Origin: Fluviicola sp. | GTDB taxonomy: Bacteria; Bacteroidota; Bacteroidia; Flavobacteriales_D; Crocinitomicaceae | Length of the DNA: 64,000 nt | Assembly: GCF_039596395.1 (NCBI RefSeq) | Contig: NZ_JBCNJT010000002.1 | Coordinates: 682,001-746,000 of the forward strand | Direction: 5' to 3' | Part shown: in pieces, positions 1 through 64,000 of the stretch | How positions within the stretch are numbered: the first letter of the stretch is position 1 | Layout of the letters: each line of letters begins with the position of its first letter | Translations under genes and position numbers: made by a program | The notes under the pieces: model-generated | What the model saw: only the letters and a program-made list of their open reading frames with translations | Databases searched by the model: none | Told to the model about the DNA's origin: nothing

Positions 1-276
1 GGAAACATGGTCGGTTACATCAACCAATACAGTGATGCGGTAAACGAACGCCTTCAGTTGCTGACTCAGAATTTCCTTTCACGGGGATTTGATTCGGTAG
101 AAGCAACGGAAATGGCCAATCGCACCATGGACGGATTGATGACCCGCCAGCAAATGCTGGTGAGTTACAACCATGGATTCTTCATGGTCGCTTGTCTGAT
201 CCTGATCTGTATCCCGGTGGTATTCCTGATCCGCTACAAGAAAGGCGCAAAAGCTGTTGTAGCAGACGGACATTAA
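1..276 (+). CDS. C-terminal end of an MFS transporter (DHA2/EmrB-like), cut by window start
   Basis: The open frame runs in from the left edge (two codons precede the first Met), so only about 91 C-terminal residues are visible. They contain a soluble stretch with the NRTMDGLMTRQQMLVSYN segment, then one hydrophobic helix (FFMVACLILICIPVVFLIRY) and a short basic tail. This layout (a long periplasmic loop with MTRQQ-like motif followed by the fourteenth helix) is what I know from the end of EmrB/DHA2-family drug:proton antiporters of the inner membrane. Substrate cannot be judged. A hairpin terminator follows 30 bases after the stop. The family assignment rests on a short segment, so it is moderate. 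Confidence 0.6.
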   Translation, partial: GNMVGYINQYSDAVNERLQLLTQNFLSRGFDSVEATEMANRTMDGLMTRQQMLVSYNHGFFMVACLILICIPVVFLIRYKKGAKAVVADGH

Positions 277-304
277 GTTTGAGTTACCCCTAATAATAAA
301 CAGA

Positions 305-342
305 AAAGCCTCTCTTCGGATTAAACCGAGGGAGGTTTTTTT
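305..342 (+). terminator. Rho-independent terminator after the MFS gene
   Basis: An imperfect GC-rich hairpin (cctctcttcgg / ccgagggagg with a six-base loop attaaa) is followed directly by a run of seven T. It lies 29 bases after the stop codon of the transporter. Confidence 0.75.
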
Positions 343-438
343 AACCACATAGAATCATAGAATACATAGGATATATTTGTATCGTATTTTCTAATCAAAC
401 TTTACAAAAATCTATGTGACCTATATGCCTATGTGGTT
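343..438. repeat. 96-bp spaced inverted repeat (AACCACATAG type)
   Basis: The left arm begins AACCACATAG and continues with ATAG and ACATAG blocks; the right arm reads as the reverse complement with the same three blocks (ACATAG, ATAG, AACCACATAG on the other strand) at the same spacing. The arms differ only in the 3-4 bases between the blocks. It sits in the gap between two genes. It looks like a member of a dispersed intergenic palindrome family; only one copy is seen in this window. Confidence 0.6.
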
Positions 439-457
439 TTAATTCGCCAACTTTTAC

Positions 458-466
458 TACTTTTGC
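458..466 (+). promoter_or_regulatory. Candidate Bacteroidota -7 box (TACTTTTGC) for the ABC exporter
   Basis: TACTTTTGC fits the TAnnTTTG consensus of the primary sigma factor in Bacteroidota. No good TTG -33 element is seen 17-23 bases upstream. It would give a leader of about 80 bases before the ABC exporter gene. Confidence 0.35.
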
Positions 467-551
467 ACCTCCTGTTGAAACAACAATTCAAACACATTGA
501 TTTTTATCAAATAACATTCATTCTTCAGGAAAAAATACCAATTTTATTTAC

Positions 552-2309
552 ATGAAAATACTCGTATCCTATTTAAAGCGCTACAAAGGACTTGTGTTCC
601 TTTCCATGATACTAGCCAGTATCAACCAGTCATTCTCACTCTTAGACCCTTACATTTTCGGAAAATTACTGGACAAGTATGCTACACGTCCGGGTGATTA
701 TACTCAGAACGAATTCCTGGCCGGAGTTGCCGGATTGATCGGGCTGGCAATCGGTGCTGCCATGGTGAGCCGTATTGCGAAAGCTTTCCAGGATTATACC
801 GTGAACCTGACCATCCAAAAAGTAGGTGCAGATATTTACACAGACGGACTGAAGCACACGCTGCAAATTCCATTCAGCGAATTTGAAGACAAACGAAGCG
901 GGGAAACACTGAATGTTCTTCAAAAAGTGCGCATCGATAACGAACGCTTCATTATGAACTTCGTAAATATCCTGTTTACCTCTTTGGTCGGATTGGTTTT
1001 CGTGGTCGTTTATGCCTTAAGCGTTCACCCGGGATTAATCGTTGTTTATCTGGGTTCCGCTTTATTGCTGAGCTACATTACCAATCAATTGTCGAAGCGT
1101 ATTAAGAAGGTTCAAACCACGATTGTAAAGGAAACCAACCAACTGGCGGGAAGCACCACGGAAAGTTTGCGCAACATCGAGCTGGTGAAAAGTTTGGGGT
1201 TGGCTACGCAGGAAACAGAGCGTTTGAACGACACTACACGCAGAATTCTTTCACTGGAACTAAAGAAAGTACGCCAGGTAAGAAGTATTTCCTTTATCCA
1301 GGGAACATTTGTAAACTTCATGCGCCAGTCCATCATGTTCTTCCTGATGTACCTGATCTTCAAAGATACGTTGACAGTTGGTCAGATCATGACTTTGCAA
1401 TTCTATTCCTTCTTCATTTTCGGGCCTTTGCAGGAAGTTGGGAACGTAATTATTTCCTACCGCGAAGCAGAAGCTTCTTTGAACAATTTCGAACAAATTA
1501 TCAATACACCGATAGAAGTGAAACCTGCGGTACCGGCAAAATTGAATGCCATTGAAAAACTGGCTTTCCACAACGTAGGTTTCCGTCACAAAACAGCTTC
1601 TTATGATGCTTTGAGCAACATTTCTTTCGAGGTCAATAAAGGCGAAACGATCGCATTCGTCGGGCCGAGTGGTTCGGGGAAAAGTACACTTGTAAAACTC
1701 CTGGTGGGGTTGTACAGCGCACCAACCGGCGACATCAGCTACAACGGAGTCAGCAGTACCGAAATCGACAAAGAAGAGCTGCAGCAGCAATTGGGGTTTG
1801 TGACCCAGGACACGCAGCTATTCTCCGGAACGATCAAAGAAAACCTGTTGTTTGTAAAACCGGACGCAACGGACGAAGAAATCAGTGACGCTTTACGAAA
1901 AGCTTCTTGTGAGAACCTCATTGCACGCAGTGAAAATGGTGTCGACACGGTAATCGGTGAAGGCGGAATGAAACTGAGCGGTGGTGAAAAACAGCGTTTG
2001 TCCATTGCCAGAGCTTTATTACGTCGCCCGAGACTGATGGTTTTCGATGAGGCAACTTCAGCCCTGGATTCCATTACGGAAGAAGCTATTTCCAATACGA
2101 TCCGTGAAATTACCGATCAGAAAGAACACATTACCGTCCTGATCGCGCACCGTTTGTCAACGATTATGCATGCGGACCGCATTTTCGTACTGGAAAAAGG
2201 GCTCATTATCGAAACCGGGAAACACAGTGAATTACTGGACGAAAAAGGTTTGTATTACGCCATGTGGAGACAACAGATCGGTGAGCGCCGGGAAGTAGTT
2301 ACTGAATGA
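552..2309 (+). CDS. ABC transporter, fused permease and ATPase (half-exporter)
   Basis: A 585-residue type IV ABC half-exporter that would act as a homodimer in the inner membrane. Residues 1 to about 310 form the six-helix transmembrane domain. Residues 340-575 are the nucleotide-binding domain with Walker A GPSGSGKST near residue 371, Q-loop GFVTQDTQLFSG, signature LSGGEKQR near 475, Walker B LMVFDEATSALDS near 495 and H-loop IAHRLST near 531. All catalytic motifs are intact. This is the MsbA/LmrA/BmrA type; the substrate (lipid, drug or peptide) is not readable from sequence. The gene stands alone after a terminator and ends in front of a palindrome that separates it from convergent genes. 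Start ATG at 552 fits the family's N-terminus. Confidence 0.9.
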   Translation: MKILVSYLKRYKGLVFLSMILASINQSFSLLDPYIFGKLLDKYATRPGDYTQNEFLAGVAGLIGLAIGAAMVSRIAKAFQDYTVNLTIQKVGADIYTDGLKHTLQIPFSEFEDKRSGETLNVLQKVRIDNERFIMNFVNILFTSLVGLVFVVVYALSVHPGLIVVYLGSALLLSYITNQLSKRIKKVQTTIVKETNQLAGSTTESLRNIELVKSLGLATQETERLNDTTRRILSLELKKVRQVRSISFIQGTFVNFMRQSIMFFLMYLIFKDTLTVGQIMTLQFYSFFIFGPLQEVGNVIISYREAEASLNNFEQIINTPIEVKPAVPAKLNAIEKLAFHNVGFRHKTASYDALSNISFEVNKGETIAFVGPSGSGKSTLVKLLVGLYSAPTGDISYNGVSSTEIDKEELQQQLGFVTQDTQLFSGTIKENLLFVKPDATDEEISDALRKASCENLIARSENGVDTVIGEGGMKLSGGEKQRLSIARALLRRPRLMVFDEATSALDSITEEAISNTIREITDQKEHITVLIAHRLSTIMHADRIFVLEKGLIIETGKHSELLDEKGLYYAMWRQQIGERREVVTE

Positions 2310-2330
2310 TATAAAATGGGATTTATCCGA

Positions 2331-2366
2331 ACACGTAGGGATGCGATGCATCGCGTCCCTACGTGT
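2331..2366. repeat. GTAGGG palindrome copy 1 (likely bidirectional terminator)
   Basis: A 36-base near-perfect palindrome, ACACGTAGGG...CCCTACGTGT with core GCGATGCATCGC. The only mismatch is a G-T wobble. It is followed by TTTTT and lies between convergent genes, overlapping the end region of the minus-strand nucleotidyltransferase gene. It could terminate both transcripts. Confidence 0.8.
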
Positions 2367-2368
2367 TT

Positions 2369-3442
2369 TTACAACAAATAATATTCATCGCGCACACCGA
2401 TCAATAACTCTTCCAGTTTTTCCAGATCCGGTTCCTGCGGCAGCGGACTTTTCTCAAATAATTCCTCGATCAGCTGCACCTTTTCTTCGGCACGGGTTAA
2501 CAAGTCTTCGTATTCGAATTTTCCTTCGCGGATACTCATCAAAAATTCCCGGTCGTTCCGGCGCACGAAAATCTTTCCTTCCCGGGCAATTTCTTCAGCC
2601 ATATGCAGCAACCGGAAAGTGTGCATCATGTTTTTTGCATCGTAGTTCTTCCCGTGAGAAATGGTGCTTTGATAACGACTTTCATTCCGTTTGCCAATCC
2701 ACTCCCAATATTGTGCATATTCTTTGCAATGGATCGAATAAGCGTCTTTATTGAAGCTCATAAGTCCCAAGGGTTGAATTCCTTTCGGAATAGAACTCAA
2801 TGAAACATCGTTTGAATCCGGACCGGAATAAATACCTTTCAGAAAACCGCTTTCCAACTGGGAATTATGGAACAAAGCATATGCATCGCGCATGTGCGGA
2901 ATTTTCACCAACCCGCAATCTGATTGGTTAAAATTCCGGTCGGAAAGCCACTTTGCTACCGGAACTACTTGCATCCCATCAATCACGTAACAAAAATCGG
3001 GGATTTCCTTTCTCTCCGGTTCAACCGGATTACTAATCTTCTTGTTTAATCCTCTTGCCTTCTTGATCTGTGACTGCGCATATCCTGCAAAGGTTTGACA
3101 GCATAATTCAGACAAGAAATCTTCGGCCTTCAAATCGGCAATTAATGGATGTTTAAACAAAATGCAATCATCCGGAGTTGCCAGCAATTCCAGGATTGTC
3201 GGGTTGTTTTTCCCCAACAGGTCTATGAATTTCTTCCATTCGAAATAAACGATATCGTTCGATTCATTTGCTACCTGGTCATTGAAGTGCGAACCGTAAA
3301 AAACAGTTTTCGGAGAGACAAAAATCCCTTTGTAATCCGTATCTGATTGAGGCGTGTTCAGTCCATAAGCCCTGCTTCCACTGATGCATTGCAACAGCAA
3401 GTGTTTGCGTTCATCATGCAAATCCTGAATGTTCAGCATCAC
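2369..3442 (-). CDS. RlaP/YcgL-type nucleotidyltransferase (COG3541 family), larger paralogue
   Basis: A 357-residue protein of the DNA polymerase beta-like nucleotidyltransferase fold. The N-terminal GSRAYG...SDTDYKG motif supplies the GS loop and two metal-binding Asp residues. The C-terminal helical part (HTFRLLHMAEEIAREGK, then FLMSIREGKFEYEDLL) is typical of the COG3541/RlaP group. Family members have been proposed to act in RNA repair or end modification because some sit beside RNA ligases; no ligase is present here, so the substrate is unknown. Its start ATG overlaps the stop of the upstream paralogue by four bases (ATGA), so the two are translationally coupled. The two proteins share the catalytic motif but differ clearly in length and C-terminus. 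Confidence 0.8.
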   Translation of the reverse strand: MMLNIQDLHDERKHLLLQCISGSRAYGLNTPQSDTDYKGIFVSPKTVFYGSHFNDQVANESNDIVYFEWKKFIDLLGKNNPTILELLATPDDCILFKHPLIADLKAEDFLSELCCQTFAGYAQSQIKKARGLNKKISNPVEPERKEIPDFCYVIDGMQVVPVAKWLSDRNFNQSDCGLVKIPHMRDAYALFHNSQLESGFLKGIYSGPDSNDVSLSSIPKGIQPLGLMSFNKDAYSIHCKEYAQYWEWIGKRNESRYQSTISHGKNYDAKNMMHTFRLLHMAEEIAREGKIFVRRNDREFLMSIREGKFEYEDLLTRAEEKVQLIEELFEKSPLPQEPDLEKLEELLIGVRDEYYLL

Positions 3443-4203
3443 TTTTCTCCCAGGATTTTAAGGAACAGTTCGTCCAGGTCAATCCGTTTTTCCTGGCGCG
3501 ATTTCAATGAATTCGATTCGTTTTCTGCCCGCAGGAATTGCTCTGCAATAAAATCGTTCAGCAACGGCTCTTTCGGATGAATATAGTTTTCATTCTTTCC
3601 CGACTTTAATTCGATCAGCTCTTCGATGCGTTTTCTCAAAGCAGGATCGATTTCCAGTTCGTACAACATCGTCTGGAATACAATCGGAGGCGTAGTTCCT
3701 TTGTCCAGGATCCATTTACAGGCAAATGCTGCGCGCAATGCATAGAACAATTTCTTCAGTTTCACCTCATCTTCATCCTTCACATCGTCGAAGCTGTTTC
3801 TGCCCATGCTCAGGTAATGGTAAATCGTTGCAATAGGAGAAAAACACGCCTCGGCAGCAGGTTTCATCAGCTCCAGGAATCCCGGTTCTTCACAATAAAC
3901 AATCGGTGATTGCAAACGTTCCAGCAATGCTGCATTCGATTTCCACAATAAGCGCAAACATTTGCGGATATCCCAGCCGGTAATGTCCAGATCACCGTCG
4001 TTCAGCATGGTTTCGATCGTGTCTTTTTTCTCAGAAATGGTCAAATACCAGTTGCGTTCGTGCTTGTAAATCATGCGCACGTCATAATCGCTGTCCGGTG
4101 AAGGAAAACCCCAGGCTCGCGAACCTGTTTCACAGGCAAAAAGCACTTTGATATTTTTTTCTTGCTCAATTTTGGCAATGGTTTCGATGATCGTAGATCT
4201 CAT
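3439..4203 (-). CDS. RlaP/YcgL-type nucleotidyltransferase, smaller paralogue
   Basis: A 254-residue protein close in size and layout to Bacillus YcgL. The motif GSRAWGFPSPDSDYD near residues 27-41 gives the nucleotidyltransferase signature, with SDYDVRMIY carrying the metal ligands. A helical region follows (LLWKSNAALLERLQSP, then YHYLSMGRNSF). It is the first gene of a two-gene operon and overlaps the next gene by four bases. The sequence CATCTTTA lies four bases before the start codon, a position that would give a leaderless transcript. The function is unknown beyond a predicted nucleotidyl transfer reaction; an RNA or nucleotide substrate is an inference from the family. Confidence 0.8.
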   Translation of the reverse strand: MRSTIIETIAKIEQEKNIKVLFACETGSRAWGFPSPDSDYDVRMIYKHERNWYLTISEKKDTIETMLNDGDLDITGWDIRKCLRLLWKSNAALLERLQSPIVYCEEPGFLELMKPAAEACFSPIATIYHYLSMGRNSFDDVKDEDEVKLKKLFYALRAAFACKWILDKGTTPPIVFQTMLYELEIDPALRKRIEELIELKSGKNENYIHPKEPLLNDFIAEQFLRAENESNSLKSRQEKRIDLDELFLKILGEK

Positions 4204-4288
4204 GGGATAAAGATGGTAAAAGTTTTGGAAACACGTACATTAATCCATGAAAGGCTTGCATTAGTAAGATGCCGGGTAAATCGAAATT

Positions 4289-4324
4289 ACCAGTAGGGGT
4301 GTAAAATTTTACATCCCTACTGGT
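4289..4324. repeat. GTAGGG palindrome copy 2, AAAATTTT core
   Basis: A 36-base palindrome ACCAGTAGGG...CCCTACTGGT with core GTAAAATTTTAC. One position is a G/A difference that keeps a wobble pair. It lies between divergent genes, 85 bases upstream of the nucleotidyltransferase operon and 48 bases before the next plus-strand start, so here it cannot be a simple 3'-end terminator for a neighbour. Confidence 0.8.
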
Positions 4325-4371
4325 TTTATCCCAAATTGATTTATCTAACTTCGTACTATATTCATGCTAAC

Positions 4372-4905
4372 ATGCGCATTTTCATCTACATCTACATTTT
4401 TGCCGCCCTGATGCTTTCCTTCGGGTCGCTGATCATGGAAACGTATCCGGCACTGTTTTTCATCAACTTGTTTGCTCCGAATCCAGGTGACAAATACCCG
4501 GTTGGTATCACCGGATTGGTAACGCTTTTAGTACTGCTATTGCCCATGATAGCTCTACTGTTTATCCTGAAAGTCATCCGGAACCGGAAAAGCAGTGAGA
4601 CCGGCTATTTAATCGACGATGATTACTTCAATAAAAGCGGTATTCATTTCATGCGGGAGAAACAAATGCAAAACCGCCTGATTGCCAGCCCGGTCTTTAT
4701 CAATGGCGAAGAACGCGGCCGCATTGATTCCGGGAAAAAACTATTCATCGAACTGCAACCCGGAACTTATGAAGTAGAAGCAGGCAGAAAAGGCGAAAGA
4801 TCCGATAAGCTGGTCGTGCAAGTGCAGGCCAATCAGCACGCACAGGTAAGTATTCAAATCGTGCCGGCCGGGTTAAAATCAAAGCACGTGCTGGATACGA
4901 TGTAA
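4372..4905 (+). CDS. Membrane protein with C-terminal PEGA-like domain
   Basis: A 177-residue protein read from the ATG at 4372; a TTG 36 bases upstream in the same frame is less likely. Two hydrophobic segments (residues about 2-20 and 45-66) anchor it in the inner membrane, followed by a basic loop (KVIRNRKSS). The C-terminal half (SPVFINGEERGRI, then IELQPGTYEVEAGRKG) looks like a PEGA-type beta domain, in which a short carrier motif is followed by a GTYEV strand. No enzymatic motif is seen. It stands alone, ends in a hairpin terminator at 4922, and its role is unknown. Confidence 0.6.
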   Translation: MRIFIYIYIFAALMLSFGSLIMETYPALFFINLFAPNPGDKYPVGITGLVTLLVLLLPMIALLFILKVIRNRKSSETGYLIDDDYFNKSGIHFMREKQMQNRLIASPVFINGEERGRIDSGKKLFIELQPGTYEVEAGRKGERSDKLVVQVQANQHAQVSIQIVPAGLKSKHVLDTM

Positions 4906-4921
4906 TTTTATTCCTTTTCAG

Positions 4922-4941
4922 GATGATTTCAATCATCTTTT
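4922..4941 (+). terminator. Hairpin terminator (GATGATT-TC-AATCATC, TTTT)
   Basis: A perfect seven-base stem with a two-base loop followed by TTTT, 17 bases after the stop of the membrane protein gene. The stem is AT-rich, so strength is uncertain. Confidence 0.5.
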
Positions 4942-4996
4942 CCAGCTTGCAAAATACCGTTATAACCCGTAACTTAACACTACAAGGTTCAGTTGT

Positions 4997-5923
4997 ATGG
5001 AGTATATCGATTATTACAAAATTTTGGGCGTTGATAAAAACGCAAGCGCAGAGGATATCAAGAAAGCGTACCGGAAACTGGCACGGAAGCACCACCCGGA
5101 TTTAAATCCGAATAACCCGGAAGCAAGTAAGTTGTTTCAGCAGATCAACGAAGCAAACGAAGTATTGAGCGATCCGGAGAACCGCAAAAAATACGATCAG
5201 TACGGAAAGGACTGGAAGCACGCCGATCAGTTTGAACAAGCACGCCAGCAGCAAAGATCATCCGGTTCTTACGGCCAGGGAAATCCGTTCGGTGATTCCG
5301 GAAACCCGTTTGGCAGCGATTATTTTACCTATGAAGAGGGCGGAGATTATTCCGATTTCTTTTCTTCCATCTTCGGAAATCGCGGCGGTGGTAGGCAAAC
5401 CAAATTCAAGGGACAGGATTTCCGGGCAACAGTTCAGCTTTCCCTGACTGAAGCGGCCAAAACACATCAGCAGACTTTTACGGTGAACGGGAAAAATATC
5501 CGTATTACAGTTCCGGCAGGAATCGAGAACGGACAGGAAATCAAACTGGCCGGCCACGGTGCACCCGGTATGAACGGCGGACCAAACGGAGATTTGTACA
5601 TCACATTTGAAATTCAAAATAATACGGCATTTACCCGTAAGGGAAACGACCTTTATACCGATGTGCCCCTGGACCTTTACAAAGCACTTCTGGGCGGAGA
5701 AGAACTGATCGACACGCTCGACGGGAAAGTGAAAATGAAAGTGGCTCCCGAAACACAGAACGGTACCAAAGTGCGCCTGAAGGGAAAAGGATTCCCGGTG
5801 TATAAAAAAGAAGGCACGTTCGGCGATTTGTATGTGACTTACCAACTGCAAATTCCTACCGGCCTTACAGCGAAAGAAAAAGAATTGATCGAACAGCTTG
5901 CCCGCGAGCGTAAAACGAATTAA
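4997..5923 (+). CDS. cbpA: CbpA/DnaJ-class co-chaperone
   Basis: A 308-residue type B J-domain protein. Residues 1-70 are the J domain with the HPD tripeptide (KHHPDLN) near residue 33 that stimulates DnaK ATPase. A Gly/Phe-rich linker follows ([14 protein letters not shown]), then the two C-terminal substrate-binding beta domains from about residue 130. The zinc-finger CXXCXGXG repeats of true DnaJ are absent, which marks it as CbpA type. A partner gene of CbpM type starts one base after its stop codon, the arrangement known from enterobacteria and other phyla. It acts in the cytoplasm with DnaK in protein folding. Confidence 0.9.
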
Positions 5924-5924
5924 T

Positions 5925-6206
5925 ATGGAAAAGGCAAATCACATAACCATTGAGCAATGCTGCGTGGTTTATAACATCGAACGCTCATTTGTACAAAAAC
6001 TGGATGAGCACGGTCTGATTGAGTTGATTCGTACCGACGAAACGGTTTTCATTGCGTTTGAACAACTGGCCGACCTGGAGAAATACACGCACCTGTATTA
6101 CGAACTGGAAATCAACCTCGAAGGTTTGGAAACGATCAAACACCTGCTTGACCGGGTTCATGCACTGCAACAGGAGGTAAACCGGCTGAAAGGCGAGGCC
6201 GGTTAA
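5925..6206 (+). CDS. cbpM: CbpM-like chaperone modulator
   Basis: A 93-residue MerR-like helix-turn-helix protein (ITIEQCCVVYNIERSFVQKLDEHGLIEL, then a coiled-coil like LHALQQEVNRLKG end). In other bacteria CbpM binds the J domain of CbpA and blocks its action on DnaK. The start is taken as ATG 5925, one base after the cbpA stop; the in-frame TTG at 5898 would overlap cbpA. Both identity and partner are supported by the tight linkage with the J-domain gene. Confidence 0.8.
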   Translation: MEKANHITIEQCCVVYNIERSFVQKLDEHGLIELIRTDETVFIAFEQLADLEKYTHLYYELEINLEGLETIKHLLDRVHALQQEVNRLKGEAG

Positions 6207-6290
6207 TAAGGAGCATCCTGCATGTTGCGCGTCCGTTCTGATTTTTTGCCTAATTTTAATACACTCTAAGACACATTTTAGATATACCCA

Positions 6291-7895
6291 ATGATGATAC
6301 AAACCAAACTCCGTTTCGTACGGATCCATAAATTATATCTGTTCATCGGGATAAGTATGCTGATTTGCATCTTGTCCGGCCAAGCAATGGCACAAAAAAA
6401 TACCGATGAGAAAAAATTCGACAGTATTTACTTCACCACAGCCGTAAACATTGCAGCCAAAGACATCAATAAAGCCATTCATATTGCGGACTCCCTCTAC
6501 CGGAATTCGAAGCAGGAAATTCACCGGTTGAAAGCATTGATGCTCTCTTCTTCCCTGTTCCAGCAAAAGGGTGATATCAAAAAATCCGTTCAATTCGCCG
6601 TAAAAGCAGACAAGATCGCTGTAAAATACGATTATTACGATTGGGAAGCCAGAATTGCCGGGTTCCTGTCTACTCAGTACCGGATCATGGGACTATATGA
6701 AGAAGGAGAGGAATACCTGGAAAAAGGGAAAACCGTCAGCCTCAAAATAGAAAACGACCAGATGAAGAAGCTTTATCTCGGACTGATTTACCAGGAAACC
6801 GCCTATTACGAAATCGAATACAAAAACTTCAAAAAAGCTTACAAAGCGGCAAAGCAGGCCGACACCTATTTTAATCAATTGGTTTACAACGAACAGGATA
6901 AAACCTATTTTTTAGCTACCAATGAACAGTTGCTCGGACGCATTTGCATCGGGCTGAAAAAATGGGATGAGGCGCTGGTACACTATAACAATTCTCAGGA
7001 GCAACTAACACAGGTCACGCAGGAAAATGCCATGCTGAGCGGGTTTATCTACAGCGGATTGGGACGCATTTACCTGGAGAAGAACAACAAAGAAGCCTCC
7101 TTTGAAAACCTGCAGAAAGCCGAGGAAATTGTTGAGAAATCCGATTATCTGGAATTGAAAATTGAAGTGTATCAAACACTGGCAGATTATTACAAACTTT
7201 CGGAAGACATTCAAAAATACTCCAAATACAACGACAAATATGTTCATGCACTGGAGCTGAGTGAAAAAAAGAAGAAAGAATCCATTGCTGATTTTGTAAG
7301 CACCACGAAGTCCAAAGGCAGAGACCTGGCTCAAAACAGGAACGTATTGCTGATCGTTTCAATCGGGCTGTGCCTGGTGATCGTAGGGATTTTTATCTGG
7401 CACCGGAGAAGCAGAAAACGCGAACGTGCACGTTTCAGGGAAGTAATGAACCGCATGAGACAGGAACGCCTGGAAAATGAACAGGAGAAAACAGTTATGG
7501 AGCCGGAAAAAAGAGACCCGAACCGCAAGATCATGTCGGATGCTATGGAAACCAAAATCATCAATGACCTGAAAGAATTTGAACGGGGAAGTAAGTTCAC
7601 AGACAAACAAATCTCGCTTCCCATGCTTGCCGGAATGCTCAATACAAACACCAAATACCTTTCTCACGTTCTGAATACCTACCTGAACAAGGATTTCAAC
7701 TCGTATATCAATGAGCTGCGTATTAAATACATTATCGAGAAGATCGAAACCAATGAGAAATTCAAAAATTACAAGCTCAGTGTGCTTGCAGATGAATGCG
7801 GCTTCTCCTCTCACAGTAAATTCTCAGCCGTCTTCAAAGCTGTAACAGGATTTCCTCCTTCTACGTTCCTGGCTTATTTGAAAGAAAGACAGTAA
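6291..7895 (+). CDS. Membrane-bound TPR-AraC family transcription regulator
   Basis: A 534-residue protein with an N-terminal signal/anchor segment (LYLFIGISMLICILSGQAMA), an outside domain of TPR-like helical repeats (about residues 35-330), one transmembrane helix at about 351-370 (VLLIVSIGLCLVIVGIFIWHRR) and a cytoplasmic C-terminal AraC-type double helix-turn-helix (about 430-530, ending GFSSHSKFSAVFKAVTGFPPSTF). This design is common in Bacteroidota. It probably senses an extracytoplasmic signal through the TPR part and binds DNA while tethered. It lies upstream of the T9SS adhesin cluster in the same direction, separated by 516 bases; control of that cluster is only an inference. Two ATGs (6291 and 6294) are possible starts. 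Confidence 0.85.
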   Translation: MMIQTKLRFVRIHKLYLFIGISMLICILSGQAMAQKNTDEKKFDSIYFTTAVNIAAKDINKAIHIADSLYRNSKQEIHRLKALMLSSSLFQQKGDIKKSVQFAVKADKIAVKYDYYDWEARIAGFLSTQYRIMGLYEEGEEYLEKGKTVSLKIENDQMKKLYLGLIYQETAYYEIEYKNFKKAYKAAKQADTYFNQLVYNEQDKTYFLATNEQLLGRICIGLKKWDEALVHYNNSQEQLTQVTQENAMLSGFIYSGLGRIYLEKNNKEASFENLQKAEEIVEKSDYLELKIEVYQTLADYYKLSEDIQKYSKYNDKYVHALELSEKKKKESIADFVSTTKSKGRDLAQNRNVLLIVSIGLCLVIVGIFIWHRRSRKRERARFREVMNRMRQERLENEQEKTVMEPEKRDPNRKIMSDAMETKIINDLKEFERGSKFTDKQISLPMLAGMLNTNTKYLSHVLNTYLNKDFNSYINELRIKYIIEKIETNEKFKNYKLSVLADECGFSSHSKFSAVFKAVTGFPPSTFLAYLKERQ

Positions 7896-8411
7896 AAACA
7901 CAGGAAAACTATCCTAATCGTTGCTTAGCACAAAACGGGTGTTATTTCCCACAAAACCCGAAATATAGGGACAAGTTGCGCAAATACATGCTTCCGACGT
8001 GGCAGACACTCGCCTTTTTATCAAAATCAATAGTTATACATCTGCGCAAATCCGCGATATCCGCGTGCTTTTCTTACTATTCAGCTTCCTGACCACTCCC
8101 ATTTAATTACTATCTGAATAGTTGCATCAAAATAAGATGTCTTTTTTACCTGTATAAATACATAATTCCCGAACTTTTTTCGAGTCGTTTCAGATCATTT
8201 TCCATGCGCAAATACCGTTTTAGCAGGATGAGAAGTGCTTTTTTACGAATCAGCGCACTAATTGTTTTCAACTAACTGAATATCAATTTATTTAAACTGA
8301 ATTTACACTGTTTAAATTCCCGAATACAGATACCCTTTTGCTATTAAATGGCATCTGTCCCGAGGTATATTCGCACCGAATTTTTCAGTTTTTAACTCAT
8401 TATTTTACTCT
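7896..8411 (+). other. 516-bp gene-free leader before the adhesin cluster
   Basis: No plausible gene is seen on either strand. It holds a spaced inverted repeat ACTATTCAG / CTGAATAGT (8076-8084 and 8114-8122, 29 bases apart), which could be an operator or an RNA hairpin. TATATTCGC at 8366-8374 is a weak TAnnTTTG-like box with TTTTG 25 bases upstream. A short stretch near 8041 (tctgcgcaaatccgcg) resembles a dispersed intergenic repeat remnant. Confidence 0.4.
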
Positions 8412-9074
8412 ATGAAAAGACTATTCACCCTATTGGGTTTTTCCTGGATGTGCTTATTAGTCCACGGAAGCCCACTACACGTTTCGTGTGACGAGGATGT
8501 CAGTGTCCTGCAAAGTCATTACTCAATCAGTTTCGGCGACGCCATTGAAACAGGAGTTGCCACAGAACTTCCCCTATCCATTTCCTGGAAAGTTGCTCCT
8601 CAGACAGGAGTCAGCAAAACATCCGGTACAGGAAAATCCACCGGGAAACTGGTTTTCTCCACGCCTGGAACATACGAAGTCACCTTCGTGATTCCTGCTC
8701 ATGGAGATCATCCGGGAAAAACAGAAACAGTAACTGTAGCAGTTAGCAGTGTTCAGATGATCTTTGATTTGAAAAATCCGGTCTTCTCAACACCTCTCAC
8801 CACCGGAACGATTTCCGGAACCAGCATGACTATTCCTGTAACGGTTAAATCCTACGATGGAAAACCGGTTGAATACTCTATCCTTGAAGTACAGACAACC
8901 GGTATAGCCGCTATTTCCTCCCGCCTGAAAAATGACAAAACTGTTTTAAAGAACGGGGAGAATAAGCTGGTATTCGAATTATCAGGAACAATTCCCGCTA
9001 AAGGGAATGTGCAATTCCGTGTTTACGATACTACCGGGGAAGCCCACTTTTTTAATTACTCAATCACGAATTAA
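8412..9074 (+). CDS. Secreted protein of unknown function, first gene of the T9SS cluster
   Basis: A 220-residue protein with a cleavable signal peptide (MKRLFTLLGFSWMCLLVHGSP). The mature part is rich in beta strands and looks like two Ig-like modules: residues about 25-115, ending in GTYEVTFVIPAHGD, and about 115-220. No T9SS sorting signal, lipobox or membrane segment is visible, so it is probably periplasmic or surface-attached. The stop is two bases before the start of the giant adhesin, which implies co-transcription and probably a shared role such as helping export or anchoring; that is an inference. I do not recognise the family. Confidence 0.65.
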   Translation: MKRLFTLLGFSWMCLLVHGSPLHVSCDEDVSVLQSHYSISFGDAIETGVATELPLSISWKVAPQTGVSKTSGTGKSTGKLVFSTPGTYEVTFVIPAHGDHPGKTETVTVAVSSVQMIFDLKNPVFSTPLTTGTISGTSMTIPVTVKSYDGKPVEYSILEVQTTGIAAISSRLKNDKTVLKNGENKLVFELSGTIPAKGNVQFRVYDTTGEAHFFNYSITN

Positions 9075-9076
9075 AA

Positions 9077-12000
9077 ATGAAAAAGAAGTTATTTTTCAAC
9101 CAGTTCATTCTGGCTGTCGGGTGTATCGCTTTTTCCGCTTCAGCGGTAAGGGCACAATCTTCGGGTTGTAATCCCCTTCAACCTTACGATCAGATCCAAT
9201 CCGGATTCCATACAACCATTGCTTCCCGTCCCGACGGTACATTCCTGATTTGGGGAGCGGGTTCAACAGCCAATGGAAACGGAGCCGCTGCCGCAAGACA
9301 TCTCACACCGGTTGTTATCGAACCGAATCCGGGAATTCCGGCACAGCATTACAATTATACCGGCCAGCCTTTGTTTGCAACGCTGGCCACACAGTCTTCC
9401 ACCACTACACAGGCATTCGTTTTGTCTACAGACGGGCTTTACTCCTGGGGAGCAAATAACGTGGCAGTTGGAACGGGACTGGATAACCTGGCAGGATTTG
9501 CACAAATTTCAATGCCGGTAGGCGTTGTTCCTACAGACGTGAAAAACATGATTGCTTCCTGGGGAGCATTGGTGTTGCTGACACATTCGGGAGAAGTTTA
9601 TGTAAGCGGGCGCAACAATGCTATTCACGGGAACGGAGGTGTTATGCCCGGAGCTTCGGAGAATTATTGGGCACGGGTAACCAGGGACATTACCGGAAAT
9701 CCGGCGCTTACAGGTGTGGTGGATATCCGCGTTACTCCTGTGGGAGCTTTTGCCATCACTTCTACCGGCCAGTGGTATACCTGGGGACCGGCCTGCTACC
9801 GTGGTGACGGTTCCGCTGTTGCTTCCTACGACCGTGCAGTAGCTATGACAACGCCGTTCTCAGGACTTCCGGTTATGATTGCCATGACAGCTGATTTCGG
9901 TAACAATACCTGGACCGATGCCAGCAACCGTGCAAGCTACTTTGCTATTGATCCTGCAACGAACAAATTATACGCATTGGGAAGTAATGGAAACGGCCAG
10001 CTCGGACAAGGAACTACTACCAATTCCACAGGATGGGTGCCGGTAAGGAACTCCACAAACACTGCAGACCTTACCAATGTAATCTTTGTTTCTGCCAACG
10101 ACAATGACGGATCACCGGGAACACCAAATGCTTCGGTATCTGTGATCCTTTCCAACGGAGAATTGTGGTCATGGGGTTCCAACAACAATGAAATGATCGG
10201 TGTACCGGGAGGAACAGGAAATCATACCCTGCCGAAAGTTCCCAATGGATTCGCCCAGGGAACAGATCACGCAACATATGTGGAGATCGGCGGGCACACC
10301 ACAGCTATTATGAAACTGTGTGCTGAAAGGTATTGCTACATGGGACACAAGATCGATGGTTCCATGGGTGACGGAGTTTCCGCAACCAGTACTGTTTCTA
10401 CTTTCGACTGTGCTAACACACCGGTAGGTTTGATTTGCGGGTCCAGTACCTACGATGCCGGAGACGCGCCATTTTCTTTTGAAAACGGGAATCCGGCAAC
10501 ACACTATTACATGTGCGGCGATGAAATTTACCTGGGAGCAAGCCAACCCGATCCGGACAATGGATTGAGCAATAACGTAGCTCCAGGAGCAACTAATACA
10601 GGAACAAACGGAGACGGAGCAGATGAAGACGGGTTAACAACACCTTTGTCACATTCTACCCTAAACCCGGGCTTTTCTACTACACTTACCTTTACAAACA
10701 ATTCAGGTACCAACGCGAATATTTATGCGTGGATAGACTGGAACAATGACGGAGTTTTCTCTCAAAACGAGATTGTTACTGCTTCTGTTCCTTCAGCTGT
10801 TGGTGCTCAAACTACCACCCTTACGTGGAATGGTGTTTCAACTTCCTGCGGGAATAAGTACGCACGTGTAAGGATTACGACTGAAACACTGAGCGATAAC
10901 CCTGCAACTGCAGCCATGGATGAAAGAAGTTTCGGGCCTGTGATTCACGGGGAAGTGGAAGACTTCTATGTCGATGTAGACATTTTAACAGACCTTGCCG
11001 GAGATTGTGATGGCGATGGAGTAACAAACGGCCAGGAAATCACTGACGGAACAGATCCGGGTGACGGATGTAACCTGCTTCTGGCAAGCCAGGGAACGCC
11101 AACTGCTGCCTGGAACACCGACGATTGTGACGGTGATGGTGTTACTAACGGTCAGGAAATCACTGATGATACCGATCCTTTAAATCCGTGTGAATTGCAA
11201 ATGGCAAGCATTACCCTTACGCAAAGCGGAGCATGGTTGAACGGAGATTGTGACGGCGACGGAGTTACCAACGGAGACGAAGCTGCTGACGGAACAGATC
11301 CGAACGATCCGTGTGAATTCATACTGGAAAGCCAGAGTGTTATTCCGGATGCGGCATGGAACAGTTCAGATTGTGATGGCGACGGTGTCAGTAACAGCAC
11401 GGAAGTAACAGACGGAACCAATCCGTTGAATCCGTGTGAATACAATGCAGCACACATTACTTTACCGGTTACGGCAACAAACTGTCCGCCGGTAGCAAAC
11501 GGAAATACGGCAACAACGAATGAAGACACACCAGTAGTAATCAACGTTCCGGCAAATGATACGGATTCGGACGGAAACCTCGACAATACGAGTGTAACGG
11601 TTACGGACCAGCCTTCAAACGGAACAACCACCGTCGATCCGGTTACAGGAGCGATTACTTATACACCAAATGCAAACTTCTATGGAACAGATACGCTGAT
11701 CTACTCCATTTGCGATACGGGAATGCCTGTATTCTGCGATACAGCCGTGGTTATCATTACAGTAACTCCGGTGAGTGATGCACCGGTAGCAAACGGCGAT
11801 ACAACTTCTACCAATGAAGATACACCGGTGGTGGTGGATGTACCATCCAATGACACAGATGCTGATGGAAACCTGGATAATACAAGCGTAACAATTACAG
11901 ACCAGCCTGCAAACGGAACAGCAACTGTTGATCCGGTTACCGGTGAAATTACCTACACACCGGATCCGGGCTTCAGCGGAAACGATACGTTGATCTATTC

Positions 12001-14443
12001 CATTTGCGATACCGGAATGCCGGTATTGTGTGATACCGCTTTGGTGGTGATTACCGTAAATCCGGTGAATGATGCGCCGGTAGCAAACGGGGATACTTCC
12101 ACAACCAATGAAGATACGCCGGTAGTGATCAATGCGCCCTCAAACGACACAGACCCTGACGGAAACCTGGATAATACAAACGTAACTGTTGTTACACCTC
12201 CGGCAAACGGAACAGTAACCATTGATCCGGCAACAGGTGAAATTACCTACACTCCTGATACGGATTTTAATGGGACAGATACCTTGATCTACTCCATTTG
12301 TGATACGGGAATGCCGGTATTGTGTGACACTGCTTTGGTGGTCATTACCATCAATCCGGTAAACGATGCGCCGGATGCCAACGACGATACTGCTGCTACC
12401 AATGAAGATACACCAGTAGTGATCAACGTTCCTTCCAATGATACAGATGTTGACGGAAACCTGGACGAAACAACCGTAACTGTTGTGACTCCGCCTTCAA
12501 ACGGAACGATAACCATTGATCCGCTTACAGGTGAAATTACCTACACGCCAAACACCGGGTTTAGCGGAAACGATACGCTGGTTTATTCGATCTGTGATAC
12601 CGGAATGCCGGTAGCATGTGATACGGCAGTTGTTGTGATTACGGTAACTCCTGTCAACGATGCACCGGTAGCAAATACCGATAATGCATCTACCAATGAA
12701 GGAAATCCGGTGGTGATTGACTCTCCTGCCAATGATACGGATCCTGACGGAAATCTGGATGAAACAACCGTAACTGTGGTGACTCAGCCTTCAAACGGAA
12801 CAGTAACTATAGATCCGCTTACAGGTGAAATTACCTACACGCCAAACCCAGGATTTAGCGGAAACGATACGCTGATCTATTCGATCTGTGATACCGGAAT
12901 GCCTGTATTGTGTGATACGGCACAGGTTATTATTACAGTTATTCCGTGTTTGTCAAATCCATCCAATGACTGCGATGGCGACGGAGTTACCAATGGCGAC
13001 GAAATTACGGATGGAACTGATCCGAATGATCCTTGCGACTTTACAGGGACAAGTCAGACAGTGGCACCTGCTGCGGCATGGAATGCTGCTGATTGTGACG
13101 GCGATGGTGTTACAAACGGAAACGAAGTAACCGACGGTGACAACCCGCTTGATCCGTGTGATTTTACAGGGACAAGTCAGACAGTGGCGCCAGGTGCAGC
13201 ATGGAATGCTGCTGATTGTGACGGCGATGGTGTTACAAACGGAAACGAAGTAACCGACGGTGACAACCCGCTTGATCCATGTGATTACACATTGGCAAGC
13301 CAGACAGTGGCACCAAACACCGCTTGGAATAATGCAGACTGCGACGGAGATGGCGTTCCGAACGGACAGGAAGTAACAGACGGAACCAATCCGAATGATC
13401 CGTGTGATTTCATAGTGGCTAGTCAAACCGGAACACCGGGAACAGCCTGGAACAATGCTGATTGTGACGGTGATGGAGTAACAAACGGCCAGGAAATCAC
13501 TGACGGAACAGACCCGAACGATCCGTGTGACCTGACACTGGCAAATCAGACAGTAACACCGAACGCGGCGTGGAACAGTGCAGACTGTGATGGCGATGGA
13601 ATTCCGAACGGAAACGAAGTAACGAACGGAGATAACCCGTTGGATCCGTGTGACTTTACACTGGCGAACCAGACAGGAACACCAACCGCCGCATGGAACA
13701 ATGCAGATTGTGACGGAGACGGTGTAACAAACGGTACGGAAGTAACGGATGGGACTGATCCGGCAAATCCTTGTGATTACAACGCTTCCAGTCAAACAGT
13801 AACGCCGGTTGCAAGCTGGAATACTGCAGACTGCGATGGAGATGGAGTTCCGAACGGACAAGAAGTAACAGACGGAACCAATCCGAATGATCCGTGTGAT
13901 TATACTGCATCCAATGTGACAGTGACACAGGGCGGAGCATGGAGTACCGCTGATTGCGACGGAGACGGTGTAACAAATGGTACGGAAACAACAGATGGTA
14001 CCAATCCGAACAATCCTTGTGATTTCGTATTGGCAAACCAGACCGGTACACCGACTGCTGCATGGAACAATGCAGACTGTGACGGAGACGGCATTACCAA
14101 TGGTGAAGAAGTGACAGCAGGTTCTGATCCGATGAACCCGTGTGATCCAAAAACTTGTGGAATCGACATTTCCAATGCATTTACACCGGATGGTGACGGC
14201 ATCAATGAAGTGTGGGTGATCAAAGGGATCGAAAGTTACCCGGATAACCAGCTGACGGTATTCAACCGCTGGGGGAACGTGGTGTTCTCTGCAGACGGAT
14301 ACCTGAATACCTGGGACGGTACTTCAAACAGTCCTTTGAATGTAGGCGGCACAGAGCTCCCTACAGGAACTTACTTCTATGTATTGGATACGAAAGATGA
14401 AACCGCGGGTGTATTGAAAGGATACGTATACATCCAGCGATAA
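9077..14443 (+). CDS. Giant T9SS type B adhesin: RCC1 repeats, GEVED, thrombospondin-3 and Ig-like repeats
   Basis: A 1788-residue secreted protein. Order: signal peptide (about 1-26); RCC1-like beta-propeller repeats (about 30-455, recurring W-G-A/S-N motifs such as LYSWGANN and LWSWGSNNN); a GEVED-type beta domain (about 458-635, IYAWIDWNNDGVFSQNEI); four calcium-binding thrombospondin type 3-like repeats with DCDGDGVTNGQE cores; five cadherin-like Ig repeats (about 805-1288, each with TNEDTPVVI, NDTDxDGNLD and ITYTP); ten further thrombospondin-3-like repeats (about 1297-1692); and a C-terminal type B sorting domain (about 1693-1788, NAFTPDGDGINEVW and FNRWGN). It would cross the outer membrane by the type IX system and act at the cell surface, probably in adhesion or gliding. 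PorP/SprF and OmpA-like genes follow. Confidence 0.9.
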   Translation: MKKKLFFNQFILAVGCIAFSASAVRAQSSGCNPLQPYDQIQSGFHTTIASRPDGTFLIWGAGSTANGNGAAAARHLTPVVIEPNPGIPAQHYNYTGQPLFATLATQSSTTTQAFVLSTDGLYSWGANNVAVGTGLDNLAGFAQISMPVGVVPTDVKNMIASWGALVLLTHSGEVYVSGRNNAIHGNGGVMPGASENYWARVTRDITGNPALTGVVDIRVTPVGAFAITSTGQWYTWGPACYRGDGSAVASYDRAVAMTTPFSGLPVMIAMTADFGNNTWTDASNRASYFAIDPATNKLYALGSNGNGQLGQGTTTNSTGWVPVRNSTNTADLTNVIFVSANDNDGSPGTPNASVSVILSNGELWSWGSNNNEMIGVPGGTGNHTLPKVPNGFAQGTDHATYVEIGGHTTAIMKLCAERYCYMGHKIDGSMGDGVSATSTVSTFDCANTPVGLICGSSTYDAGDAPFSFENGNPATHYYMCGDEIYLGASQPDPDNGLSNNVAPGATNTGTNGDGADEDGLTTPLSHSTLNPGFSTTLTFTNNSGTNANIYAWIDWNNDGVFSQNEIVTASVPSAVGAQTTTLTWNGVSTSCGNKYARVRITTETLSDNPATAAMDERSFGPVIHGEVEDFYVDVDILTDLAGDCDGDGVTNGQEITDGTDPGDGCNLLLASQGTPTAAWNTDDCDGDGVTNGQEITDDTDPLNPCELQMASITLTQSGAWLNGDCDGDGVTNGDEAADGTDPNDPCEFILESQSVIPDAAWNSSDCDGDGVSNSTEVTDGTNPLNPCEYNAAHITLPVTATNCPPVANGNTATTNEDTPVVINVPANDTDSDGNLDNTSVTVTDQPSNGTTTVDPVTGAITYTPNANFYGTDTLIYSICDTGMPVFCDTAVVIITVTPVSDAPVANGDTTSTNEDTPVVVDVPSNDTDADGNLDNTSVTITDQPANGTATVDPVTGEITYTPDPGFSGNDTLIYSICDTGMPVLCDTALVVITVNPVNDAPVANGDTSTTNEDTPVVINAPSNDTDPDGNLDNTNVTVVTPPANGTVTIDPATGEITYTPDTDFNGTDTLIYSICDTGMPVLCDTALVVITINPVNDAPDANDDTAATNEDTPVVINVPSNDTDVDGNLDETTVTVVTPPSNGTITIDPLTGEITYTPNTGFSGNDTLVYSICDTGMPVACDTAVVVITVTPVNDAPVANTDNASTNEGNPVVIDSPANDTDPDGNLDETTVTVVTQPSNGTVTIDPLTGEITYTPNPGFSGNDTLIYSICDTGMPVLCDTAQVIITVIPCLSNPSNDCDGDGVTNGDEITDGTDPNDPCDFTGTSQTVAPAAAWNAADCDGDGVTNGNEVTDGDNPLDPCDFTGTSQTVAPGAAWNAADCDGDGVTNGNEVTDGDNPLDPCDYTLASQTVAPNTAWNNADCDGDGVPNGQEVTDGTNPNDPCDFIVASQTGTPGTAWNNADCDGDGVTNGQEITDGTDPNDPCDLTLANQTVTPNAAWNSADCDGDGIPNGNEVTNGDNPLDPCDFTLANQTGTPTAAWNNADCDGDGVTNGTEVTDGTDPANPCDYNASSQTVTPVASWNTADCDGDGVPNGQEVTDGTNPNDPCDYTASNVTVTQGGAWSTADCDGDGVTNGTETTDGTNPNNPCDFVLANQTGTPTAAWNNADCDGDGITNGEEVTAGSDPMNPCDPKTCGIDISNAFTPDGDGINEVWVIKGIESYPDNQLTVFNRWGNVVFSADGYLNTWDGTSNSPLNVGGTELPTGTYFYVLDTKDETAGVLKGYVYIQR
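13041..13286 (+). repeat. Two nearly identical 123-bp tandem units in the adhesin gene
   Basis: The unit 13041-13163 is repeated at 13164-13286 with only about five base differences, most of them clustered in the linker coding for the V-A-P-x-A-A-W part. Each unit encodes one 41-residue thrombospondin-3-like module. The other modules in the protein diverge more, so this pair looks like a recent duplication. Confidence 0.85.
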
Positions 14444-14469
14444 GAATAGAAATTTTTCAACTTGAAAAG

Positions 14470-15393
14470 ATGAGAACAAACCAATTTTTAATAGCTTGTT
14501 TCACACTGGTGCTTCTTGGGAGCACCGGTGCAAACGCACAGCAGGATCCTCATTATACACAGTATTTTGATAACATGCTGTTTATAAATCCGGCGTATGC
14601 GGGAAGCCGCGGTATGCTGAACGTAACGGGGATCCACCGCGAACAATGGGTAGGATTCGACGGAAGGCCGCGTTCTTCCACCCTGAGCATCCATTCTCCG
14701 CTTTCCTACGAATCCGTAGGATTGGGATTAACTGCCATAAACGATAATATCGGGCCCATGAACCAAACAATGTTCTACGCCGATGCTTCCTACACGATCC
14801 GCTTCAAGAACCACAAGGGTAAACTGGCATTCGGAATAAAAGGAGGCTTTAACCTCATCAATATCGGCAGGGATGGTTTGAACAGTGATACACCGGACGA
14901 TCCGAAATTATTGCAGAACATCCGCAACAACATCAATCCGAACTTCGGGGCAGGTATTTATTACCACACTCCGAGTTTCTTCATCGGGGTTAGTTCTCCG
15001 AAGATCCTGGAACGCAGTTATGACGGTTCAAACTCCACCAACCTGGAACGCCGGCATTATTTCGGGACTGTTGGAGGGGTCATTCCTTTATCCAATAAAT
15101 GGAAACTGAGACCTACTTCCCTGGTGAAAATTACGGAAGGCGCACCATTAAGTTTGGACTTGACGGTAGCGGCTATTTACAATGAACGTATCTGGTTCGG
15201 AGCGAATTACCGCTTACAGGCAGCTTTCGGAGCATTTTTACAATTCCAGCTTTCACCGCAGTTTAAAATAGGTGTAGCAAGTGATTTCGGTACTCAAAAA
15301 ATCAGGAAGTACAACGACGGGTCATTTGAAGTCATGCTGTCATACGACTTTGTCTTCAAAAAAGAAGGGATCCGCTCACCTCGTTACTTCTAA
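14470..15393 (+). CDS. PorP/SprF family type IX secretion outer-membrane protein
   Basis: A 307-residue outer-membrane beta-barrel protein with signal peptide (ends GANAQQ) and the hallmark start of the mature chain (DPHYTQYFDNMLFINPAYAGSRG), which is diagnostic for PorP/SprF. Family members partner with type B substrates and help anchor or export them; SprF in Flavobacterium is needed for SprB secretion. The gene starts 26 bases after the adhesin stop and is followed 19 bases later by the OmpA-PD40 gene, the standard three-gene order. It most likely serves the upstream adhesin specifically. Confidence 0.9.
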   Translation: MRTNQFLIACFTLVLLGSTGANAQQDPHYTQYFDNMLFINPAYAGSRGMLNVTGIHREQWVGFDGRPRSSTLSIHSPLSYESVGLGLTAINDNIGPMNQTMFYADASYTIRFKNHKGKLAFGIKGGFNLINIGRDGLNSDTPDDPKLLQNIRNNINPNFGAGIYYHTPSFFIGVSSPKILERSYDGSNSTNLERRHYFGTVGGVIPLSNKWKLRPTSLVKITEGAPLSLDLTVAAIYNERIWFGANYRLQAAFGAFLQFQLSPQFKIGVASDFGTQKIRKYNDGSFEVMLSYDFVFKKEGIRSPRYF

Positions 15394-15412
15394 ATCCATA
15401 AAAGACACAAAC

Positions 15413-17671
15413 ATGAAAACGATATTATTAGCAATCATTTGCAGTGTTTCATTATCGGTATTCGGACAATCGGGGAAACTGAAAAAAGCAGACAGCTATT
15501 TCAACCGTTTATCCTATGCCTATGCTGCAGAATTATACGAAGAACTGATCGGTTCGGAAGTGGACAGCCCTCAGCTGAAAAGCAAACTCGCTTACAGTTA
15601 CCTGAAGATGGACAATTACACCAAATCGGTTGAAAACTACGGCAAAATGATCGAATCTTCCGAAGCCAAACCGGATGATTATTACAATTATGCTTATGTA
15701 CTGAAACAGACCGGAAACTATTCCGAAAGCGACAAGTGGATGAACAAGTACAGCAATGCTGCACAGGCAGATTTGAGAAGCCAGCTGTTTTTAGGAAACA
15801 CCGGTTACAAATCCAAAATCGAGAAGACCGCTCCGTTCTTCAGCCTGACAAACCTGGAGCTGAACACCGGAGTTGCGGACTTTGGAGGTTACTACAATCC
15901 TTCGCAGAACCGGATGTACTTTATTACGGCACGCAAGAAACGGGTATTCGTGAAAAAAGAGTGGTCGTGGAATGCCAACCGGTTTTTGGATTTGTATTCC
16001 GCAACGGTCAGCACCGATAACAAGTTGGGATCTCCCAAACGCGTTTCGAAAGTAAATACCAAATTTCACGAAGGTCCGCTTGCTTTTTCACCCGACGGAA
16101 AGACCGTTTACTTTACACGGAATAATATTTCTTCCGGTAAGAAGCGCCGCGACGGACAGAAGATCCAGAACCTGAAACTGTACATGGCCAAAGTGGATGA
16201 GAACGGGAAATGGACGGAGGAAAAAGAATTTCCTTACAACTCGAAAGATTACTCGGTGGGTCATCCCGCGCTTACCGCCGACGGTAAAACGATGTACTTC
16301 GTTTCCGACAAACCGGGAGGAATGGGTGGTGCGGATATTTACAAAGCGGCTGTTCTGGAAAACGGGACATTCGGTGAGATGATCAATCTGGGGAACAAAA
16401 TCAACACGGAAGGACAGGAAATGTTCCCGTTTATTGATCAGGAAGAGCGTTTGTTCTTTTCAACAGACGGGCATCCCGGGTTGGGAGGATTGGATGTATT
16501 TGTTGCTTTTATGGAAAACGGCAAAATCGGGAAAATCCATTCTTTGGGTGTTCCTGTCAACAGCCAGTTCGACGATTTTGCCTTCAACTCATCGAAAGAC
16601 CTGAAAACAGGTTTTCTTTCTTCGAACCGCACAGGCGGAAAAGGTGGTGACGATATTTATGCCGTACAGCTGATCCGGCCGATTACTTTCGGAGTAACCA
16701 TCCAGGGAACAGCAAAGGATAAAAAGGGTGAAATCGTTCCGAATGCAAAGATCGACCTGAAAGACGACAAAGGAACGGTAATCGGAACAGTTACTGCAGA
16801 TGAAAACGGTTCTTATTCCTTCGAAGCAGAATACGAGAAGAACTATGCTTTGGCGGGTTCAAAAACTAATTATTTCGACGGGAAGAATACCACAAACACC
16901 TTTACCAATGAGCAGGTTGTCATTGCGGACGTGATCCTCGAAAAAGATCCGGGCTTGTCTTTGTATGCATTGATCACAGACAAGAAAACCGGGAAGCCAT
17001 TGGAAAATGTATCCGTTTACCTGGTTGACAATATGACCAACAAGTCGAAAAAGATCACAACTCCTGCATCCGGAGACTTCCGTGAAGCACTTTTCGGAAA
17101 GAAACTCAACGATCGCGGAAGCTACAACCTGGTGCTGCAAAAAGAAGGATACTTTTCCAAAACGGTTACTTACAACACTTTGTTCGACAAACCGGGGCAA
17201 TACGACATTCATGCAATCCTTGACCTGGGCCTGGACCCGGAAGTGAAGGACTTGTCGGAAATGGTACAAATCAACCCGATCAACTTCGACTTGAACAAGT
17301 ACGTGATTCGTCCGGATGCCGCTAAAGAACTGGATAAGATCGTGGAAGTCATGAATAAATACCCGAACATGGTGGTAGAATTGGGTTCACACACCGATTG
17401 TCGTGCTTCCAAGTCTTACAACATGAAATTGTCTGACAGCCGGGCCAAAGCTTCTGCCGAGTATATTAAGAAGAAAATTACCAATCCGGCACGCATCTAC
17501 GGAAAAGGGTATGGTGAGTCGCGCTTGCTGAACAATTGTGCCTGCGAAGGGCCTGTTAAATCCGACTGTCCGGAAGAAGAACACCAGAAAAACCGCAGAA
17601 CCGAGTTCAAAGTCATTTCTACCGGCGACGACAAATTGAAAGTAAATAACACCAGCACCGATAATTTCTAA
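15413..17671 (+). CDS. OmpA family protein with TPR, PD40 propeller and CNA-B/CarbopepD-like domains (PorE/SprE-linked type)
   Basis: A 752-residue protein from ATG 15413; an in-frame GTG-like start further upstream would lie inside porP and is rejected. Signal peptide 1-20 (ends VFGQ), TPR-like helices (about 20-130), PD40/WD40-like beta-propeller (about 150-425, motifs such as PAFSPDGKTVYFT-like GPLAFSPDGKTVYF and GGADIYKA), a carboxypeptidase-regulatory beta domain (about 440-530), a second beta module, and a C-terminal OmpA peptidoglycan-binding domain (about 640-735, VVELGSHTDCRASKSYNMKLS with NRRTEF). It probably links the outer-membrane PorP-like barrel to the cell wall. It is the last gene of the cluster and ends before a clear terminator. 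Confidence 0.88.
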   Translation: MKTILLAIICSVSLSVFGQSGKLKKADSYFNRLSYAYAAELYEELIGSEVDSPQLKSKLAYSYLKMDNYTKSVENYGKMIESSEAKPDDYYNYAYVLKQTGNYSESDKWMNKYSNAAQADLRSQLFLGNTGYKSKIEKTAPFFSLTNLELNTGVADFGGYYNPSQNRMYFITARKKRVFVKKEWSWNANRFLDLYSATVSTDNKLGSPKRVSKVNTKFHEGPLAFSPDGKTVYFTRNNISSGKKRRDGQKIQNLKLYMAKVDENGKWTEEKEFPYNSKDYSVGHPALTADGKTMYFVSDKPGGMGGADIYKAAVLENGTFGEMINLGNKINTEGQEMFPFIDQEERLFFSTDGHPGLGGLDVFVAFMENGKIGKIHSLGVPVNSQFDDFAFNSSKDLKTGFLSSNRTGGKGGDDIYAVQLIRPITFGVTIQGTAKDKKGEIVPNAKIDLKDDKGTVIGTVTADENGSYSFEAEYEKNYALAGSKTNYFDGKNTTNTFTNEQVVIADVILEKDPGLSLYALITDKKTGKPLENVSVYLVDNMTNKSKKITTPASGDFREALFGKKLNDRGSYNLVLQKEGYFSKTVTYNTLFDKPGQYDIHAILDLGLDPEVKDLSEMVQINPINFDLNKYVIRPDAAKELDKIVEVMNKYPNMVVELGSHTDCRASKSYNMKLSDSRAKASAEYIKKKITNPARIYGKGYGESRLLNNCACEGPVKSDCPEEEHQKNRRTEFKVISTGDDKLKVNNTSTDNF

Positions 17672-17774
17672 TAACAGAGCAAGAAACAGAATGAGAATGA
17701 TCCGTAATAGCCATCGGCTTTTATTTCTAATACCCAATTAACGCTTAGGTCAGAGTGAATAGTGGTTAGGTTAG

Positions 17775-17811
17775 AAAGGCTGTCTGAGTAAATCGGGCAG
17801 CCTTTGTTTTT
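17775..17811 (+). terminator. Rho-independent terminator of the T9SS cluster
   Basis: AAAGGCTG and CAGCCTTT arms with a loop of about 15 bases, then a T-rich tract (tttgttttt). It lies about 100 bases after the stop of the OmpA-PD40 gene. Confidence 0.75.
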
Positions 17812-17896
17812 GGGTAATGATCAGCATATTGTTCTAATATTTAGCACTTATCTTGCGGATTTAAAGAAAAAGTGTATTTTTGCACTCCACAATTAT

Positions 17897-17939
17897 AGAG
17901 AGGTGTCCCCGACTGCTAACGTCGGGATTGAAGGAGCTA
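17897..17939 (+). pseudogene. Broken copy of the 5' part of tRNA-Ser
   Basis: The first 12 bases (AGAGAGGTGTCC) and the last 12 (TTGAAGGAGCTA) are identical to positions 1-12 and 19-30 of the intact tRNA-Ser at 17968. The six D-arm bases between them are replaced by 19 bases that contain a hairpin (CCCGAC / GTCGGG). That hairpin resembles the terminator hairpin after the intact tRNA. No anticodon arm or 3' half follows, so it cannot be a functional tRNA. Confidence 0.75.
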
Positions 17940-17967
17940 AATTTCTTTCTTATCTTTCGAAACAACT

Positions 17968-18054
17968 AGAGAGGTGTCCGAGTGGTTGAAGGAGCTACCC
18001 TGGAAAGGTAGTATACGGGTAACTGTATCGAGAGTTCGAATCTCTTCCTCTCTG
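17968..18054 (+). tRNA. tRNA-Ser (anticodon GGA)
   Basis: Acceptor arms AGAGAGG and CCTCTCT pair perfectly with discriminator G at 18054. The anticodon stem CTACC/GGTAG encloses loop CTGGAAA, giving anticodon GGA (reads UCC and UCU). A long variable arm (type II) precedes the T arm GAGAG-TTCGAAT-CTCTT. The CCA end is not encoded. It is the only intact tRNA in the window and is followed by a terminator hairpin. Confidence 0.95.
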
Positions 18055-18062
18055 CATGAATT

Positions 18063-18092
18063 ATCCCGCTTAACGGCGGGATTTTTATTTTT
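18063..18092 (+). terminator. Terminator after tRNA-Ser
   Basis: ATCCCGC and GCGGGAT arms with a six-base loop are followed by a T-rich tract (tttttatttttat). It starts nine bases after the mature tRNA end. Confidence 0.8.
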
Positions 18093-18185
18093 ATAGCGAT
18101 AAGAGTTTTTCTCTTAATCGGTAGAAAATGAACTAATGCAATCATTCGCAAAGGATTAAGCACGTTGTGAAGCCAATCTTTATTG

Positions 18186-18209
18186 GTTCGTAATCCCTTC
18201 CTCTCTGCA
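18186..18209 (+). pseudogene. Broken copy of the 3' end of tRNA-Ser
   Basis: GTTCGTAATCCCTTCCTCTC... matches the T-loop to 3'-end segment of the intact tRNA-Ser (18034-18056) with one inserted T and one T-to-C change, through the acceptor strand CCTCTCT and the following GCA. No 5' half is recognisable just upstream. It resembles an attachment-site duplicate or the remains of a second tRNA copy. Confidence 0.65.
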
Positions 18210-18286
18210 AAGCCAGGAAAAATCTCTGTTTTGTAGCCTTTCACAGTCCAAAAATTCTGTTATCTTTAGTATAAAACCCGATTACT

Positions 18287-19810
18287 ATGAAGATAAAATA
18301 CTCCGTATTCCTTGCAGCAATTCTTTTAACTAACGCGTATTGTTCCGCTACCGAATGGTATGTCGGAGCTACAAGAACCTATACTTTGCCCAGCCAGGTG
18401 AGAAACCTGGTGGCTGATAATGACACGGTTTACCTGGACGGCGGGGTTTATTTGAACGATGCCACCAAATGGACCAAAAAGAATTTGAAGTTTATCGGGT
18501 TGGGGACCGGAAGTAACCGGAGTATACTGCGTTATTCAGGAGATATTTCCAACGGAAAGGGAATTTTCGTTTTTGAATCGGCCGGTATTTCCGACAATCC
18601 TTATATTGAAAACATCGTGTTTGACGGAGCACAGGTTTCGGACGCAGATGGCGGGAATGGTGCCGGGATCCGGTTCCAGGCAAACAATATTACGATCGTC
18701 AACTGCCGCTTTGTCAATTGCCAGAACGGAATCCTGGAAGGCAACGGAAGCGTTACTACCAGTAATGTCACCATACTCAATTCGGAATTTGAGAACAATG
18801 GCTACCAGCTCCAAAATGATCCTACGCATTCGGGTTACGAACATCACATTTACATTGGTGCAAGTACGGATACGCTGTTGGTACAAAACTGTTATTTCCA
18901 TCATCCGAGAGGGCAGGCTAATTCGATCAAGACGAGAGCGCAGAGAAGCTACATTCTTTACAACCTGATTGATGAAGGAACAACGGGTTACGGAAGCTGG
19001 GAATTGAACATCGCCCAGGGAGGTATGAATGTAATCATGGGGAATATTTTTATCCAGGGACCGGCCGGAGCCAATCACGGAATAATCGGATATGACGCGG
19101 TCACCAATCCGCTGGAAGACTTTTACTTCGTAAACAATACGGTCATTAATCAGTTTCCGGGGAACATCAAATTCTTCAATACTGTTCCGGCTTCCGGGAT
19201 AAACACGTTCAAAATTTACAACAACATTTTTGCATCGGTTCCAGGAGCGAGTAATACGTTCTTCAGCGGAAATACACCGGCTTCCCTCGATTCTGCCGGA
19301 AACGTACTATCTACTGATTACACCACCTTCGGATTTACAAATGCTGCCACAAACGATTATTCACTGACTTCCGGCGCAACAGCTGCTATCGATCATGGAG
19401 TCAATGCAGGTTCTACAGCTATGGCTTATCCGTTGATCCCGGTCTATCAGTATCAATCACATACTTCCGCTTTAGTTCCAAGAAATCCTTCGGGAAGTTC
19501 AATAGATATCGGAGCTTATGAATTCGAATTCCCATCCACTGCGGGAATTGATCCGGAATTTTTATCAGAAGAAATCAAGGTTTATCCAAATCCGTCAACG
19601 GGTATTTTTCACCTGGATTTTGCTCAGCTGACCGGTGAAGCAGGGAACCTGGAAGTTTACGATGCGCTGGGTAAACTGGTCCTCTCAAGTACCGCTGTCA
19701 ATTGGTCTTCCGACTACCAGCTGGATTTATCAGTATCACCGAATGGCGTTTACCTATTGAAGGTGAATGATGGAGTAAAACTTATCCGTAAAACACTGGT
19801 GATTCGTTGA
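18287..19810 (+). CDS. Secreted right-handed beta-helix protein with T9SS type A sorting domain
   Basis: A 507-residue protein with signal peptide (MKIKYSVFLAAILLTNAYCSA). Residues about 25-340 contain repeated strand-turn motifs (NITIVNCRFVNCQNGI, NVTILNSEFENNG, LLVQNCYFHH) typical of pectate-lyase-like parallel beta-helices. The C-terminal 80 residues (IKVYPNPSTGIFHLDF, ending GVKLIRKTLVIR) are a type A sorting domain, so it should be exported by the type IX system and attached to the surface or released. No catalytic residues of a known lyase family can be assigned, so polysaccharide binding or cleavage is only a guess. It is a single-gene unit. Confidence 0.8.
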   Translation: MKIKYSVFLAAILLTNAYCSATEWYVGATRTYTLPSQVRNLVADNDTVYLDGGVYLNDATKWTKKNLKFIGLGTGSNRSILRYSGDISNGKGIFVFESAGISDNPYIENIVFDGAQVSDADGGNGAGIRFQANNITIVNCRFVNCQNGILEGNGSVTTSNVTILNSEFENNGYQLQNDPTHSGYEHHIYIGASTDTLLVQNCYFHHPRGQANSIKTRAQRSYILYNLIDEGTTGYGSWELNIAQGGMNVIMGNIFIQGPAGANHGIIGYDAVTNPLEDFYFVNNTVINQFPGNIKFFNTVPASGINTFKIYNNIFASVPGASNTFFSGNTPASLDSAGNVLSTDYTTFGFTNAATNDYSLTSGATAAIDHGVNAGSTAMAYPLIPVYQYQSHTSALVPRNPSGSSIDIGAYEFEFPSTAGIDPEFLSEEIKVYPNPSTGIFHLDFAQLTGEAGNLEVYDALGKLVLSSTAVNWSSDYQLDLSVSPNGVYLLKVNDGVKLIRKTLVIR

Positions 19811-19898
19811 GATGCATCCGGGGATGTAATTTTAGCATTGCATAGTCTTCCGAAAAAACGTCTCCAAAATACAGATAGACATCCATCTATTTGCCCGG

Positions 19899-20927
19899 TC
19901 AGAGTGTGACTTCCCCGCAAACCGACCGTTTCAAAATTGCTTTTGCAATGTCTGTATTTCCGGCGCTTTTTCCTAAAGCGTACATCGTTTTGGTTACCGC
20001 TGCTTCTGTTGTAAGGTCGAAACCGGAAAGCACGCCGTTCTTTTCGAAAAAGGAACTGGTTTCGTATTTTCCCTGCTCTACCCTGCCCGTGGAACACTGA
20101 GTAATGTTGAGCACGATTCCGCCTTTTTGCAGGTAATTCAACAGCAATTCGTGGAATTTTGCATCGGAAGGGGCATTCCCTGAACCGTAGGTTTCCAGGA
20201 TGATCGCTTTGGTTTTATTAGCATCGAACAAAGATTCGTAGATGTTCCAATTGATCCCCGGGAAAAACTTGATCAAAGCCACAGAAGGATCAAAATCGGT
20301 AAACAGCTCCAATCCTTTGGAGGATGCAACCGTTTCGCCCGTATAATCGATGTGGACTCCGGCAACAGCCAGCGGACGCAGATTCGGGGAGCGGAATGCT
20401 TCAAAGGAAGAAGCCGAAACTTTGGAGGTTCGGTTCCCGCGATAGAGTGAATATTCGAAATAGATCGCCACTTCGCGGATGCGCGGAATTCCCTTTTCGT
20501 CTGTTGCTGCAGCGATTTCAATGGCTGTTATGAGGTTTTCCTTCCCGTCCGTGCGAATCGTTCCGATGGGCAATTGTGAACCGGTGAAGATGACCGGTTT
20601 TTCCAGTCCCTGGAGCATAAAACTCAAGGCAGATGCTGAAAAAGCCATCGTGTCCGAACCATGCAGGATCACAAAACCGTCGAAGTCATGGTATTTGCTG
20701 TAAACCAATTCGGCCATTTCTTTCCACCAAAGCGGGTTCATTTCGGATGAATCGATCGGGTGCGGAAAGGCATGCGTGGTGAGTTGTACGTTCAAACGCG
20801 CCAGTTCGGGAATGTGCTTATACACGTCACCAAAATCAAAGGCTGTCAGTGATCCAGTCAACGGATCGTTCACCATTCCGATGGTTCCCCCGGTGTAAAT
20901 CACCAATACTTGCGGCGTTGTACTCAT
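19899..20927 (-). CDS. ansA: Type I L-asparaginase
   Basis: A 342-residue cytoplasmic-type asparaginase that hydrolyses asparagine to aspartate and ammonia. The two catalytic threonine motifs are present: YTGGTIG near the N-terminus and HGSDTMAFSASAL in the first third, with the conserved FTGSQLPIG. No signal peptide is seen. The ATG at 20927 puts the TGGTIG motif about 11 residues from the start, as usual; a GTG ten codons upstream is less likely. It faces the beta-helix gene convergently and lies downstream of the transglutaminase-like gene in the same direction, with a 74-base gap. Confidence 0.9.
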   Translation of the reverse strand: MSTTPQVLVIYTGGTIGMVNDPLTGSLTAFDFGDVYKHIPELARLNVQLTTHAFPHPIDSSEMNPLWWKEMAELVYSKYHDFDGFVILHGSDTMAFSASALSFMLQGLEKPVIFTGSQLPIGTIRTDGKENLITAIEIAAATDEKGIPRIREVAIYFEYSLYRGNRTSKVSASSFEAFRSPNLRPLAVAGVHIDYTGETVASSKGLELFTDFDPSVALIKFFPGINWNIYESLFDANKTKAIILETYGSGNAPSDAKFHELLLNYLQKGGIVLNITQCSTGRVEQGKYETSSFFEKNGVLSGFDLTTEAAVTKTMYALGKSAGNTDIAKAILKRSVCGEVTL

Positions 20928-21001
20928 ATTGCTCGAATTAGTCGCGACAAAGTTCACTGAAAATACCGAAAAAGCAAGTATCCGGGAAGAAGATTATTCA
21001 G

Positions 21002-22156
21002 CTATCTGGTCGTTTCGGTCTTTGGCAATACCCAAAAAGATTTCGGGTTATTGGTGACATAGTTTGTATAGGTGAAATTCACTCCTTTGGCCTTACGTTC
21101 CGATTTCTGCGGACTTTGGTTCAGACCGTCGAGTGGTACCAGTTCCAGGTAAACGGCATTTCCTCCTTCGACCTGGGTTTCGTAGTTGTATTCGCTTGAA
21201 ACAGGGCATTCCAGGCGATACAGGTTCTTTGCCATGTAAAAATGAAGGTATTCTTCGGCCCAAACATACTCTTCGTTATTCCAATTGGCATCCGGGTTCA
21301 GAATGAGGGTCCGGCCATCGATAAGTCGCTGTCTGACTTCTTCAATACTTAAAAGTGTGCCTTTTTCATCCATGACATATGCATTGTTGGTCGGATCCAT
21401 ATACACCCACTTTTTCAGCCAGTCGGAATAAACCATGTTGATCACATGGCAATCGTCAAATTGCAGGTCTTTCGGCATACAGGTAATGTAGCGTGATTTG
21501 AATCCCATTGCCAGGTAACATTCATTCAGTGAAATGGCCAGTCCGCGACAATTTAATCCGCGTGAGCCGTCGCTGCAAGCCATGATCATGTCGTCTGCAT
21601 TTTTGCTTTCGGGATTGCCGTGCTGTCCGTCGTGCGCAACCGTATTATGCATCCAGTGCATCAGGTTAATGATTTGATTCAGTTCTCCGGCGTCTCCCGC
21701 AATGGAATCCAGGTTGTATTTTTTACGTAGTGCCCGCAAATGAACATTGCTTGAATCCTGGTAAGTGAACTCCGGAACGGTTCTCAAATCCGAAGTATTG
21801 TATTTGGCGGCTTTCTTCAGGGTTCCGATATGGTCCGGGATTTCCTCGAACCTCACACGCGTCAGGCAAGTATCTTTATGCTGGTAAATCACCAGGAAAT
21901 CGCAAACAGGATGTTTTTTATCCACTTTGATGTAAATGGAATCAACATCTGTAATAAACTGGATTTTTTCATCCCAAACTACCGTGCTGTCGGGTTTCAA
22001 ATGGGGTGCAATGGTCCAGGTTCGAAGAGTTATTGCAGGATCGCTCGGAAATTTCATCCGGAAAGACTTCACATTGGTATGAAGTACTTTTAGCTTTTTC
22101 TGGGCAAACGAAGAAACGCCTAAAAGCAGGAAGGAAAGGATTAAGATTGAACGCAT
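21002..22156 (-). CDS. Secreted transglutaminase-like protein
   Basis: A 384-residue protein with signal peptide (MRSILILSFLLLGVSSFAQ). A transglutaminase/cysteine-protease-like core is visible: Cys in RGLNCRGLAISLNECYLAMG, His in DDCHVINMVYSDWLKKWVYMDP and the following Asp, the expected Cys-His-Asp triad. The N-terminal 130 residues are a beta-rich region of unknown type. Such proteins act in the periplasm or outside as peptidases or amidases; the substrate is unknown. It has no tightly linked partner. Confidence 0.75.
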   Translation of the reverse strand: MRSILILSFLLLGVSSFAQKKLKVLHTNVKSFRMKFPSDPAITLRTWTIAPHLKPDSTVVWDEKIQFITDVDSIYIKVDKKHPVCDFLVIYQHKDTCLTRVRFEEIPDHIGTLKKAAKYNTSDLRTVPEFTYQDSSNVHLRALRKKYNLDSIAGDAGELNQIINLMHWMHNTVAHDGQHGNPESKNADDMIMACSDGSRGLNCRGLAISLNECYLAMGFKSRYITCMPKDLQFDDCHVINMVYSDWLKKWVYMDPTNNAYVMDEKGTLLSIEEVRQRLIDGRTLILNPDANWNNEEYVWAEEYLHFYMAKNLYRLECPVSSEYNYETQVEGGNAVYLELVPLDGLNQSPQKSERKAKGVNFTYTNYVTNNPKSFWVLPKTETTR

Positions 22157-22259
22157 ACGAATTCATTAAGAAGAATTCGAAGATAAAATCTTTTCCGGAA
22201 GAAATCATTGGAAAATTGGGACATCAGACAATTTGACAACCGGATGTCAATTCTCCCAT

Positions 22260-23027
22260 TTACGGATGAAACAACTCCATCGCATTCAGGGTCGTGATCT
22301 CTTTCAGGGAATTCAAAGGCAAATCCAGGATTTCTGCGATCTTTTCTGCCGTGTGAACTACATAGGCACTTTCATTGCGTTTTCCGCGGAAAGGAGTCGG
22401 CGCGAGGTAAGGTGCATCTGTTTCCAGGAGCAATTTTTCCAGTGGAATGTGCTTCAGCGTTTCAGGAAGGTCCGACTTTTTGTAAGTCACCACTCCACCG
22501 ATCCCGAACAGGAATCCCTGGTAACCGAGGATTTTTTGTACGTCTTGTTCATTCCCGGTAAAGCAATGGAAAATACCGCGTAAACGTTCATCATTCTCCT
22601 TGTCGAGTACTTCGTAAATTTCAGGGAAAGAATCGCGTGCATGGATCACAATGGGAACCTGAAGTTCTTTTGCCCAATTGATTTGCGTGCGGAAAGCTTC
22701 CTTTTGCTCTTCCACGAAGGTTTTGTCCCAGTAAAGGTCAATTCCGATCTCGCCCACTGCCACATAGGGCCTTTTTTCCAGGAAGAGTTTCATTTTTGCC
22801 AGCACCAATTCCCAATCCGCGTCTACGGAACAAGGATGCAATCCCATCATGGCAAAACAGTTTTCCGGGAATTGTTGTTCCAGTGCGTGCATTCCTTCTA
22901 TCGAGTTCAGGTCGATGTTGGGCATGTACATGCGTTCCACTCCGGCCGCAATAGCGCGCCGGATCATAGCCGTACGATCTTCGTTGAACTGTTCGGAATA
23001 AAGATGTGTGTGCGTATCTATCATCAT
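22260..23027 (-). CDS. TatD family metal-dependent deoxyribonuclease
   Basis: A 255-residue TIM-barrel hydrolase. Metal ligands are all present: DTHTHLY at the N-terminus, GEIGIDLYW (Glu), VIHARDS (His), GIFHCFTG (His) and LLETDAPYL (Asp). TatD enzymes are cytoplasmic 3'-5' exonucleases linked to DNA repair and degradation, and YcfH/YabD-like members are close. Both Met 1 and Met 2 could be the start. It lies downstream of the bacilliredoxin gene, but a terminator between them suggests separate transcripts. Confidence 0.9.
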   Translation of the reverse strand: MMIDTHTHLYSEQFNEDRTAMIRRAIAAGVERMYMPNIDLNSIEGMHALEQQFPENCFAMMGLHPCSVDADWELVLAKMKLFLEKRPYVAVGEIGIDLYWDKTFVEEQKEAFRTQINWAKELQVPIVIHARDSFPEIYEVLDKENDERLRGIFHCFTGNEQDVQKILGYQGFLFGIGGVVTYKKSDLPETLKHIPLEKLLLETDAPYLAPTPFRGKRNESAYVVHTAEKIAEILDLPLNSLKEITTLNAMELFHP

Positions 23028-23081
23028 TGGATATTAGAACTTCAAGATCCAGGATATTAGGACTTTTAGATTTTTAATTAA

Positions 23082-23135
23082 AATAAAAAGACTTCAGAAC
23101 CCCTTGACCAACGAGTCATTCAGTCCTGAAGTCTT
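23082..23135 (-). terminator. Terminator of the bacilliredoxin gene
   Basis: On the minus strand, AAGACTTCAG and CTGAAGTCTT (10-base arms at 23126-23135 and 23088-23097) are followed by TTTATTTT. It lies 24 bases after the bacilliredoxin stop. Confidence 0.75.
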
Positions 23136-23158
23136 AAAATCCTAAAGCCTTAAAGTCC

Positions 23159-23575
23159 TTAACAAAATTCTTCGTAAGCTGCTTCCAGGTTCTCAGCGAT
23201 CATAGCTGCAGTTACTCCTTCAATGTTGTGTCTTTCCAGGAAATGAACCAGTTTTCCATCCTTAAACAACGCTACAGACGGTGAAGACGGAGGGAACGGT
23301 AAAAAGTACTTACGTGCCTGCTGAGTTGCTTCGGTATCAACACCTGCAAAAACAGTCAATAAATGATCCGGTTTTTTCCCGGCAATTTCCAAAGATTTTT
23401 TCACTCCCGGTCTTAAATTTCCTGCCGCACATCCGCAAACAGAATTTACTACTACCAGGGCAACACCTTTGCTGGTTGGAATTGTTGCATCTACTTCTGA
23501 TGCGGATACGAGTTGTTGAAAGCCCACACGTGTAAGGTCTTCCTTCATTGGTTGTACGAGTTCTGGTGGGTACAT
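23159..23575 (-). CDS. BrxA/BrxB family bacilliredoxin
   Basis: A 138-residue thioredoxin-fold protein with the family's CGC motif (NSVCGCAAGNLRPG). Bacilliredoxins remove bacillithiol from oxidised protein thiols in Firmicutes, and homologues are widespread in Bacteroidota. The N-terminal MYPPELVQPMKEDL and the late PPSSPSVALFKDGKLVHFLERHNIEG region also fit. It is cytoplasmic. A TAnnTTTG box with TTG -33 lies just upstream. It is divergent from a small membrane protein gene. Confidence 0.9.
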   Translation of the reverse strand: MYPPELVQPMKEDLTRVGFQQLVSASEVDATIPTSKGVALVVVNSVCGCAAGNLRPGVKKSLEIAGKKPDHLLTVFAGVDTEATQQARKYFLPFPPSSPSVALFKDGKLVHFLERHNIEGVTAAMIAENLEAAYEEFC

Positions 23576-23596
23576 AATTTTTAAATTTTAATGTCG

Positions 23597-23630
23597 CAAA
23601 GTTACGGATTCTTCTTGCTTTGGGAAACAA
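23597..23630 (-). promoter_or_regulatory. Bacteroidota promoter for the bacilliredoxin gene
   Basis: On the minus strand, TAACTTTG (23604-23597) lies 23 bases downstream of a TTG (23630-23628), which matches the TTG / TAnnTTTG promoter pattern of the phylum. The leader would be about 15-20 bases. Confidence 0.6.
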
Positions 23631-23760
23631 AAACCAGGTTCATTTTTCGCCAATTAAGTTTAAAACGATTCTAAATGATGAAATATTGAATTTTTTTCAG
23701 CGAAATCGGAAGTTATCAACAAATTATTTATTTACTTTGTCGCAACAAAAAACAGAAAAG

Positions 23761-23940
23761 ATGAATAATTTTTGGTGGACACTCGGAAAAATCCTAAATG
23801 GTGCATGGTTCTATGACAACATCGGTGATATCTTTAATTATTCTGTAATCATTTTAGGTTTCTTCGGATTGTTCTACTGGTTGAGATGGCAGAAAAAATT
23901 CAACGATCAGGCTGCAAAAGATCCGAACCAGATCAAGTAA
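23761..23940 (+). CDS. Small single-pass membrane protein (DUF6341-like)
   Basis: A 59-residue protein with a W-rich N-terminus (MNNFWWTLGKILNGAWF), one hydrophobic helix (YSVIILGFFGLFYWLRW) and a charged tail. Size and pattern (an IIGF-FYW-K helix end, then a KLFN-like KKFN motif) resemble the short DUF6341 proteins of Flavobacteria. The start is ATG 23761; an ATG 141 bases upstream in frame would add a region without conservation signs and cross the promoter area. The sequence TACTTTGTCGC lies just upstream as a possible promoter. Function unknown. Confidence 0.65.
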   Translation: MNNFWWTLGKILNGAWFYDNIGDIFNYSVIILGFFGLFYWLRWQKKFNDQAAKDPNQIK

Positions 23941-23957
23941 TCAGTTATTATAAATAT

Positions 23958-23993
23958 AAAAGTAGGGCCGTAAAATTTTACGGCCCTACTTTT
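23958..23993. repeat. GTAGGG palindrome copy 3, AAAATTTT core
   Basis: A perfect 36-base palindrome AAAAGTAGGGCCGT... with core AAAATTTT, 17 bases after the stop of the small membrane protein and followed by further T. It would work as a rho-independent terminator. A second family member begins 15 bases later. Confidence 0.85.
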
Positions 23994-24008
23994 TTGTGGC
24001 ACTTGAGG

Positions 24009-24034
24009 TAGGGACGCGACGCATCGCGTCCCTA
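24009..24034. repeat. GTAGGG palindrome copy 4, CGCA core
   Basis: TAGGGACGCGA and TCGCGTCCCTA arms (11 bases, perfect) around the tetraloop CGCA. It lies 15 bases after copy 3 and 44 bases before ispD, so two family members of different core type stand in tandem. Confidence 0.85.
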
Positions 24035-24078
24035 TAAATCGAAACCCATCACAAACCACATTTCATTATATTTATACC

Positions 24079-24744
24079 ATGCTCACATTCATTATTACCG
24101 CCGGGGGAATTGGAAAACGCATGGGAGGCTCAATTCCGAAGCAATTTTTGTTGCTGAACGACAAACCCATCCTGATGCACACCATCGAACAGCTGCATGC
24201 CTTTGATCCTGCCGCGGAACTGATCGTAACACTCCCTCCGGATTACCTGAAGGATTGGGATGAAATGTGCGGGAAATATGCGTTTACTATTCCACACGAA
24301 ATTATTCCGGGCGGTGATGAGCGTTTTGATTCGATCAAAAATGCATTGCAAAAGGCTTCCGGAGAATGGATCGCTGTTCACGACGGTGTTCGCCCGTTTA
24401 TCAGCAAAGCGGTTTTAAAGCAATTGCTTGCTGAAGTTAAGAGCCACCGTGCCGTGATCCCGGTGATCCCGGTGAAAGAAACACTGCGCATTGCAGATGG
24501 TGAAACGAACGCAACCGTAAGCCGTGATCACTACCGCATTGTTCAGACACCGCAGGTTTTCGAAGCAAAACTCATTCAAAAAGCATACGAACAAAAATAC
24601 GCGACCAGTTTCACAGACGATGCCAGCGTGGTAGAAGCAATCGGTGCGCGGGTGCATTTGATCCCGGGAAATGAGGAAAATATCAAGATCACCACTCCGC
24701 TGGATTTAAGCCTGGCAGCACTTATATTAAAAAATTGGAAATAA
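24079..24744 (+). CDS. ispD: 2-C-methyl-D-erythritol 4-phosphate cytidylyltransferase
   Basis: A 221-residue enzyme of the MEP isoprenoid pathway that joins CTP and MEP to form CDP-ME. The nucleotide-binding loop ITAGGIGKRMGGSIPKQF is at the N-terminus; VHDGVRPFI carries the metal-binding region, and TFTDDASVVE-like TSFTDDASVVEA and the late ENIKITTPLDL motif complete the family pattern. The length is normal. It stands alone between palindromic repeats. A perfect 42-base palindrome follows three bases after its stop. Confidence 0.93.
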   Translation: MLTFIITAGGIGKRMGGSIPKQFLLLNDKPILMHTIEQLHAFDPAAELIVTLPPDYLKDWDEMCGKYAFTIPHEIIPGGDERFDSIKNALQKASGEWIAVHDGVRPFISKAVLKQLLAEVKSHRAVIPVIPVKETLRIADGETNATVSRDHYRIVQTPQVFEAKLIQKAYEQKYATSFTDDASVVEAIGARVHLIPGNEENIKITTPLDLSLAALILKNWK

Positions 24745-24747
24745 CCC

Positions 24748-24789
24748 AAAATCAGTAGGCGCGCGATTAATCGCGCGCCTACTGATTTT
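24748..24789. repeat. GTAGGC variant palindrome copy 5, ATTAAT core
   Basis: A perfect 42-base palindrome AAAATCAGTAGGCGCGCG... with core ATTAAT, ending in TTTT. It is the longest copy. The frame is GTAGGC/GCCTAC instead of GTAGGG/CCCTAC, with both arms changed together. It lies three bases after ispD and is a strong terminator candidate. Confidence 0.85.
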
Positions 24790-24979
24790 AACCATACTAA
24801 ATCGATTGTTTTAAGAAATCATCAAGCGCATTTAAAAAAATCCGTCCGGATTCCGTGTTTCCATTCATTTTAACTTCACAAACTTCATTTTTCACCAACA
24901 CAATCTTACCGTAAAAGTCATTCAATTTCTCCCTTTTGATTATATGCTGTGGTGAACTTTGCCGAAAGTTTATACAGCA

Positions 24980-27900
24980 ATGAAAAAAATGGTACTCTTT
25001 ATCGGGACGGTTTTTATGAGCATTTCCAGTTTTGCTCAAAATCCGGGACTCGTAATCTCAGAATTCTATATCAACCCTCCTTCAAATGACAATAATCTGG
25101 AATGGGTGGAATTGAAAGCCACGAAAAACATCGATTTTTCTCTTACTCCTTATACTGTTGTTGTTAACAACAATGGAACCGCAACTGCCAGCGGTTGGAT
25201 CGCCGGAGGAACCGTTAGCTATGGTTTCCAGATCAATACCGGAACGGTTGCTGCTGGCGATGTGGTTTATGTAGGAGGAAACGGAATGGCCGTAACCGGA
25301 ACAAAAATCAGGATCATTGATGTAACCACAACTCCGGGAGACGGATTTGGAAACGCAGGCGGAACAGCAGGTGTTTTTGGTAACGGAGGTGGAAACGCTG
25401 ACGGAATTGCAGTATTTAACGTTCCTGTAGCAAGCATTACCAACGCTACCGTACCGGTAGATGCTGTTTTCTACGGAACGGCTATCGGAAGTGCATTTGT
25501 AACGACAACAACGGGATATGAACTTCCGGTAAACGATTTGTATTCCGGAGGAAAATTGCAAACCAACAGTTTCTTTACGGCTGACCCGGGGGCTTCTACC
25601 GGAAAAGCAACAGGTACTTATAACACACTAACCAACACTTGGTCTACAGGTCGTACCTGGACAACACAAACTTTTGCGGACGATAACGCAAGTAGTATTT
25701 CTTTGTCAACTGCTCCTCCTGCAGCGGGAACATTTACGTTTTCTGCTGTTACACAAAACTTTGCTGAGAACGCGGGAACTGTAACCGTAGGAATCAATTC
25801 AGCAGCATCCAATACACTTCCTGCAAAAGTGATTTTGAGCTATTCTGTTTACACCGATGCTACGGAAACTGCAGACTTTACTTTGGCTGAGGATACGATC
25901 GTCATCCCCGCAAGTTTTAACGGAGTTACCAATGTTGGTTTAACAATCGTAGACGACGTACTTGCTGAAAGAACAGAGAAAGTGATTTTGAAAATGAGTT
26001 CATTGGAAAATGCAACCATCGGTTCCAACTCTTTCCAGATCATTTACATCAAAGACAACGATTACCAGAATCCTGCTCCGAACAACGAACTGAAATTAAA
26101 CCTGCTTACCAGCTTCTCTAACGGTGCAGAAGGAACAAACTCCGCAGAAATCGTTGCATTTGATCCCACAACAGATAAATTATACATAGCAAACTCCGTA
26201 GGTGCAAAAGTGGATATCGTAGATTTTGCGAATCCTGCAACTCCTGTTTTGTTGAACTCTATTTCAATAACACCTTATGGAAATATCAACTCATTGACGG
26301 TTCACAACGGAGTAGTTGCCTGTGCAGTAGAAAACACCAATCCGCAGGCAAACGGGAATATTGTTTTCCTGGATCAGAACGGAACTTTGATCTCCCAGGT
26401 TCCCGTAGGAGCAATGCCGGACATGATCACATTCAATAACGATTATACAAAAGTGCTGGTAGCTTGTGAAGGCGAGCCGAAAACAGATTATTCGGTTGAC
26501 CCGGAAGGTTCCATCGGAATTGTAGACATTACGGGTGGTTATGCTACGCTGACTGCTGCAAACGTAACCATGGTGAATTTCCAGTCATTCAACGGACAGG
26601 AAACCGCTTTGCGTTCACAGGGAATCCGCATCTTCGGGCCAGGAAGCTCCGCAGCACAGGATTTCGAACCGGAATACATTACGATCTCAGAAGACAATAC
26701 TACGGCTTTCGTTTCTTTACAGGAAAACAATGCCATGGCGGTGATCGATATCGCTGCGGGAACTGTTAGCGCTATTCGTCCTTTGGGAACTATGAATTAC
26801 GCAAACGGGAACAACGGGTTGGATGCTTCTGACCAGACTGCGGGAATTTTCATCGGTTCAGCACCGGTAAAAGGCTTATTCATGCCGGATGCTTTGGCAC
26901 ATGCTTCTATTTCCGGAACAGAATACATTTTCTCTGCAAACGAAGGAGACGCACGTGAATACACTGCTTTCTCAGAAATTGCGCGTTTGTCTGCAACCTC
27001 CCTGGATGCTTCCATTCCTGATCAAAATATCCTGAAGCATGCTCAGTTCATGGGCCGTATCAACGTTACCAAAACAAGCGGTGACACAGACGGCGACGGA
27101 GATATCGATGATATCCACGTTTTCGGAACACGTTCGTTCTCTATCTGGAATGCGCAAACCGGTGCTTTGGTTTTCGACTCTAAAGACTTACTGGAGCAGA
27201 TCACAGCTACTCATCCTGCTATTGCCGGATTATTCAATGCAAGCAACAGTGCAGGAGCAGCGGTATCTAAAAACCGTTCGGATGACAAAGGTCCGGAACC
27301 GGAAGGTGTTGCAACCGCTGTGATCAACGGGAACAACTATTTGTTTGTTTCCCTGGAACGAGTTGGTGGAGTAATGATCTTCAATGTGGATGTTCCAAGT
27401 GCCCCGGTTTACGTAGGTTACTACAACAACCGCTCAGCAGCTTCCAATGGTCCGGACCGTGGTGCAGAAGGAATTATCATCATCAAAAAAGAAGACTCAC
27501 CTACAGGAAACGATATCGTGATCCTTGCCAATGAGGTAAGCTCCACACTTTCTATTTTCGACATCAATACCTGCGTGGACCTTGCAGGCGCAACAATCAC
27601 AGTTCCTACGGATTCTATTTGTGCGGGTGACCTGGTTACTTTGACAATTCCGGGGAATGCTCAAAGTACGGTTCAATGGTTGAAAGATGACCAGGTAATC
27701 GCGGGTGAAACAGGAAATTCACTGGATGTTACGGAAACAGGAAATTACCGCGTATATGTTTCGAATACCACTCACGCCTGTGCGGATACTACTTTGCCGG
27801 AAACGATCAACGTATTGACATTACCAACTATCGCTGCAGGAGCAGACCTTGTAATCTGTACCGGTGATACTGTGAACCTGCATGCTACAACTTCCGGAAC

Positions 27901-28921
27901 AATTGCGTGGAACAACAGCGTACAGGACAGCGTTGATTTCTTCCCGACTTCCACGATGGATTACATCGCAACTGCCACAGATGCTTACGGATGTGAGAAT
28001 TCAGATACCTTGACTGTTCTTGTAAATACGCTTCCTGTGGTTGATGCCGGTTCCGATCAAACTGTTTGTACCGGAACTTCCATTACATTGACAGCAACAG
28101 GTGCTTCAACCCTGGTTTGGAACAATGGAATCACAAACGGAATGGCGTTCAACGCAACAACTGCAGGTGCCTATATTGTTTCCGGAACAGATACAAACGG
28201 ATGCGTTGGAACGGACACGCTTATACTGACATTGAATGCCTTACCAACTGTAGATGCAGGTGCCGACCAATCTGTTTGTACGGGAACTTCTGTTACCTTC
28301 ACTGCAACAGGTGCATCAACATTGGCCTGGAACAACGGCGTTATAAACGGAGCTCCATTCAATGCCACAACAGCAGGATCATACATTGTTACCGGAACGG
28401 ATGCAAACGGATGTGTGAACACGGATACATTGGAATTGACTTTGTTTGTCTTGCCTAACATCAACCTGGGTGCTGATATGACCGTATGTGCCAATCATTT
28501 CCCGGTAACCGTGAACGGTCCGGCAGGATACACCACTTATAGCTGGAACAACGGTACAATGACCCAAAACACAACAGCTACACAAGGCGGATCTTACATT
28601 CTGACTGTTACGAACAGCAACGGTTGTCAGGATATGGATACGATCGTCATCGTTTCTGACCCATGTTTAGGGCTGAATGAAAACACGGTTTTCGAATACA
28701 CGGTTTATCCAAATCCTGCTTCTCAGACGGTTTTCGTAGAAACAAATGTACCGAACACAGAAGCGGTGGTTTACGGAGCTAACGGACAGGTATTGTTCAC
28801 ACAGCAAAATACTGCTGCAACCTTTACTTTAAACGTAGCTGATCTGGCTGACGGTATGTATTGGCTGAAAGTTTCTTCCACGGAGGGAACTGCGACGAAA
28901 CAATTGTTGATCAAGAGATAA
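24980..28921 (+). CDS. Large secreted protein: lamin-tail, Calx-beta-like, choice-of-anchor I propeller, Ig-like repeats, T9SS type A sorting
   Basis: A 1313-residue protein from ATG 24980. Signal peptide (ends SSFAQ); lamin-tail-like domain (about 20-230, LVISEFYINPPSNDNNLEWVEL); Calx-beta-like domain (about 245-355); a choice-of-anchor I propeller (about 365-860, IVFLDQNG, GSIGIVDITGG, EPEGVATA, LANEVSSTLSIFD) of the type found in secreted phosphatase/esterase-like proteins; four cysteine-paired Ig-like modules (about 865-1230, each with VCTGTSxT and ATGASTLxWNNG); and a type A sorting domain (NTVFEYTVYPNPASQTVFVE, ending TKQLLIKR). Exported by the type IX system. No clear active site is identified. 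An in-frame TTG upstream is not preferred. Confidence 0.85.
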   Translation: MKKMVLFIGTVFMSISSFAQNPGLVISEFYINPPSNDNNLEWVELKATKNIDFSLTPYTVVVNNNGTATASGWIAGGTVSYGFQINTGTVAAGDVVYVGGNGMAVTGTKIRIIDVTTTPGDGFGNAGGTAGVFGNGGGNADGIAVFNVPVASITNATVPVDAVFYGTAIGSAFVTTTTGYELPVNDLYSGGKLQTNSFFTADPGASTGKATGTYNTLTNTWSTGRTWTTQTFADDNASSISLSTAPPAAGTFTFSAVTQNFAENAGTVTVGINSAASNTLPAKVILSYSVYTDATETADFTLAEDTIVIPASFNGVTNVGLTIVDDVLAERTEKVILKMSSLENATIGSNSFQIIYIKDNDYQNPAPNNELKLNLLTSFSNGAEGTNSAEIVAFDPTTDKLYIANSVGAKVDIVDFANPATPVLLNSISITPYGNINSLTVHNGVVACAVENTNPQANGNIVFLDQNGTLISQVPVGAMPDMITFNNDYTKVLVACEGEPKTDYSVDPEGSIGIVDITGGYATLTAANVTMVNFQSFNGQETALRSQGIRIFGPGSSAAQDFEPEYITISEDNTTAFVSLQENNAMAVIDIAAGTVSAIRPLGTMNYANGNNGLDASDQTAGIFIGSAPVKGLFMPDALAHASISGTEYIFSANEGDAREYTAFSEIARLSATSLDASIPDQNILKHAQFMGRINVTKTSGDTDGDGDIDDIHVFGTRSFSIWNAQTGALVFDSKDLLEQITATHPAIAGLFNASNSAGAAVSKNRSDDKGPEPEGVATAVINGNNYLFVSLERVGGVMIFNVDVPSAPVYVGYYNNRSAASNGPDRGAEGIIIIKKEDSPTGNDIVILANEVSSTLSIFDINTCVDLAGATITVPTDSICAGDLVTLTIPGNAQSTVQWLKDDQVIAGETGNSLDVTETGNYRVYVSNTTHACADTTLPETINVLTLPTIAAGADLVICTGDTVNLHATTSGTIAWNNSVQDSVDFFPTSTMDYIATATDAYGCENSDTLTVLVNTLPVVDAGSDQTVCTGTSITLTATGASTLVWNNGITNGMAFNATTAGAYIVSGTDTNGCVGTDTLILTLNALPTVDAGADQSVCTGTSVTFTATGASTLAWNNGVINGAPFNATTAGSYIVTGTDANGCVNTDTLELTLFVLPNINLGADMTVCANHFPVTVNGPAGYTTYSWNNGTMTQNTTATQGGSYILTVTNSNGCQDMDTIVIVSDPCLGLNENTVFEYTVYPNPASQTVFVETNVPNTEAVVYGANGQVLFTQQNTAATFTLNVADLADGMYWLKVSSTEGTATKQLLIKR

Positions 28922-28946
28922 ATAACCTACATATACACTACGCTGG

Positions 28947-28981
28947 AAAACCCTGGTGCCCTTTTGGTGTCAGGGTTTTTT
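28947..28981 (+). terminator. Terminator of the large T9SS protein gene
   Basis: AAAACCCTG and CAGGGTTTTT arms flank a 15-base loop, and the hairpin ends in a T run. It starts 26 bases after the stop. Confidence 0.75.
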
Positions 28982-28989
28982 GCTTATAT

Positions 28990-29059
28990 CACCCTCCTCA
29001 GTCCTCCCTCCAGGGAGGAAGCTCAATTCTCCCCTCGAGGGGAGATCAAGAGGGGTGGT
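28990..29059. repeat. Cloverleaf-like palindromic element (CCCTCC type)
   Basis: Two hairpins stand in tandem, TCCTCCCT/AGGGAGGA (29002-29019) and the perfect 18-base palindrome TCTCCCCTCGAGGGGAGA (29028-29045), enclosed by outer arms ACCCTCCTC and GAGGGGTGGT. The element lies between convergent genes. A related but shorter hairpin lies inside leuS at 58279-58296. Confidence 0.7.
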
Positions 29060-29072
29060 ATGCAGATCGCTA

Positions 29073-29981
29073 TCAGGAAGAACAACTTCCATTTTCACAA
29101 GCTTTCCGTTCGGTTTCGAAAGTCACGTGCCGGATGTTCTGATGTTCGAGTAAATGGCGCAATTCGTGCTTGATTTTTGCTTCTTCTTCACAGGTTACGG
29201 ATTCTTCCAGCACCAAATGAGCCGTCATGGCGTTTTCGGTGGAACTCAAAGGCCAGATGTGCACGTGATGAACTTCTCTTACGCCTTTTGCCTGTTGAAC
29301 CAGAGCCACTATTTCTTCGAGGTGAATTGCACTCGGAACACCGTCTAAAGACAAGCGCAGGCTTTCCTTCATCAACTTCCAGGTACCGAACAATATAATT
29401 GCCGCAATAATCAAACTGAAAACCGAATCCAGCCAGTACAAACCGGTGTAGTAAATGACGATACCGCCAACCACCAATCCTGCCGAAACCAACGCATCTG
29501 CGAGCAAATGCAGGTAAGCACTTTTCACATTGATGTCTTTCTCTTTGTTGCGCAGGAAGAATAAGGCTGTGGAAAAATTGATCACAATCCCGATCCCTGC
29601 AATGATGGAAACGGTTAGTCCCGGAATTTCCTGCGGATGAAAGATCCGGTCTATCGAACCGTAAACAATTGCCCCGATGGTCAGAACCAAAAGCATGGAA
29701 TTAAATAAAGCCACTAGAATGGAAGTCTTGCGGTAACCGTAAGTATATTGACTGGTCGATTTGACTTTCATGAGTTTGAAAGCCAGCAGCGAAAGGGCCA
29801 AAGTTCCAACATCCGCCAGGTTGTGCCCGGCATCCGAAAGTACGGAAAGCGAATCAATTACAATACCTACAATGGCTTCGATGACCACAAACGCCAAATT
29901 GAGTATGATCCCGACAACAAAAGCGGTATTGACTTTCGTCAGTACAACTTCGTGATGATGATGTGCATGATCATGTCCCAT
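29073..29981 (-). CDS. Cation diffusion facilitator (CzcD/ZitB-type) metal transporter
   Basis: A 302-residue inner-membrane antiporter for Zn2+ or related divalent cations. The N-terminus is His-rich (MGHDHAHHHHE). Six transmembrane helices lie at about 15-205, with metal-site residues in SDAGHNLAD (helix II) and HLLADALVSAG (helix V). The cytoplasmic C-terminal domain (about 210-295) has VHHVHIWPLSS and a Cys/Glu-rich end. This fits the Zn-CDF subgroup. It is flanked by palindromes on both sides and stands alone. Confidence 0.9.
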   Translation of the reverse strand: MGHDHAHHHHEVVLTKVNTAFVVGIILNLAFVVIEAIVGIVIDSLSVLSDAGHNLADVGTLALSLLAFKLMKVKSTSQYTYGYRKTSILVALFNSMLLVLTIGAIVYGSIDRIFHPQEIPGLTVSIIAGIGIVINFSTALFFLRNKEKDINVKSAYLHLLADALVSAGLVVGGIVIYYTGLYWLDSVFSLIIAAIILFGTWKLMKESLRLSLDGVPSAIHLEEIVALVQQAKGVREVHHVHIWPLSSTENAMTAHLVLEESVTCEEEAKIKHELRHLLEHQNIRHVTFETERKACENGSCSS

Positions 29982-30024
29982 GCTTAAAGATAAGAAATTC
30001 GCAGAATCGGATTGTTCAAAACGA

Positions 30025-30054
30025 AGTAGGGCCGGAAAATTTTCCGGCCCTACT
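30025..30054. repeat. GTAGGG palindrome copy 6, AAAATTTT core
   Basis: A perfect 30-base palindrome AGTAGGGCCGGAAAA / TTTTCCGGCCCTACT. It lies between two minus-strand genes, 18 bases past the desaturase stop and 43 bases upstream of the CDF start, as expected for a terminator of the desaturase transcript. Confidence 0.85.
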
Positions 30055-30072
30055 GTTTCTATTTGAAAGATT

Positions 30073-31155
30073 TTAAGCTCTTCCCAATTGTTTCAATAAT
30101 CTCAAATGGTTGAAGATCGCTCCCCAAAAAGTCGTGTGGTAGTTGTACTGAATACCGTATTCCTGTGCCGTTTTTTTAACGATCTTGGAAATTTTCGGAT
30201 AATGAATATGCGAAATATCCGGGAATAAATGGTGTTCGATCTGGTAGTTCAATCCACCTACGTACCAGGTCAATAACGGGTTCCAGTTCTCGAAATTCGC
30301 TGTGGTCATCATCTGGTGTTTTGCCCAGGAAACCTCGTCGTTCTTTTCAGTATACCCGTCTTTGGTCATGAATTCTGTTTGAGGCATTACGTGTGCTACC
30401 TGGAAAACAAATGCCAAAATTAATCCGCAAATAAAATGCATCACGAAGAAACCTATGAGCACCTGCCACCAACTTACATCCATCACAAGTAATGGAATAG
30501 CGATGATATATACGTAATAAAGCAACTTGGAAAAGATCAATTGGATCAACGCTTTTCTGAATGTCTTGTTCTGTGCCTGAAGCAAGCCTTCTTTGCTGTA
30601 ACGGCTCAATTGCATGAAATCTTTATTGGTCATCCATGCCAAGGTCATAAATCCGTAGAAGAACCACGCGTAATAAACCTGGAAACGGTGTACTTTCTTA
30701 CGCGGTACATTTGGTGAAAAACGAAGTAACCCGATCGAATCGATGTCTTCATCCATGTCGTGTACGTTCGTAAAGCTGTGGTGTAATACGTTGTGCTGAA
30801 TGCGCCAGTTCAAGTTGGAACCCCCAAGGATTTCCATGGAGAAACTCATGATTTTATTCAGCCATTTGTATTTGGAAAATGCTCCGTGATTGGCGTCGTG
30901 CATGATCGATAGTCCGATTCCTGCCATTCCCACACCCATGACCATCGTCATGAAGAACATCAGCCAATGATTTTCGATCACTCCGAAAACCATTAAAAAA
31001 TAAGGAAGTAAAAACAAGGAGAACATCAATGGAACTTTCAGGAGAATGCGCCAGTTTCCATAACGCTTCAGGTTATTTCTTTTAAGGTATTCATCTACTT
31101 GTTGGGAGAGCTTTTTTGTAAAGTCGTCACTTCTTGTGAGTCGTATGTATTGCAT
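30073..31155 (-). CDS. Membrane fatty acid desaturase (front-end acyl-CoA/lipid type)
   Basis: A 360-residue integral membrane di-iron desaturase. Three histidine boxes are present: HDANHG, HNVLHH and QIEHHLFP. The Q in the third box (QIEHH) is typical of front-end (delta-5/6-like) desaturases, although no fused cytochrome b5 domain is present. Hydrophobic pairs before and after the first boxes give about four transmembrane helices. It would introduce double bonds into membrane acyl chains, perhaps for cold adaptation; the electron donor is not encoded nearby. A good TAnnTTTG promoter box lies 35 bases upstream. Confidence 0.88.
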   Translation of the reverse strand: MQYIRLTRSDDFTKKLSQQVDEYLKRNNLKRYGNWRILLKVPLMFSLFLLPYFLMVFGVIENHWLMFFMTMVMGVGMAGIGLSIMHDANHGAFSKYKWLNKIMSFSMEILGGSNLNWRIQHNVLHHSFTNVHDMDEDIDSIGLLRFSPNVPRKKVHRFQVYYAWFFYGFMTLAWMTNKDFMQLSRYSKEGLLQAQNKTFRKALIQLIFSKLLYYVYIIAIPLLVMDVSWWQVLIGFFVMHFICGLILAFVFQVAHVMPQTEFMTKDGYTEKNDEVSWAKHQMMTTANFENWNPLLTWYVGGLNYQIEHHLFPDISHIHYPKISKIVKKTAQEYGIQYNYHTTFWGAIFNHLRLLKQLGRA

Positions 31156-31189
31156 AGTTTTTTGTACAAATGGTATTTATTTGCACACA

Positions 31190-31197
31190 CAAAGGTA
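31190..31197 (-). promoter_or_regulatory. -7 box TACCTTTG of the desaturase gene
   Basis: On the minus strand TACCTTTG exactly matches TAnnTTTG, 34 bases before the start codon. The closest TTG is only 10 bases upstream of it, so the -33 element is weak. Confidence 0.45.
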
Positions 31198-31275
31198 GAG
31201 ATAGTTTCAATTCGAAAAAATACTTTACAGAGATTTAACACCTTGAAAACACACAATGGCTTGATAATCAAATAA

Positions 31276-31839
31276 CTATTTACCGTTCCAATTTGTCATA
31301 GTCAATTGAATTCCTATAGCGGCAAAACTCTTCAAAAACTCGGCTGCAACAGCGATCCGTTCGTTGAGTGTTTCCCGTTCTTCGGCAGTCCATTCACCCA
31401 ATACATAATCGACCTGCTGGCCTTTGTGAAAATCAGCCCCAACGCCAAAGCGAAGGCGGCAGTATTCGGTTGTATTCAAAGTCGCCTGGATGTCTTTCAA
31501 TCCGTTGTGTCCGCCATCAGACCCTTTTCCTTTCATGCGCAATTTCCCGAATGGAAGTGCCAGGTCATCGGTTACTACCACCAGGTTTTCCCTGGGAATT
31601 TTCTCCTGCTGCAGGTAGTAATTGACCGCTTTCCCGGAAAGGTTCATGTAGGTTGTAGGCTTCACCAAAAAAAGTGTTCTTCCTTTGAATTTCACCTCCG
31701 CTACCTCGGCAGTTTTTTGAAGCGAAAAAGTTCCGCCCAATTCCTTCGCCAAAGCTTCCACCACTTTAAAACCAATGTTATGGCGTGTTTCTTCGTATTT
31801 CGAACCCGGGTTTCCTAAACCGACAAATAGATATTTCAT
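31276..31839 (-). CDS. pth: Peptidyl-tRNA hydrolase
   Basis: A 187-residue enzyme that releases tRNA from stalled peptidyl-tRNA. Catalytic His20 is in EETRHNIGF, after GLGNPG with Asn10. Asn in TYMNLSGKAV, Asp in VVTDDLALPFGK and the GSDGGHNGLKDI motif are all conserved. Length and domain are standard. The sequence TATCTTTA lies four bases before the ATG, which suggests a leaderless mRNA. It stands alone between two minus-strand genes. Confidence 0.95.
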   Translation of the reverse strand: MKYLFVGLGNPGSKYEETRHNIGFKVVEALAKELGGTFSLQKTAEVAEVKFKGRTLFLVKPTTYMNLSGKAVNYYLQQEKIPRENLVVVTDDLALPFGKLRMKGKGSDGGHNGLKDIQATLNTTEYCRLRFGVGADFHKGQQVDYVLGEWTAEERETLNERIAVAAEFLKSFAAIGIQLTMTNWNGK

Positions 31840-31843
31840 GGTG

Positions 31844-31851
31844 TAAAGATA
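31844..31851 (-). promoter_or_regulatory. -7 box TATCTTTA four bases before the pth start
   Basis: On the minus strand the order is TATCTTTA, CACC, ATG. With the box centred at -7 the transcript would begin at or next to the start codon. The same spacing is found at lepA (TATCTTTG, CGCC, ATG). Confidence 0.45.
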
Positions 31852-31931
31852 ATTCCGAATTGCGAATGCTGAATGGCCAACGACAGTTTTAACTGAAACT
31901 CATACACACTGTCACGATCGGGCAACAACCC

Positions 31932-32891
31932 CTATTTGAAAGTATAACTGGTAGTACTCACTTTTTTGATCTTCTCTTCGCCGAAGGAAATACTGATGGT
32001 CCTGCTTGTCTGAATGGACGGCATCCAGCCGCTGCTCAATTGCATTTGCAGTTTCTCCGTATTCTCAAAATCAATTTTCATATCATCAACTTTGAGTTCC
32101 TTACTCCCACCGGGAGCAAATACATCAAAAAACGTTTTCATGTAACGCTTCAATTCATCCTGGTTCGGTTTATAACGGATTGCGATGGTGGCAAGGTCCT
32201 TCGTCTTATTAACGGACTGAAGGGTGATCTTTCCGGATCCTTTCACAACAATATCCATCAAACACGGAAGCTCCACATCTACATCCAACGGTTTATTCAA
32301 ACTAAGTTCCATTCCGTAATTCCCGTGGATTGCCATAATATCGCCCAGGTAAAGTACTTCGATGTTTTCGGGTTTGGCAAATTCATCCAGTAACTCATCC
32401 AACATTTTGATCACCGGTTTTGCTGCCTCAGCACCCCGGTTGTTTATGATTTGTTGCTTGAATTCCTCAGACTTCTTTTTAAAGTCCCGCTGCAAATCAG
32501 CAGTATTGAGAATCTTTTGAAAAGCCCCGAATTCATCCGTCTGATAACGGATCGGTGCACTTGCCTGGAAGGAATTCATCAATTCCTGTAATTGCGGATC
32601 ATATCCTTCTACGGAAGACTTGAGGTATTTCATTTCCAGGACATAGCTGTGCTCGGTACTATCCAGCACCCTTAATTCGAGATCGTAGGAGTTGGCCGAC
32701 TCTTTTGCAGGTTGTGAACTGTTTGTTTTGGTGGTCAGTTCTGATTGTTCGACCTGGTAAGCTATTTTATCCCCGATGTTCCAATATCCGATAGTGGTTA
32801 CTTTGGTGGAAGAAACCAGGTTTGGATGCTCCTGGGAAAAGAGATTGCATGCGAGGATTAAACAGGTGATTGCGGAAGATATCTTTTTCAT
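31932..32891 (-). CDS. Secreted protein of unknown function
   Basis: A 319-residue protein with a signal peptide (MKKISSAITCLILACNLFSQ); the Cys at residue 15 lies within the hydrophobic core rather than in a lipobox. The mature chain is predicted beta-rich with a central helical, charged part (FKKKSEEFKQQIINNRGAEAAKPVIKML). The pattern GDKIAYQVEQSEL, then VLEMKYL and SSGWMPSIQTSRTISI, resembles the DUF6263-like proteins of Bacteroidota, but I am not certain. There is no catalytic motif and no sorting domain, so it probably acts in the periplasm. A monocistronic gene, divergent from kdsB. Confidence 0.55.
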   Translation of the reverse strand: MKKISSAITCLILACNLFSQEHPNLVSSTKVTTIGYWNIGDKIAYQVEQSELTTKTNSSQPAKESANSYDLELRVLDSTEHSYVLEMKYLKSSVEGYDPQLQELMNSFQASAPIRYQTDEFGAFQKILNTADLQRDFKKKSEEFKQQIINNRGAEAAKPVIKMLDELLDEFAKPENIEVLYLGDIMAIHGNYGMELSLNKPLDVDVELPCLMDIVVKGSGKITLQSVNKTKDLATIAIRYKPNQDELKRYMKTFFDVFAPGGSKELKVDDMKIDFENTEKLQMQLSSGWMPSIQTSRTISISFGEEKIKKVSTTSYTFK

Positions 32892-32936
32892 GACGCAAAA
32901 TTAGGAAAAAGCACGAAAACAATTTTTGATTGACAG

Positions 32937-32961
32937 CCGGGCCGGAAAATTTTCAGGGCCT
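32937..32961. repeat. Decayed GTAGGG-family palindrome copy 7
   Basis: GGGCCGGAAAATTTTCAGGGCC keeps the AAAATTTT core and one arm of copy 6 but has lost pairing in the other (CAGGGCC instead of CCGGCCC), and the outer GTA/TAC bases are gone. It lies between divergent genes and looks like a degenerating copy. Confidence 0.6.
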
Positions 32962-32964
32962 GCG

Positions 32965-32993
32965 TTGTTGTTTCCCACATTCCCTTAACTTTG
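32965..32993 (+). promoter_or_regulatory. Promoter of kdsB
   Basis: TTG at 32965-32967 is followed after 18 bases by TAACTTTG (32986-32993), an exact TAnnTTTG box, 12 bases before the kdsB ATG. The leader would be very short. Confidence 0.6.
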
Positions 32994-33005
32994 GAACAAA
33001 AACCT

Positions 33006-33740
33006 ATGCGCATTCTCGGCATCATTCCTGCTCGTTACGGCTCTTCCCGCTTTCCGGGGAAACCGCTCATTGACCTGAAAGGAAAAACAATGATCCGGCG
33101 CGTAGTGGAAGGAGCAGCAAAGTCTTCTCTCTTGACAGACCTGGTTGTGGCAACGGATGATGAACGAATCGTGCAGGAAGTTTCGGGTTTCGGAGGAAAG
33201 GTGATGCTGACGGATTCCAAACATCCTACAGGAACTGACCGCTGTGCTGAAATCGTACGTAGCCTCGCTGAAAAATACGATGTAGTGATCAATATCCAGG
33301 GAGATGAACCTTTGGTGGACGCACGTCAGTTAGACCAGTTATTACAGGCATTTAACGATCCGGATGTGCAGATTGCCACGCTTGCTTCCCGCAAAATCGA
33401 AATGGAAGACATCCTGAATCCCAACCGGATCAAAGTGGTGATCGACAAAAACCACCGTGCACTCTATTTTTCCCGCAGCCCGATCCCGAATTTTGCCAAC
33501 GCGAAGGGCGAACCGCTGGAGATTTACCCGTTCTTACGTCACATCGGATTGTATGCTTACCGTTCGGAGGTTTTGCTTCAATTGAGCGAACTGGCGGAAA
33601 CGAAACTGGAACAGATCGAATCGCTGGAACAATTGCGCTGGCTGTACAACGGTTATTCCATCCGGGTAGTAGAAACCGCTATAGAAACCCCCAATATAGA
33701 TACCCCGGAGGACGTCGACAAAGTATTGGCTTTACTCTGA
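33006..33740 (+). CDS. kdsB: 3-deoxy-manno-octulosonate cytidylyltransferase
   Basis: A 244-residue enzyme that activates Kdo with CTP to CMP-Kdo for the inner core of lipopolysaccharide. The N-terminal IIPARYGSSRFPGKPL is the nucleotide-binding signature; VINIQGDEPLVD and the SRSPIP motif after ALYF are also diagnostic. The ATG at 33006 places the signature about eight residues in, as usual; an in-frame TTG at 32991 is part of the promoter box. The M61 peptidase gene follows 25 bases later and may be co-transcribed. Confidence 0.95.
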   Translation: MRILGIIPARYGSSRFPGKPLIDLKGKTMIRRVVEGAAKSSLLTDLVVATDDERIVQEVSGFGGKVMLTDSKHPTGTDRCAEIVRSLAEKYDVVINIQGDEPLVDARQLDQLLQAFNDPDVQIATLASRKIEMEDILNPNRIKVVIDKNHRALYFSRSPIPNFANAKGEPLEIYPFLRHIGLYAYRSEVLLQLSELAETKLEQIESLEQLRWLYNGYSIRVVETAIETPNIDTPEDVDKVLALL

Positions 33741-33765
33741 ATAAATACCAACTAATCCCAATTTT

Positions 33766-35646
33766 ATGAAACTACTCTTGCAACTACTGCCTTGTACCCT
33801 GGCGTTCGGGACATTCGCACAAAAAATGACCTACCAGGCAGATTTGACCAACTGCACAAAGGACCGGATCGCGATTACTTTAAATACAACTTACAAAGGA
33901 CCAGATACTGCAGTCTTCAACTTCCCGATGACTGTTCCCGGAACTTATGCCGTTTTGGACTACGGACGATTTATCACGCAATTCAAAGCCTTCGATTCGT
34001 CCGGAAAAGCATTGAAGGTGAAAAAAAAGGGGAATAACAGCTTTGTAATCGTTCCCGGGAAGGATGTGGCAAAAGTGCAATACCTCGTGGATGATTCCTG
34101 GGAGGAAAAGAACGGGAAAACCAAGATTTTTGAGCCGGCAGGAACCGGGTTCGAAGCAGGTAAGTACTTCTACATCAATAACGGCGGACTTTTCGGTTAT
34201 TTTGGCCTCGAATGGAACAACGAATACGAAATTACTTTCAGGAAGCCCAAAAACCTGCAGGGTTTTACAACACTTGTCCAGCAATCAAAAACGGAAGACC
34301 AGGTTACATTCCGGAGCAAGAGTTACCATGAGCTTATTGATAATCCCATTTTATTTACCCACGAAAAGGACGAAAATATCCGTGTGCAGGGAACAGACGT
34401 GATCATTGCTTCCTATCACGAAGGAATGGATTCGTCGGCTTATTACATCAAGCATAAGATCGATTCGGCAATGGTTGCCATTGACCGGTTCGTTGGCGGA
34501 AAACTGCCGGTAGATAATTACGCCTTTTTGAATTTTGTAAAGGATTACCGCGAATTGGAAGCGGTTTTCAGCGGGGAGAAAAAGATCGGGCTTTTCCAAA
34601 AAATCAAATTGGCAAAATCATTAGGTGGCCAGGGATTCGGTGCTTTGGAACACGGGCATTCTTCCTCCTATTTCCTGCCCGATTTCGGTCACAACAGCTA
34701 CACCGACATGGTCTATGAAACAGGAATTCACGAATTCATGCATATCTATTCGCCTCTGAGCCTCCACAGCCAGTTTATCGGTGAATTCAACTACACGAAA
34801 CCGATTATGTCGAAACACTTGTGGCTGTATGAAGGAACTACGGAATATTTCTCCGTTCTCGTGTCTATGCAGGGCGGACTGACTTCGGTGAAATCGACCG
34901 TTGAAAACAACCTGAAGGGCAAAATCATGAGTGCGTCGGAATACCCGGATAACATGCCTTTTACGGTTATGAGCGCGAACGTATTTGACAAGCCTTACTC
35001 CGATCAGTATGCACAGGTATATGAGCGCGGAGCAATTATGGCGATGTTATTGGATATTGAGATCATGCGTCTGACGAAGGGTTCCAAAACCTTGAAAACA
35101 GTCATTTTCGAATTATGCGGCAAGTATGGAAGCAACCGTTCTTTCAATGAAGAAACGTTTATCGATGAATTTGTAGCGGCTGTTCACCCGGATCTGAAAG
35201 CATTCTTTACGAAGTATGTGGAAGGAACCACTCCACTGGCGATCGAAGAAACTTTTAAAGTTATCGGAATCGACTACGCAAAATCCAAAACGGGAACAGT
35301 TCCTTCGCATTTCCTAACCGACAAAAATTGCGGAGTAACAGCAGATAATCGCATCATTAACGGAAAAATTGCTATTAAAAAAGCGGATGCAGCAAACCCT
35401 TTCGGATTGCAGGCAAAAGACCAGGTCGATTACAAAGAATTGCAGGCAGTTTACAGAAACGAAGACGGAACTCTTGTCCCGGAAGGAACAATGGTTACCA
35501 TTCACGTGGAACGAAAAGGAAAACAAGTACCGCTGACTTTCCCGGCCAAATTCCAGGAAGGAATGCTTTACAATACGATAGAGATTATCAGAGACATGAC
35601 TCTGGAGCAGGAAAAATTATTCAGATTGTGGTCGACAGGGAGATAA
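33766..35646 (+). CDS. Secreted M61-family metallopeptidase
   Basis: A 626-residue protein with signal peptide (MKLLLQLLPCTLAFGTFAQ). Residues about 20-200 are the N-terminal beta domain of M61. The zinc site HEFMH lies near residue 325 with the third ligand Glu in LWLYEGTTEYFS about 30 residues later. The C-terminal part (from about 520) is a PDZ-like region. M61 enzymes are glycyl aminopeptidase-like proteases; here it would act in the periplasm or outside on peptides. No T9SS sorting domain is visible. It follows kdsB closely in the same direction. Confidence 0.85.
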   Translation: MKLLLQLLPCTLAFGTFAQKMTYQADLTNCTKDRIAITLNTTYKGPDTAVFNFPMTVPGTYAVLDYGRFITQFKAFDSSGKALKVKKKGNNSFVIVPGKDVAKVQYLVDDSWEEKNGKTKIFEPAGTGFEAGKYFYINNGGLFGYFGLEWNNEYEITFRKPKNLQGFTTLVQQSKTEDQVTFRSKSYHELIDNPILFTHEKDENIRVQGTDVIIASYHEGMDSSAYYIKHKIDSAMVAIDRFVGGKLPVDNYAFLNFVKDYRELEAVFSGEKKIGLFQKIKLAKSLGGQGFGALEHGHSSSYFLPDFGHNSYTDMVYETGIHEFMHIYSPLSLHSQFIGEFNYTKPIMSKHLWLYEGTTEYFSVLVSMQGGLTSVKSTVENNLKGKIMSASEYPDNMPFTVMSANVFDKPYSDQYAQVYERGAIMAMLLDIEIMRLTKGSKTLKTVIFELCGKYGSNRSFNEETFIDEFVAAVHPDLKAFFTKYVEGTTPLAIEETFKVIGIDYAKSKTGTVPSHFLTDKNCGVTADNRIINGKIAIKKADAANPFGLQAKDQVDYKELQAVYRNEDGTLVPEGTMVTIHVERKGKQVPLTFPAKFQEGMLYNTIEIIRDMTLEQEKLFRLWSTGR

Positions 35647-35666
35647 ATTGAGAATCCCCATAGAGC

Positions 35667-35714
35667 AACTTTGCGTGAAAAGTTGGTAAAAATCATCTGT
35701 TTTCACGTAAAGTT
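35667..35714. promoter_or_regulatory. Spaced inverted repeat upstream of fic (operator candidate)
   Basis: The arms AACTTTGCGTGAAAA (35667-35681) and TTTTCACGTAAAGTT (35700-35714) are reverse complements at 14 of 15 positions, 18 bases apart. Each arm is followed by GTTGGT or GTTGGTTA-like sequence, so direct and inverted symmetry are combined. It ends 24 bases before the fic start. It could be a dimeric repressor site or a long RNA hairpin. Confidence 0.6.
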
Positions 35715-35716
35715 GG

Positions 35717-35736
35717 TTATCTTTATAAAAAGATAA
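35717..35736 (+). promoter_or_regulatory. Hairpin/-7 box directly before the fic start
   Basis: TTATCTTT and AAAGATAA pair perfectly around ATAA and end two bases before the GTG start codon. The left arm contains TATCTTTA, a TAnnTTTG-like box. As RNA, the hairpin would cover the ribosome-binding region (aaaagataagg). Confidence 0.5.
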
Positions 35737-35738
35737 GG

Positions 35739-36620
35739 GTGATAAACCAAACAACTATAGACCGATTAAATGATTTGAAAAGGCAGTATTTATTACTTTC
35801 TCAAGGTAATGAAAGCTTTCTTAGAGAAATTTCACTTGCTGAAATTCCGGAAATGGTCTATAATTCCAATGCGATCGAAAATTCTACACTGACTTTAGAA
35901 GATACGGAAAAAATACTCACAGGGACTGAACTCCCCCGGAAAGTCAATATCCGGGAAGTATTTGAAGCAAAAAATTTAGCACAAATTACCGAAATGCTAC
36001 TTTCAAAATCACGGCACAAACAGTCGGTTAAATTGATTCTGAACTTGCATAAGATGCTTCTTACAAATATTGATGACAGTATTGCCGGACGTTTCAGAAG
36101 TGGAAAAGAGTGGGTTCGGATAGGAAATCATTTAGGTGCTAATCCTTCGTTTGTGAATCAACTAATGCATGAACTTATTGAGCAATACGATGTAACTAAG
36201 AACCTCTATTTTTTGGACAAAATAGCTCATTTTCATGCTGAGTTTGAGACCATTCACCCTTTTGTAGATGGAAATGGACGAATGGGGAGAATTCTTATCA
36301 ATCTTCAGTTGATGAATGCCGGACTTCCTCCGATCATTATTCAAAATAAAAGCAAACACACCGAGTATTATCCGCTATTCAGTACTTATCCTACCACCAT
36401 GCGGTATGATGGATTCACAAAACTTTTTGCACTTCTTTTGCAGGAATCCTTACACAAAAGGATCACTCAACTTACTGCCAAAAAAATTATTCCACTTTCA
36501 TTATGGGCTTCCCGAAATGATGTCAAGGCAAATGTTGCTGCTAATAAAGCCAAAAGACAAACTATTCCAGCCTTTCGATTACGTGAAAAATGGATGATCG
36601 ATTCCGATTTTAAGATGTGA
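35739..36620 (+). CDS. Fic family protein adenylyltransferase
   Basis: A 293-residue class II-like Fic protein starting with GTG. The N-terminal inhibitory helix motif (S/T)xxxE(G/N) is present as SNAIEN near residues 43-48. The catalytic loop HPFVDGNGRMGR near residue 175 is complete, so AMP transfer from ATP to a hydroxyl of a target protein is expected, held in check by the inhibitory Glu. The C-terminal segment (KANVAANKAKRQTIPAFRLREKWMI) resembles the DNA-binding tail seen in some Fic proteins and may allow autoregulation. The gene is more AT-rich than its neighbours and has two palindromes in front, which suggests horizontal transfer. The target is unknown. Confidence 0.88.
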   Translation: MINQTTIDRLNDLKRQYLLLSQGNESFLREISLAEIPEMVYNSNAIENSTLTLEDTEKILTGTELPRKVNIREVFEAKNLAQITEMLLSKSRHKQSVKLILNLHKMLLTNIDDSIAGRFRSGKEWVRIGNHLGANPSFVNQLMHELIEQYDVTKNLYFLDKIAHFHAEFETIHPFVDGNGRMGRILINLQLMNAGLPPIIIQNKSKHTEYYPLFSTYPTTMRYDGFTKLFALLLQESLHKRITQLTAKKIIPLSLWASRNDVKANVAANKAKRQTIPAFRLREKWMIDSDFKM

Positions 36621-36650
36621 TAGACCCTCATTGATAAAAAAAACGGAAGA

Positions 36651-37367
36651 TTACTCTTCCGTTCCTGGTATATTTTCTTCGGTAGAAACCGGATTTGGTT
36701 TTGCAACCACGTTTTTTTTATTCTCTTTCGGGAAATACTTCCGTTGTCTGAAAATGATCATGATGACCCCGATACTGATTGCGGCGTCTGCCACATTCCA
36801 GATAGCCGGGAAGATCTGGTTATCCCCGTTCTTATCGTACCACGGAACCCAGGATGGCCATTCCGCATTGAACTGGAACATATCGACCACGTTCCCCAGT
36901 AAAAACCCGGTATGACGTGTTTCGTACTTTCCTACGATCCCGCAATCCGTCCAGATTCCCGATCCTTCCAAATGATTGAACCCGATACACGGATCGTAAT
37001 CAAAAATGAAGTCGTAGAACATGGAATCGATCAAGTTCCCGGTTGCCCCGGCAAATACCAGCCCGATTGCAAGCAGGAATTCTGTTTTAGCTCCTTTACG
37101 CCACTGTTTTACGAAGTAATAAGCGATCGCTGCACTTGCAAAAATTCGGAAGATACTCAATCCCAATTTTGCCCAGATACTTGCCCCGAATGTTGTTCCG
37201 AAGGCCATTCCCTGGTTTTCGATATACAATAACCGGAACCATGAACCGATCGCATTTACCGGCGGATCGTAATAGTTGAAATGGGTTTTCACCCAAATCT
37301 TGGTTATCTGATCAATAAGCAATATGCAGAATACCGCTATGACAACGATATAGAGTTGTTTCTTCAA
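36651..37367 (-). CDS. lspA: Lipoprotein signal peptidase (signal peptidase II), enlarged form
   Basis: A 238-residue inner-membrane aspartic protease that removes signal peptides from prolipoproteins. The first helix carries IDQITKIWVK; catalytic Asp residues are in GATGNLIDSMFYD and NVADAAISIG. The protein is longer than the usual 160-170 residues, mainly because about 60 residues (FDYDPCIGFNHLEG to PAIWNVADA) lie between the two catalytic motifs, plus a charged C-terminal tail. Such enlarged forms are known in Bacteroidota. It starts one base after the stop of the DksA-like gene, so both form an operon. Confidence 0.93.
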   Translation of the reverse strand: MKKQLYIVVIAVFCILLIDQITKIWVKTHFNYYDPPVNAIGSWFRLLYIENQGMAFGTTFGASIWAKLGLSIFRIFASAAIAYYFVKQWRKGAKTEFLLAIGLVFAGATGNLIDSMFYDFIFDYDPCIGFNHLEGSGIWTDCGIVGKYETRHTGFLLGNVVDMFQFNAEWPSWVPWYDKNGDNQIFPAIWNVADAAISIGVIMIIFRQRKYFPKENKKNVVAKPNPVSTEENIPGTEE

Positions 37368-37368
37368 C

Positions 37369-37749
37369 TTATTTGTTTTGCATGTTTTTAGCTTCGATGC
37401 TCAATGTAGCATGCGGTACCAGTTTCAAACGCTCTTTTTGGATCAATTTACCGGTAACACGGCAAATACCGTACGTTTTATTCTCAATACGCATCAGGGC
37501 ATTTTTCAGGTTTTCGATGAACTTCTCCTGGCGGGCTGCCAATTGAGCTACTTCCTCACGAGATAACGTTTCCGACCCATCTTCCATCATATTGAAAGTT
37601 CTGCCCGTATCATCTGTTCCATGATTGTCGTTTGACAAAGACGCTTTCAACATATCGTAATCGACATTCGCCTCTTTCAACTTCTCGTTGATCAACTGAC
37701 GGAATTCTTCCAATTCACTATCTGAGTATCTTGTTTTCTCTTGTGACAT
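37369..37749 (-). CDS. DksA/TraR-like protein without a complete zinc finger
   Basis: A 126-residue protein with an N-terminal coiled-coil (about 8-60, YSDSELEEFRQLINEKLKEA) and a DksA-like C-terminal region (NALMRIENKTYGICRVTGKLIQKERLKLVPHATLSIEAK). Only the first zinc-ligand Cys remains; the other three are replaced (RVTGK, VPHAT), so classic zinc binding is not possible. I recall similar Cys-poor members linked to lspA in other Bacteroidota, so this is probably a family trait and not a defect. DksA-like proteins bind the RNA polymerase secondary channel, and that role is inferred here. Confidence 0.8.
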   Translation of the reverse strand: MSQEKTRYSDSELEEFRQLINEKLKEANVDYDMLKASLSNDNHGTDDTGRTFNMMEDGSETLSREEVAQLAARQEKFIENLKNALMRIENKTYGICRVTGKLIQKERLKLVPHATLSIEAKNMQNK

Positions 37750-37984
37750 TACAACGTAATTTTTGAAATTCGCACAAAAATAATCGAATTTTCAGAGGAG
37801 TAAAGCGAAAAGGATGAATGGTAACAATTACTTATTCACAGAACCAAAGAATTAATACCCGATTTTGTTAGTAAAGCCTTGGAAACACTGATAACACAGG
37901 GTAAATCACAGAAAATGTTAAAGTAAATGAATATCATTCGTTTCTTTGGAAGAAACGTGGAAATATCCCCGGAATCAGCGGATT

Positions 37985-38770
37985 TTAATCAACAGTACGG
38001 TGTTTTTCCACCCAGTTGGTCAACTCGATAAATTCCTCCACACCCAATCTCTCCGGCCTTAACTGGAGCATCGGGTTTTCTTCGTAGCTTTCGGGAAGCA
38101 ATGCTTTGATGGAATTACGAATGGTTTTGCGTCGCTGATTGAAGGACATTTTTACCACCTGCTTGAACAGTTTTTCATCGCAGGGAAGTTTTTCCCGGTC
38201 GTTTCTGGTGCAGCGGATCACTCCCGACTTCACTTTCGGCGGTGGATCAAATACGTGTTCATCTACTGTAAAACAGTATTCAATATCGTAATAAGCCTGC
38301 AGCAACACGCTCAGGATTCCGTATGTTTTTGTTCCCGGTTTTTCGGCTACGCGTTCGGCAACTTCTTTCTGGAACATCCCCATGATCTCAGGAATCGAAT
38401 CCTTGAAATCGATGCATTTGAACAAGATCTGCGAAGAAATATTGTACGGGAAATTTCCCAGTACCGCGAAAGGTTTGTCTCCTACAATACTTTTCGGGTC
38501 CATTTTCAGGAAATCCCCGAATGTAATCTTCCCTTCCAATTGCGGAAAATGCACTTTCAGGTAATCCACAGATTCTTCGTCCAGGTCCATCACATACAAA
38601 TCCGTTTCAGGGTCCTGCAGCAAGTATTCCGTGAGCGCTCCCATTCCGGGACCAATTTCGATAGCCGTTTTCACTCCCTTGTGATGGGTAAACTGATCTG
38701 CAATCTTCTTACAGATGTTCTTATCTTTCAGGAAGTGCTGTCCTAAATGTTTCTTTGCTCTAACGCTCAT
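37985..38770 (-). CDS. rsmA: 16S rRNA (adenine1518-N6/adenine1519-N6) dimethyltransferase
   Basis: A 261-residue KsgA methyltransferase that dimethylates two adjacent adenines in the 3' hairpin of 16S rRNA during late 30S assembly. KHLGQHFLKDKNICKKI at the N-terminus, the SAM-binding EIGPGMGALTEYLL and the catalytic GNFPYNISS (NxPY) are all present, followed by QKEVAERV and the C-terminal RRKTIRNSI. Its start overlaps the end of the DUF4286 gene by 11 bases, so translation is probably coupled. Confidence 0.95.
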   Translation of the reverse strand: MSVRAKKHLGQHFLKDKNICKKIADQFTHHKGVKTAIEIGPGMGALTEYLLQDPETDLYVMDLDEESVDYLKVHFPQLEGKITFGDFLKMDPKSIVGDKPFAVLGNFPYNISSQILFKCIDFKDSIPEIMGMFQKEVAERVAEKPGTKTYGILSVLLQAYYDIEYCFTVDEHVFDPPPKVKSGVIRCTRNDREKLPCDEKLFKQVVKMSFNQRRKTIRNSIKALLPESYEENPMLQLRPERLGVEEFIELTNWVEKHRTVD

Positions 38771-39086
38771 GCCGGAAATGTTGAATAACGTTTAAAGTGC
38801 TTCTGAAAGCCGCAAAACGCCCTTCATACCTGGTTTTATGATCAACCTGCAAAGCAGCAGCGTGATTTTTCTGATAATCGTCGAGGTGTTCCTGGCTATA
38901 AGCCACATAAGTCATTGCATAGGTGCATGCTCCGTCCTCCTGCTCGTTCATTTTAGACATGCGGCTTTCCAAAAAACAACCGGTTGCCATTACCTCGGGA
39001 ATGTGAACTGTTCGCATCCAATTGACCCAATCCTGCTCAATTGCCGGATCAAGGCTTACCGTAACGTTATAAATGATGTGTTCCAT
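38760..39086 (-). CDS. DUF4286 family protein
   Basis: A 108-residue single-domain protein with the family's ferredoxin-like pattern: MEHIIYNVTVSLDPAIEQDWVNWM, then HIPEVMATGCFLESRMSKM and TYVAYSQEHLDDYQKNHA. It is widespread in Bacteroidota and of unknown function; the fold resembles Dabb/ABM-type domains. It overlaps rsmA by 11 bases and is the first gene of this two-gene unit. A GTAGGG palindrome lies upstream, next to the end of the neighbouring minus-strand gene's upstream region. Confidence 0.85.
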   Translation of the reverse strand: MEHIIYNVTVSLDPAIEQDWVNWMRTVHIPEVMATGCFLESRMSKMNEQEDGACTYAMTYVAYSQEHLDDYQKNHAAALQVDHKTRYEGRFAAFRSTLNVIQHFRHER

Positions 39087-39102
39087 TAATGCAAAGGTAC
39101 AT

Positions 39103-39140
39103 AATAAGTAGGGGCGCGATTAATCGCGCCCCTACTTATT
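39103..39140. repeat. GTAGGG palindrome copy 8, ATTAAT core
   Basis: A perfect 38-base palindrome AATAAGTAGGGGCGCGATT and its complement. It lies between the DUF4286 start and the stop of the upstream MopE-repeat gene (both minus strand); the minus-strand direction reads it 19 bases after that stop. It fits a terminator of the T9SS protein transcript. Confidence 0.85.
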
Positions 39141-39159
39141 GCATTTTTTGATATTATAA

Positions 39160-41997
39160 TTAGTTTTTCACCCAGCGAACCAAAGCAGTTCCTGAATCAG
39201 AAGTCAGGCGAATGAAATATACTCCCGGAACCAGGGAATCCGTATTGAATTCCAGTTCGTTTGCAGATTTCTGAATAGCTGTCAACTTCATTTCTTTACC
39301 GTCAACACCTGCGAAAACTACCTGGAATCCGTTCCATCCGTTGCTCATGTTCAATACTACCGAACTTGTTCCCGGATTCGGGTATACATTCAGGTTTGCA
39401 AGGATTGATTCTTCGATACCCAAAACTCCGTCAACTCCGTCACAGTTCTCATCGATCGTGTTTCCGGTATTGTCTGTAGCTCCCGGATGGATTGCCGCAT
39501 TTGTATCGTCACAGTCGGTATTATTCGTAACATATCCTGCAGGCTGAGTACAATCTGTTACAGAAGACGTAGGGTCTCCGTATGTATCGTTATCAGCATC
39601 TTCGTAATAAGTCAACATGGTAAATCCTTCGTCGATGTCGCCGTCACAGTTGTTGTCCACTCCGTCACAAACTTCTGCTGCGCCCGGATTAATGTCTTCG
39701 TCCGAATCGTCGCAATCGTCATTGTTGGTTACGGAACCGGCAATCGGAGTACAAGAGTTTGTTCCTGCATCAGCTGCATCACCAAATCCGTCAGCATCAG
39801 CATCCACATAATAAATCACCACACTTCCGATCTGATCATCTGCGTCGTTACAATCTGTGTTGTCCGCAACATAGTTTGCCGGTTGTGTACACTGAGTCAA
39901 CGAAACCGCATTGTTTCCTAAACCGTCACCGTCATTATCCTGGTACCAAACCGCACCCGGGAATGCATCTTCGTTTGTGTCGTCACAATCTGTATTGTCC
40001 AACACGTATCCTGCCGGAACAGAACAAGCCGATTGAGAAGTTGCAGGATCACCGTATCCGTCACCGTCTGCATCTGCATAATAGGTTGTCGGAGTAAGTG
40101 CATTGATATTACCCATGATTTTCACATTATCATGACGATAAGTCGATCCGGTTTGACCGATTCCCGTAATATACCATCTGAATTCAATCGTATTGATTAC
40201 GTTATCAAATACTGCCGGTAAATCAATTGTATCGGTTTTCGCAGTACTGTTCGGTAATGTTTTCGTTGCAATATCCGCAGTGAAATTGTCCAGGCTTGAT
40301 CGCAGGTGAACAGTTGGTGTACCTCCGGTATTACTTGTTTTATGTAAGAATATAATCCGGTTTAAATCTAAGCTATAGCAACTTGCCGGTGTTACATTAA
40401 AGCTGAAATACTGAGTTGGATCAACCGTAGCTGAAGTATTAAACCCTGCAAAATTGATTACATCCGCAGCTGTCTGACAAACCAAAGTAGATCCTGTAGC
40501 AGCATATGGACCGAAAGTCGCATTTGCAGGCTGCGTTGTAACCTCCATAGATGCAACAACAATCGGGCAGGTATTTCCCTGGAACTCATACATTCCCAAA
40601 GTTGTTCCCATGGTGTTCAAATCGGAACCATTACAGTCTTCGTCCACTCCGTTATTCGGAATTTCAGTAGCACCCGGGTGAGCCGCAGGGTTGTTGTCGT
40701 TACAGTCTGTATTGTCCAATACGTAGTTGGCAGGCTGTGTACAAGCAGTTTGAGAAACAGCAGGGTTTCCGTATCCGTCACCGTCGGTATCTGCATAATA
40801 GGTTTGTGCTGCTCCGATCGCATTGTTGGAATCATTACAGTCATTGCCGTTTGAAACATAGTTTGCAGGTGCTGTACATGCAACTTGTGTAACAGCCGGA
40901 TTTCCCAGTCCGTCACCGTCCGCATCAGCATAGAATGTTGTTCCAACAGTGATTGCAGGGTTTGAATCGTTGCAATCGTTTGAGTTGGTAACGTATCCCG
41001 GGATCGGTGCACATCCTGTTTGAGAAACAGCAGGGTTTCCGAAACCATCCGCATCTGAATCCTGGTAATATGTAATAGAACCTGTAATTGTCAGGTTGAT
41101 CGTCATAATACTGTCACAACCAACAGCATTCGGGATCGTATCATTGTACGTTCCTGACGTCATATAAGTCTCATCCCCGGAAGGAACTGTGTAAGATCCG
41201 CAGGCAATCGGAGAAATGGTAGAAGTTGTGTTGTTTTTGATCGTTAAGTTAATCGTTAAAACACTGTCGCAACCAGCCGCGTTCGGGATGGTATCGTGGT
41301 AAACCCCGGAAGCGAAATAGGTTTCATCTCCGGAAGGAACTGTATAAGAAGTACATTGTGGCGCCGGAGTAATCGTTGCAGCAGTGTTGATACATCCTCC
41401 TGTTGCTGTAACGGATCCGCCGAAAGCCAAACCAACTGTTCCTGCAGAAGGAGAGTTATAACCCCATCCTCCTGTGGTTGTTTGTCCGCTGGCATAAAAA
41501 CGGATAGTAACTGTAATATTATCCGGCACATTTTGCAGCGCTGAAATACCGCTTAAGTTAATTTGTGACATGGCACCGTTTCCAATTTTCACGAAAGGCG
41601 AACCGATCAATGTGAAGTTGGTTCCGTCCAAACTGTAAGCGTATTGCATGGAAACACCCGGAGATGCTGAAAAGCTTGCTGTTCCAGCAAAAACAGCATC
41701 AATAGATGTAAGTGACAATTGATATCCCGGAGCCGCTGAAAAAGTATTCTCAAAGTAATCCGTATTTGCAACTGAAATACCATTGTTTAGAAAACCAACC
41801 GTACGGAAGGAGTTTGATCCTGCTGAAGCTGCAGCACCAGAACCGCGTGTTAAAGTGGGTGAAGCATCCAGATTGGCAGCATAAACCTCAGCGGTACTCG
41901 TCGCTAAAGTACTTTCTCCCGTAAAGTCCCATGAAGCGATCTGTGCGATCCCCATCATCGGAAGAAGGGTGATTAGAATGAGTAAAAGTCTTTTCAT
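39160..41997 (-). CDS. Secreted T9SS type A protein with MopE-type metal-binding repeats
   Basis: A 945-residue protein from the ATG at 41997. Signal peptide (MKRLLLILITLLPMMGIAQ), beta-rich domain (about 20-200), two short repeats with YTVPSGDETY and DTIPNAxGCDS, three MopE-like repeats (YYADTDGDGYGNPAV, then NYVxDNTDCND), a second beta domain (about 455-635), four more MopE-like repeats ending in PGAxE and DEDCNG/NNCDGDIDE blocks, and a type A sorting domain (NLNVYPNPGTSSVVLNM, ending RWVKN). The repeats are Asp/Cys-rich and probably bind calcium or another metal. Exported by the type IX system; ligand or substrate unknown. An upstream in-frame start seven codons earlier is not favoured. 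Confidence 0.85.
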   Translation of the reverse strand: MKRLLLILITLLPMMGIAQIASWDFTGESTLATSTAEVYAANLDASPTLTRGSGAAASAGSNSFRTVGFLNNGISVANTDYFENTFSAAPGYQLSLTSIDAVFAGTASFSASPGVSMQYAYSLDGTNFTLIGSPFVKIGNGAMSQINLSGISALQNVPDNITVTIRFYASGQTTTGGWGYNSPSAGTVGLAFGGSVTATGGCINTAATITPAPQCTSYTVPSGDETYFASGVYHDTIPNAAGCDSVLTINLTIKNNTTSTISPIACGSYTVPSGDETYMTSGTYNDTIPNAVGCDSIMTINLTITGSITYYQDSDADGFGNPAVSQTGCAPIPGYVTNSNDCNDSNPAITVGTTFYADADGDGLGNPAVTQVACTAPANYVSNGNDCNDSNNAIGAAQTYYADTDGDGYGNPAVSQTACTQPANYVLDNTDCNDNNPAAHPGATEIPNNGVDEDCNGSDLNTMGTTLGMYEFQGNTCPIVVASMEVTTQPANATFGPYAATGSTLVCQTAADVINFAGFNTSATVDPTQYFSFNVTPASCYSLDLNRIIFLHKTSNTGGTPTVHLRSSLDNFTADIATKTLPNSTAKTDTIDLPAVFDNVINTIEFRWYITGIGQTGSTYRHDNVKIMGNINALTPTTYYADADGDGYGDPATSQSACSVPAGYVLDNTDCDDTNEDAFPGAVWYQDNDGDGLGNNAVSLTQCTQPANYVADNTDCNDADDQIGSVVIYYVDADADGFGDAADAGTNSCTPIAGSVTNNDDCDDSDEDINPGAAEVCDGVDNNCDGDIDEGFTMLTYYEDADNDTYGDPTSSVTDCTQPAGYVTNNTDCDDTNAAIHPGATDNTGNTIDENCDGVDGVLGIEESILANLNVYPNPGTSSVVLNMSNGWNGFQVVFAGVDGKEMKLTAIQKSANELEFNTDSLVPGVYFIRLTSDSGTALVRWVKN

Positions 41998-42158
41998 TTT
42001 TTTTGAAATTTTTCCCAAATGTATGAAAAGACGGAGCTATGTTCCTAAAAATTTTACAGTTTACCGGAACAAAACTAAATTTTAGTAAAAAATTTAGTTG
42101 TTGAATTTCAATTAGTTACAAAAACTAAATCGATTTAAATAAAAGTATTATTAAATCA

Positions 42159-42746
42159 TTAAGCTTTCTGTTGCTCCATTAAGCGGGCTACATATTTTCC
42201 AATAATGTCGAATTCCAGATTCACCCTTGTTCCCACTTGGAACGAATGAAAATTGGTGTGTTCCTGTGTGTAGGGAATAATGTGAACGGAAAACAATCCT
42301 TTTTCAGAATCTACAACGGTTAAACTGACACCATTCACGGTGATGGATCCTTTTGCCACGGTAGGCTGATCAAAATCATAACGGAATGTGTATTTCCAGC
42401 TTCCGTTCAGATCATCAATGGAAACACAGGTTGCAGTAGTGTCTACATGTCCCTGCACAATGTGTCCGTCGAGCCGTGCGCCCAGCAGCATACAGCGCTC
42501 CAGGTTTACTTTCGATCCCACTTCCAGGTCGCCCAGGTTGGTTTTATCCAATGTTTCCTGAATGGCTGTCACTACGTATGAATCACCGTCCAGCTTTACA
42601 ACCGTTAAGCAGCAACCGTTGTGAGCCACACTCTGATCGATTTTCAATTCGTGGGTAATGGAAGATTCTACTGTAAAATGAACATTGCTTTGATCTTTTT
42701 CAATCGCAACAACGGTCCCGAGGGTTTCTATAATGCCTGTAAACAT
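42159..42746 (-). CDS. ribE: Riboflavin synthase alpha chain
   Basis: A 195-residue enzyme that converts two 6,7-dimethyl-8-ribityllumazine molecules to riboflavin. Two lumazine-binding repeats are visible: MFTGIIETLGTV with SVAHNGCCLTV, and MLLGARLDGHIVQGHVD with SITVNGVSLTV. The length is normal for the family (also known as ribC in Bacillus). No other riboflavin genes are adjacent. No FMN riboswitch is recognised upstream. Confidence 0.93.
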   Translation of the reverse strand: MFTGIIETLGTVVAIEKDQSNVHFTVESSITHELKIDQSVAHNGCCLTVVKLDGDSYVVTAIQETLDKTNLGDLEVGSKVNLERCMLLGARLDGHIVQGHVDTTATCVSIDDLNGSWKYTFRYDFDQPTVAKGSITVNGVSLTVVDSEKGLFSVHIIPYTQEHTNFHSFQVGTRVNLEFDIIGKYVARLMEQQKA

Positions 42747-42790
42747 CGTGTTTTTTGTTGAAGATTTGTGTCTGTCCGCTTAAGCGAACT

Positions 42791-44230
42791 TTATCTCTGG
42801 CTCAGCTTGATCTGATTCAAGCGTGCTCTTAAGGCTATAAAGATAGCACACATAGACCAAATAGGAACAGCTGCCTTATCCGTATCTAAAAAATTATTGA
42901 GGAATCCGTGAATGAAGTAGGTCGACAAAGCAATGATGAAACCCATTAAGAGCGTTTTGATTTCCCGGTCTTCCGACGGCCACTGATTGTAAAGCGTAAT
43001 CCCTTCGTAAAAGATCGCAGCTACAATGGCCAGCATGCTCAGCATCCCGATCCAGCCCATTTCAGCCAGAGGCCCCAGATATTCACTGTGCGCATTTCCC
43101 ATATTCCCGAAGTTGGTGGAAATGATCGTCAGGTTTTCCGGGCGCTGGAAACGGGCATATTCGAAGGAATACATTCCCGGGCCAAATCCTACCCATGGGC
43201 GTTCCTTAAACATGTCAATGGCACAATTCCAGCGATTGATACGTTCCAGGTTGGAAGCATCCGTTGTAACGTTGGTAGCACTCTGCAAACGCTCTCCGAA
43301 TTCTTCGGTCGTGTGTTCGTATTTGTTCCGGGCCAGATCCTGCTGGATCTCATCCCAGGAAGCCCAAATGTAGATTCCGACCACCAGCGTTATTCCGGCA
43401 ATCCAGGAGAATTTTACTTTGAAGCGGATCAGCATCCAGATGACCATCCCCAAAAAGACGCTCAACCAGGCTGCACGTGTGTAACTGAAATACAATCCCA
43501 GGATGGAAATCACCATGAAACCGATCAGGATAAACTGGAGTAGCGGCCCGTGCTTACGCGAAAAGTAAAAGGAGAAAATCAACGGAACGACCAAAGCAAC
43601 CAACGCACCGTAAATCGTGTGATCCTTGAAAAACGGCCACATGACCCAGTGACTTTCCTTTTCCCCGAAGCGGTAGGAAGCGTGCACCAAAATGGTATAG
43701 GTAATTGCGATAATCATGGCAGAGAGGAACAACCACAGGAACCAGCGGATTTTCTTCGGATCATAAAATACCGAACTTCCATAAAACAAAACGGGAACAA
43801 TGAACCAAAGCCGCGCTAACAGGAATTTCAGGGATGTCACCGGATTTTCACTGGTGATGGATGTGAAAAAGATCCAAACCAAGTAAAAGACAACTGTCCA
43901 GACAATGGCCGAATTCCTTAAATAAGTGGGGAAAACCCGGTATTTCAGATTTTGGATCAACAGCAAAAGCATGGTCCCGAAAAGCAATGGTTCCGTAGGT
44001 ACGAACAGCCCGAAACTGTCTGTATACTCTTCTATATTGATGGACAAAGGAGTTGCTGCGATGATAAAAAAGAAGGTGTATTCCGTGTAGAACAGCGCAA
44101 CAAACAAAACAATCAGGGCGTAGGGAATAAGCGGAATGTATTCGTTGTCGAACCAAAACCCGTAACCCAGTAAACCGACAAAAGCCAGTCCGAGGGTTAA
44201 CAATAACTTATTTTCCCGTAAAAAAGCCAC
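42791..44230 (-). CDS. O-antigen ligase/polymerase family membrane protein (Wzy_C)
   Basis: A 479-residue polytopic inner-membrane protein with about twelve hydrophobic segments. A long periplasmic loop follows the Wzy_C core; the family motif region HSEYLGPLAEMGWIG (late loop) and the preceding RPWVGFGPGMYSFEYARFQ are typical of WaaL/Wzy proteins, with Arg and His residues thought to be catalytic. It ligates or polymerises surface glycans using undecaprenyl-linked donors. It starts two bases after the Wzz-like gene, so both form an operon; this context supports a surface polysaccharide role. Confidence 0.82.
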   Translation of the reverse strand: MAFLRENKLLLTLGLAFVGLLGYGFWFDNEYIPLIPYALIVLFVALFYTEYTFFFIIAATPLSINIEEYTDSFGLFVPTEPLLFGTMLLLLIQNLKYRVFPTYLRNSAIVWTVVFYLVWIFFTSITSENPVTSLKFLLARLWFIVPVLFYGSSVFYDPKKIRWFLWLFLSAMIIAITYTILVHASYRFGEKESHWVMWPFFKDHTIYGALVALVVPLIFSFYFSRKHGPLLQFILIGFMVISILGLYFSYTRAAWLSVFLGMVIWMLIRFKVKFSWIAGITLVVGIYIWASWDEIQQDLARNKYEHTTEEFGERLQSATNVTTDASNLERINRWNCAIDMFKERPWVGFGPGMYSFEYARFQRPENLTIISTNFGNMGNAHSEYLGPLAEMGWIGMLSMLAIVAAIFYEGITLYNQWPSEDREIKTLLMGFIIALSTYFIHGFLNNFLDTDKAAVPIWSMCAIFIALRARLNQIKLSQR

Positions 44231-44232
44231 GT

Positions 44233-45228
44233 TTATGCCAGCTTGCGGATTTCTTTGATCTTATCCTGGATCAATAGGGCAAAGACCATGAACACAAATG
44301 TTCCGAAAGTTGCCAGCAACATAATGATCAAACGCTTCGGCTTGTCTTTCTTATCTGCTACCACGGCACGTTCCACGATGAACTTGTGGTTGAACTGCGT
44401 ATTGGCATCCGATTCCGCCTGTTCATAGGAAGCCGCGAAATCAGATAATTTCATGATCTTTTCATTCCGCACATATTCCAATCCGTCGAATACCGCTCCA
44501 TACTTCAGGTTGATATCGATACGCGCTTTATAATCTGCTTTGTCTTCCGCATTTTTCGCTTCTACGTATGCCTGGAAAAGGTTCGCACGCCCTTCCAGCG
44601 GAACTACTCCCAAAGCAGCCAGTGAATCCAACTGGTCCAAAACCGCTTTTTTATCCGCTTCCAATTGTTCTTTCTTGCGTTTGTTGATCTCGAAAGCTGG
44701 AACCGTACGTTCCATCACCATTTCGTTTTTCACGGTATCGATCAGGTCCACGATCTTGTTGGCCATATCTGCAGCCAGTTGCGGATCTCTGTCCAATACA
44801 TCGATCTGGATGGAACCGTAACGCGTACGCACAAATAAAATGTGGCTGTTGTATTCCTTTACCAGTTTGTAGTGCTTATTGGCGTCATCCGGCTCGATTT
44901 CATAATGCTTCATCAAATCGAATTGCTGAACCACTTTATCGCGCACTTTGGAAGACTGAAGGATCTGGATCAATTGTTCGGCCTGCTCCTCTTCCCCGAA
45001 GTCCATGGAAGAAGCTTTTGCATTTCGCTGTTCGGAGAAAGATACCGTACTGGTTGCCGCCGGGAATACGATTGCCGTAGACCGGTATAAAGGTGTCATT
45101 AAGAAAGCAATCACGGTGGAAACCACGAGTCCCGCGGCAGTAACAATGATTAGTATTTTACGCTTAGCCCATAATGTAACGAAGAGATTCATCCGTTGTT
45201 CCTGCATTACCTTGCTGCTTTCTTCCAT
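44233..45228 (-). CDS. Wzz-like polysaccharide chain-length/co-polymerase protein
   Basis: A 331-residue protein with two membrane helices, one near residue 30-50 (ILIIVTAAGLVVSTVIAFLMTPLYRSTAIVFPA) and one near 298-320 (LIIMLLATFGTFVFMVFALLI). Between them is a periplasmic, partly coiled-coil domain (KVRDKVVQQFDLMKHYEI, then KRKKEQLEADKKAVLDQLDSL). This is the Wzz/PCP layout; there is no kinase domain. It would set the length of a surface polysaccharide with the linked ligase/polymerase. The start is taken as ATG 45228; a TTG at 45240 is also in frame. Confidence 0.82.
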   Translation of the reverse strand: MEESSKVMQEQRMNLFVTLWAKRKILIIVTAAGLVVSTVIAFLMTPLYRSTAIVFPAATSTVSFSEQRNAKASSMDFGEEEQAEQLIQILQSSKVRDKVVQQFDLMKHYEIEPDDANKHYKLVKEYNSHILFVRTRYGSIQIDVLDRDPQLAADMANKIVDLIDTVKNEMVMERTVPAFEINKRKKEQLEADKKAVLDQLDSLAALGVVPLEGRANLFQAYVEAKNAEDKADYKARIDINLKYGAVFDGLEYVRNEKIMKLSDFAASYEQAESDANTQFNHKFIVERAVVADKKDKPKRLIIMLLATFGTFVFMVFALLIQDKIKEIRKLA

Positions 45229-45411
45229 ATCCAGTTTCAATTAAGAGTTGCAAATTTATCCCAAATTAGGCAATAGCCAAATTCTAGCGCCTAATCGATG
45301 AAAAAATCGCTGTTTGTAGCATTTTTCCCTGGTAAATCCTGTCCTGAAATTTACCCAACGTGCAGATTAACGTGTTTTTTACCGGAAAATTATCACTGAC
45401 CCAAAATTGAT

Positions 45412-45420
45412 TATTTTTGC
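45412..45420 (+). promoter_or_regulatory. Candidate -7 box TATTTTTGC for the bestrophin gene
   Basis: TATTTTTGC fits TAnnTTTG and lies 15 bases before the ATG. No TTG is found at the expected -33 distance. Confidence 0.4.
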
Positions 45421-45435
45421 TCCTCAATTCAACTC

Positions 45436-46308
45436 ATGATTTCATACAACCCTAAAAGCTGGCTGGCACTCATTTTTCACTTAACAAAAAGCGATACGAT
45501 TTCCATTCTCTGGAGGGAATTGGTCTTTATTTTTGTGTTTACGATGGGCGTGGCTTTGGCGGAAGACCTTTTCTTTCCGAAAGCGATGGTGCTGGAAAAG
45601 CTGTTTTCGATCTACTCGATCCTGGGGTTCGTGATTTCCCTGTTGCTTGCTTTCCGCACCAATACGGCTTATGACCGCTGGTGGGAAGGACGTAAAAACT
45701 GGGGCCAATTGGTCAATGATTCCCGCAACCTGGCCGTGAAATTAACTTCACTGGATTTAAGTACGGAAGACAATCATTTCTTCGGGCGTCACATCGGGAA
45801 TTTTGCTTTGTGCATCAAGGAACATTTGCGGGCAGGAACCAATTACGACATACTGGACATTACTCCCGAAGAACGCACTTTCCTGGAAGGCCTGGACCAC
45901 GTTCCGTCGGGGATTGTGGAATTGATGTACTGCCGTTTGAACAAGCTGAAAAAGGCAGGCGTTGTTTCCGAAGAAGACCTGATCAGACTGGACCGCAACC
46001 TGAACGGTTTCCTGGATTGTGTAGGTGCCTGCGAGCGCATCAAAAACACGCCGATCCCCTATTCCTATTCGATGTTCTTCAAGAAATTCATCTTCAGCTA
46101 CGTCATTACGCTTCCGTTTGCTTTCGTGGTGAATTTCGGCTATTGGTCGGCCATCATTGCAACTTTCATTTTCTATGTATTCGTAAGTATCGAAGTCCTG
46201 GCAGAAGAAATCGAAGATCCGTTCGGAACCGACGACAACGACCTTCCGACCGATGAAATGGCTCAGCGCATCCAGGGAATTGTACGCACGATTTTGGATA
46301 GGGTGTAA
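45436..46308 (+). CDS. Bestrophin family ion channel
   Basis: A 290-residue membrane protein of the bestrophin/YneE (UPF0187) family. Hydrophobic helices lie at about 25-45, 55-75 and 215-255; RTNTAYDRWWEGRKNWGQLVNDSRNLA is the conserved signature, and the C-terminal EIEDPFGTDDNDLP is diagnostic. Bacterial members form pentameric channels; most studied ones conduct cations such as Na+, unlike the anion-selective animal proteins. Selectivity here is unknown. It is a single gene between transcripts of different function. Confidence 0.92.
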   Translation: MISYNPKSWLALIFHLTKSDTISILWRELVFIFVFTMGVALAEDLFFPKAMVLEKLFSIYSILGFVISLLLAFRTNTAYDRWWEGRKNWGQLVNDSRNLAVKLTSLDLSTEDNHFFGRHIGNFALCIKEHLRAGTNYDILDITPEERTFLEGLDHVPSGIVELMYCRLNKLKKAGVVSEEDLIRLDRNLNGFLDCVGACERIKNTPIPYSYSMFFKKFIFSYVITLPFAFVVNFGYWSAIIATFIFYVFVSIEVLAEEIEDPFGTDDNDLPTDEMAQRIQGIVRTILDRV

Positions 46309-46409
46309 ATCCTAAAACCAATTCTTCAATTCCAGTGAAATTTCAGAAATTTAACCGTAATTTAGCTGCAATCAACCAATTAATTAACGCTTAAATTTCG
46401 TTAGATCAC

Positions 46410-47795
46410 ATGAAAGCTGCTCTCCATCCGAAACATTTCCTGATTGGAATCCTGTTCCTGTTCACGGGTTTGGTGTATTCCCAAACTACCGCAGATACAC
46501 TAATCCTTTTGGCCAATCAAAAGCTTTACAAAGTCAATAAGAATAACGGCGGAGTCAATCCTTATCTGAATATTTCCAATTTCCCGGCGGCCGATCCGTT
46601 CAGCCTCGACTGGAGTGAGTCCCAAAGTTGTTATTATGGAATCCAGGTCCCTTTGGGAAATTCAATCTTCCGGATTTCTGAAACCGGGGTTTATACTACG
46701 CTAGGTGCTGTGAACGTTCCCGGCTACACCATTTCCGTTATGGAAGGAATTGCTTTTAATCCGCAGGACAACCAATTGTATGCTTCGGTGAGCCTCAACG
46801 GGGGTGCTTCGCAAGGCGATTATTGTTCGGAAACTTTGATCCGGATCAACACCGCTACGATGCAGGGACAAATTATCGGGGTTTTTAGTCATCCGACTAC
46901 GAATGCCATTGAATCGGAAGCTGACGCCATCGAATTCGATGAACAGGGAGTCCTGTATTATTTTGATTGTTCGGTCAACTCCGACAGCCGCGTTTTCAAG
47001 CAGGATATGGCTTTTGCCAATCCGCCGGTGCTGCTGTGCCAGGATTCCTACTACTCCATGACCGATTTAACCGTGAGAGACAATACCATCTTTATCTCCC
47101 GGGGAAGCGGAGCGTATATTATTAATTCCTGCCCGGTTACAGGAGGATCTTTGCAAACGGTACTGGTCTCTTCAGCAGGTTTCCCGTCCGGGACCCAGTT
47201 GCGCGGAATAACCTGGAAACCGGAAGACTGCACCCAAATGCCGGTTGCAAGTTTTACCGCTACGGATGCAACAACCGGTTATCCGGGCCTGACGGTTCAC
47301 TTTTCCAATTCCAGTCAAAATGCGACTTCTTTTGTTTTTGAGTTTGCACCAAATCTGACGACTTCCACCACGGATGTCACGGAAATCGTTTCAGCAACAT
47401 TTACGCAGCCCGGTATTTACCCGGTGGTGCTTACTGCAAGTAACGGTTCGTGTTCGGATACCGACACAATCTATGTTACTATCCTGGCTCCCGATCCGGG
47501 TACCGAGCCGGAACCGCAACCGGAAAATGCATCTATTGCCAATTCCTTTACTCCGAACGGAGACGGGATCAACGATGAGTTTTTCCTCCCGTTTCCGGAC
47601 GCCCTAAAAATACATGTCGACATTGTGAACCGCTGGGGGAACCGCGTGGCCGAATTAAACGCTCCTACTGAAAAATGGGACGGACGCATCAACGGCGATC
47701 CCGCATCAGAAGGAGTTTATTTCTTTACCTATCAGGTAACACTTCCAACAAATATCCAGTTGACAGGTCATCATTTTCTAACGTTGATCCGGTAA
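46410..47795 (+). CDS. Secreted T9SS type B protein with propeller-like and PKD domains
   Basis: A 461-residue protein with signal peptide (ends GLVYSQT). The N-terminal part (about 25-280) is a beta-propeller-like region (LANQKLYKVNKNNGGVN, NSIFRISETGVYTTLG). A PKD-like domain lies at about 285-355 (SFTATDATTGYPGLTVHFSNSS). The C-terminus (about 375-461, IANSFTPNGDGINDEFF, VDIVNRWGN, WDGRINGDPASEGVYFF) is a type B sorting domain. It would be exported by the type IX system and stay on the surface. No PorP gene is linked to it. Function unknown, probably adhesive. Confidence 0.82.
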   Translation: MKAALHPKHFLIGILFLFTGLVYSQTTADTLILLANQKLYKVNKNNGGVNPYLNISNFPAADPFSLDWSESQSCYYGIQVPLGNSIFRISETGVYTTLGAVNVPGYTISVMEGIAFNPQDNQLYASVSLNGGASQGDYCSETLIRINTATMQGQIIGVFSHPTTNAIESEADAIEFDEQGVLYYFDCSVNSDSRVFKQDMAFANPPVLLCQDSYYSMTDLTVRDNTIFISRGSGAYIINSCPVTGGSLQTVLVSSAGFPSGTQLRGITWKPEDCTQMPVASFTATDATTGYPGLTVHFSNSSQNATSFVFEFAPNLTTSTTDVTEIVSATFTQPGIYPVVLTASNGSCSDTDTIYVTILAPDPGTEPEPQPENASIANSFTPNGDGINDEFFLPFPDALKIHVDIVNRWGNRVAELNAPTEKWDGRINGDPASEGVYFFTYQVTLPTNIQLTGHHFLTLIR

Positions 47796-47876
47796 TTGGC
47801 CGGTTCTTTTTATCCGGGAACGCTTTTCACGCTTTCAGCGCATAAGTATCCGGAACAAATCTGAAAAAAAAAGCAT

Positions 47877-47884
47877 TATCTTTG
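47877..47884 (+). promoter_or_regulatory. -7 box TATCTTTG four bases before the lepA start
   Basis: TATCTTTG is an exact TAnnTTTG match. Only CGCC separates it from the ATG of lepA, whose start is fixed by the conserved [19 protein letters not shown]-terminus. A transcript from this promoter would begin at or near the start codon, without a Shine-Dalgarno leader. No TTG -33 element is found. Confidence 0.5.
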
Positions 47885-47888
47885 CGCC

Positions 47889-49685
47889 ATGAAGCATATC
47901 CGCAATTTTTGTATTATCGCGCACATCGATCATGGTAAGAGTACTTTAGCAGATCGTTTGTTGCAAACAACAGGGACTATTTCAGATCGTGAAATGCAGG
48001 CTCAGGCACTCGACGATATGGACCTGGAACGTGAACGCGGTATTACCATTAAATCGCACGCCATTCAAATGAATTATAAGTTTGAAGGGCAGGAATATGT
48101 TTTGAACCTGATCGACACACCCGGACACGTGGATTTCTCTTACGAGGTTTCCCGTTCCATTGCGGCGTGTGAAGGAGCTTTACTGATCGTAGATGCTTCC
48201 CAGGGAATTGAAGCACAAACTATTTCCAACCTGTACCTGGCTTTGGAGCACGATTTGGAGATTATCCCGATCCTGAATAAAATGGACCTTCCGGGTGCCA
48301 TGCCGGAAGAAGTAACGGACCAAATTGTTGATCTGATCGGTTGTGACCCAAGTGATGTTATCCCTGCTTCGGGGAAAACCGGTTTGGGTGTAGAAGATAT
48401 TTTAAGAGCTATTATCGAGCGCATTCCTGCCCCGACAGGAGACGAGAATGCACCGCTTCAGGCCATGATCTTTGACTCGGTTTTCAATTCATTCCGGGGA
48501 ATCATTGCTTACTACCGCGTGAAAAACGGGGTGATCAAAAAAGGAGATAAAGTACGTTTCCTGAATACCGGGAAGGATTACAATGCAGATGAAGTCGGCA
48601 TCCTGAAAATGGACCTGAGCCCGAAAAATGAAGTTCGTGCGGGTGATGTGGGATACATCATTTCAGGGATCAAGACTGCCAAAGAAGTAAAAGTAGGAGA
48701 TACGATTACGCTGGCATCCAATCCGACTACGGAAGCTATCAAAGGATTTGAGGACGTTAAACCGATGGTATTTGCCGGAATCTACCCGGTAGAAACAGAC
48801 GAATACGAAGAATTGCGCTATTCCATGGAGAAATTACAGTTGAACGATTCCTCGCTGGTTTTCGAACCGGAATCTTCCGCTGCACTTGGTTTCGGTTTCC
48901 GTTGCGGATTCCTGGGAATGCTGCACATGGAAATCATCCAGGAACGTTTGGAGCGCGAGTTCAATATGACCGTGATTACAACGGTACCGAACGTATCGTA
49001 CTACTGTTACACAACTAAAAATCCGGATGACCGCTTTACGGTGAATAACCCGTCCGAATTGCCGGACCCGTCTACGATTGACCGCATTGAAGAACCATAT
49101 ATTAAAGCGCAGGTAATCACGAAAAGCGAATACATCGGTCAGATCATGACGTTGTGTATTGAAAAACGCGGTGAATTGAGAAACCAGGTTTATTTGACAC
49201 AGGACCGCGTTGAATTAACGTTCGAAATGCCTTTGGCAGAAATCGTATTTGACTTCTACGACCGTTTGAAATCTGTTTCCCGCGGTTATGCCTCTTTCGA
49301 TTACCACCCGATCGGTTATAAGGAATCTGATTTGATCCGCATGGACATGTTGCTGAACGGAGAACAGCTGGATGCACTTTCTGCATTGGTTCACCGTAGC
49401 AATGCTTACGACCTTGGGAAGAAAATCTGTGTGAAGCTGAAGGAACTGATCCCAAGACAGCAATTCGAAATTCCGATCCAGGCAGCTATCGGTGCGAAAA
49501 TCATCGCACGTGAAACGATCAAGGCTTTGCGTAAGGATGTAACTGCAAAATGTTACGGTGGTGATATTTCCCGTAAGCGTAAATTATTGGAAAAACAGAA
49601 AGAAGGAAAGAAACGCATGCGCCAGGTAGGAAAAGTTGAAGTTCCGCAGGAAGCATTCATGGCGGTATTGAAATTGAATGATTAA
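47889..49685 (+). CDS. lepA: Elongation factor 4 (ribosomal back-translocase)
   Basis: A 598-residue translational GTPase that acts on stalled or mis-translocated ribosomes. GTPase motifs are intact: AHIDHGKST (G1), RGITI (G2), DTPGHVDF (G3) and NKMDLPGA (G4). The EF4-specific C-terminal domain (from about residue 490, ending [21 protein letters not shown]) is present. The start is certain from the conserved first residues. It stands alone and is followed by a GTAGGG palindrome. Confidence 0.96.
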
Positions 49686-49713
49686 ATAAAACCCGACGGG
49701 TTTAAAAATAGTG

Positions 49714-49741
49714 GTAGGGGCGAAAAATTTTTCGCCCCTAC
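49714..49741. repeat. GTAGGG palindrome copy 9, AAAAATTTTT core
   Basis: A perfect 28-base palindrome GTAGGGGCGAAAAA and its complement, 28 bases after the lepA stop. It is a likely lepA terminator, although its T run lies in the stem core and not after it. Confidence 0.8.
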
Positions 49742-49984
49742 TTATATGTAATAATTCAATTCATTTCTTTAGTCCGATGAAAATCAAACATATAAGGCGT
49801 GTGTTTTATTAAAAGATAATCGTGAATAAGCCTCCAATCTGTTCGTTCCACCCCGGCGGATGGAAACAGTCGAATTTGGGAATTGTCTTTTTCGAAAAAA
49901 CACTTTTTTCAAGCGATAATATTTCCTAACTTAATCTAAGAGACTCTCATTTTATCATGGAAACTATTACTACTATATCAAATA

Positions 49985-50806
49985 ATGAAAAATCAAAAAA
50001 TTGAAGTTCAGGGTACACCCATAACTATTTATAAAAGCAATTCGGAAGATTATATCTCATTAACCGATATGCTCAAAGCAAAGGATGGTGAGTTTTTCAT
50101 TTCTGATTGGTTACGTAATAGAAATACAGTTGAGTTTTTGGGTGTTTGGGAATCGATAAATAATCCAACTTTTAATTATGGCGAATTCGCCATAATTAAA
50201 AGTCAGGCCGGTTTAAACAGCTATAAAATCAGTGTGAAAGAATGGGTTGAGAAAACAAATGCTATTGGATTAAAAGCAACTGCAGGCAGATACGGAGGAA
50301 CTTATGCTCATATAGATATAGCATTTGAATTTGGTATGTGGATCAGCGCCGAGTTTAAGGTATACTTAATTAAGGAATATAAACGTTTACAAACAGAGGA
50401 AAACAATCGTCTAAATCTGGATTGGAGTTTTCAACGAATGTTGGCAAAGGTCAATTACAAGATCCATACGGATGCTATCAAGGAAAACCTCATCCCATTG
50501 GAATTAAACAAGAATCAAACTTCCCTAATCTATGCAACTGAAGCAGATGTATTGAATATGGCGCTTTTTGGGATGACCGCCAAACAATGGCGGGATTCAA
50601 ATCCGGATGTAAAAGGAAATATCAGGGATCACGCTACCATTCAGCAATTAGTTGTCCTTTCTAATCTCGAAAGTATCAATTCCATGCTTATTGCTCAGGT
50701 TATGCCACAAAGTGAAAGATTGATTCAGCTGAACAGAATCGCTATCACGCAAATGAAATCGCTGATTGAAAATCAAAGCATAAAAACCCTTGGGAATAGC
50801 AAATAA
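49985..50806 (+). CDS. KilA-N domain protein
   Basis: A 273-residue protein with an N-terminal KilA-N domain (about 5-130: YISLTDMLKAKDGEFFISDWLRN, LGVWESINNP, AGLNSYKIS, YGGTYAHIDIAFEFGMWIS). KilA-N is a DNA-binding domain common in phages, prophages and mobile islands. The C-terminal half (FGMTAKQWRDSNPD, then ATIQQLVVLSNLESIN) is a conserved partner region found in Bacteroidota homologues, of unknown role. The gene is AT-rich against its surroundings and has no related phage genes beside it, so it looks like an isolated acquired gene. It contains a perfect 36-base palindrome in register with its codons (residues 62-73). Confidence 0.85.
   Translation: MKNQKIEVQGTPITIYKSNSEDYISLTDMLKAKDGEFFISDWLRNRNTVEFLGVWESINNPTFNYGEFAIIKSQAGLNSYKISVKEWVEKTNAIGLKATAGRYGGTYAHIDIAFEFGMWISAEFKVYLIKEYKRLQTEENNRLNLDWSFQRMLAKVNYKIHTDAIKENLIPLELNKNQTSLIYATEADVLNMALFGMTAKQWRDSNPDVKGNIRDHATIQQLVVLSNLESINSMLIAQVMPQSERLIQLNRIAITQMKSLIENQSIKTLGNSK
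50168..50203. repeat. Perfect 36-bp palindrome inside the KilA-N gene
   Basis: The arms ACTTTTAATTATGGCGAA and TTCGCCATAATTAAAAGT are exact reverse complements with no spacer. The palindrome covers exactly twelve codons in frame (residues 62-73, TFNYGEFAIIKS), so the opposite strand in the same register encodes the same peptide. It could extrude as a cruciform or serve as a symmetric protein-binding site. Confidence 0.95.
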
Positions 50807-50809
50807 TCT

Positions 50810-52411
50810 TCAAAGTTTAATCATAAACCGCAACCCCGCCTGGATGTAAGGATAAAACCCATTATTGATCCGGCCCGATAAATCGCGGGCAATTCCTCCC
50901 TGGACATAATAATTCAACCCGTTTTGCCACGCCACTGAAAAACCAAGATGCAGGTTCAGTTCGGAAAAAGAGCGGTATTTTTGGTTATAACTGGATCGAA
51001 ATTCCGGCCCGACATATCCTTTAATCCGTGTGGTGAACTGACTGTTATTCAATTTTTGCCACGGGTCCAGCATGCGGTTGGTCATCGTGGTGAAATCCAG
51101 AAAATTCACGTGATAATGTGCCGAATAATACAATCCCGGATGATGATTAAGGCCGATGTTTAAGGCAAGTTCATTCCGCCCCAATTCATAGCCCAATCCT
51201 ACAGAAACAAACGCTGTAACGGTATCGTTGTGGTAAAAGGCATGTATTCCCGCTAAAAAAGTCATAGAACCGGGAAAAGAAAGCCGTCCTCCATAATTGC
51301 CGCAACCCCAGGAATAATAACCACCGCCAGTCCTATCCGGCCAGGTATTTTTATCCGGGCAGTAAGACATTCGCTGCGGGCGGGCGATGGAAGCCATTCG
51401 AACACCTTTCATGTGAATTTCCGAAAACAGGTAATCCTCTTTCTTCTTCCCGCGCTTTTCTTTCCATTCCAATTGTTCGTTCTTGATTTCATACCCGTAA
51501 TCTTTAACTGCGTAATACGACGTTCCTTCGAGAATGTACTCCTTCGGTGCCCGGACTTTCACAACATTCGGACGAAAGAATTTGCTTTTGAACTGTGTAA
51601 CACTCATGATGAAATAATCATTCAGAATCGCTGTTTTTGTAAAAACAACCGTATCCTTTTTGAACAATTGTTCCTTGCAGCCGTTGCATGGAGGCTCTTC
51701 CAGGTAAAACAACCCGTATTGCTTATAACTATCCAGTGGAATGGTTGCGGTAAGACGCTTTTCGCGCCACCAAAGCATTCCCGTCGTTTCCAACTTAAAG
51801 TTCACGCGCTGGGCAACCGCAGTGGATTTGGAAGGGTTCTTTACATAGTAATATTTCCGTTGTGAGAATTCTTTTTCATTCAGTAATTCCAGGTAAACAA
51901 CCTGTTTTTTCTTATGTGTTCTGACCGTGACATGGCCAAAAGCCTCTATGTGTTCATCGATAAAAAAACAGCGCGGGTCTTTCGGTACGATTACCAGCGT
52001 GTCCTTGTTTTGATTTTGATCCCAATCATCCGAAGAGCGGTAATGGAAAACCACATCTACACGACGGCTCAGGCTGTCTACAATCCGTGGTATTTCTCCT
52101 TTCGATTGAATATCCGTGGGAATTTTGCTTTCCATGAACCGTTCGCTGAATTTTAAAACGGCTTTTGCCCTTCTTTCAGACAATTTCTGATTGGAATCAA
52201 TCTTCCCGGTACTATCCGAATAACCGATAAAGGCAATGTGCTCCAGATCCGTATAATCCAGGTCTGCAAACGTTTTTTGAAGGACTTTTTGGGACCAGTC
52301 AGATAGTTTGTGGCTTCCCACTTTAAAATAAACGGAAGCCGTATCCTGCGAATAGGTAGCGGTGATGCTGAAAATAACAGCCAGTATTGTCAAGGTAAAA
52401 TAACGGAACAT
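50810..52411 (-). CDS. OmpA family outer-membrane protein with N-terminal OmpA domain
   Basis: A 533-residue protein from ATG 52411 with signal peptide (MFRYFTLTILAVIFSITATYSQ). The peptidoglycan-binding OmpA-like domain comes first (about 30-130: HIAFIGYSDSTGKIDSNQKLSERRAKAVLKF, then RRVDVVFHY), unlike the usual C-terminal place. The C-terminal half (about 340-533) is beta-rich, with aromatic-ended strands and a final F at -4 (LRFMIKL) consistent with an outer-membrane barrel. The function is probably to fix the envelope to the cell wall; any additional role is unknown. It converges with the KilA-N gene, three bases apart. Confidence 0.7.
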   Translation of the reverse strand: MFRYFTLTILAVIFSITATYSQDTASVYFKVGSHKLSDWSQKVLQKTFADLDYTDLEHIAFIGYSDSTGKIDSNQKLSERRAKAVLKFSERFMESKIPTDIQSKGEIPRIVDSLSRRVDVVFHYRSSDDWDQNQNKDTLVIVPKDPRCFFIDEHIEAFGHVTVRTHKKKQVVYLELLNEKEFSQRKYYYVKNPSKSTAVAQRVNFKLETTGMLWWREKRLTATIPLDSYKQYGLFYLEEPPCNGCKEQLFKKDTVVFTKTAILNDYFIMSVTQFKSKFFRPNVVKVRAPKEYILEGTSYYAVKDYGYEIKNEQLEWKEKRGKKKEDYLFSEIHMKGVRMASIARPQRMSYCPDKNTWPDRTGGGYYSWGCGNYGGRLSFPGSMTFLAGIHAFYHNDTVTAFVSVGLGYELGRNELALNIGLNHHPGLYYSAHYHVNFLDFTTMTNRMLDPWQKLNNSQFTTRIKGYVGPEFRSSYNQKYRSFSELNLHLGFSVAWQNGLNYYVQGGIARDLSGRINNGFYPYIQAGLRFMIKL

Positions 52412-52453
52412 GCAGATCTTTTTACCCAATGTGCGGGAATTGAAAAGGTAAAC

Positions 52454-52627
52454 TCAGCTGCAGCCTTTCCAGGCAAACAAAGCAACCGCGATCCAAACCA
52501 GTCCTTTGATCAGGAAGAATAAGAACCCGGCTAATCCGGCGCGTTTCAGCCATTTCTTCCGCTTCAGGGCCTTGTCCTCTTCCGTTTGTTTTCCGGGAGC
52601 AGGCGTTGTTAGTTGTTCTTCTTCCAT
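52454..52627 (-). CDS. Small single-helix membrane protein of unknown function
   Basis: A 57-residue protein when read from the ATG at 52627; a longer in-frame start at 52678 would run through the terminator hairpin of the upstream gene and is unlikely. A charged N-terminal half (KQTEEDKALKRKKWLKRAG) is followed by one hydrophobic helix (LAGFLFFLIKGLVWIAVALFAW) and a C-terminal KGCS. I do not recognise the family. It lies between the OmpA-like gene and the acidic-tail gene on the same strand. Confidence 0.55.
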   Translation of the reverse strand: MEEEQLTTPAPGKQTEEDKALKRKKWLKRAGLAGFLFFLIKGLVWIAVALFAWKGCS

Positions 52628-52633
52628 CGCATT

Positions 52634-52667
52634 AAAAAACCCCGATCCCGTAGTTACGGAACCGGGG
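52634..52667 (-). terminator. Terminator of the acidic-tail protein operon
   Basis: On the minus strand, CCCCGGTTCCG and CGGGATCGGGG arms with a TAACTA-type loop are followed by TTTTTT. It ends seven bases before the start codon of the small membrane protein gene. Confidence 0.85.
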
Positions 52668-52691
52668 CATGAATTCATATTTTAATAGACC

Positions 52692-53051
52692 TTAGTCTTC
52701 GTCTTCATCATCGTCTTCATCAGCCGGAGCATCATCGTAAGAATCATCATCGTCGTCATCGTCAGAAACATCGTCATCATCTCCTTTTGCATCTGCTGAA
52801 TCGAAATCATCTTCGAACTCATCATCATCGTCATCATCTACAGAAGGAGATTTTAAAGTCACCTTCGGAAGTTTCACCAGGTAAATGATCTCTTCAGTTT
52901 CCCACAACAATGAATCGAACACTTCACCGGTGATCGGATTGGTCATTTTTGTAGTGTTTCCGGAAAATCCTTCCGGGAATGCGATTAATAATTGTTTCTT
53001 CTGATCGATACTCAGCTTATCATAGCTAATGATTGACTTTTTTTTCGACAT
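52692..53051 (-). CDS. Small protein with a long acidic Asp-rich tail
   Basis: A 119-residue protein. The first 70 residues form a small conserved-looking domain (YDKLSIDQKKQLLIAFPEGF, then MTNPITGEVFDSLLWETEEIIYLVKL). The last 50 are almost only Asp, Glu, Ser and Ala, with runs of six to seven Asp. Such acidic tails often mimic nucleic acid or bind basic proteins, but no function can be assigned. It is translated with the gene upstream (seven-base gap) and followed by a strong terminator. Confidence 0.7.
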   Translation of the reverse strand: MSKKKSIISYDKLSIDQKKQLLIAFPEGFSGNTTKMTNPITGEVFDSLLWETEEIIYLVKLPKVTLKSPSVDDDDDDEFEDDFDSADAKGDDDDVSDDDDDDDSYDDAPADEDDDEDED

Positions 53052-53058
53052 GCTGTTA

Positions 53059-53352
53059 TTATATTTCTAGTTTGATGATACGATGTGTTGGAATAAGAAC
53101 GTGTTGTTTTAAAACAATTGCAACATCTGTTACTGCCCAGATAGTTGTGTTCACAACCTTCTCCCCACTATCGTCTGCAAAATAAATCTTTACTTTATAA
53201 TGTTCCAAATTACCAAGAGAAATCGCGCGGTTAACATCTGCTTTTCGCTTCGCGATCAAATCCGTATCTTCCAAAATTTCTTCCTTCGGAAAATGCAAAC
53301 CTGCCACCTCTTCTTTTTCAATTTGAACGAAATTAGTTGTGTCCATTTCCAT
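53059..53352 (-). CDS. Conserved small protein of unknown function, operon partner of the acidic-tail protein
   Basis: A 97-residue soluble protein with no signal or membrane segment. It has a charged helical N-terminal half (DTDLIAKRKADVNRAISLGN) and a beta-rich C-terminal half (YKVKIYFADDSGEKVVNTTIWAVTDVAIVLKQHVLIPTHRIIKL). The C-terminal pattern (hydrophilic substrate-like strand, then TTIWAVTDxxIVLKxHVLIPxHRI) is what I know from short Flavobacteria proteins without a name. Two in-frame ATGs (53352 and 53346) are possible starts. It is the first gene of the two-gene unit with the acidic protein. Confidence 0.65.
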   Translation of the reverse strand: MEMDTTNFVQIEKEEVAGLHFPKEEILEDTDLIAKRKADVNRAISLGNLEHYKVKIYFADDSGEKVVNTTIWAVTDVAIVLKQHVLIPTHRIIKLEI

Positions 53353-53538
53353 TTTTGAGCAAAATTAAATGAATTGATGAATTGAAAACTGAGTTTTCGA
53401 CTAAACTTATAAAAAAACATTTAAACGACGAAATGTTTAATACTTTTCAACAAAAAAGACCCATGAATACATGAGTCTCTAATCCGTTTAGTAGTGTTTT
53501 AGTTTGTATGTCGCGTGTGAACAATCAACTTTAATGAA

Positions 53539-53690
53539 AATCAGGTTGTTTCTAAGTTTTTAAATCGGTCAAGTCTTTGACGGAGATAGAACTGTATACT
53601 CTTCAATAAAACTAGAAAATGAAAAAACTGCCTCTCCATTGCAGTGTTTTTCCGTTTCAACTTCAACCTAACATAGAAAACAACCTGATT
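53539..53690. repeat. 152-bp element with terminal inverted repeats (AATCAGGTTGTTTCTA)
   Basis: The left end 53539-53554 and right end 53674-53690 are reverse complements (AATCAGGTTGTTTCTA against AATCAGGTTGTTTTCTA) with one extra T. The interior of about 120 bases has no coding potential but contains a second hairpin. It could be a small non-autonomous transposon or a structured RNA. Confidence 0.5.
53621..53651 (-). terminator. Hairpin terminator downstream of the LytTR regulator gene
   Basis: On the minus strand, AAAAACACTGC and GCAGTTTTTT pair (with a two-base bulge) around AATGGAGAG, and the hairpin ends in a T run. It lies about 150 bases past the LytTR stop. Confidence 0.5.
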
Positions 53691-53800
53691 CCATTCTCCT
53701 TATTTCCTCTTCTAAGATAGCTATGTACTATAAATAGAAATCCTCTAATGAATAAACACCGGATTTGAATGAATATTTGGCAGAACTAATTTAACAGGCC

Positions 53801-54550
53801 TTATAAGCTTTCCAGGATCTGGAAGAAAATATCGCGTTTTGCAGGTGATAAAGGTACCTCCGATCCGTCTTTCATGACCACTGCACCACCGTTTCCCTTG
53901 TCGTAACGATCCACAAAATTGAGGTTGATCAAATGCGATTGCTGCACACGCAAAAAGTTGTGTCCGGACAACAATGTTTCGTAATCTTTCAGTGTTCTGG
54001 AAACCAAAATTTTCTTTCCCTCCGTCAGGAAGAAAGAGGTGTAATTCCGGTCTGCCTCGCAACGGATAATGTGGTCCAGGTCTACTACGTGAACACTTTC
54101 CTGTGTTTTCAGTACCAATCTGCGTTTTTGATTCGGCTGGATGTTGTTTTGTAAAGCTTCAAACTGCGGTTCCTGTCTGGCATCTGCTTCTTTCATTGAT
54201 TCAAGGGCACGCTCCAGCGCGGCTTTCAATTCTTCCGGGTCGACCGGCTTCAGGATATAATCGAGCGCCGAGAACTTGATGGCTTTGATAGCGAATTCTT
54301 CATGCGCTGTAATGAATATGACTTCGAAGTTTTTTTCCGGTAATGATTTCAGTAAATCAAACCCCGTACCGTCCGGCATCTGAATGTCAAGAAATACCAA
54401 ATCCGGTTCAATTTCTTTGATGGCAGCTAATCCAGATTGTACGTTCTCGCCAACCGGGAATGTTTGAATATCCAGGTCAAATGATTCGATCATTTTAGCG
54501 ATCAATTCACGCGTTCGCTGCTCATCATCAATGATTAATACTTTTTTCAT
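53801..54550 (-). CDS. LytTR family response regulator
   Basis: A 249-residue two-component regulator. Residues 1-118 are a receiver domain with the acidic pocket IIDDE and phosphoacceptor Asp55 in LVFLDIQMPDG, Thr in FITAHEEFAI and Lys in YILKPVDPEEL. Residues 145-245 are a LytTR DNA-binding domain (VDLDHIIRCEADRNYTSFF, FLRVQQSHLINL). It lies after a LytS-type TPR histidine kinase gene on the same strand (160-base gap), which is very probably its partner. Confidence 0.93.
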   Translation of the reverse strand: MKKVLIIDDEQRTRELIAKMIESFDLDIQTFPVGENVQSGLAAIKEIEPDLVFLDIQMPDGTGFDLLKSLPEKNFEVIFITAHEEFAIKAIKFSALDYILKPVDPEELKAALERALESMKEADARQEPQFEALQNNIQPNQKRRLVLKTQESVHVVDLDHIIRCEADRNYTSFFLTEGKKILVSRTLKDYETLLSGHNFLRVQQSHLINLNFVDRYDKGNGGAVVMKDGSEVPLSPAKRDIFFQILESL

Positions 54551-54710
54551 GGTTTGTTGGATTTGTGCCGAAAGATAAACATTAATACCTATTAAACGTT
54601 CAGAGAAGCGGTTTATTATAAAATGTGTCTTCCCCGAAAATCAGGGGTTCAGTTACTTGACAAATCAATGAATTTTAAGGAAACCGAGTCAGTCCCGGCG
54701 GATCGAAGTT

Positions 54711-56909
54711 TCATCCGTTCGCTCCATCCGTTCTATACGGCAAATAGATATTCACCAGCGTTCCGGTTTCCAGTTCCTTGTCGTAATCTTCCATTTCCAT
54801 GCGACCAAGGATTTTGTACTTATAACTCAGGTTGTTGATGCGGTCCTGAGTGATTTTCATCGCCATACTTTTGTGTTCGGCGCTTTTCTTATTGTTTTTC
54901 GACCCTTTTCTGCCGATCCCGTTGTCCTCGATCATCACGTGGAGCATTTCCTCGTCTTTGGTAAAGCGTACGTGGATAAATCCTCCTTCGATCGTATGCA
55001 GCTGTCCGTGCTCGATAGCATTCTCAATAAAGGGCTGTGTAATCATCGGTGGAATCACGGTTTCTTCATCCAGTAATTGCTGGTTCACGCTGACTTCGTA
55101 CTCAAAGCGGTCTCCGAAACGCAATTTTTGTGTTTCCAGGTACTTGTTCAAAATGTCGATCTCGGTTGTCAGCGGAATAAACTCCTTGGAGGAATTTTCC
55201 AGGATCAGCCGCATGAGTTTGGAGAAATTGATCAGGAATTTCGTGGAGTTTTTGGTATCGTTCTCGTAAATGTAACTCTGAATCACAGACATCGCATTGA
55301 AGACGAAATGCGGGTTCATTTGTGAACGCAGCAGGGTCTGGTTCATTTCTGCTTCGCGCTGCAACTGACGGATGTTTCGCTGTTTCCAGCGGTTGTAAAT
55401 GATAAACGCTCCCAGGGCCAGCAAGATGATGAACCCGATGATGATGTACATCTGGAAGATATTCCGCAATTCGGTGTTTTCCTTTTCCTTTCGCTGCAAT
55501 TCAATGGAATCTGCCTGAATGGCAATCAAACGTTCACGCTGTTCGGAACGGTACAATTCCGATAATTCGGCAATTTTCGCGCTTACTTCCACAATCCGCG
55601 CACTGTCCGAATAATCCGAGTACATGTCCAGGTATTCGTAGGCCAGTTTCATGTTGCCGGTCTTCTTGTAAACGTCTGCAATTTCCTTGTAGGAAGGATA
55701 AATTCCCCCGATGTAACCGTACTGCGAACGGATATCAATGGACCGGTTCAGGTAATTCAGGGCGTTCTTATACTTTCCCTGTTCGGCAAAAACGGTCCCG
55801 ACCAGGTGGTACACAGAAGCAATTTCTGAACGATTGGATGCGGACTCAAAGTAAACCAGCGCCATGTTGTAGTAGCGCAATGCTTCGTCATACTTCTTTT
55901 GTTCGTTAAATGCATTTCCCAGGTACTTATGCGCCAGTCCCAATCCGTCCTGGTCGTTGTAAGCCTGAAGCGTGTGAACGACCCTTTTAAGGTCTGCAAT
56001 GGCTTCTTCGTATTCTTTTTTGGCCAGTTTCACCAAACCGATGTCTGTATCGGCTAATCCGGCCAGGCGGTAATCCTGGATTTTTAAAGCCGTTTCACGC
56101 GATTGCATGAAGAAATTGTTGGCGTTGTCGAAGTTGAAGATCTGGTACTGAGATTCCCCGATCTCACGCTGGTATTGGGCAATCTGCGGATAATCGTTTG
56201 CCTGCTTGGCCAATTGAAGTGCAATGAAGTTCTTGGAAACGGATAATTCGACCTGCCCGAAGAAATTGTAGATAGCCGACTGCATGTTCACGCATTTCGC
56301 CATCAGGGATTTATCGGTTGAGCGGCGCGCATATTGAATGGACATTTCAGCGAATTCCAGGGAAGCATCGCGTTTGTTCTGCTCCATATTCAGTTTCGCC
56401 AGCAAGCGGTTCGTTTCTGCAATCAGTGCATAACTTCTCACCCGTTTTGAAAAACGGAGCGCTTCCGTCAGGTAAATATCTGCCTGCTCAAACTCACGAA
56501 AAGCAATGTGGTATTCTGCCAGTAAATGAAAAATATGAACCTGGTTCAACTTGGAATCCGTGCGCGACAAATAGGGTTGTAACTGGAGAATTTTAGCATA
56601 GTATGCCGTTTTATTCCCCAGCAGGGCTTCCACCCGAAGGTCGAAGATCAATGCCTGTAATTTGGCAGAATCAGATTCCACACGGCTCGCATCGATGATC
56701 GCATAGCGAATGGAATCGGCCTTTTGAACGTTGTTTAACTGGTAGTATTTACCCAGGGCTACCTGGCGCCAGAATTTCTTGGTTCCGTTTTTTTCCGTCA
56801 GGTAGGCTTTCCGGTAGCTCGATTCATCCGCATTACCTGCAAGGGCCGTCTTTGAAATGCCAAGAAGACAAACAAACCCGATTGAAAAGGACAGAATGAA
56901 GCGATACAT
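54711..56909 (-). CDS. TPR sensor histidine kinase (LytS/YehU-type, His_kinase family)
   Basis: A 732-residue membrane kinase. Signal/anchor segment 1-25, a periplasmic domain of about ten TPR repeats (about 60-450, for example AHKYLGNAFNEQKKYDEALRYYNMAL), a transmembrane helix near 487-508 (MYIIIGFIILLALGAFIIYNRW), then the His_kinase domain with phosphoacceptor His in RSQMNPHFVFNAMSVIQSYI (about residue 538) and an ATPase domain (PPMITQPFIENAIEHG, VMIEDNGIGR). Signal unknown; the TPR part would sense protein or peptide ligands. The LytTR regulator follows downstream. Confidence 0.92.
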   Translation of the reverse strand: MYRFILSFSIGFVCLLGISKTALAGNADESSYRKAYLTEKNGTKKFWRQVALGKYYQLNNVQKADSIRYAIIDASRVESDSAKLQALIFDLRVEALLGNKTAYYAKILQLQPYLSRTDSKLNQVHIFHLLAEYHIAFREFEQADIYLTEALRFSKRVRSYALIAETNRLLAKLNMEQNKRDASLEFAEMSIQYARRSTDKSLMAKCVNMQSAIYNFFGQVELSVSKNFIALQLAKQANDYPQIAQYQREIGESQYQIFNFDNANNFFMQSRETALKIQDYRLAGLADTDIGLVKLAKKEYEEAIADLKRVVHTLQAYNDQDGLGLAHKYLGNAFNEQKKYDEALRYYNMALVYFESASNRSEIASVYHLVGTVFAEQGKYKNALNYLNRSIDIRSQYGYIGGIYPSYKEIADVYKKTGNMKLAYEYLDMYSDYSDSARIVEVSAKIAELSELYRSEQRERLIAIQADSIELQRKEKENTELRNIFQMYIIIGFIILLALGAFIIYNRWKQRNIRQLQREAEMNQTLLRSQMNPHFVFNAMSVIQSYIYENDTKNSTKFLINFSKLMRLILENSSKEFIPLTTEIDILNKYLETQKLRFGDRFEYEVSVNQQLLDEETVIPPMITQPFIENAIEHGQLHTIEGGFIHVRFTKDEEMLHVMIEDNGIGRKGSKNNKKSAEHKSMAMKITQDRINNLSYKYKILGRMEMEDYDKELETGTLVNIYLPYRTDGANG

Positions 56910-56935
56910 GGACTAAAAATAGTTTTTTTCAAATA

Positions 56936-56974
56936 GAAAAGGTTCTCTTCCGTGACAGATCACAAAAAAGAACC
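56936..56974 (-). terminator. Terminator of the small basic secreted protein gene
   Basis: On the minus strand, GGTTCTTTT and AGAGAACC arms (the outer six bases pair perfectly) are followed by TTTTCT. It starts about 35 bases after the stop of the gene at 57010. Confidence 0.6.
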
Positions 56975-57009
56975 CCTTTGTTATTAAACTATCTTTATTT
57001 TTTTGGCTG

Positions 57010-57213
57010 TTAATATGCGTCGCAATGGCGCTTTTTCGGCTTTGATTTCTTCGGTTTTCTCGGTCTGAAATCTTTTTTCTTACCCAATGAAGAAGCCTTC
57101 ATTTCCAAAGCAGATTTGCTTTGATTGGTTACCTGTTCAGCAGCATTTACTGAACCTGCAGTTCCCAAAAGGAAACTTGCTGCAATAAGAGCGGGGAAAA
57201 TACGGAGAATCAT
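57010..57213 (-). CDS. Small secreted basic protein
   Basis: A 67-residue protein with a clear signal peptide (MILRIFPALIAASFLLGTAGSVNAA). The mature 42 residues end in a strongly basic Pro/Lys/Arg tail (FRPRKPKKSKPKKRHC, then DAY). There is a single Cys. Terminator and signal peptide support a real gene. The tail could bind nucleic acid, LPS or acidic polymers, or be antimicrobial; none of these can be confirmed. I do not recognise the family. Confidence 0.6.
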   Translation of the reverse strand: MILRIFPALIAASFLLGTAGSVNAAEQVTNQSKSALEMKASSLGKKKDFRPRKPKKSKPKKRHCDAY

Positions 57214-57320
57214 AAGCTTTGATTTTTAGCAATATAACACCAAAAAATGAATTGGTTACACTCCCTTCTTTTTTCATGCGGATAAAAATGTGTGAATGGC
57301 GGTAAATGCCTCTATTTTGG

Positions 57321-57328
57321 TATCTTTG
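57321..57328 (+). promoter_or_regulatory. -7 box TATCTTTG of leuS
   Basis: An exact TAnnTTTG match 56 bases before the leuS start. No TTG lies 17-23 bases upstream of it. Confidence 0.45.
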
Positions 57329-57384
57329 TGCCGGCGTTTAAGCTCTGGCACAGGCGCTTCCCACACTTTAAGAGACGCGAAAGC

Positions 57385-60204
57385 ATGGAATACAATTTTA
57401 ATGAAATCGAGCGCAAATGGCGCAAATATTGGGCAGATCATAAAACATTTGCCGCTGAGGACAACTCTGTAAAACCCAAATACTACGTATTGGATATGTT
57501 CCCGTATCCATCCGGGGCAGGTTTACACGTTGGCCACCCGCTCGGTTACATTGCATCGGATATCTATGCGCGTTACAAACGCCTGAGAGGCTACAATGTG
57601 CTGCACCCGATGGGATACGATTCATTCGGTCTTCCGGCGGAACAGTATGCGATCCAAACGGGTCAGCATCCTGCAATTACCACGGAACAAAACATTGTGC
57701 GTTACCGCGATCAATTGGATAAAATCGGGTTTTCATTTGACTGGGACAGAGAGGTTCGTACCTCATCTCCGGAATATTACAAATGGACGCAGTGGATCTT
57801 CAAACAGATCTTCAATTCGTGGTACAATACGAAAACAGACAAGGCGGAATCCATCGATTCACTGATTGCGGAATTTGAAAAGAATGGAAATGCAGGCGTG
57901 AACGCTGTTAGCGAATTTGCAAACACCTTTACTGCTGAAGCATGGAAAAATTACTCCGAAAAAGAGCAATCGGATATCCTGATGGAATACCGTTTGGCTT
58001 ACCTGGCTGATTCCTGGGTAAACTGGTGTCCGGCTTTGGGAACAGTACTTGCCAACGACGAAGTGATCAACGGGCTTTCCGAGCGCGGAGGGCATCCGGT
58101 GGAACAAAAACTGATGCGCCAGTGGTCGATGCGAATCAAAGCATATGCGGAGCGTTTATTGACCGGTTTGGAAACAGTTGACTGGACAGACGCGATCAAA
58201 GACATGCAGCGCAACTGGATCGGGAAATCGGTTGGGGCTTCCGTTCGCTTTGCGTTAGAGGGAAGCCATCCCCCTTTGTCCCCCTTCAAAGGGGGAGAAG
58301 ACTCCGGTCATTCCATCGAAGTATTTACTACCCGTCCTGACACGATCTTTGGAGTTTCGTTCATGGTGCTGGCGCCGGAACATCCCCTGGTGGATGAGAT
58401 CACAACCGCTGAGTTCAAAGACGCCATTGATGCCTACAAAACGGCTGCTTCTTTGAAATCCGAACGCGACAGACAGGCCGATGTGAAAAACATTACCGGG
58501 CAATTTACCGGAGCTTATGCCATTCATCCGTTCTCCGGGGAGAAAATCCCGGTTTGGATCGGTGACTACGTATTGGCTTCCTACGGAACCGGTGCTGTTA
58601 TGGCCGTTCCTTGCGGGGATCAGCGTGATTGGGATTTTGCGAAACATTTCAATATTCCAATCAAAAACATTTTTGAGAACGTGGATATTTCCGAAGCAGC
58701 TTATGCCGAAAAAGAAGGAACGATCGCCAATTCGGATTTCCTGAGCGGATTGCCGATCAAAAAAGCCATGTCGGTAGCGATTGCAAAAATTGAAGAACAA
58801 GGACTTGGAAAAGGAAAAACGAATTACCGACTGCGCGACGCGATTTTCTCCCGTCAGCGCTATTGGGGCGAGCCTTTCCCGGTTTATTATAAAAACGAGA
58901 TTCCTTATTTGGTTGACGATGCTCATTTGCCGATCGAATTGCCGGAGGTGGACAAGTATTTACCGACAGAAGACGGTGAACCGCCATTGGCGCGTGCCGA
59001 AAAAAGTGCGTGGAAATACTCCGAGGGCGACCGCATGGAATTCAACACCATGCCGGGTTGGGCCGGAAGTTCCTTCTACTTCCTGCGCTACATGGACCCG
59101 CACAACGAGCAGGAGTTCGTTTCGAAAGCAAAAGCGGATTACTGGAACCAGGTGGATCTGTACATCGGAGGTTCGGAGCACGCAACCGGCCACTTGTTGT
59201 ATTCGCGTTTCTGGTGCAAATTCCTGTACGACATGGGATTCATTTCCTTCGACGAGCCGTTTAAGAAGATGATCAACCAGGGGATGATTTTGGGGAAATC
59301 CGCCATTGCTTATATCGGACCGGATGAAAAACTTTATTCCTATGACGATATCGAAAAAGATACTTCTGATTTTCGTGAAGTACGCATTCTGATTGACCTT
59401 ATTAATGATGACGAAAGCATTAAAATTGAGGAGTTAAGAAAGTGGCAGCCGCAATTTGAAAACATCGAACTTGTTCCGAATGCAAACGGAAAAATCATTG
59501 TAAAACGGGAAGTCGACAAAATGTCTAAACGTTGGTTCAACGTGGTGACTCCTGACGATCTGTGCGAAAAATTCGGAGCAGATACGCTACGCATGTACGA
59601 AATGTTCTTAGGTCCGCTGGAGCAAACAAAGCCGTGGGATACGAAAGGAATTTCAGGAGTGCATAACTTCCTGCGCAAATTGTGGCGTTTGTTCTACGAG
59701 AACGGAAAAGTGATCGTAACGAATGAAGCTGCGGGCAAAGAATCGTTGAAAACGCTTCACAAGACGATCAAGAAGGTAGAAGAAGACCTGGAGCGTTTCT
59801 CGTTCAATACGAATGTTTCGAACCTGATGATTTGTGTGAACGAACTGACGGAACAAAAATGCCATTCGAAAGAGGTATTGGAACAAGTGGTGATCCTGTT
59901 GGCTCCTTACGCCCCGCATGCCGCAGAAGAATTGTGGTCGGAAGCGTTGGGCAATGCCGCAGGAACGGTTTCCACGGCTCCATTCCCGAAATTCAACCCG
60001 GAAATGCTGGTGGAAGCAAACGTTTCTTACCCGGTTTCTTTCAACGGGAAGATGCGCATGAAAGTAGATTTGCCTACAGCTTTCTCTGCCAAAGAAGTGG
60101 AAGAAGCAGTACTTGCAATGCCAGAAGCACAAAAATGGCTGGAAGGGAAAACCCCGAATAAAATCATTGTGGTTCCCGGGCGAATCGTGAATATTGTGGT
60201 TTAA
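57385..60204 (+). CDS. leuS: Leucyl-tRNA synthetase with in-frame palindromic insertion
   Basis: A 939-residue class I synthetase that charges tRNA-Leu. HIGH motif in FPYPSGAGLHVGHPLGY (about residue 37-53), KMSKR in EVDKMSKRWFNVV (about 712), and the CP1 editing domain with the T-rich EVFTTRPDTIFGVSF. The start ATG 57385 (MEYNFNEIERKW) is the usual one; an in-frame upstream extension to 57292 crosses the promoter. About 15 residues of the type GSHPPLSPFKGGEDSG (near residue 293-308), just before the editing motif, correspond to an inserted palindromic repeat. An insertion rich in Glu after SWYNTKTDKA is also typical of Bacteroidota LeuRS. A terminator follows. Confidence 0.95.
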   Translation: MEYNFNEIERKWRKYWADHKTFAAEDNSVKPKYYVLDMFPYPSGAGLHVGHPLGYIASDIYARYKRLRGYNVLHPMGYDSFGLPAEQYAIQTGQHPAITTEQNIVRYRDQLDKIGFSFDWDREVRTSSPEYYKWTQWIFKQIFNSWYNTKTDKAESIDSLIAEFEKNGNAGVNAVSEFANTFTAEAWKNYSEKEQSDILMEYRLAYLADSWVNWCPALGTVLANDEVINGLSERGGHPVEQKLMRQWSMRIKAYAERLLTGLETVDWTDAIKDMQRNWIGKSVGASVRFALEGSHPPLSPFKGGEDSGHSIEVFTTRPDTIFGVSFMVLAPEHPLVDEITTAEFKDAIDAYKTAASLKSERDRQADVKNITGQFTGAYAIHPFSGEKIPVWIGDYVLASYGTGAVMAVPCGDQRDWDFAKHFNIPIKNIFENVDISEAAYAEKEGTIANSDFLSGLPIKKAMSVAIAKIEEQGLGKGKTNYRLRDAIFSRQRYWGEPFPVYYKNEIPYLVDDAHLPIELPEVDKYLPTEDGEPPLARAEKSAWKYSEGDRMEFNTMPGWAGSSFYFLRYMDPHNEQEFVSKAKADYWNQVDLYIGGSEHATGHLLYSRFWCKFLYDMGFISFDEPFKKMINQGMILGKSAIAYIGPDEKLYSYDDIEKDTSDFREVRILIDLINDDESIKIEELRKWQPQFENIELVPNANGKIIVKREVDKMSKRWFNVVTPDDLCEKFGADTLRMYEMFLGPLEQTKPWDTKGISGVHNFLRKLWRLFYENGKVIVTNEAAGKESLKTLHKTIKKVEEDLERFSFNTNVSNLMICVNELTEQKCHSKEVLEQVVILLAPYAPHAAEELWSEALGNAAGTVSTAPFPKFNPEMLVEANVSYPVSFNGKMRMKVDLPTAFSAKEVEEAVLAMPEAQKWLEGKTPNKIIVVPGRIVNIVV
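58279..58296. repeat. Palindromic repeat inside leuS (CCCCCTT/AAGGGGG)
   Basis: TCCCCCTT and AAGGGGGA pair perfectly with a two-base loop; a further CCCCCTTT lies directly before. It encodes the PLSPFKGG part of the insertion near the editing site. It resembles the intergenic element at 28990-29059. Confidence 0.75.
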
Positions 60205-60227
60205 TTCTTTTAAGAACTTATAAATGG

Positions 60228-60259
60228 AACGTGGGATGATAAATCATCCCACGTTTTTC
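60228..60259 (+). terminator. Terminator of leuS
   Basis: AACGTGGGATGAT and ATCATCCCACGTT form a perfect 13-base stem with a two-base loop, followed by TTTCTTTT. It lies 24 bases after the stop. Confidence 0.85.
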
Positions 60260-60291
60260 TTTTCCATACGGTTATTTTTCATCGTGCAATC

Positions 60292-60325
60292 CATGTAGGG
60301 ACGCGAAGCATCGCGTCCCTACATG
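60292..60325. repeat. GTAGGG palindrome copy 10, AGCA core
   Basis: CATGTAGGGACGCGA and TCGCGTCCCTACATG arms (15 bases, perfect) around AGCA. It lies between convergent leuS and dps, eight bases past the dps stop, and could terminate dps. Confidence 0.85.
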
Positions 60326-60332
60326 ATTATTA

Positions 60333-60809
60333 TCAATCCTTAAAATATTTGCGGAGTTTCCAGGCCATTTTTTCGTGGTTCTGAATTAACCCGGTTAAAA
60401 AATCGGCTGTTCCCACATCGTTGTATTTTTCTTCTGCATCATCGATGCCCTGGCGCAAAGCCCGCACAATGGTTTCGTGGTCGCTGACCAATTCTTTCAG
60501 CATTCCCTGGATATCCGGAACTTTTCCGGGTGTTTCTTTCAGATTGGATGTCGCAGCAAACTCGGAAGTTGTCCCGATCGCCACTCCACCCAGCGTACTG
60601 ATGCGTTCTGCTACTTCATCAATCGCTAATGCGACGTCGTTATATTGCGCTTCAAAAAGCTGGTGTAGTTCCATGAAATTATCCCCCGATAAATTCCAGT
60701 GGAATTTTCGCAGTTTGATGTATAAAATATTGCCATCTGCCAATACGGCGTTTAAAAGTTGGTGGATTCCTTTTAAATCTTTGTCGCTAATACCAATGTT
60801 CAGTTTCAT
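60333..60809 (-). CDS. dps: Dps family DNA-protecting ferritin-like protein
   Basis: A 158-residue four-helix protein that forms dodecamers, oxidises Fe2+ with H2O2 and stores iron, protecting DNA. The ferroxidase residues are in KFHWNLSGDNFMELHQLFEAQYNDVALAIDEVAERI: His, His, Asp and Glu as expected. The length is normal. The basic DNA-binding N-terminal tail is short (MKLNIGISDKDLK), so DNA binding is uncertain. It stands alone and converges with leuS. Confidence 0.93.
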   Translation of the reverse strand: MKLNIGISDKDLKGIHQLLNAVLADGNILYIKLRKFHWNLSGDNFMELHQLFEAQYNDVALAIDEVAERISTLGGVAIGTTSEFAATSNLKETPGKVPDIQGMLKELVSDHETIVRALRQGIDDAEEKYNDVGTADFLTGLIQNHEKMAWKLRKYFKD

Positions 60810-61032
60810 AATCTTTCTTTTTTGTTACAAATCATTCTTCCGGTGCAATTCATTCTGAAAAACAAAATTTATGCGAATGGTACCTGAAAATTTACATTAA
60901 TTGACTGAAGGATTTTCAGTAACAACCCTAAATTTCGTTAAAATGCCCAACAATCGTTTCCGGTTATTAATGTTTGGAAGTGATGAAGGATGATGGATTA
61001 TTCCTACATTGTGAGGGAAAAACTTCCTTCTT

Positions 61033-61659
61033 ATGGCAAACAAAATCCTGATCGGTTTTTTGGGAATCCTCTTCGTAGCGGATTTGGTCCTGATTGGTTT
61101 TGAGAACGGAAATGAACTGCGGTTCTTCACCAAGCCGCTTTTAGTGCCGGTGATCCTTGCAATCTATTTTTCTGGAGTGCGGCAAAAAGCAACTGGAATC
61201 AATCCTTATTTCCTTTCCGGGTTGATCTTCAGTTTCCTGGGAGATACCTTTCTACTGTTTAAATGGGCGTTTCTTCCAGGATTGGGCTGCTTCCTGGTTG
61301 CGCATATCCTATATATTCTGAGCTTTGTAAAACTCCGCGAATCCAAAATGCTCGCCTCTTTGCCGTTTATCCTGCTGTATCTCGGATTGCTGCTCTATTT
61401 CCTCCACCCGTATTTGAAAGAGATGGAGATCCCGGTAATTGTTTACGGAATAACTATTTCGACGATGGCTTGGTTCAGCCTTCGCACCAGGAATAACATG
61501 CTCATTTCCGGGGCACTTTTGTTCGTTATTTCCGATTCTCTTCTGGCATTCAACCTGTTTGTGAGTTCTTCGGCTATTCTGGAACAAGTGGTCATGACTA
61601 CTTACGTTTTCGCACAGCTTTCTTTAGTCTACGGAATGATTTCCGCCAAACGTTCCTGA
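61033..61659 (+). CDS. Lysoplasmalogenase (YhhN/TMEM86 family)
   Basis: A 208-residue integral membrane protein with about seven hydrophobic segments and the family motif GLIFSFLGDTFLL (Asp) and ALLFVISDSLLAFN (Asp), the two acidic residues conserved in YhhN/TMEM86. Characterised members cleave the vinyl-ether bond of lysoplasmalogens. The next gene starts three bases later and encodes a membrane fatty acid hydroxylase-type protein, so the two probably act together on ether or hydroxylated lipids. It begins after a gene-free 220-base gap. Confidence 0.85.
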   Translation: MANKILIGFLGILFVADLVLIGFENGNELRFFTKPLLVPVILAIYFSGVRQKATGINPYFLSGLIFSFLGDTFLLFKWAFLPGLGCFLVAHILYILSFVKLRESKMLASLPFILLYLGLLLYFLHPYLKEMEIPVIVYGITISTMAWFSLRTRNNMLISGALLFVISDSLLAFNLFVSSSAILEQVVMTTYVFAQLSLVYGMISAKRS

Positions 61660-61662
61660 TCC

Positions 61663-62649
61663 ATGAAAGAACAAATCTCCGCTTTCTTTAACGGCCTCGG
61701 ATTATTCAGTCCGCTGGATTTCACGGACCCGGTTACTTATTTCATCCCGGGATTTATTCTACTGATCCTGGGCGAAGTATTCCTGTACCAGGTTCCCCGC
61801 AAGCTGTTTACCAAAGGAATGATCAAAGACGGGAAATCAAGTATCGGTTTGGGAATCGGGTCGGTATTGCTCGATTTTGGGATGAAGGCTATTACGCTTT
61901 CGTTTTACTTCTGGCTTTACAACAATTTCCGGCTCACGGATATTTTCGGCATCGAAAACTTCAACGATTTTTTCACCTGGAAATGGCAGCTGGACCATTG
62001 GTGGCTTTGGCTGCTGGTAATGATCGTGCAGGATTTCGGGTTTTACTGGCACCATCGTTTGAGTCATAAGATCCGCCTATTCTGGACCGGGCACGTAAAC
62101 CATCATTCGGCTACCCATTTGAGTTTGGCTATTGCACTGCGCCAGGGCTGGTTTGAAATTGCCTACCGCGATATCTGGTACATTCCTTTCATCCTGATTG
62201 GTTTTCACCCGATCATGATGTGCATGATGCACCAATTCAACCTGATCTTTCAGTTCTGGCCGCATACGGATGCGATCGGGAAACTGGGCTGGTTCGACAA
62301 GGTTTTCAATTCACCTTCCAATCACCGCGTGCACCATTCCCGGAAAATCGAAGACCTCGACAAAAACTACGGCGGTATCTTCATGATCTGGGATCATTTG
62401 TTCGGAACTTACAAAGCGGAGGAACAAAAAACGACCGAGTACGGAATCCTTCACAATATCAGCACTTACAACGTTTTCCACATCGTGTTCGATGAATTCC
62501 GCGACATGGTGCGGGATGTGAAACAAGCTTCCGGTTTGAAAGCCAAACTTGGCTATATTTTCAGAGCACCCGGCTGGAAACACGATGGAAAAGATGAGCG
62601 CATTTCGACCTTGCAGCGGGAATTAAAAAAACAGGCGGAGACGCGATGA
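61663..62649 (+). CDS. Fatty acid hydroxylase superfamily di-iron membrane protein (sterol desaturase/alkylglycerol monooxygenase-like)
   Basis: A 328-residue protein with several membrane helices and the eight-histidine signature of the superfamily: HHRLSHKIRLFWTGHVNHHS (about residue 128-147) and HRVHHSRK (about 225), with a further His in HNISTYNVFH. The pattern is close to that of alkylglycerol monooxygenase and C-5 sterol desaturase proteins. It uses O2 and two iron ions. Linkage to a lysoplasmalogenase makes ether-lipid oxidation a reasonable inference, not a proof. A GTAGGG palindrome follows eight bases after the stop. Confidence 0.85.
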   Translation: MKEQISAFFNGLGLFSPLDFTDPVTYFIPGFILLILGEVFLYQVPRKLFTKGMIKDGKSSIGLGIGSVLLDFGMKAITLSFYFWLYNNFRLTDIFGIENFNDFFTWKWQLDHWWLWLLVMIVQDFGFYWHHRLSHKIRLFWTGHVNHHSATHLSLAIALRQGWFEIAYRDIWYIPFILIGFHPIMMCMMHQFNLIFQFWPHTDAIGKLGWFDKVFNSPSNHRVHHSRKIEDLDKNYGGIFMIWDHLFGTYKAEEQKTTEYGILHNISTYNVFHIVFDEFRDMVRDVKQASGLKAKLGYIFRAPGWKHDGKDERISTLQRELKKQAETR

Positions 62650-62656
62650 TATAAAT

Positions 62657-62688
62657 CAGTAGGGACGCGAAGCATCGCGTCCCTACTG
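62657..62688. repeat. GTAGGG palindrome copy 11, AGCA core
   Basis: CAGTAGGGACGCGA and TCGCGTCCCTACTG arms (14 bases, perfect) around AGCA. It is nearly identical to copy 10 and lies between convergent genes, eight bases after the hydroxylase gene and nine bases past the minus-strand stop. Confidence 0.85.
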
Positions 62689-62696
62689 TCGTATTA

Positions 62697-64000
62697 TTAC
62701 TTGGCGAGTTCTTCAACAATTGCGGATGTGCTATCTGGGATTGCTCCTTGTTCGCACGAATAAATCGTGGGGCGAATTTTTTCGCGGAATGCGGCATTTT
62801 CCCGGCGTTTTTTCTGAACGGCGTAATTCGCTTTTTCTTTGAACAACCACTGTAATTCATCTTTCAGGCTCATGGCTTTTTCAACGCGGTGATCGTTCAG
62901 GTGATTGATCCGTTTGTCGAATTCCTTCTCAGTGATTTCTTCCAGTGCAACGGGCTCAGTTTGCGTTTTTTGAGCTTTCAATTCATTGATCTGGTAATAG
63001 AAGAAGCCTTCTTCGTTCATTCCGATTATTGCAGCGTTGTAATTCATGTCGCCGTTCAGGTTGTAATTCAACTTCCCATCCGTGAAATCCAGGCGCTGGT
63101 AACTGTTGATCTCTTTGGAGAACAGGTACAGAAACAGTTTGCCGTATTGTTCCGCTTCCTTCACTTCTATGCTAATTGGTTTGTAGGTAATTTGAGCCGT
63201 TTTCCCGGTTGCGGGATCGGTAATAACGGTTGACTGACGATTGACCGTTGCTTCTCTGACGTAAGCATCGATATTGACAATGCTTCCCCCATTATGCATC
63301 TGGAATCCTGCCGTAACGCCCAGCTGTTTGTATACATTCCGCAAATTGAATCCGTACTCTTCATTCAAATTGGCAGATTCGCGCAGGCCTTTTCGCAACA
63401 CTTCTTTATTTCGTTCATCCTGCACTTCATGATCCCAGTGCCGTTCTCTACTCAGCGCAACCTGCAGGTTTTTCTTCCCGGTTTCACGAAGCGTTTTGAC
63501 CGCTTTTTCGTAAAATTCTTCCAGGTTCTTTTGATGTGCATCATTCATCCGGATCGCTCCTACTTTCTGATCCGCAAAGCGCTGGAATTCCGGGTAACCC
63601 ATCTTTACTACGCGCTGATCGAGTTTCCACAACGATTCGTCCAGGTTATTTGCATAGATATCAAATACCTTTTCATCACAGGTTTCATGAATGGCTTTCA
63701 TACGGTCTTCAAAATCCTGCGTTGCCAGATTCGTATGGTTGAATTTTTTGTTCCAGATGGCAAGAACTTTTGACGGCGGAATATGGTCAGTGACTGATTT
63801 CTGACCGGAACTTACCTGCACGCTAAACTTACCTGAATAAGGCGGTAAACAGTGTGATTGAGCCTTACAAACCTGGTAGGAAAATTTTCCGGAAATAGTG
63901 AATGTGCCCTTTTTTACCAGTTTCACTTGCTGTTTGAAAACAAGCCGATTGCTTTCGTAAAGTGCCATTTCACTGCAGAACTTCCGGACCTTGTATTTTT
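62697..64000 (-). CDS. Large protein with DsbD-N-like beta domain, start beyond window end
   Basis: The frame is open to the right edge without a stop (ten more codons before the Met at 63968), so the N-terminus is missing. The visible start (YKVRKFCSEMALYESNRLVF, then GKFSYQVCKAQSHCLPPYSGKFSVQV) resembles the DsbD N-terminal domain, where a Cys pair and CLPP-like motif are typical. The remaining 330 residues are helical and charged with a late beta region (KLNYNLNGDMNYNAAIIGMNEEGFFYYQINEL) that I do not recognise. It could be a fusion of a thiol-disulfide-linked domain and an unknown envelope domain. It has no visible C-terminal sorting signal. Confidence 0.5.
   Translation of the reverse strand, partial: KYKVRKFCSEMALYESNRLVFKQQVKLVKKGTFTISGKFSYQVCKAQSHCLPPYSGKFSVQVSSGQKSVTDHIPPSKVLAIWNKKFNHTNLATQDFEDRMKAIHETCDEKVFDIYANNLDESLWKLDQRVVKMGYPEFQRFADQKVGAIRMNDAHQKNLEEFYEKAVKTLRETGKKNLQVALSRERHWDHEVQDERNKEVLRKGLRESANLNEEYGFNLRNVYKQLGVTAGFQMHNGGSIVNIDAYVREATVNRQSTVITDPATGKTAQITYKPISIEVKEAEQYGKLFLYLFSKEINSYQRLDFTDGKLNYNLNGDMNYNAAIIGMNEEGFFYYQINELKAQKTQTEPVALEEITEKEFDKRINHLNDHRVEKAMSLKDELQWLFKEKANYAVQKKRRENAAFREKIRPTIYSCEQGAIPDSTSAIVEELAK

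What the first reader, a model, noticed from the sequence alone, without database searches (positions are those of the whole stretch)
50168..50203. Perfect, spacer-free 36-bp palindrome in codon register inside a KilA-N DNA-binding gene
Eighteen bases and their exact reverse complement cover twelve codons in frame, so both strands encode the same peptide TFNYGEFAIIKS. Chance alone would not produce a perfect 36-base palindrome in a gene of this size. As the product belongs to a DNA-binding family, the palindrome might be its own binding site (autoregulation within the gene), a cruciform, or a relic of a palindromic mobile element that has been fixed as part of the domain.
Basis: partly seen in the sequence, partly recalled or inferred. 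Interest (0 to 1): 0.7.

Follow-up and report, generated by a model that had tools for sequence, protein, structure and literature searches.

The report
DNA palindrome maintained inside a gene
A 32-to-36-letter DNA palindrome inside a mobile DNA-binding gene is kept mirror-symmetric across many bacterial groups, even when that changes the protein, and a second gene family, including E. coli dinD, has its own version, so the DNA itself seems to have a job, most likely as a landing site for the proteins these genes make.

Summary
The perfect 36-bp palindrome (50168-50203) lies in codon register in a KilA-N gene (49985-50806; PADLOC candidate defence family PDC-S22). In 81 of 81 genes (window plus 80 homologues found without using the palindrome, 67-82% identical) codons 62-73 keep at least 13 of 18 pairs, while synonymous sites elsewhere vary. 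Over 121 regions, 14.7 of 16 pairs hold against 9.3 expected from the amino acids. A tree without the palindrome shows 84 double Watson-Crick changes, many altering the protein. Pairing stops sharply at pair 16; G.U is not favoured, so the constraint looks DNA-level. Twenty extra copies lie upstream of 146 KilA-N genes (17 at about -21 to -101), one downstream; the only homologue lacking the internal copy has one at -37. DinD-like (Bro-N) genes, including E. coli K-12 dinD, carry a different in-frame palindrome. Stand-alone KilA-N-type palindromes occur in phages, mostly intergenic, without promoter bias. Best reading: a cis-acting DNA site, probably read by the encoded protein, carried inside the ORF. 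Binding is inferred. Rivals: a selfish palindromic element; template-switch repair. My searches found no description in print.

The parts
49985..50806 (+). KilA-N domain gene (273 aa), PADLOC family PDC-S22, one match in this genome
50009..50392 (+). KilA-N domain (residues 9-136)
   Evidence: PF04383 match
50168..50203 (.). perfect gapless 36-bp palindrome, codons 62-73, centre on a codon boundary
50170..50201 (.). 32-bp core TTTTAA-N6-CGAATTCG-N6'-TTAAAA conserved in the family (pairs 1-16); pairing falls to background from pair 17

Best explanation
The palindrome is a cis-acting DNA site embedded in the coding sequence of a mobile DNA-binding protein. Shown: it is maintained at DNA level with co-varying arms, it has a sharp 32-bp edge, copies occur preferentially just upstream of the same gene, and an unrelated DNA-binding family (DinD-like) has an analogous in-frame palindrome. 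Inferred: the encoded KilA-N (or Bro-N) protein, probably as a symmetric dimer, recognises the site as a dyad or an extruded cruciform. It thereby represses or otherwise controls its own gene, or nucleates on it. Having the site inside the ORF lets this control travel when the gene lands behind a new promoter in a phage, plasmid or chromosome. Because the palindrome is in codon register, wobble bases pair with first codon positions, which freezes synonymous sites and forces paired amino-acid changes when the arms change.
For: DNA-level constraint. 81 of 81 genes keep 13-18 of 18 pairs (the peptide patterns that found the 80 homologues lie outside the palindrome). Codons 63-72 are almost frozen while the rest of the gene is synonymously variable, also in genes with GC3 up to 0.77. 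Observed 14.69 of 16 pairs versus 9.32 after synonymous randomisation, highest of 400 sets 9.74. 84 double WC-to-WC changes on a tree built without those columns. Not RNA: wobble-forming GGC to GGT and GCC to GCT are 0 of 81 each where 0.50 and 0.42 are expected; mismatches are 48 G.U against 43 A.C. Site-like placement: 20 copies within 1 kb upstream, 17 of them at -101 to -21 from the inferred start, against 1 weak downstream copy (flanks of 139 and 131 kb in all); random expectation for upstream flanks 0.45. L205, the only one of 146 without the internal palindrome, has one at -37. DinD-like family: 28 of 29 keep at least 11 of 15 pairs, mean 12.7 against 8.7 expected, E. coli K-12 dinD 13 of 15. 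The encoded segment is helical in the KilA-N model (pLDDT 90-95) but mostly strand in the DinD model (pLDDT 86 and 67 in the two blocks concerned), so a common protein feature is unlikely to explain both.
Against: No binding, regulation or cruciform was measured. Sites at one locus can have different arms (L337: three types), which a single sequence-specific dimer would not favour unless it reads only the invariant ends and centre or the structure. Stand-alone phage copies show no promoter bias (14 start/stop, 2 stop/stop, 1 start/start, 2 at a contig edge, 6 in ORFs), and one is weaker in a related phage (11 against 15 of 16 pairs). The upstream copies belong to 14 of 146 genes; the window gene has none. 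Pairs 8 and 14 are no better than the amino acids predict, and single-sided breaks (106) outnumber double changes (84) on the tree. E. coli dinD is recalled to be LexA-controlled. L205 is a single exception.
Confidence: 0.45

Rival explanations
1. Selfish dispersed palindrome (REP- or RPE-like): a 24-32-bp hairpin element with TTAA-type ends spreads between genomes; KilA-N genes carry one permanently and may supply or need its mobility function.
For: Pattern TTTWAW-N5-CGAATTCG-N5-WTWAAA hits 109 stretches of viral contigs against 1 for a control centre. 46 of the 109 have at least 3 of 5 complementary arm pairs and no KilA-N similarity at the site. 25 distinct strong ones are mostly intergenic (6 in ORFs, 19.1 expected), two in frame inside unrelated genes (L233, L293). 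Tandem copies at 24-34 bp spacing. A tandem copy present in one of two related phages.
Against: One arm subclass (TTAATT ends) has only 1-4 places per genome in 14 genomes. No clean empty site or target duplication was found. The KilA-N copy is not an insertion relative to L205. It does not explain 81 of 81 retention at one codon position or the 20:1 upstream bias.
Confidence: 0.27
2. Quasi-palindrome correction: template switching during replication keeps repairing one arm from the other, so the symmetry is a mutational artefact, with no function beyond the protein sequence.
For: Double changes that cannot pass through a wobble pair (A-T to T-A, G-C to C-G) are frequent. Occasional palindromes extend beyond pair 16 with matching amino-acid changes (L011, L063, L110).
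Against: The edge at pair 16 is sharp across the family. Upstream clustering. Two unrelated families. RhuM and ORF6N loci show no recurrent feature of this kind.
Confidence: 0.13
3. Recombination or attachment site: the palindrome promotes exchange between KilA-N genes, so domains and arms are swapped.
For: Degraded copies with two palindromes 120 bp apart, one of which reads like joined pieces of different KilA-N genes (L178; also L424, L426). A truncated phage protein ending just after the palindrome (phrog_32500 matches residues 1-73). Rapid arm turnover (33 left-arm types in 146 genes).
Against: Of the fragmentary matches listed only one ends within residues 62-73, and it lies at a contig end. 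In the 12 annotated contexts viewed neighbouring genes differ and no recombinase is constant.
Confidence: 0.1
4. mRNA hairpin controlling translation or decay.
For: The sequence could fold as a hairpin about 200 nt into the message (not folded with a tool here).
Against: Wobble-compatible synonymous changes are as absent as incompatible ones, with no G.U excess. Stand-alone phage copies lie between genes with no fixed relation to a start or stop.
Confidence: 0.04
5. Coincidence of amino-acid sequence and codon bias.
For: None beyond the amino acids being compatible with a palindrome.
Confidence: 0.01

Closest known systems
ParB/Spo0J with parS (B. subtilis; recalled, no paper on it read; none of the six listed held the term 'spo0J gene')
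   Same: A palindromic binding site lies inside the coding sequence of the gene for the protein that binds it, with more copies elsewhere.
   Different: Unrelated protein (KilA-N or Bro-N). parS is one near-fixed sequence, whereas here the arms vary but stay complementary. Binding unproven.
Rickettsia palindromic elements (RPE) (mentioned in a passage of PMC3733652)
   Same: Palindromic DNA read in frame as part of proteins; dispersed copies.
   Different: About 30 bp, conserved at one codon position in a whole family across phyla; not an insertion relative to the palindrome-free homologue.
GTAG and CGTC REPs with RAYT transposases (PMC3733652, passages seen)
   Same: Short palindromes dispersed between genes, variable stems, linked to a protein family.
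   Different: No GTAG or CGTC tag, few copies per genome for the arm type counted, and the copy inside the ORF is near-universal in the family.
Intragenic operators (lacO2-type; recalled)
   Same: A regulatory DNA site within coding sequence plus copies near the promoter.
   Different: No regulator-site pair demonstrated; maintained in homologues of 33-82% identity with compensatory amino-acid changes.
PDC-S22 candidate phage-defence gene (PADLOC)
   Same: The window gene matches the profile over its whole length.
   Different: The family is listed for defence candidacy; I found nothing on a palindrome.

Membership tests
KilA-N domain proteins (PF04383) | profile match over the curated cut-off | tested here: met
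   79.4 bits against 23.8, residues 9-136
PADLOC PDC-S22 | full-length profile match | tested here: met
   E 5e-131, residues 1-270 of 273
PADLOC PDC-S22 | anti-phage activity | not testable with these tools
   needs an infection assay
Autoregulatory (intragenic) operator | dyad-symmetric DNA site conserved at DNA level | tested here: met
Autoregulatory (intragenic) operator | further sites at the gene's own promoter | tested here: inconclusive
   20 upstream copies against 1 downstream, but at 14 of 146 genes
Autoregulatory (intragenic) operator | binding by the encoded protein and effect on expression | not testable with these tools
   needs EMSA, footprint or reporter
GTAG/CGTC REP | GTAG or CGTC tag at one end | tested here: not met
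   ends are TTTTAA and TTAAAA
GTAG/CGTC REP | high copy number per genome | tested here: not met
   1-4 places per genome in 14 genomes with a pattern for TTAATT-ended arms; 1-4 in the matching genomes listed with the wider pattern
GTAG/CGTC REP | linked RAYT transposase | not tested
   no RAYT search was run
RPE-like in-frame palindromic element | copies inside unrelated ORFs | tested here: met
   6 of 25 distinct stand-alone sites, two of them (L233, L293) in the same frame as in KilA-N
RPE-like in-frame palindromic element | absent as an insertion from related genes (empty site) | tested here: inconclusive
   KilA-N: no gap against L205; phage L229 has a second tandem copy that L435 lacks, without clean edges
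ParB-parS | ParB-family protein | tested here: not met
   only KilA-N is found
RNA hairpin | G.U tolerance in one strand | tested here: not met
   48 G.U against 43 A.C; GGT 0 of 81, GCT 0 of 81
DinD-like Bro-N family as homologue of this gene | detectable profile similarity | tested here: not met
   hhalign probability 0.2

The most novel reading that the evidence does not exclude
Self-carried sites: at least two unrelated families of mobile DNA-binding genes (KilA-N/PDC-S22 and DinD-like Bro-N) carry, at one fixed place in the ORF, a palindromic DNA site that the encoded protein reads as a structure (dyad or cruciform) rather than as a sequence. Only complementarity, ends and centre matter, so the arms turn over and drag the amino acids with them. 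The KilA-N site also escapes as an independent 24-32-bp element to positions before these genes and into phage genomes, where it makes other DNA a target of the same protein.
Probability: 0.3. Interest if true: 0.92.

Novelty: new variant of a known kind. Interest (0 to 1): 0.85.

Why it matters
Here DNA symmetry, not protein function, decides which amino acids change together: codons pair across a palindrome and compensatory substitutions alter the protein. That confounds codon-based selection tests and protein co-evolution analyses on these genes. It also gives a ready test of how mobile regulators or candidate defence genes keep themselves under control after horizontal transfer. Because E. 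coli K-12 dinD shows the same kind of site, the question can be settled in an ordinary laboratory strain.

Tried and rejected
Coincidence or codon bias: rejected. RNA hairpin: rejected as main reading. Generic feature of mobile single genes: in 26 RhuM (PF13310) and 24 ORF6N (PF10543) loci there are 3 and 2 palindromes of at least 12 of 15 pairs, at unrelated places; one of them (L386) is the adjacent DinD-like gene's own. Homology between the KilA-N and DinD segments: not detectable. Same element as the window's intergenic GTAG-type palindromes: my pattern found nothing in the genome, but it did not fit even the window's own copy, so this test says nothing.

Empty sites: looked for with DNA or protein of L264, L233, L247, L293 and L229 in phage records (no match) and by relatives in viral contigs (only self). 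L229/L435 gave one informative but unclean comparison. L189 in its genus: one relative keeps the gene to the left (G448) and many keep a gene to the right, none of those compared both, so no empty site. One 32-mer had no match in E. coli genomes and another only 17-bp chance matches in plasmids. A DinD-type pattern gave 0 exact viral matches. Foldseek's best match was DdrC (E 4.5e-3; 0 matches at E 0.001), then APSES-type domains (Mbp1, PCG2); too weak for a functional claim.

Rows dropped before counts: L076's second, misaligned stretch (121 of 122 rows kept; 86 of the 122 are from loci found by protein); one search kept only genes with at least 11 of 16 pairs in register, so it cannot measure loss, and the number dropped was not printed; one search kept 25 distinct sites with at least 4 of 5 arm pairs out of 64 hits without KilA-N similarity. 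Ascertainment: of the 146 genes, 120 were found by protein and 26 only through the palindrome; without L337-L339, which were fetched through the palindrome, the upstream count is 15 (12 at -101 to -21) against 1. Distances are from the start inferred by alignment to the window protein. Many 2-mismatch hits are chance, as its reversed-pattern control shows, and its list is cut off. Of 44 phage and plasmid records with a homologue I fetched 12; 11 of these 12 have the palindrome, L205 does not.

Full report
Observation. The 36-bp gapless palindrome at 50168-50203 is exact. It covers codons 62-73 of a 273-aa KilA-N gene, 49985-50806, lying between lepA and an OmpA-like gene (names from my reading of the ORFs). 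The gene is the only match of its kind in the 4.6-Mb genome, and within two mismatches the half-site occurs only as the two arms. About 1.5e-8 such palindromes are expected by chance in a gene of this length. The protein matches PADLOC's PDC-S22, a candidate defence family, over its whole length.

Does the DNA matter? A search with peptide patterns lying outside the palindrome returned the 80 best homologues, from many phyla by their record titles (a capped list). In all 81 genes (window included) the twelve codons retain 13-18 of 18 pairs. Codon by codon, positions 63-72 are almost frozen: N64 AAT 80 of 80, G66 GGC 81 of 81, A69 GCC 81 of 81, I70 ATA 56 of 56, I71 ATT 81 of 81; elsewhere synonymous codons vary. 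This holds in genes with GC3 up to 0.77, although codons inside do lean slightly with the host (correlation 0.46). Redrawing codons with the amino acids kept gives 9.32 of 16 pairs, observed 14.69, highest of 400 random sets 9.74 (121 regions). Pairs 1-16 are high and pair 17 is near background, so the conserved unit is 32 bp, TTTTAA-N6-CGAATTCG-N6'-TTAAAA. Pairs 2, 5, 8, 11 and 14 join two second codon positions and so equal expectation almost by construction; at 8 and 14 (0.71 and 0.73) I/T and K/R replacements break pairing and are tolerated.

Covariation. More distant homologues (395 genomes of the phylum, 54 with a match; 12 of 44 phage and plasmid records) keep a palindrome with different arms and a different peptide: NYGEFAII, NSIEFDGI, NSLEFEGI, NYPEFGVI, NCTEFGTI, KPVEFDGF, KVVEFDHF, KRLEFQSF and others. 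On a tree built without these columns, parsimony gives 84 double Watson-Crick-to-Watson-Crick changes, 106 breaks, 14 restorations and 11 others over pairs 1-16, with 33 left-arm types (only genes with at least 11 of 16 pairs entered). Doubles dominate at pairs 5, 6, 9 and 10; breaks dominate at pairs 2, 3, 14 and 16. Of 146 near-full-length genes, 136 pass a strict test, nine more have 13-15 of 16 pairs with a variant centre, and only L205 (Latilactobacillus) lacks it; L205 aligns without a gap there. Of the 146, 26 were found only through the palindrome, so 81 of 81 above, or 119 of 120 found by protein, is the fair figure.

DNA rather than RNA. Outside the innermost three pairs, mismatches are 48 G.U, 43 A.C and 27 others. 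Synonymous changes that would only create a wobble (GGC to GGT, GCC to GCT) are 0 of 81 each where about half are expected. Because the centre lies on a codon boundary, each wobble base pairs with a first codon position; requiring pairing therefore freezes synonymous sites.

Copies near the gene. Within 1 kb of those 146 genes there are 20 further CGAATTCG palindromes upstream, at 14 genes, 17 of them at -101 to -21 from the inferred start, and one weak one downstream; random sequence gives 0.45 upstream. Leaving out L337-L339, which were fetched by palindrome, it is 15 against 1. With any centre allowed and 300 bp each side the contrast is weaker, 12 upstream against 5 downstream, the upstream ones including other palindrome types. 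L205 has its copy at -37. At L337 two upstream copies and the internal one have three different arm types. One upstream copy (L026/L096, -143) ends a KilA-N gene fragment (residues 2-72); the others show, by eye, no clear gene remnant in the matching frame. Across 14 genomes a pattern for TTAATT-ended arms has 24 places, 1-4 each: 20 in or before a KilA-N gene, 2 in degraded copies (L136, L138), 2 elsewhere (L137, L139).

Copies elsewhere. In viral contigs the general pattern gives 109 stretches, a control centre 1. 45 lie in KilA-N genes or fragments; 46 others have at least 3 of 5 complementary arm pairs, and 18 fewer. The 25 distinct strong ones lie in ORFs (my own ORF calls, 80 aa or more) in 6 cases against 19.1 expected, without preference for promoters; L233 and L293 carry them in frame in unrelated genes. 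Tandem copies 24-34 bp apart occur. Between two related phages one copy is shared but weaker in one (15 and 11 of 16 pairs), and a second is present only in the other. These facts favour some mobility or turnover and count against a purely promoter-bound role.

A second family. Palindromes near some KilA-N genes had another core, which is the in-frame palindrome of DinD-like (Bro-N) genes encoding D/N-H-F-x-x-x-x-K/E/D-M/T-V/I. 28 of 29 such genes keep at least 11 of 15 pairs (mean 12.7 against 8.7 expected, highest of 400 sets 9.3), among them E. coli K-12 dinD, 13 of 15. L357 lacks it, and L358 has no palindrome at that position. Around these DinD-like genes only one DinD-type copy was seen outside the gene (L349, 126 bp downstream), and a DinD-type pattern had no exact match in viral contigs, so clustering before the own gene is so far a KilA-N-type feature. 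The two protein profiles are not detectably related. In the models the encoded segment is helix 65-74 in KilA-N (pLDDT 90-95) and mostly strand 67-74 in DinD (pLDDT 86 for residues 61-70, only 67 for 71-80). KilA-N and DinD-like genes are neighbours at G084:C43 and share loci L180, L191 and L277. RhuM and ORF6N loci show nothing recurrent.

Interpretation. What is shown: a DNA-level, symmetric, co-varying 30-32-bp element in the coding sequence of two families of DNA-binding proteins, with extra copies concentrated in front of some KilA-N genes. What is inferred: that the encoded proteins bind it and control their genes, or nucleate on them. Free but complementary arms point to recognition of the dyad, of the invariant ends and centre, or of an extruded hairpin. 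The precedent of a palindromic site inside the gene of its own binding protein is parS in spo0J (recalled; one search listed no paper holding that gene term). The main rival is a selfish palindrome comparable to REPs or RPEs (passages of PMC3733652 seen), which explains the stand-alone copies but not the retention at one codon position or the upstream bias. Template-switch correction explains arm homogenisation but not the sharp edge or the two families.

Literature. Searches for KilA-N with palindrome, in-frame palindromic elements, PDC-S22 (its one paper, PMC12813430, seen at one passage, reports co-occurrence only), CGAATTCG with palindrome (15 of 85 papers listed), dinD with palindrome (none), DinD/RecA (15 of 2,460 listed), KilA-N defence or autoregulation (12 of 6,009 listed) and DdrC (8 of 207 listed) were judged from listings with the starts of abstracts; none of those listed appeared to describe this feature. 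Subscription papers are largely outside the library.

Noticed in passing
window 2330-2367, 4289-4324, 23958-23993, 24748-24789, 30025-30054, 39103-39140, 49714-49741: Other perfect or near-perfect gapless palindromes of a different type, with GTAGG near the 5' end and CCTAC near the 3' end, resembling GTAG REPs; three are as long as the finding's palindrome or longer.
   Followed up: partly
L367 (E. coli K-12 MG1655 dinD), locus 1261-2085: Codon-register palindrome GACCATTTCGAGGAGATCCTCGATATGGTC, 13 of 15 pairs, in dinD.
   Followed up: yes
L312 at -96, L022 at -34, L030 at -56 of their KilA-N genes: DinD-type palindromes upstream of KilA-N genes; at L030 the upstream sequence reads like part of a DinD-like coding fragment (my reading).
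   Followed up: partly
L137 (1327, 84 bp before a Bro-N gene) and L189 (1416, 24 bp after a DinD-like gene): KilA-N-type palindromes beside Bro-N family genes.
   Followed up: partly
L198:2501-2731 (Mannheimia phage gene 3927AP1_40): A 76-aa truncated KilA-N protein that ends a few codons after the palindrome; PHROG family phrog_32500 (76 positions) matches residues 1-73, so such short forms may recur.
   Followed up: no
L178, L424, L426: Degraded KilA-N copies with two palindromes 120 bp apart; L178 reads like joined pieces of different KilA-N genes.
   Followed up: no
G000:C1:726051-726470: The window's genome also carries a RhuM-family gene.
   Followed up: no
window 50126-50227 (residues 48-81): Very weak NCBIfam match to the biofilm peptide BriC (E 0.033, 14 bits against a cut-off of 120), probably chance.
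   Followed up: no
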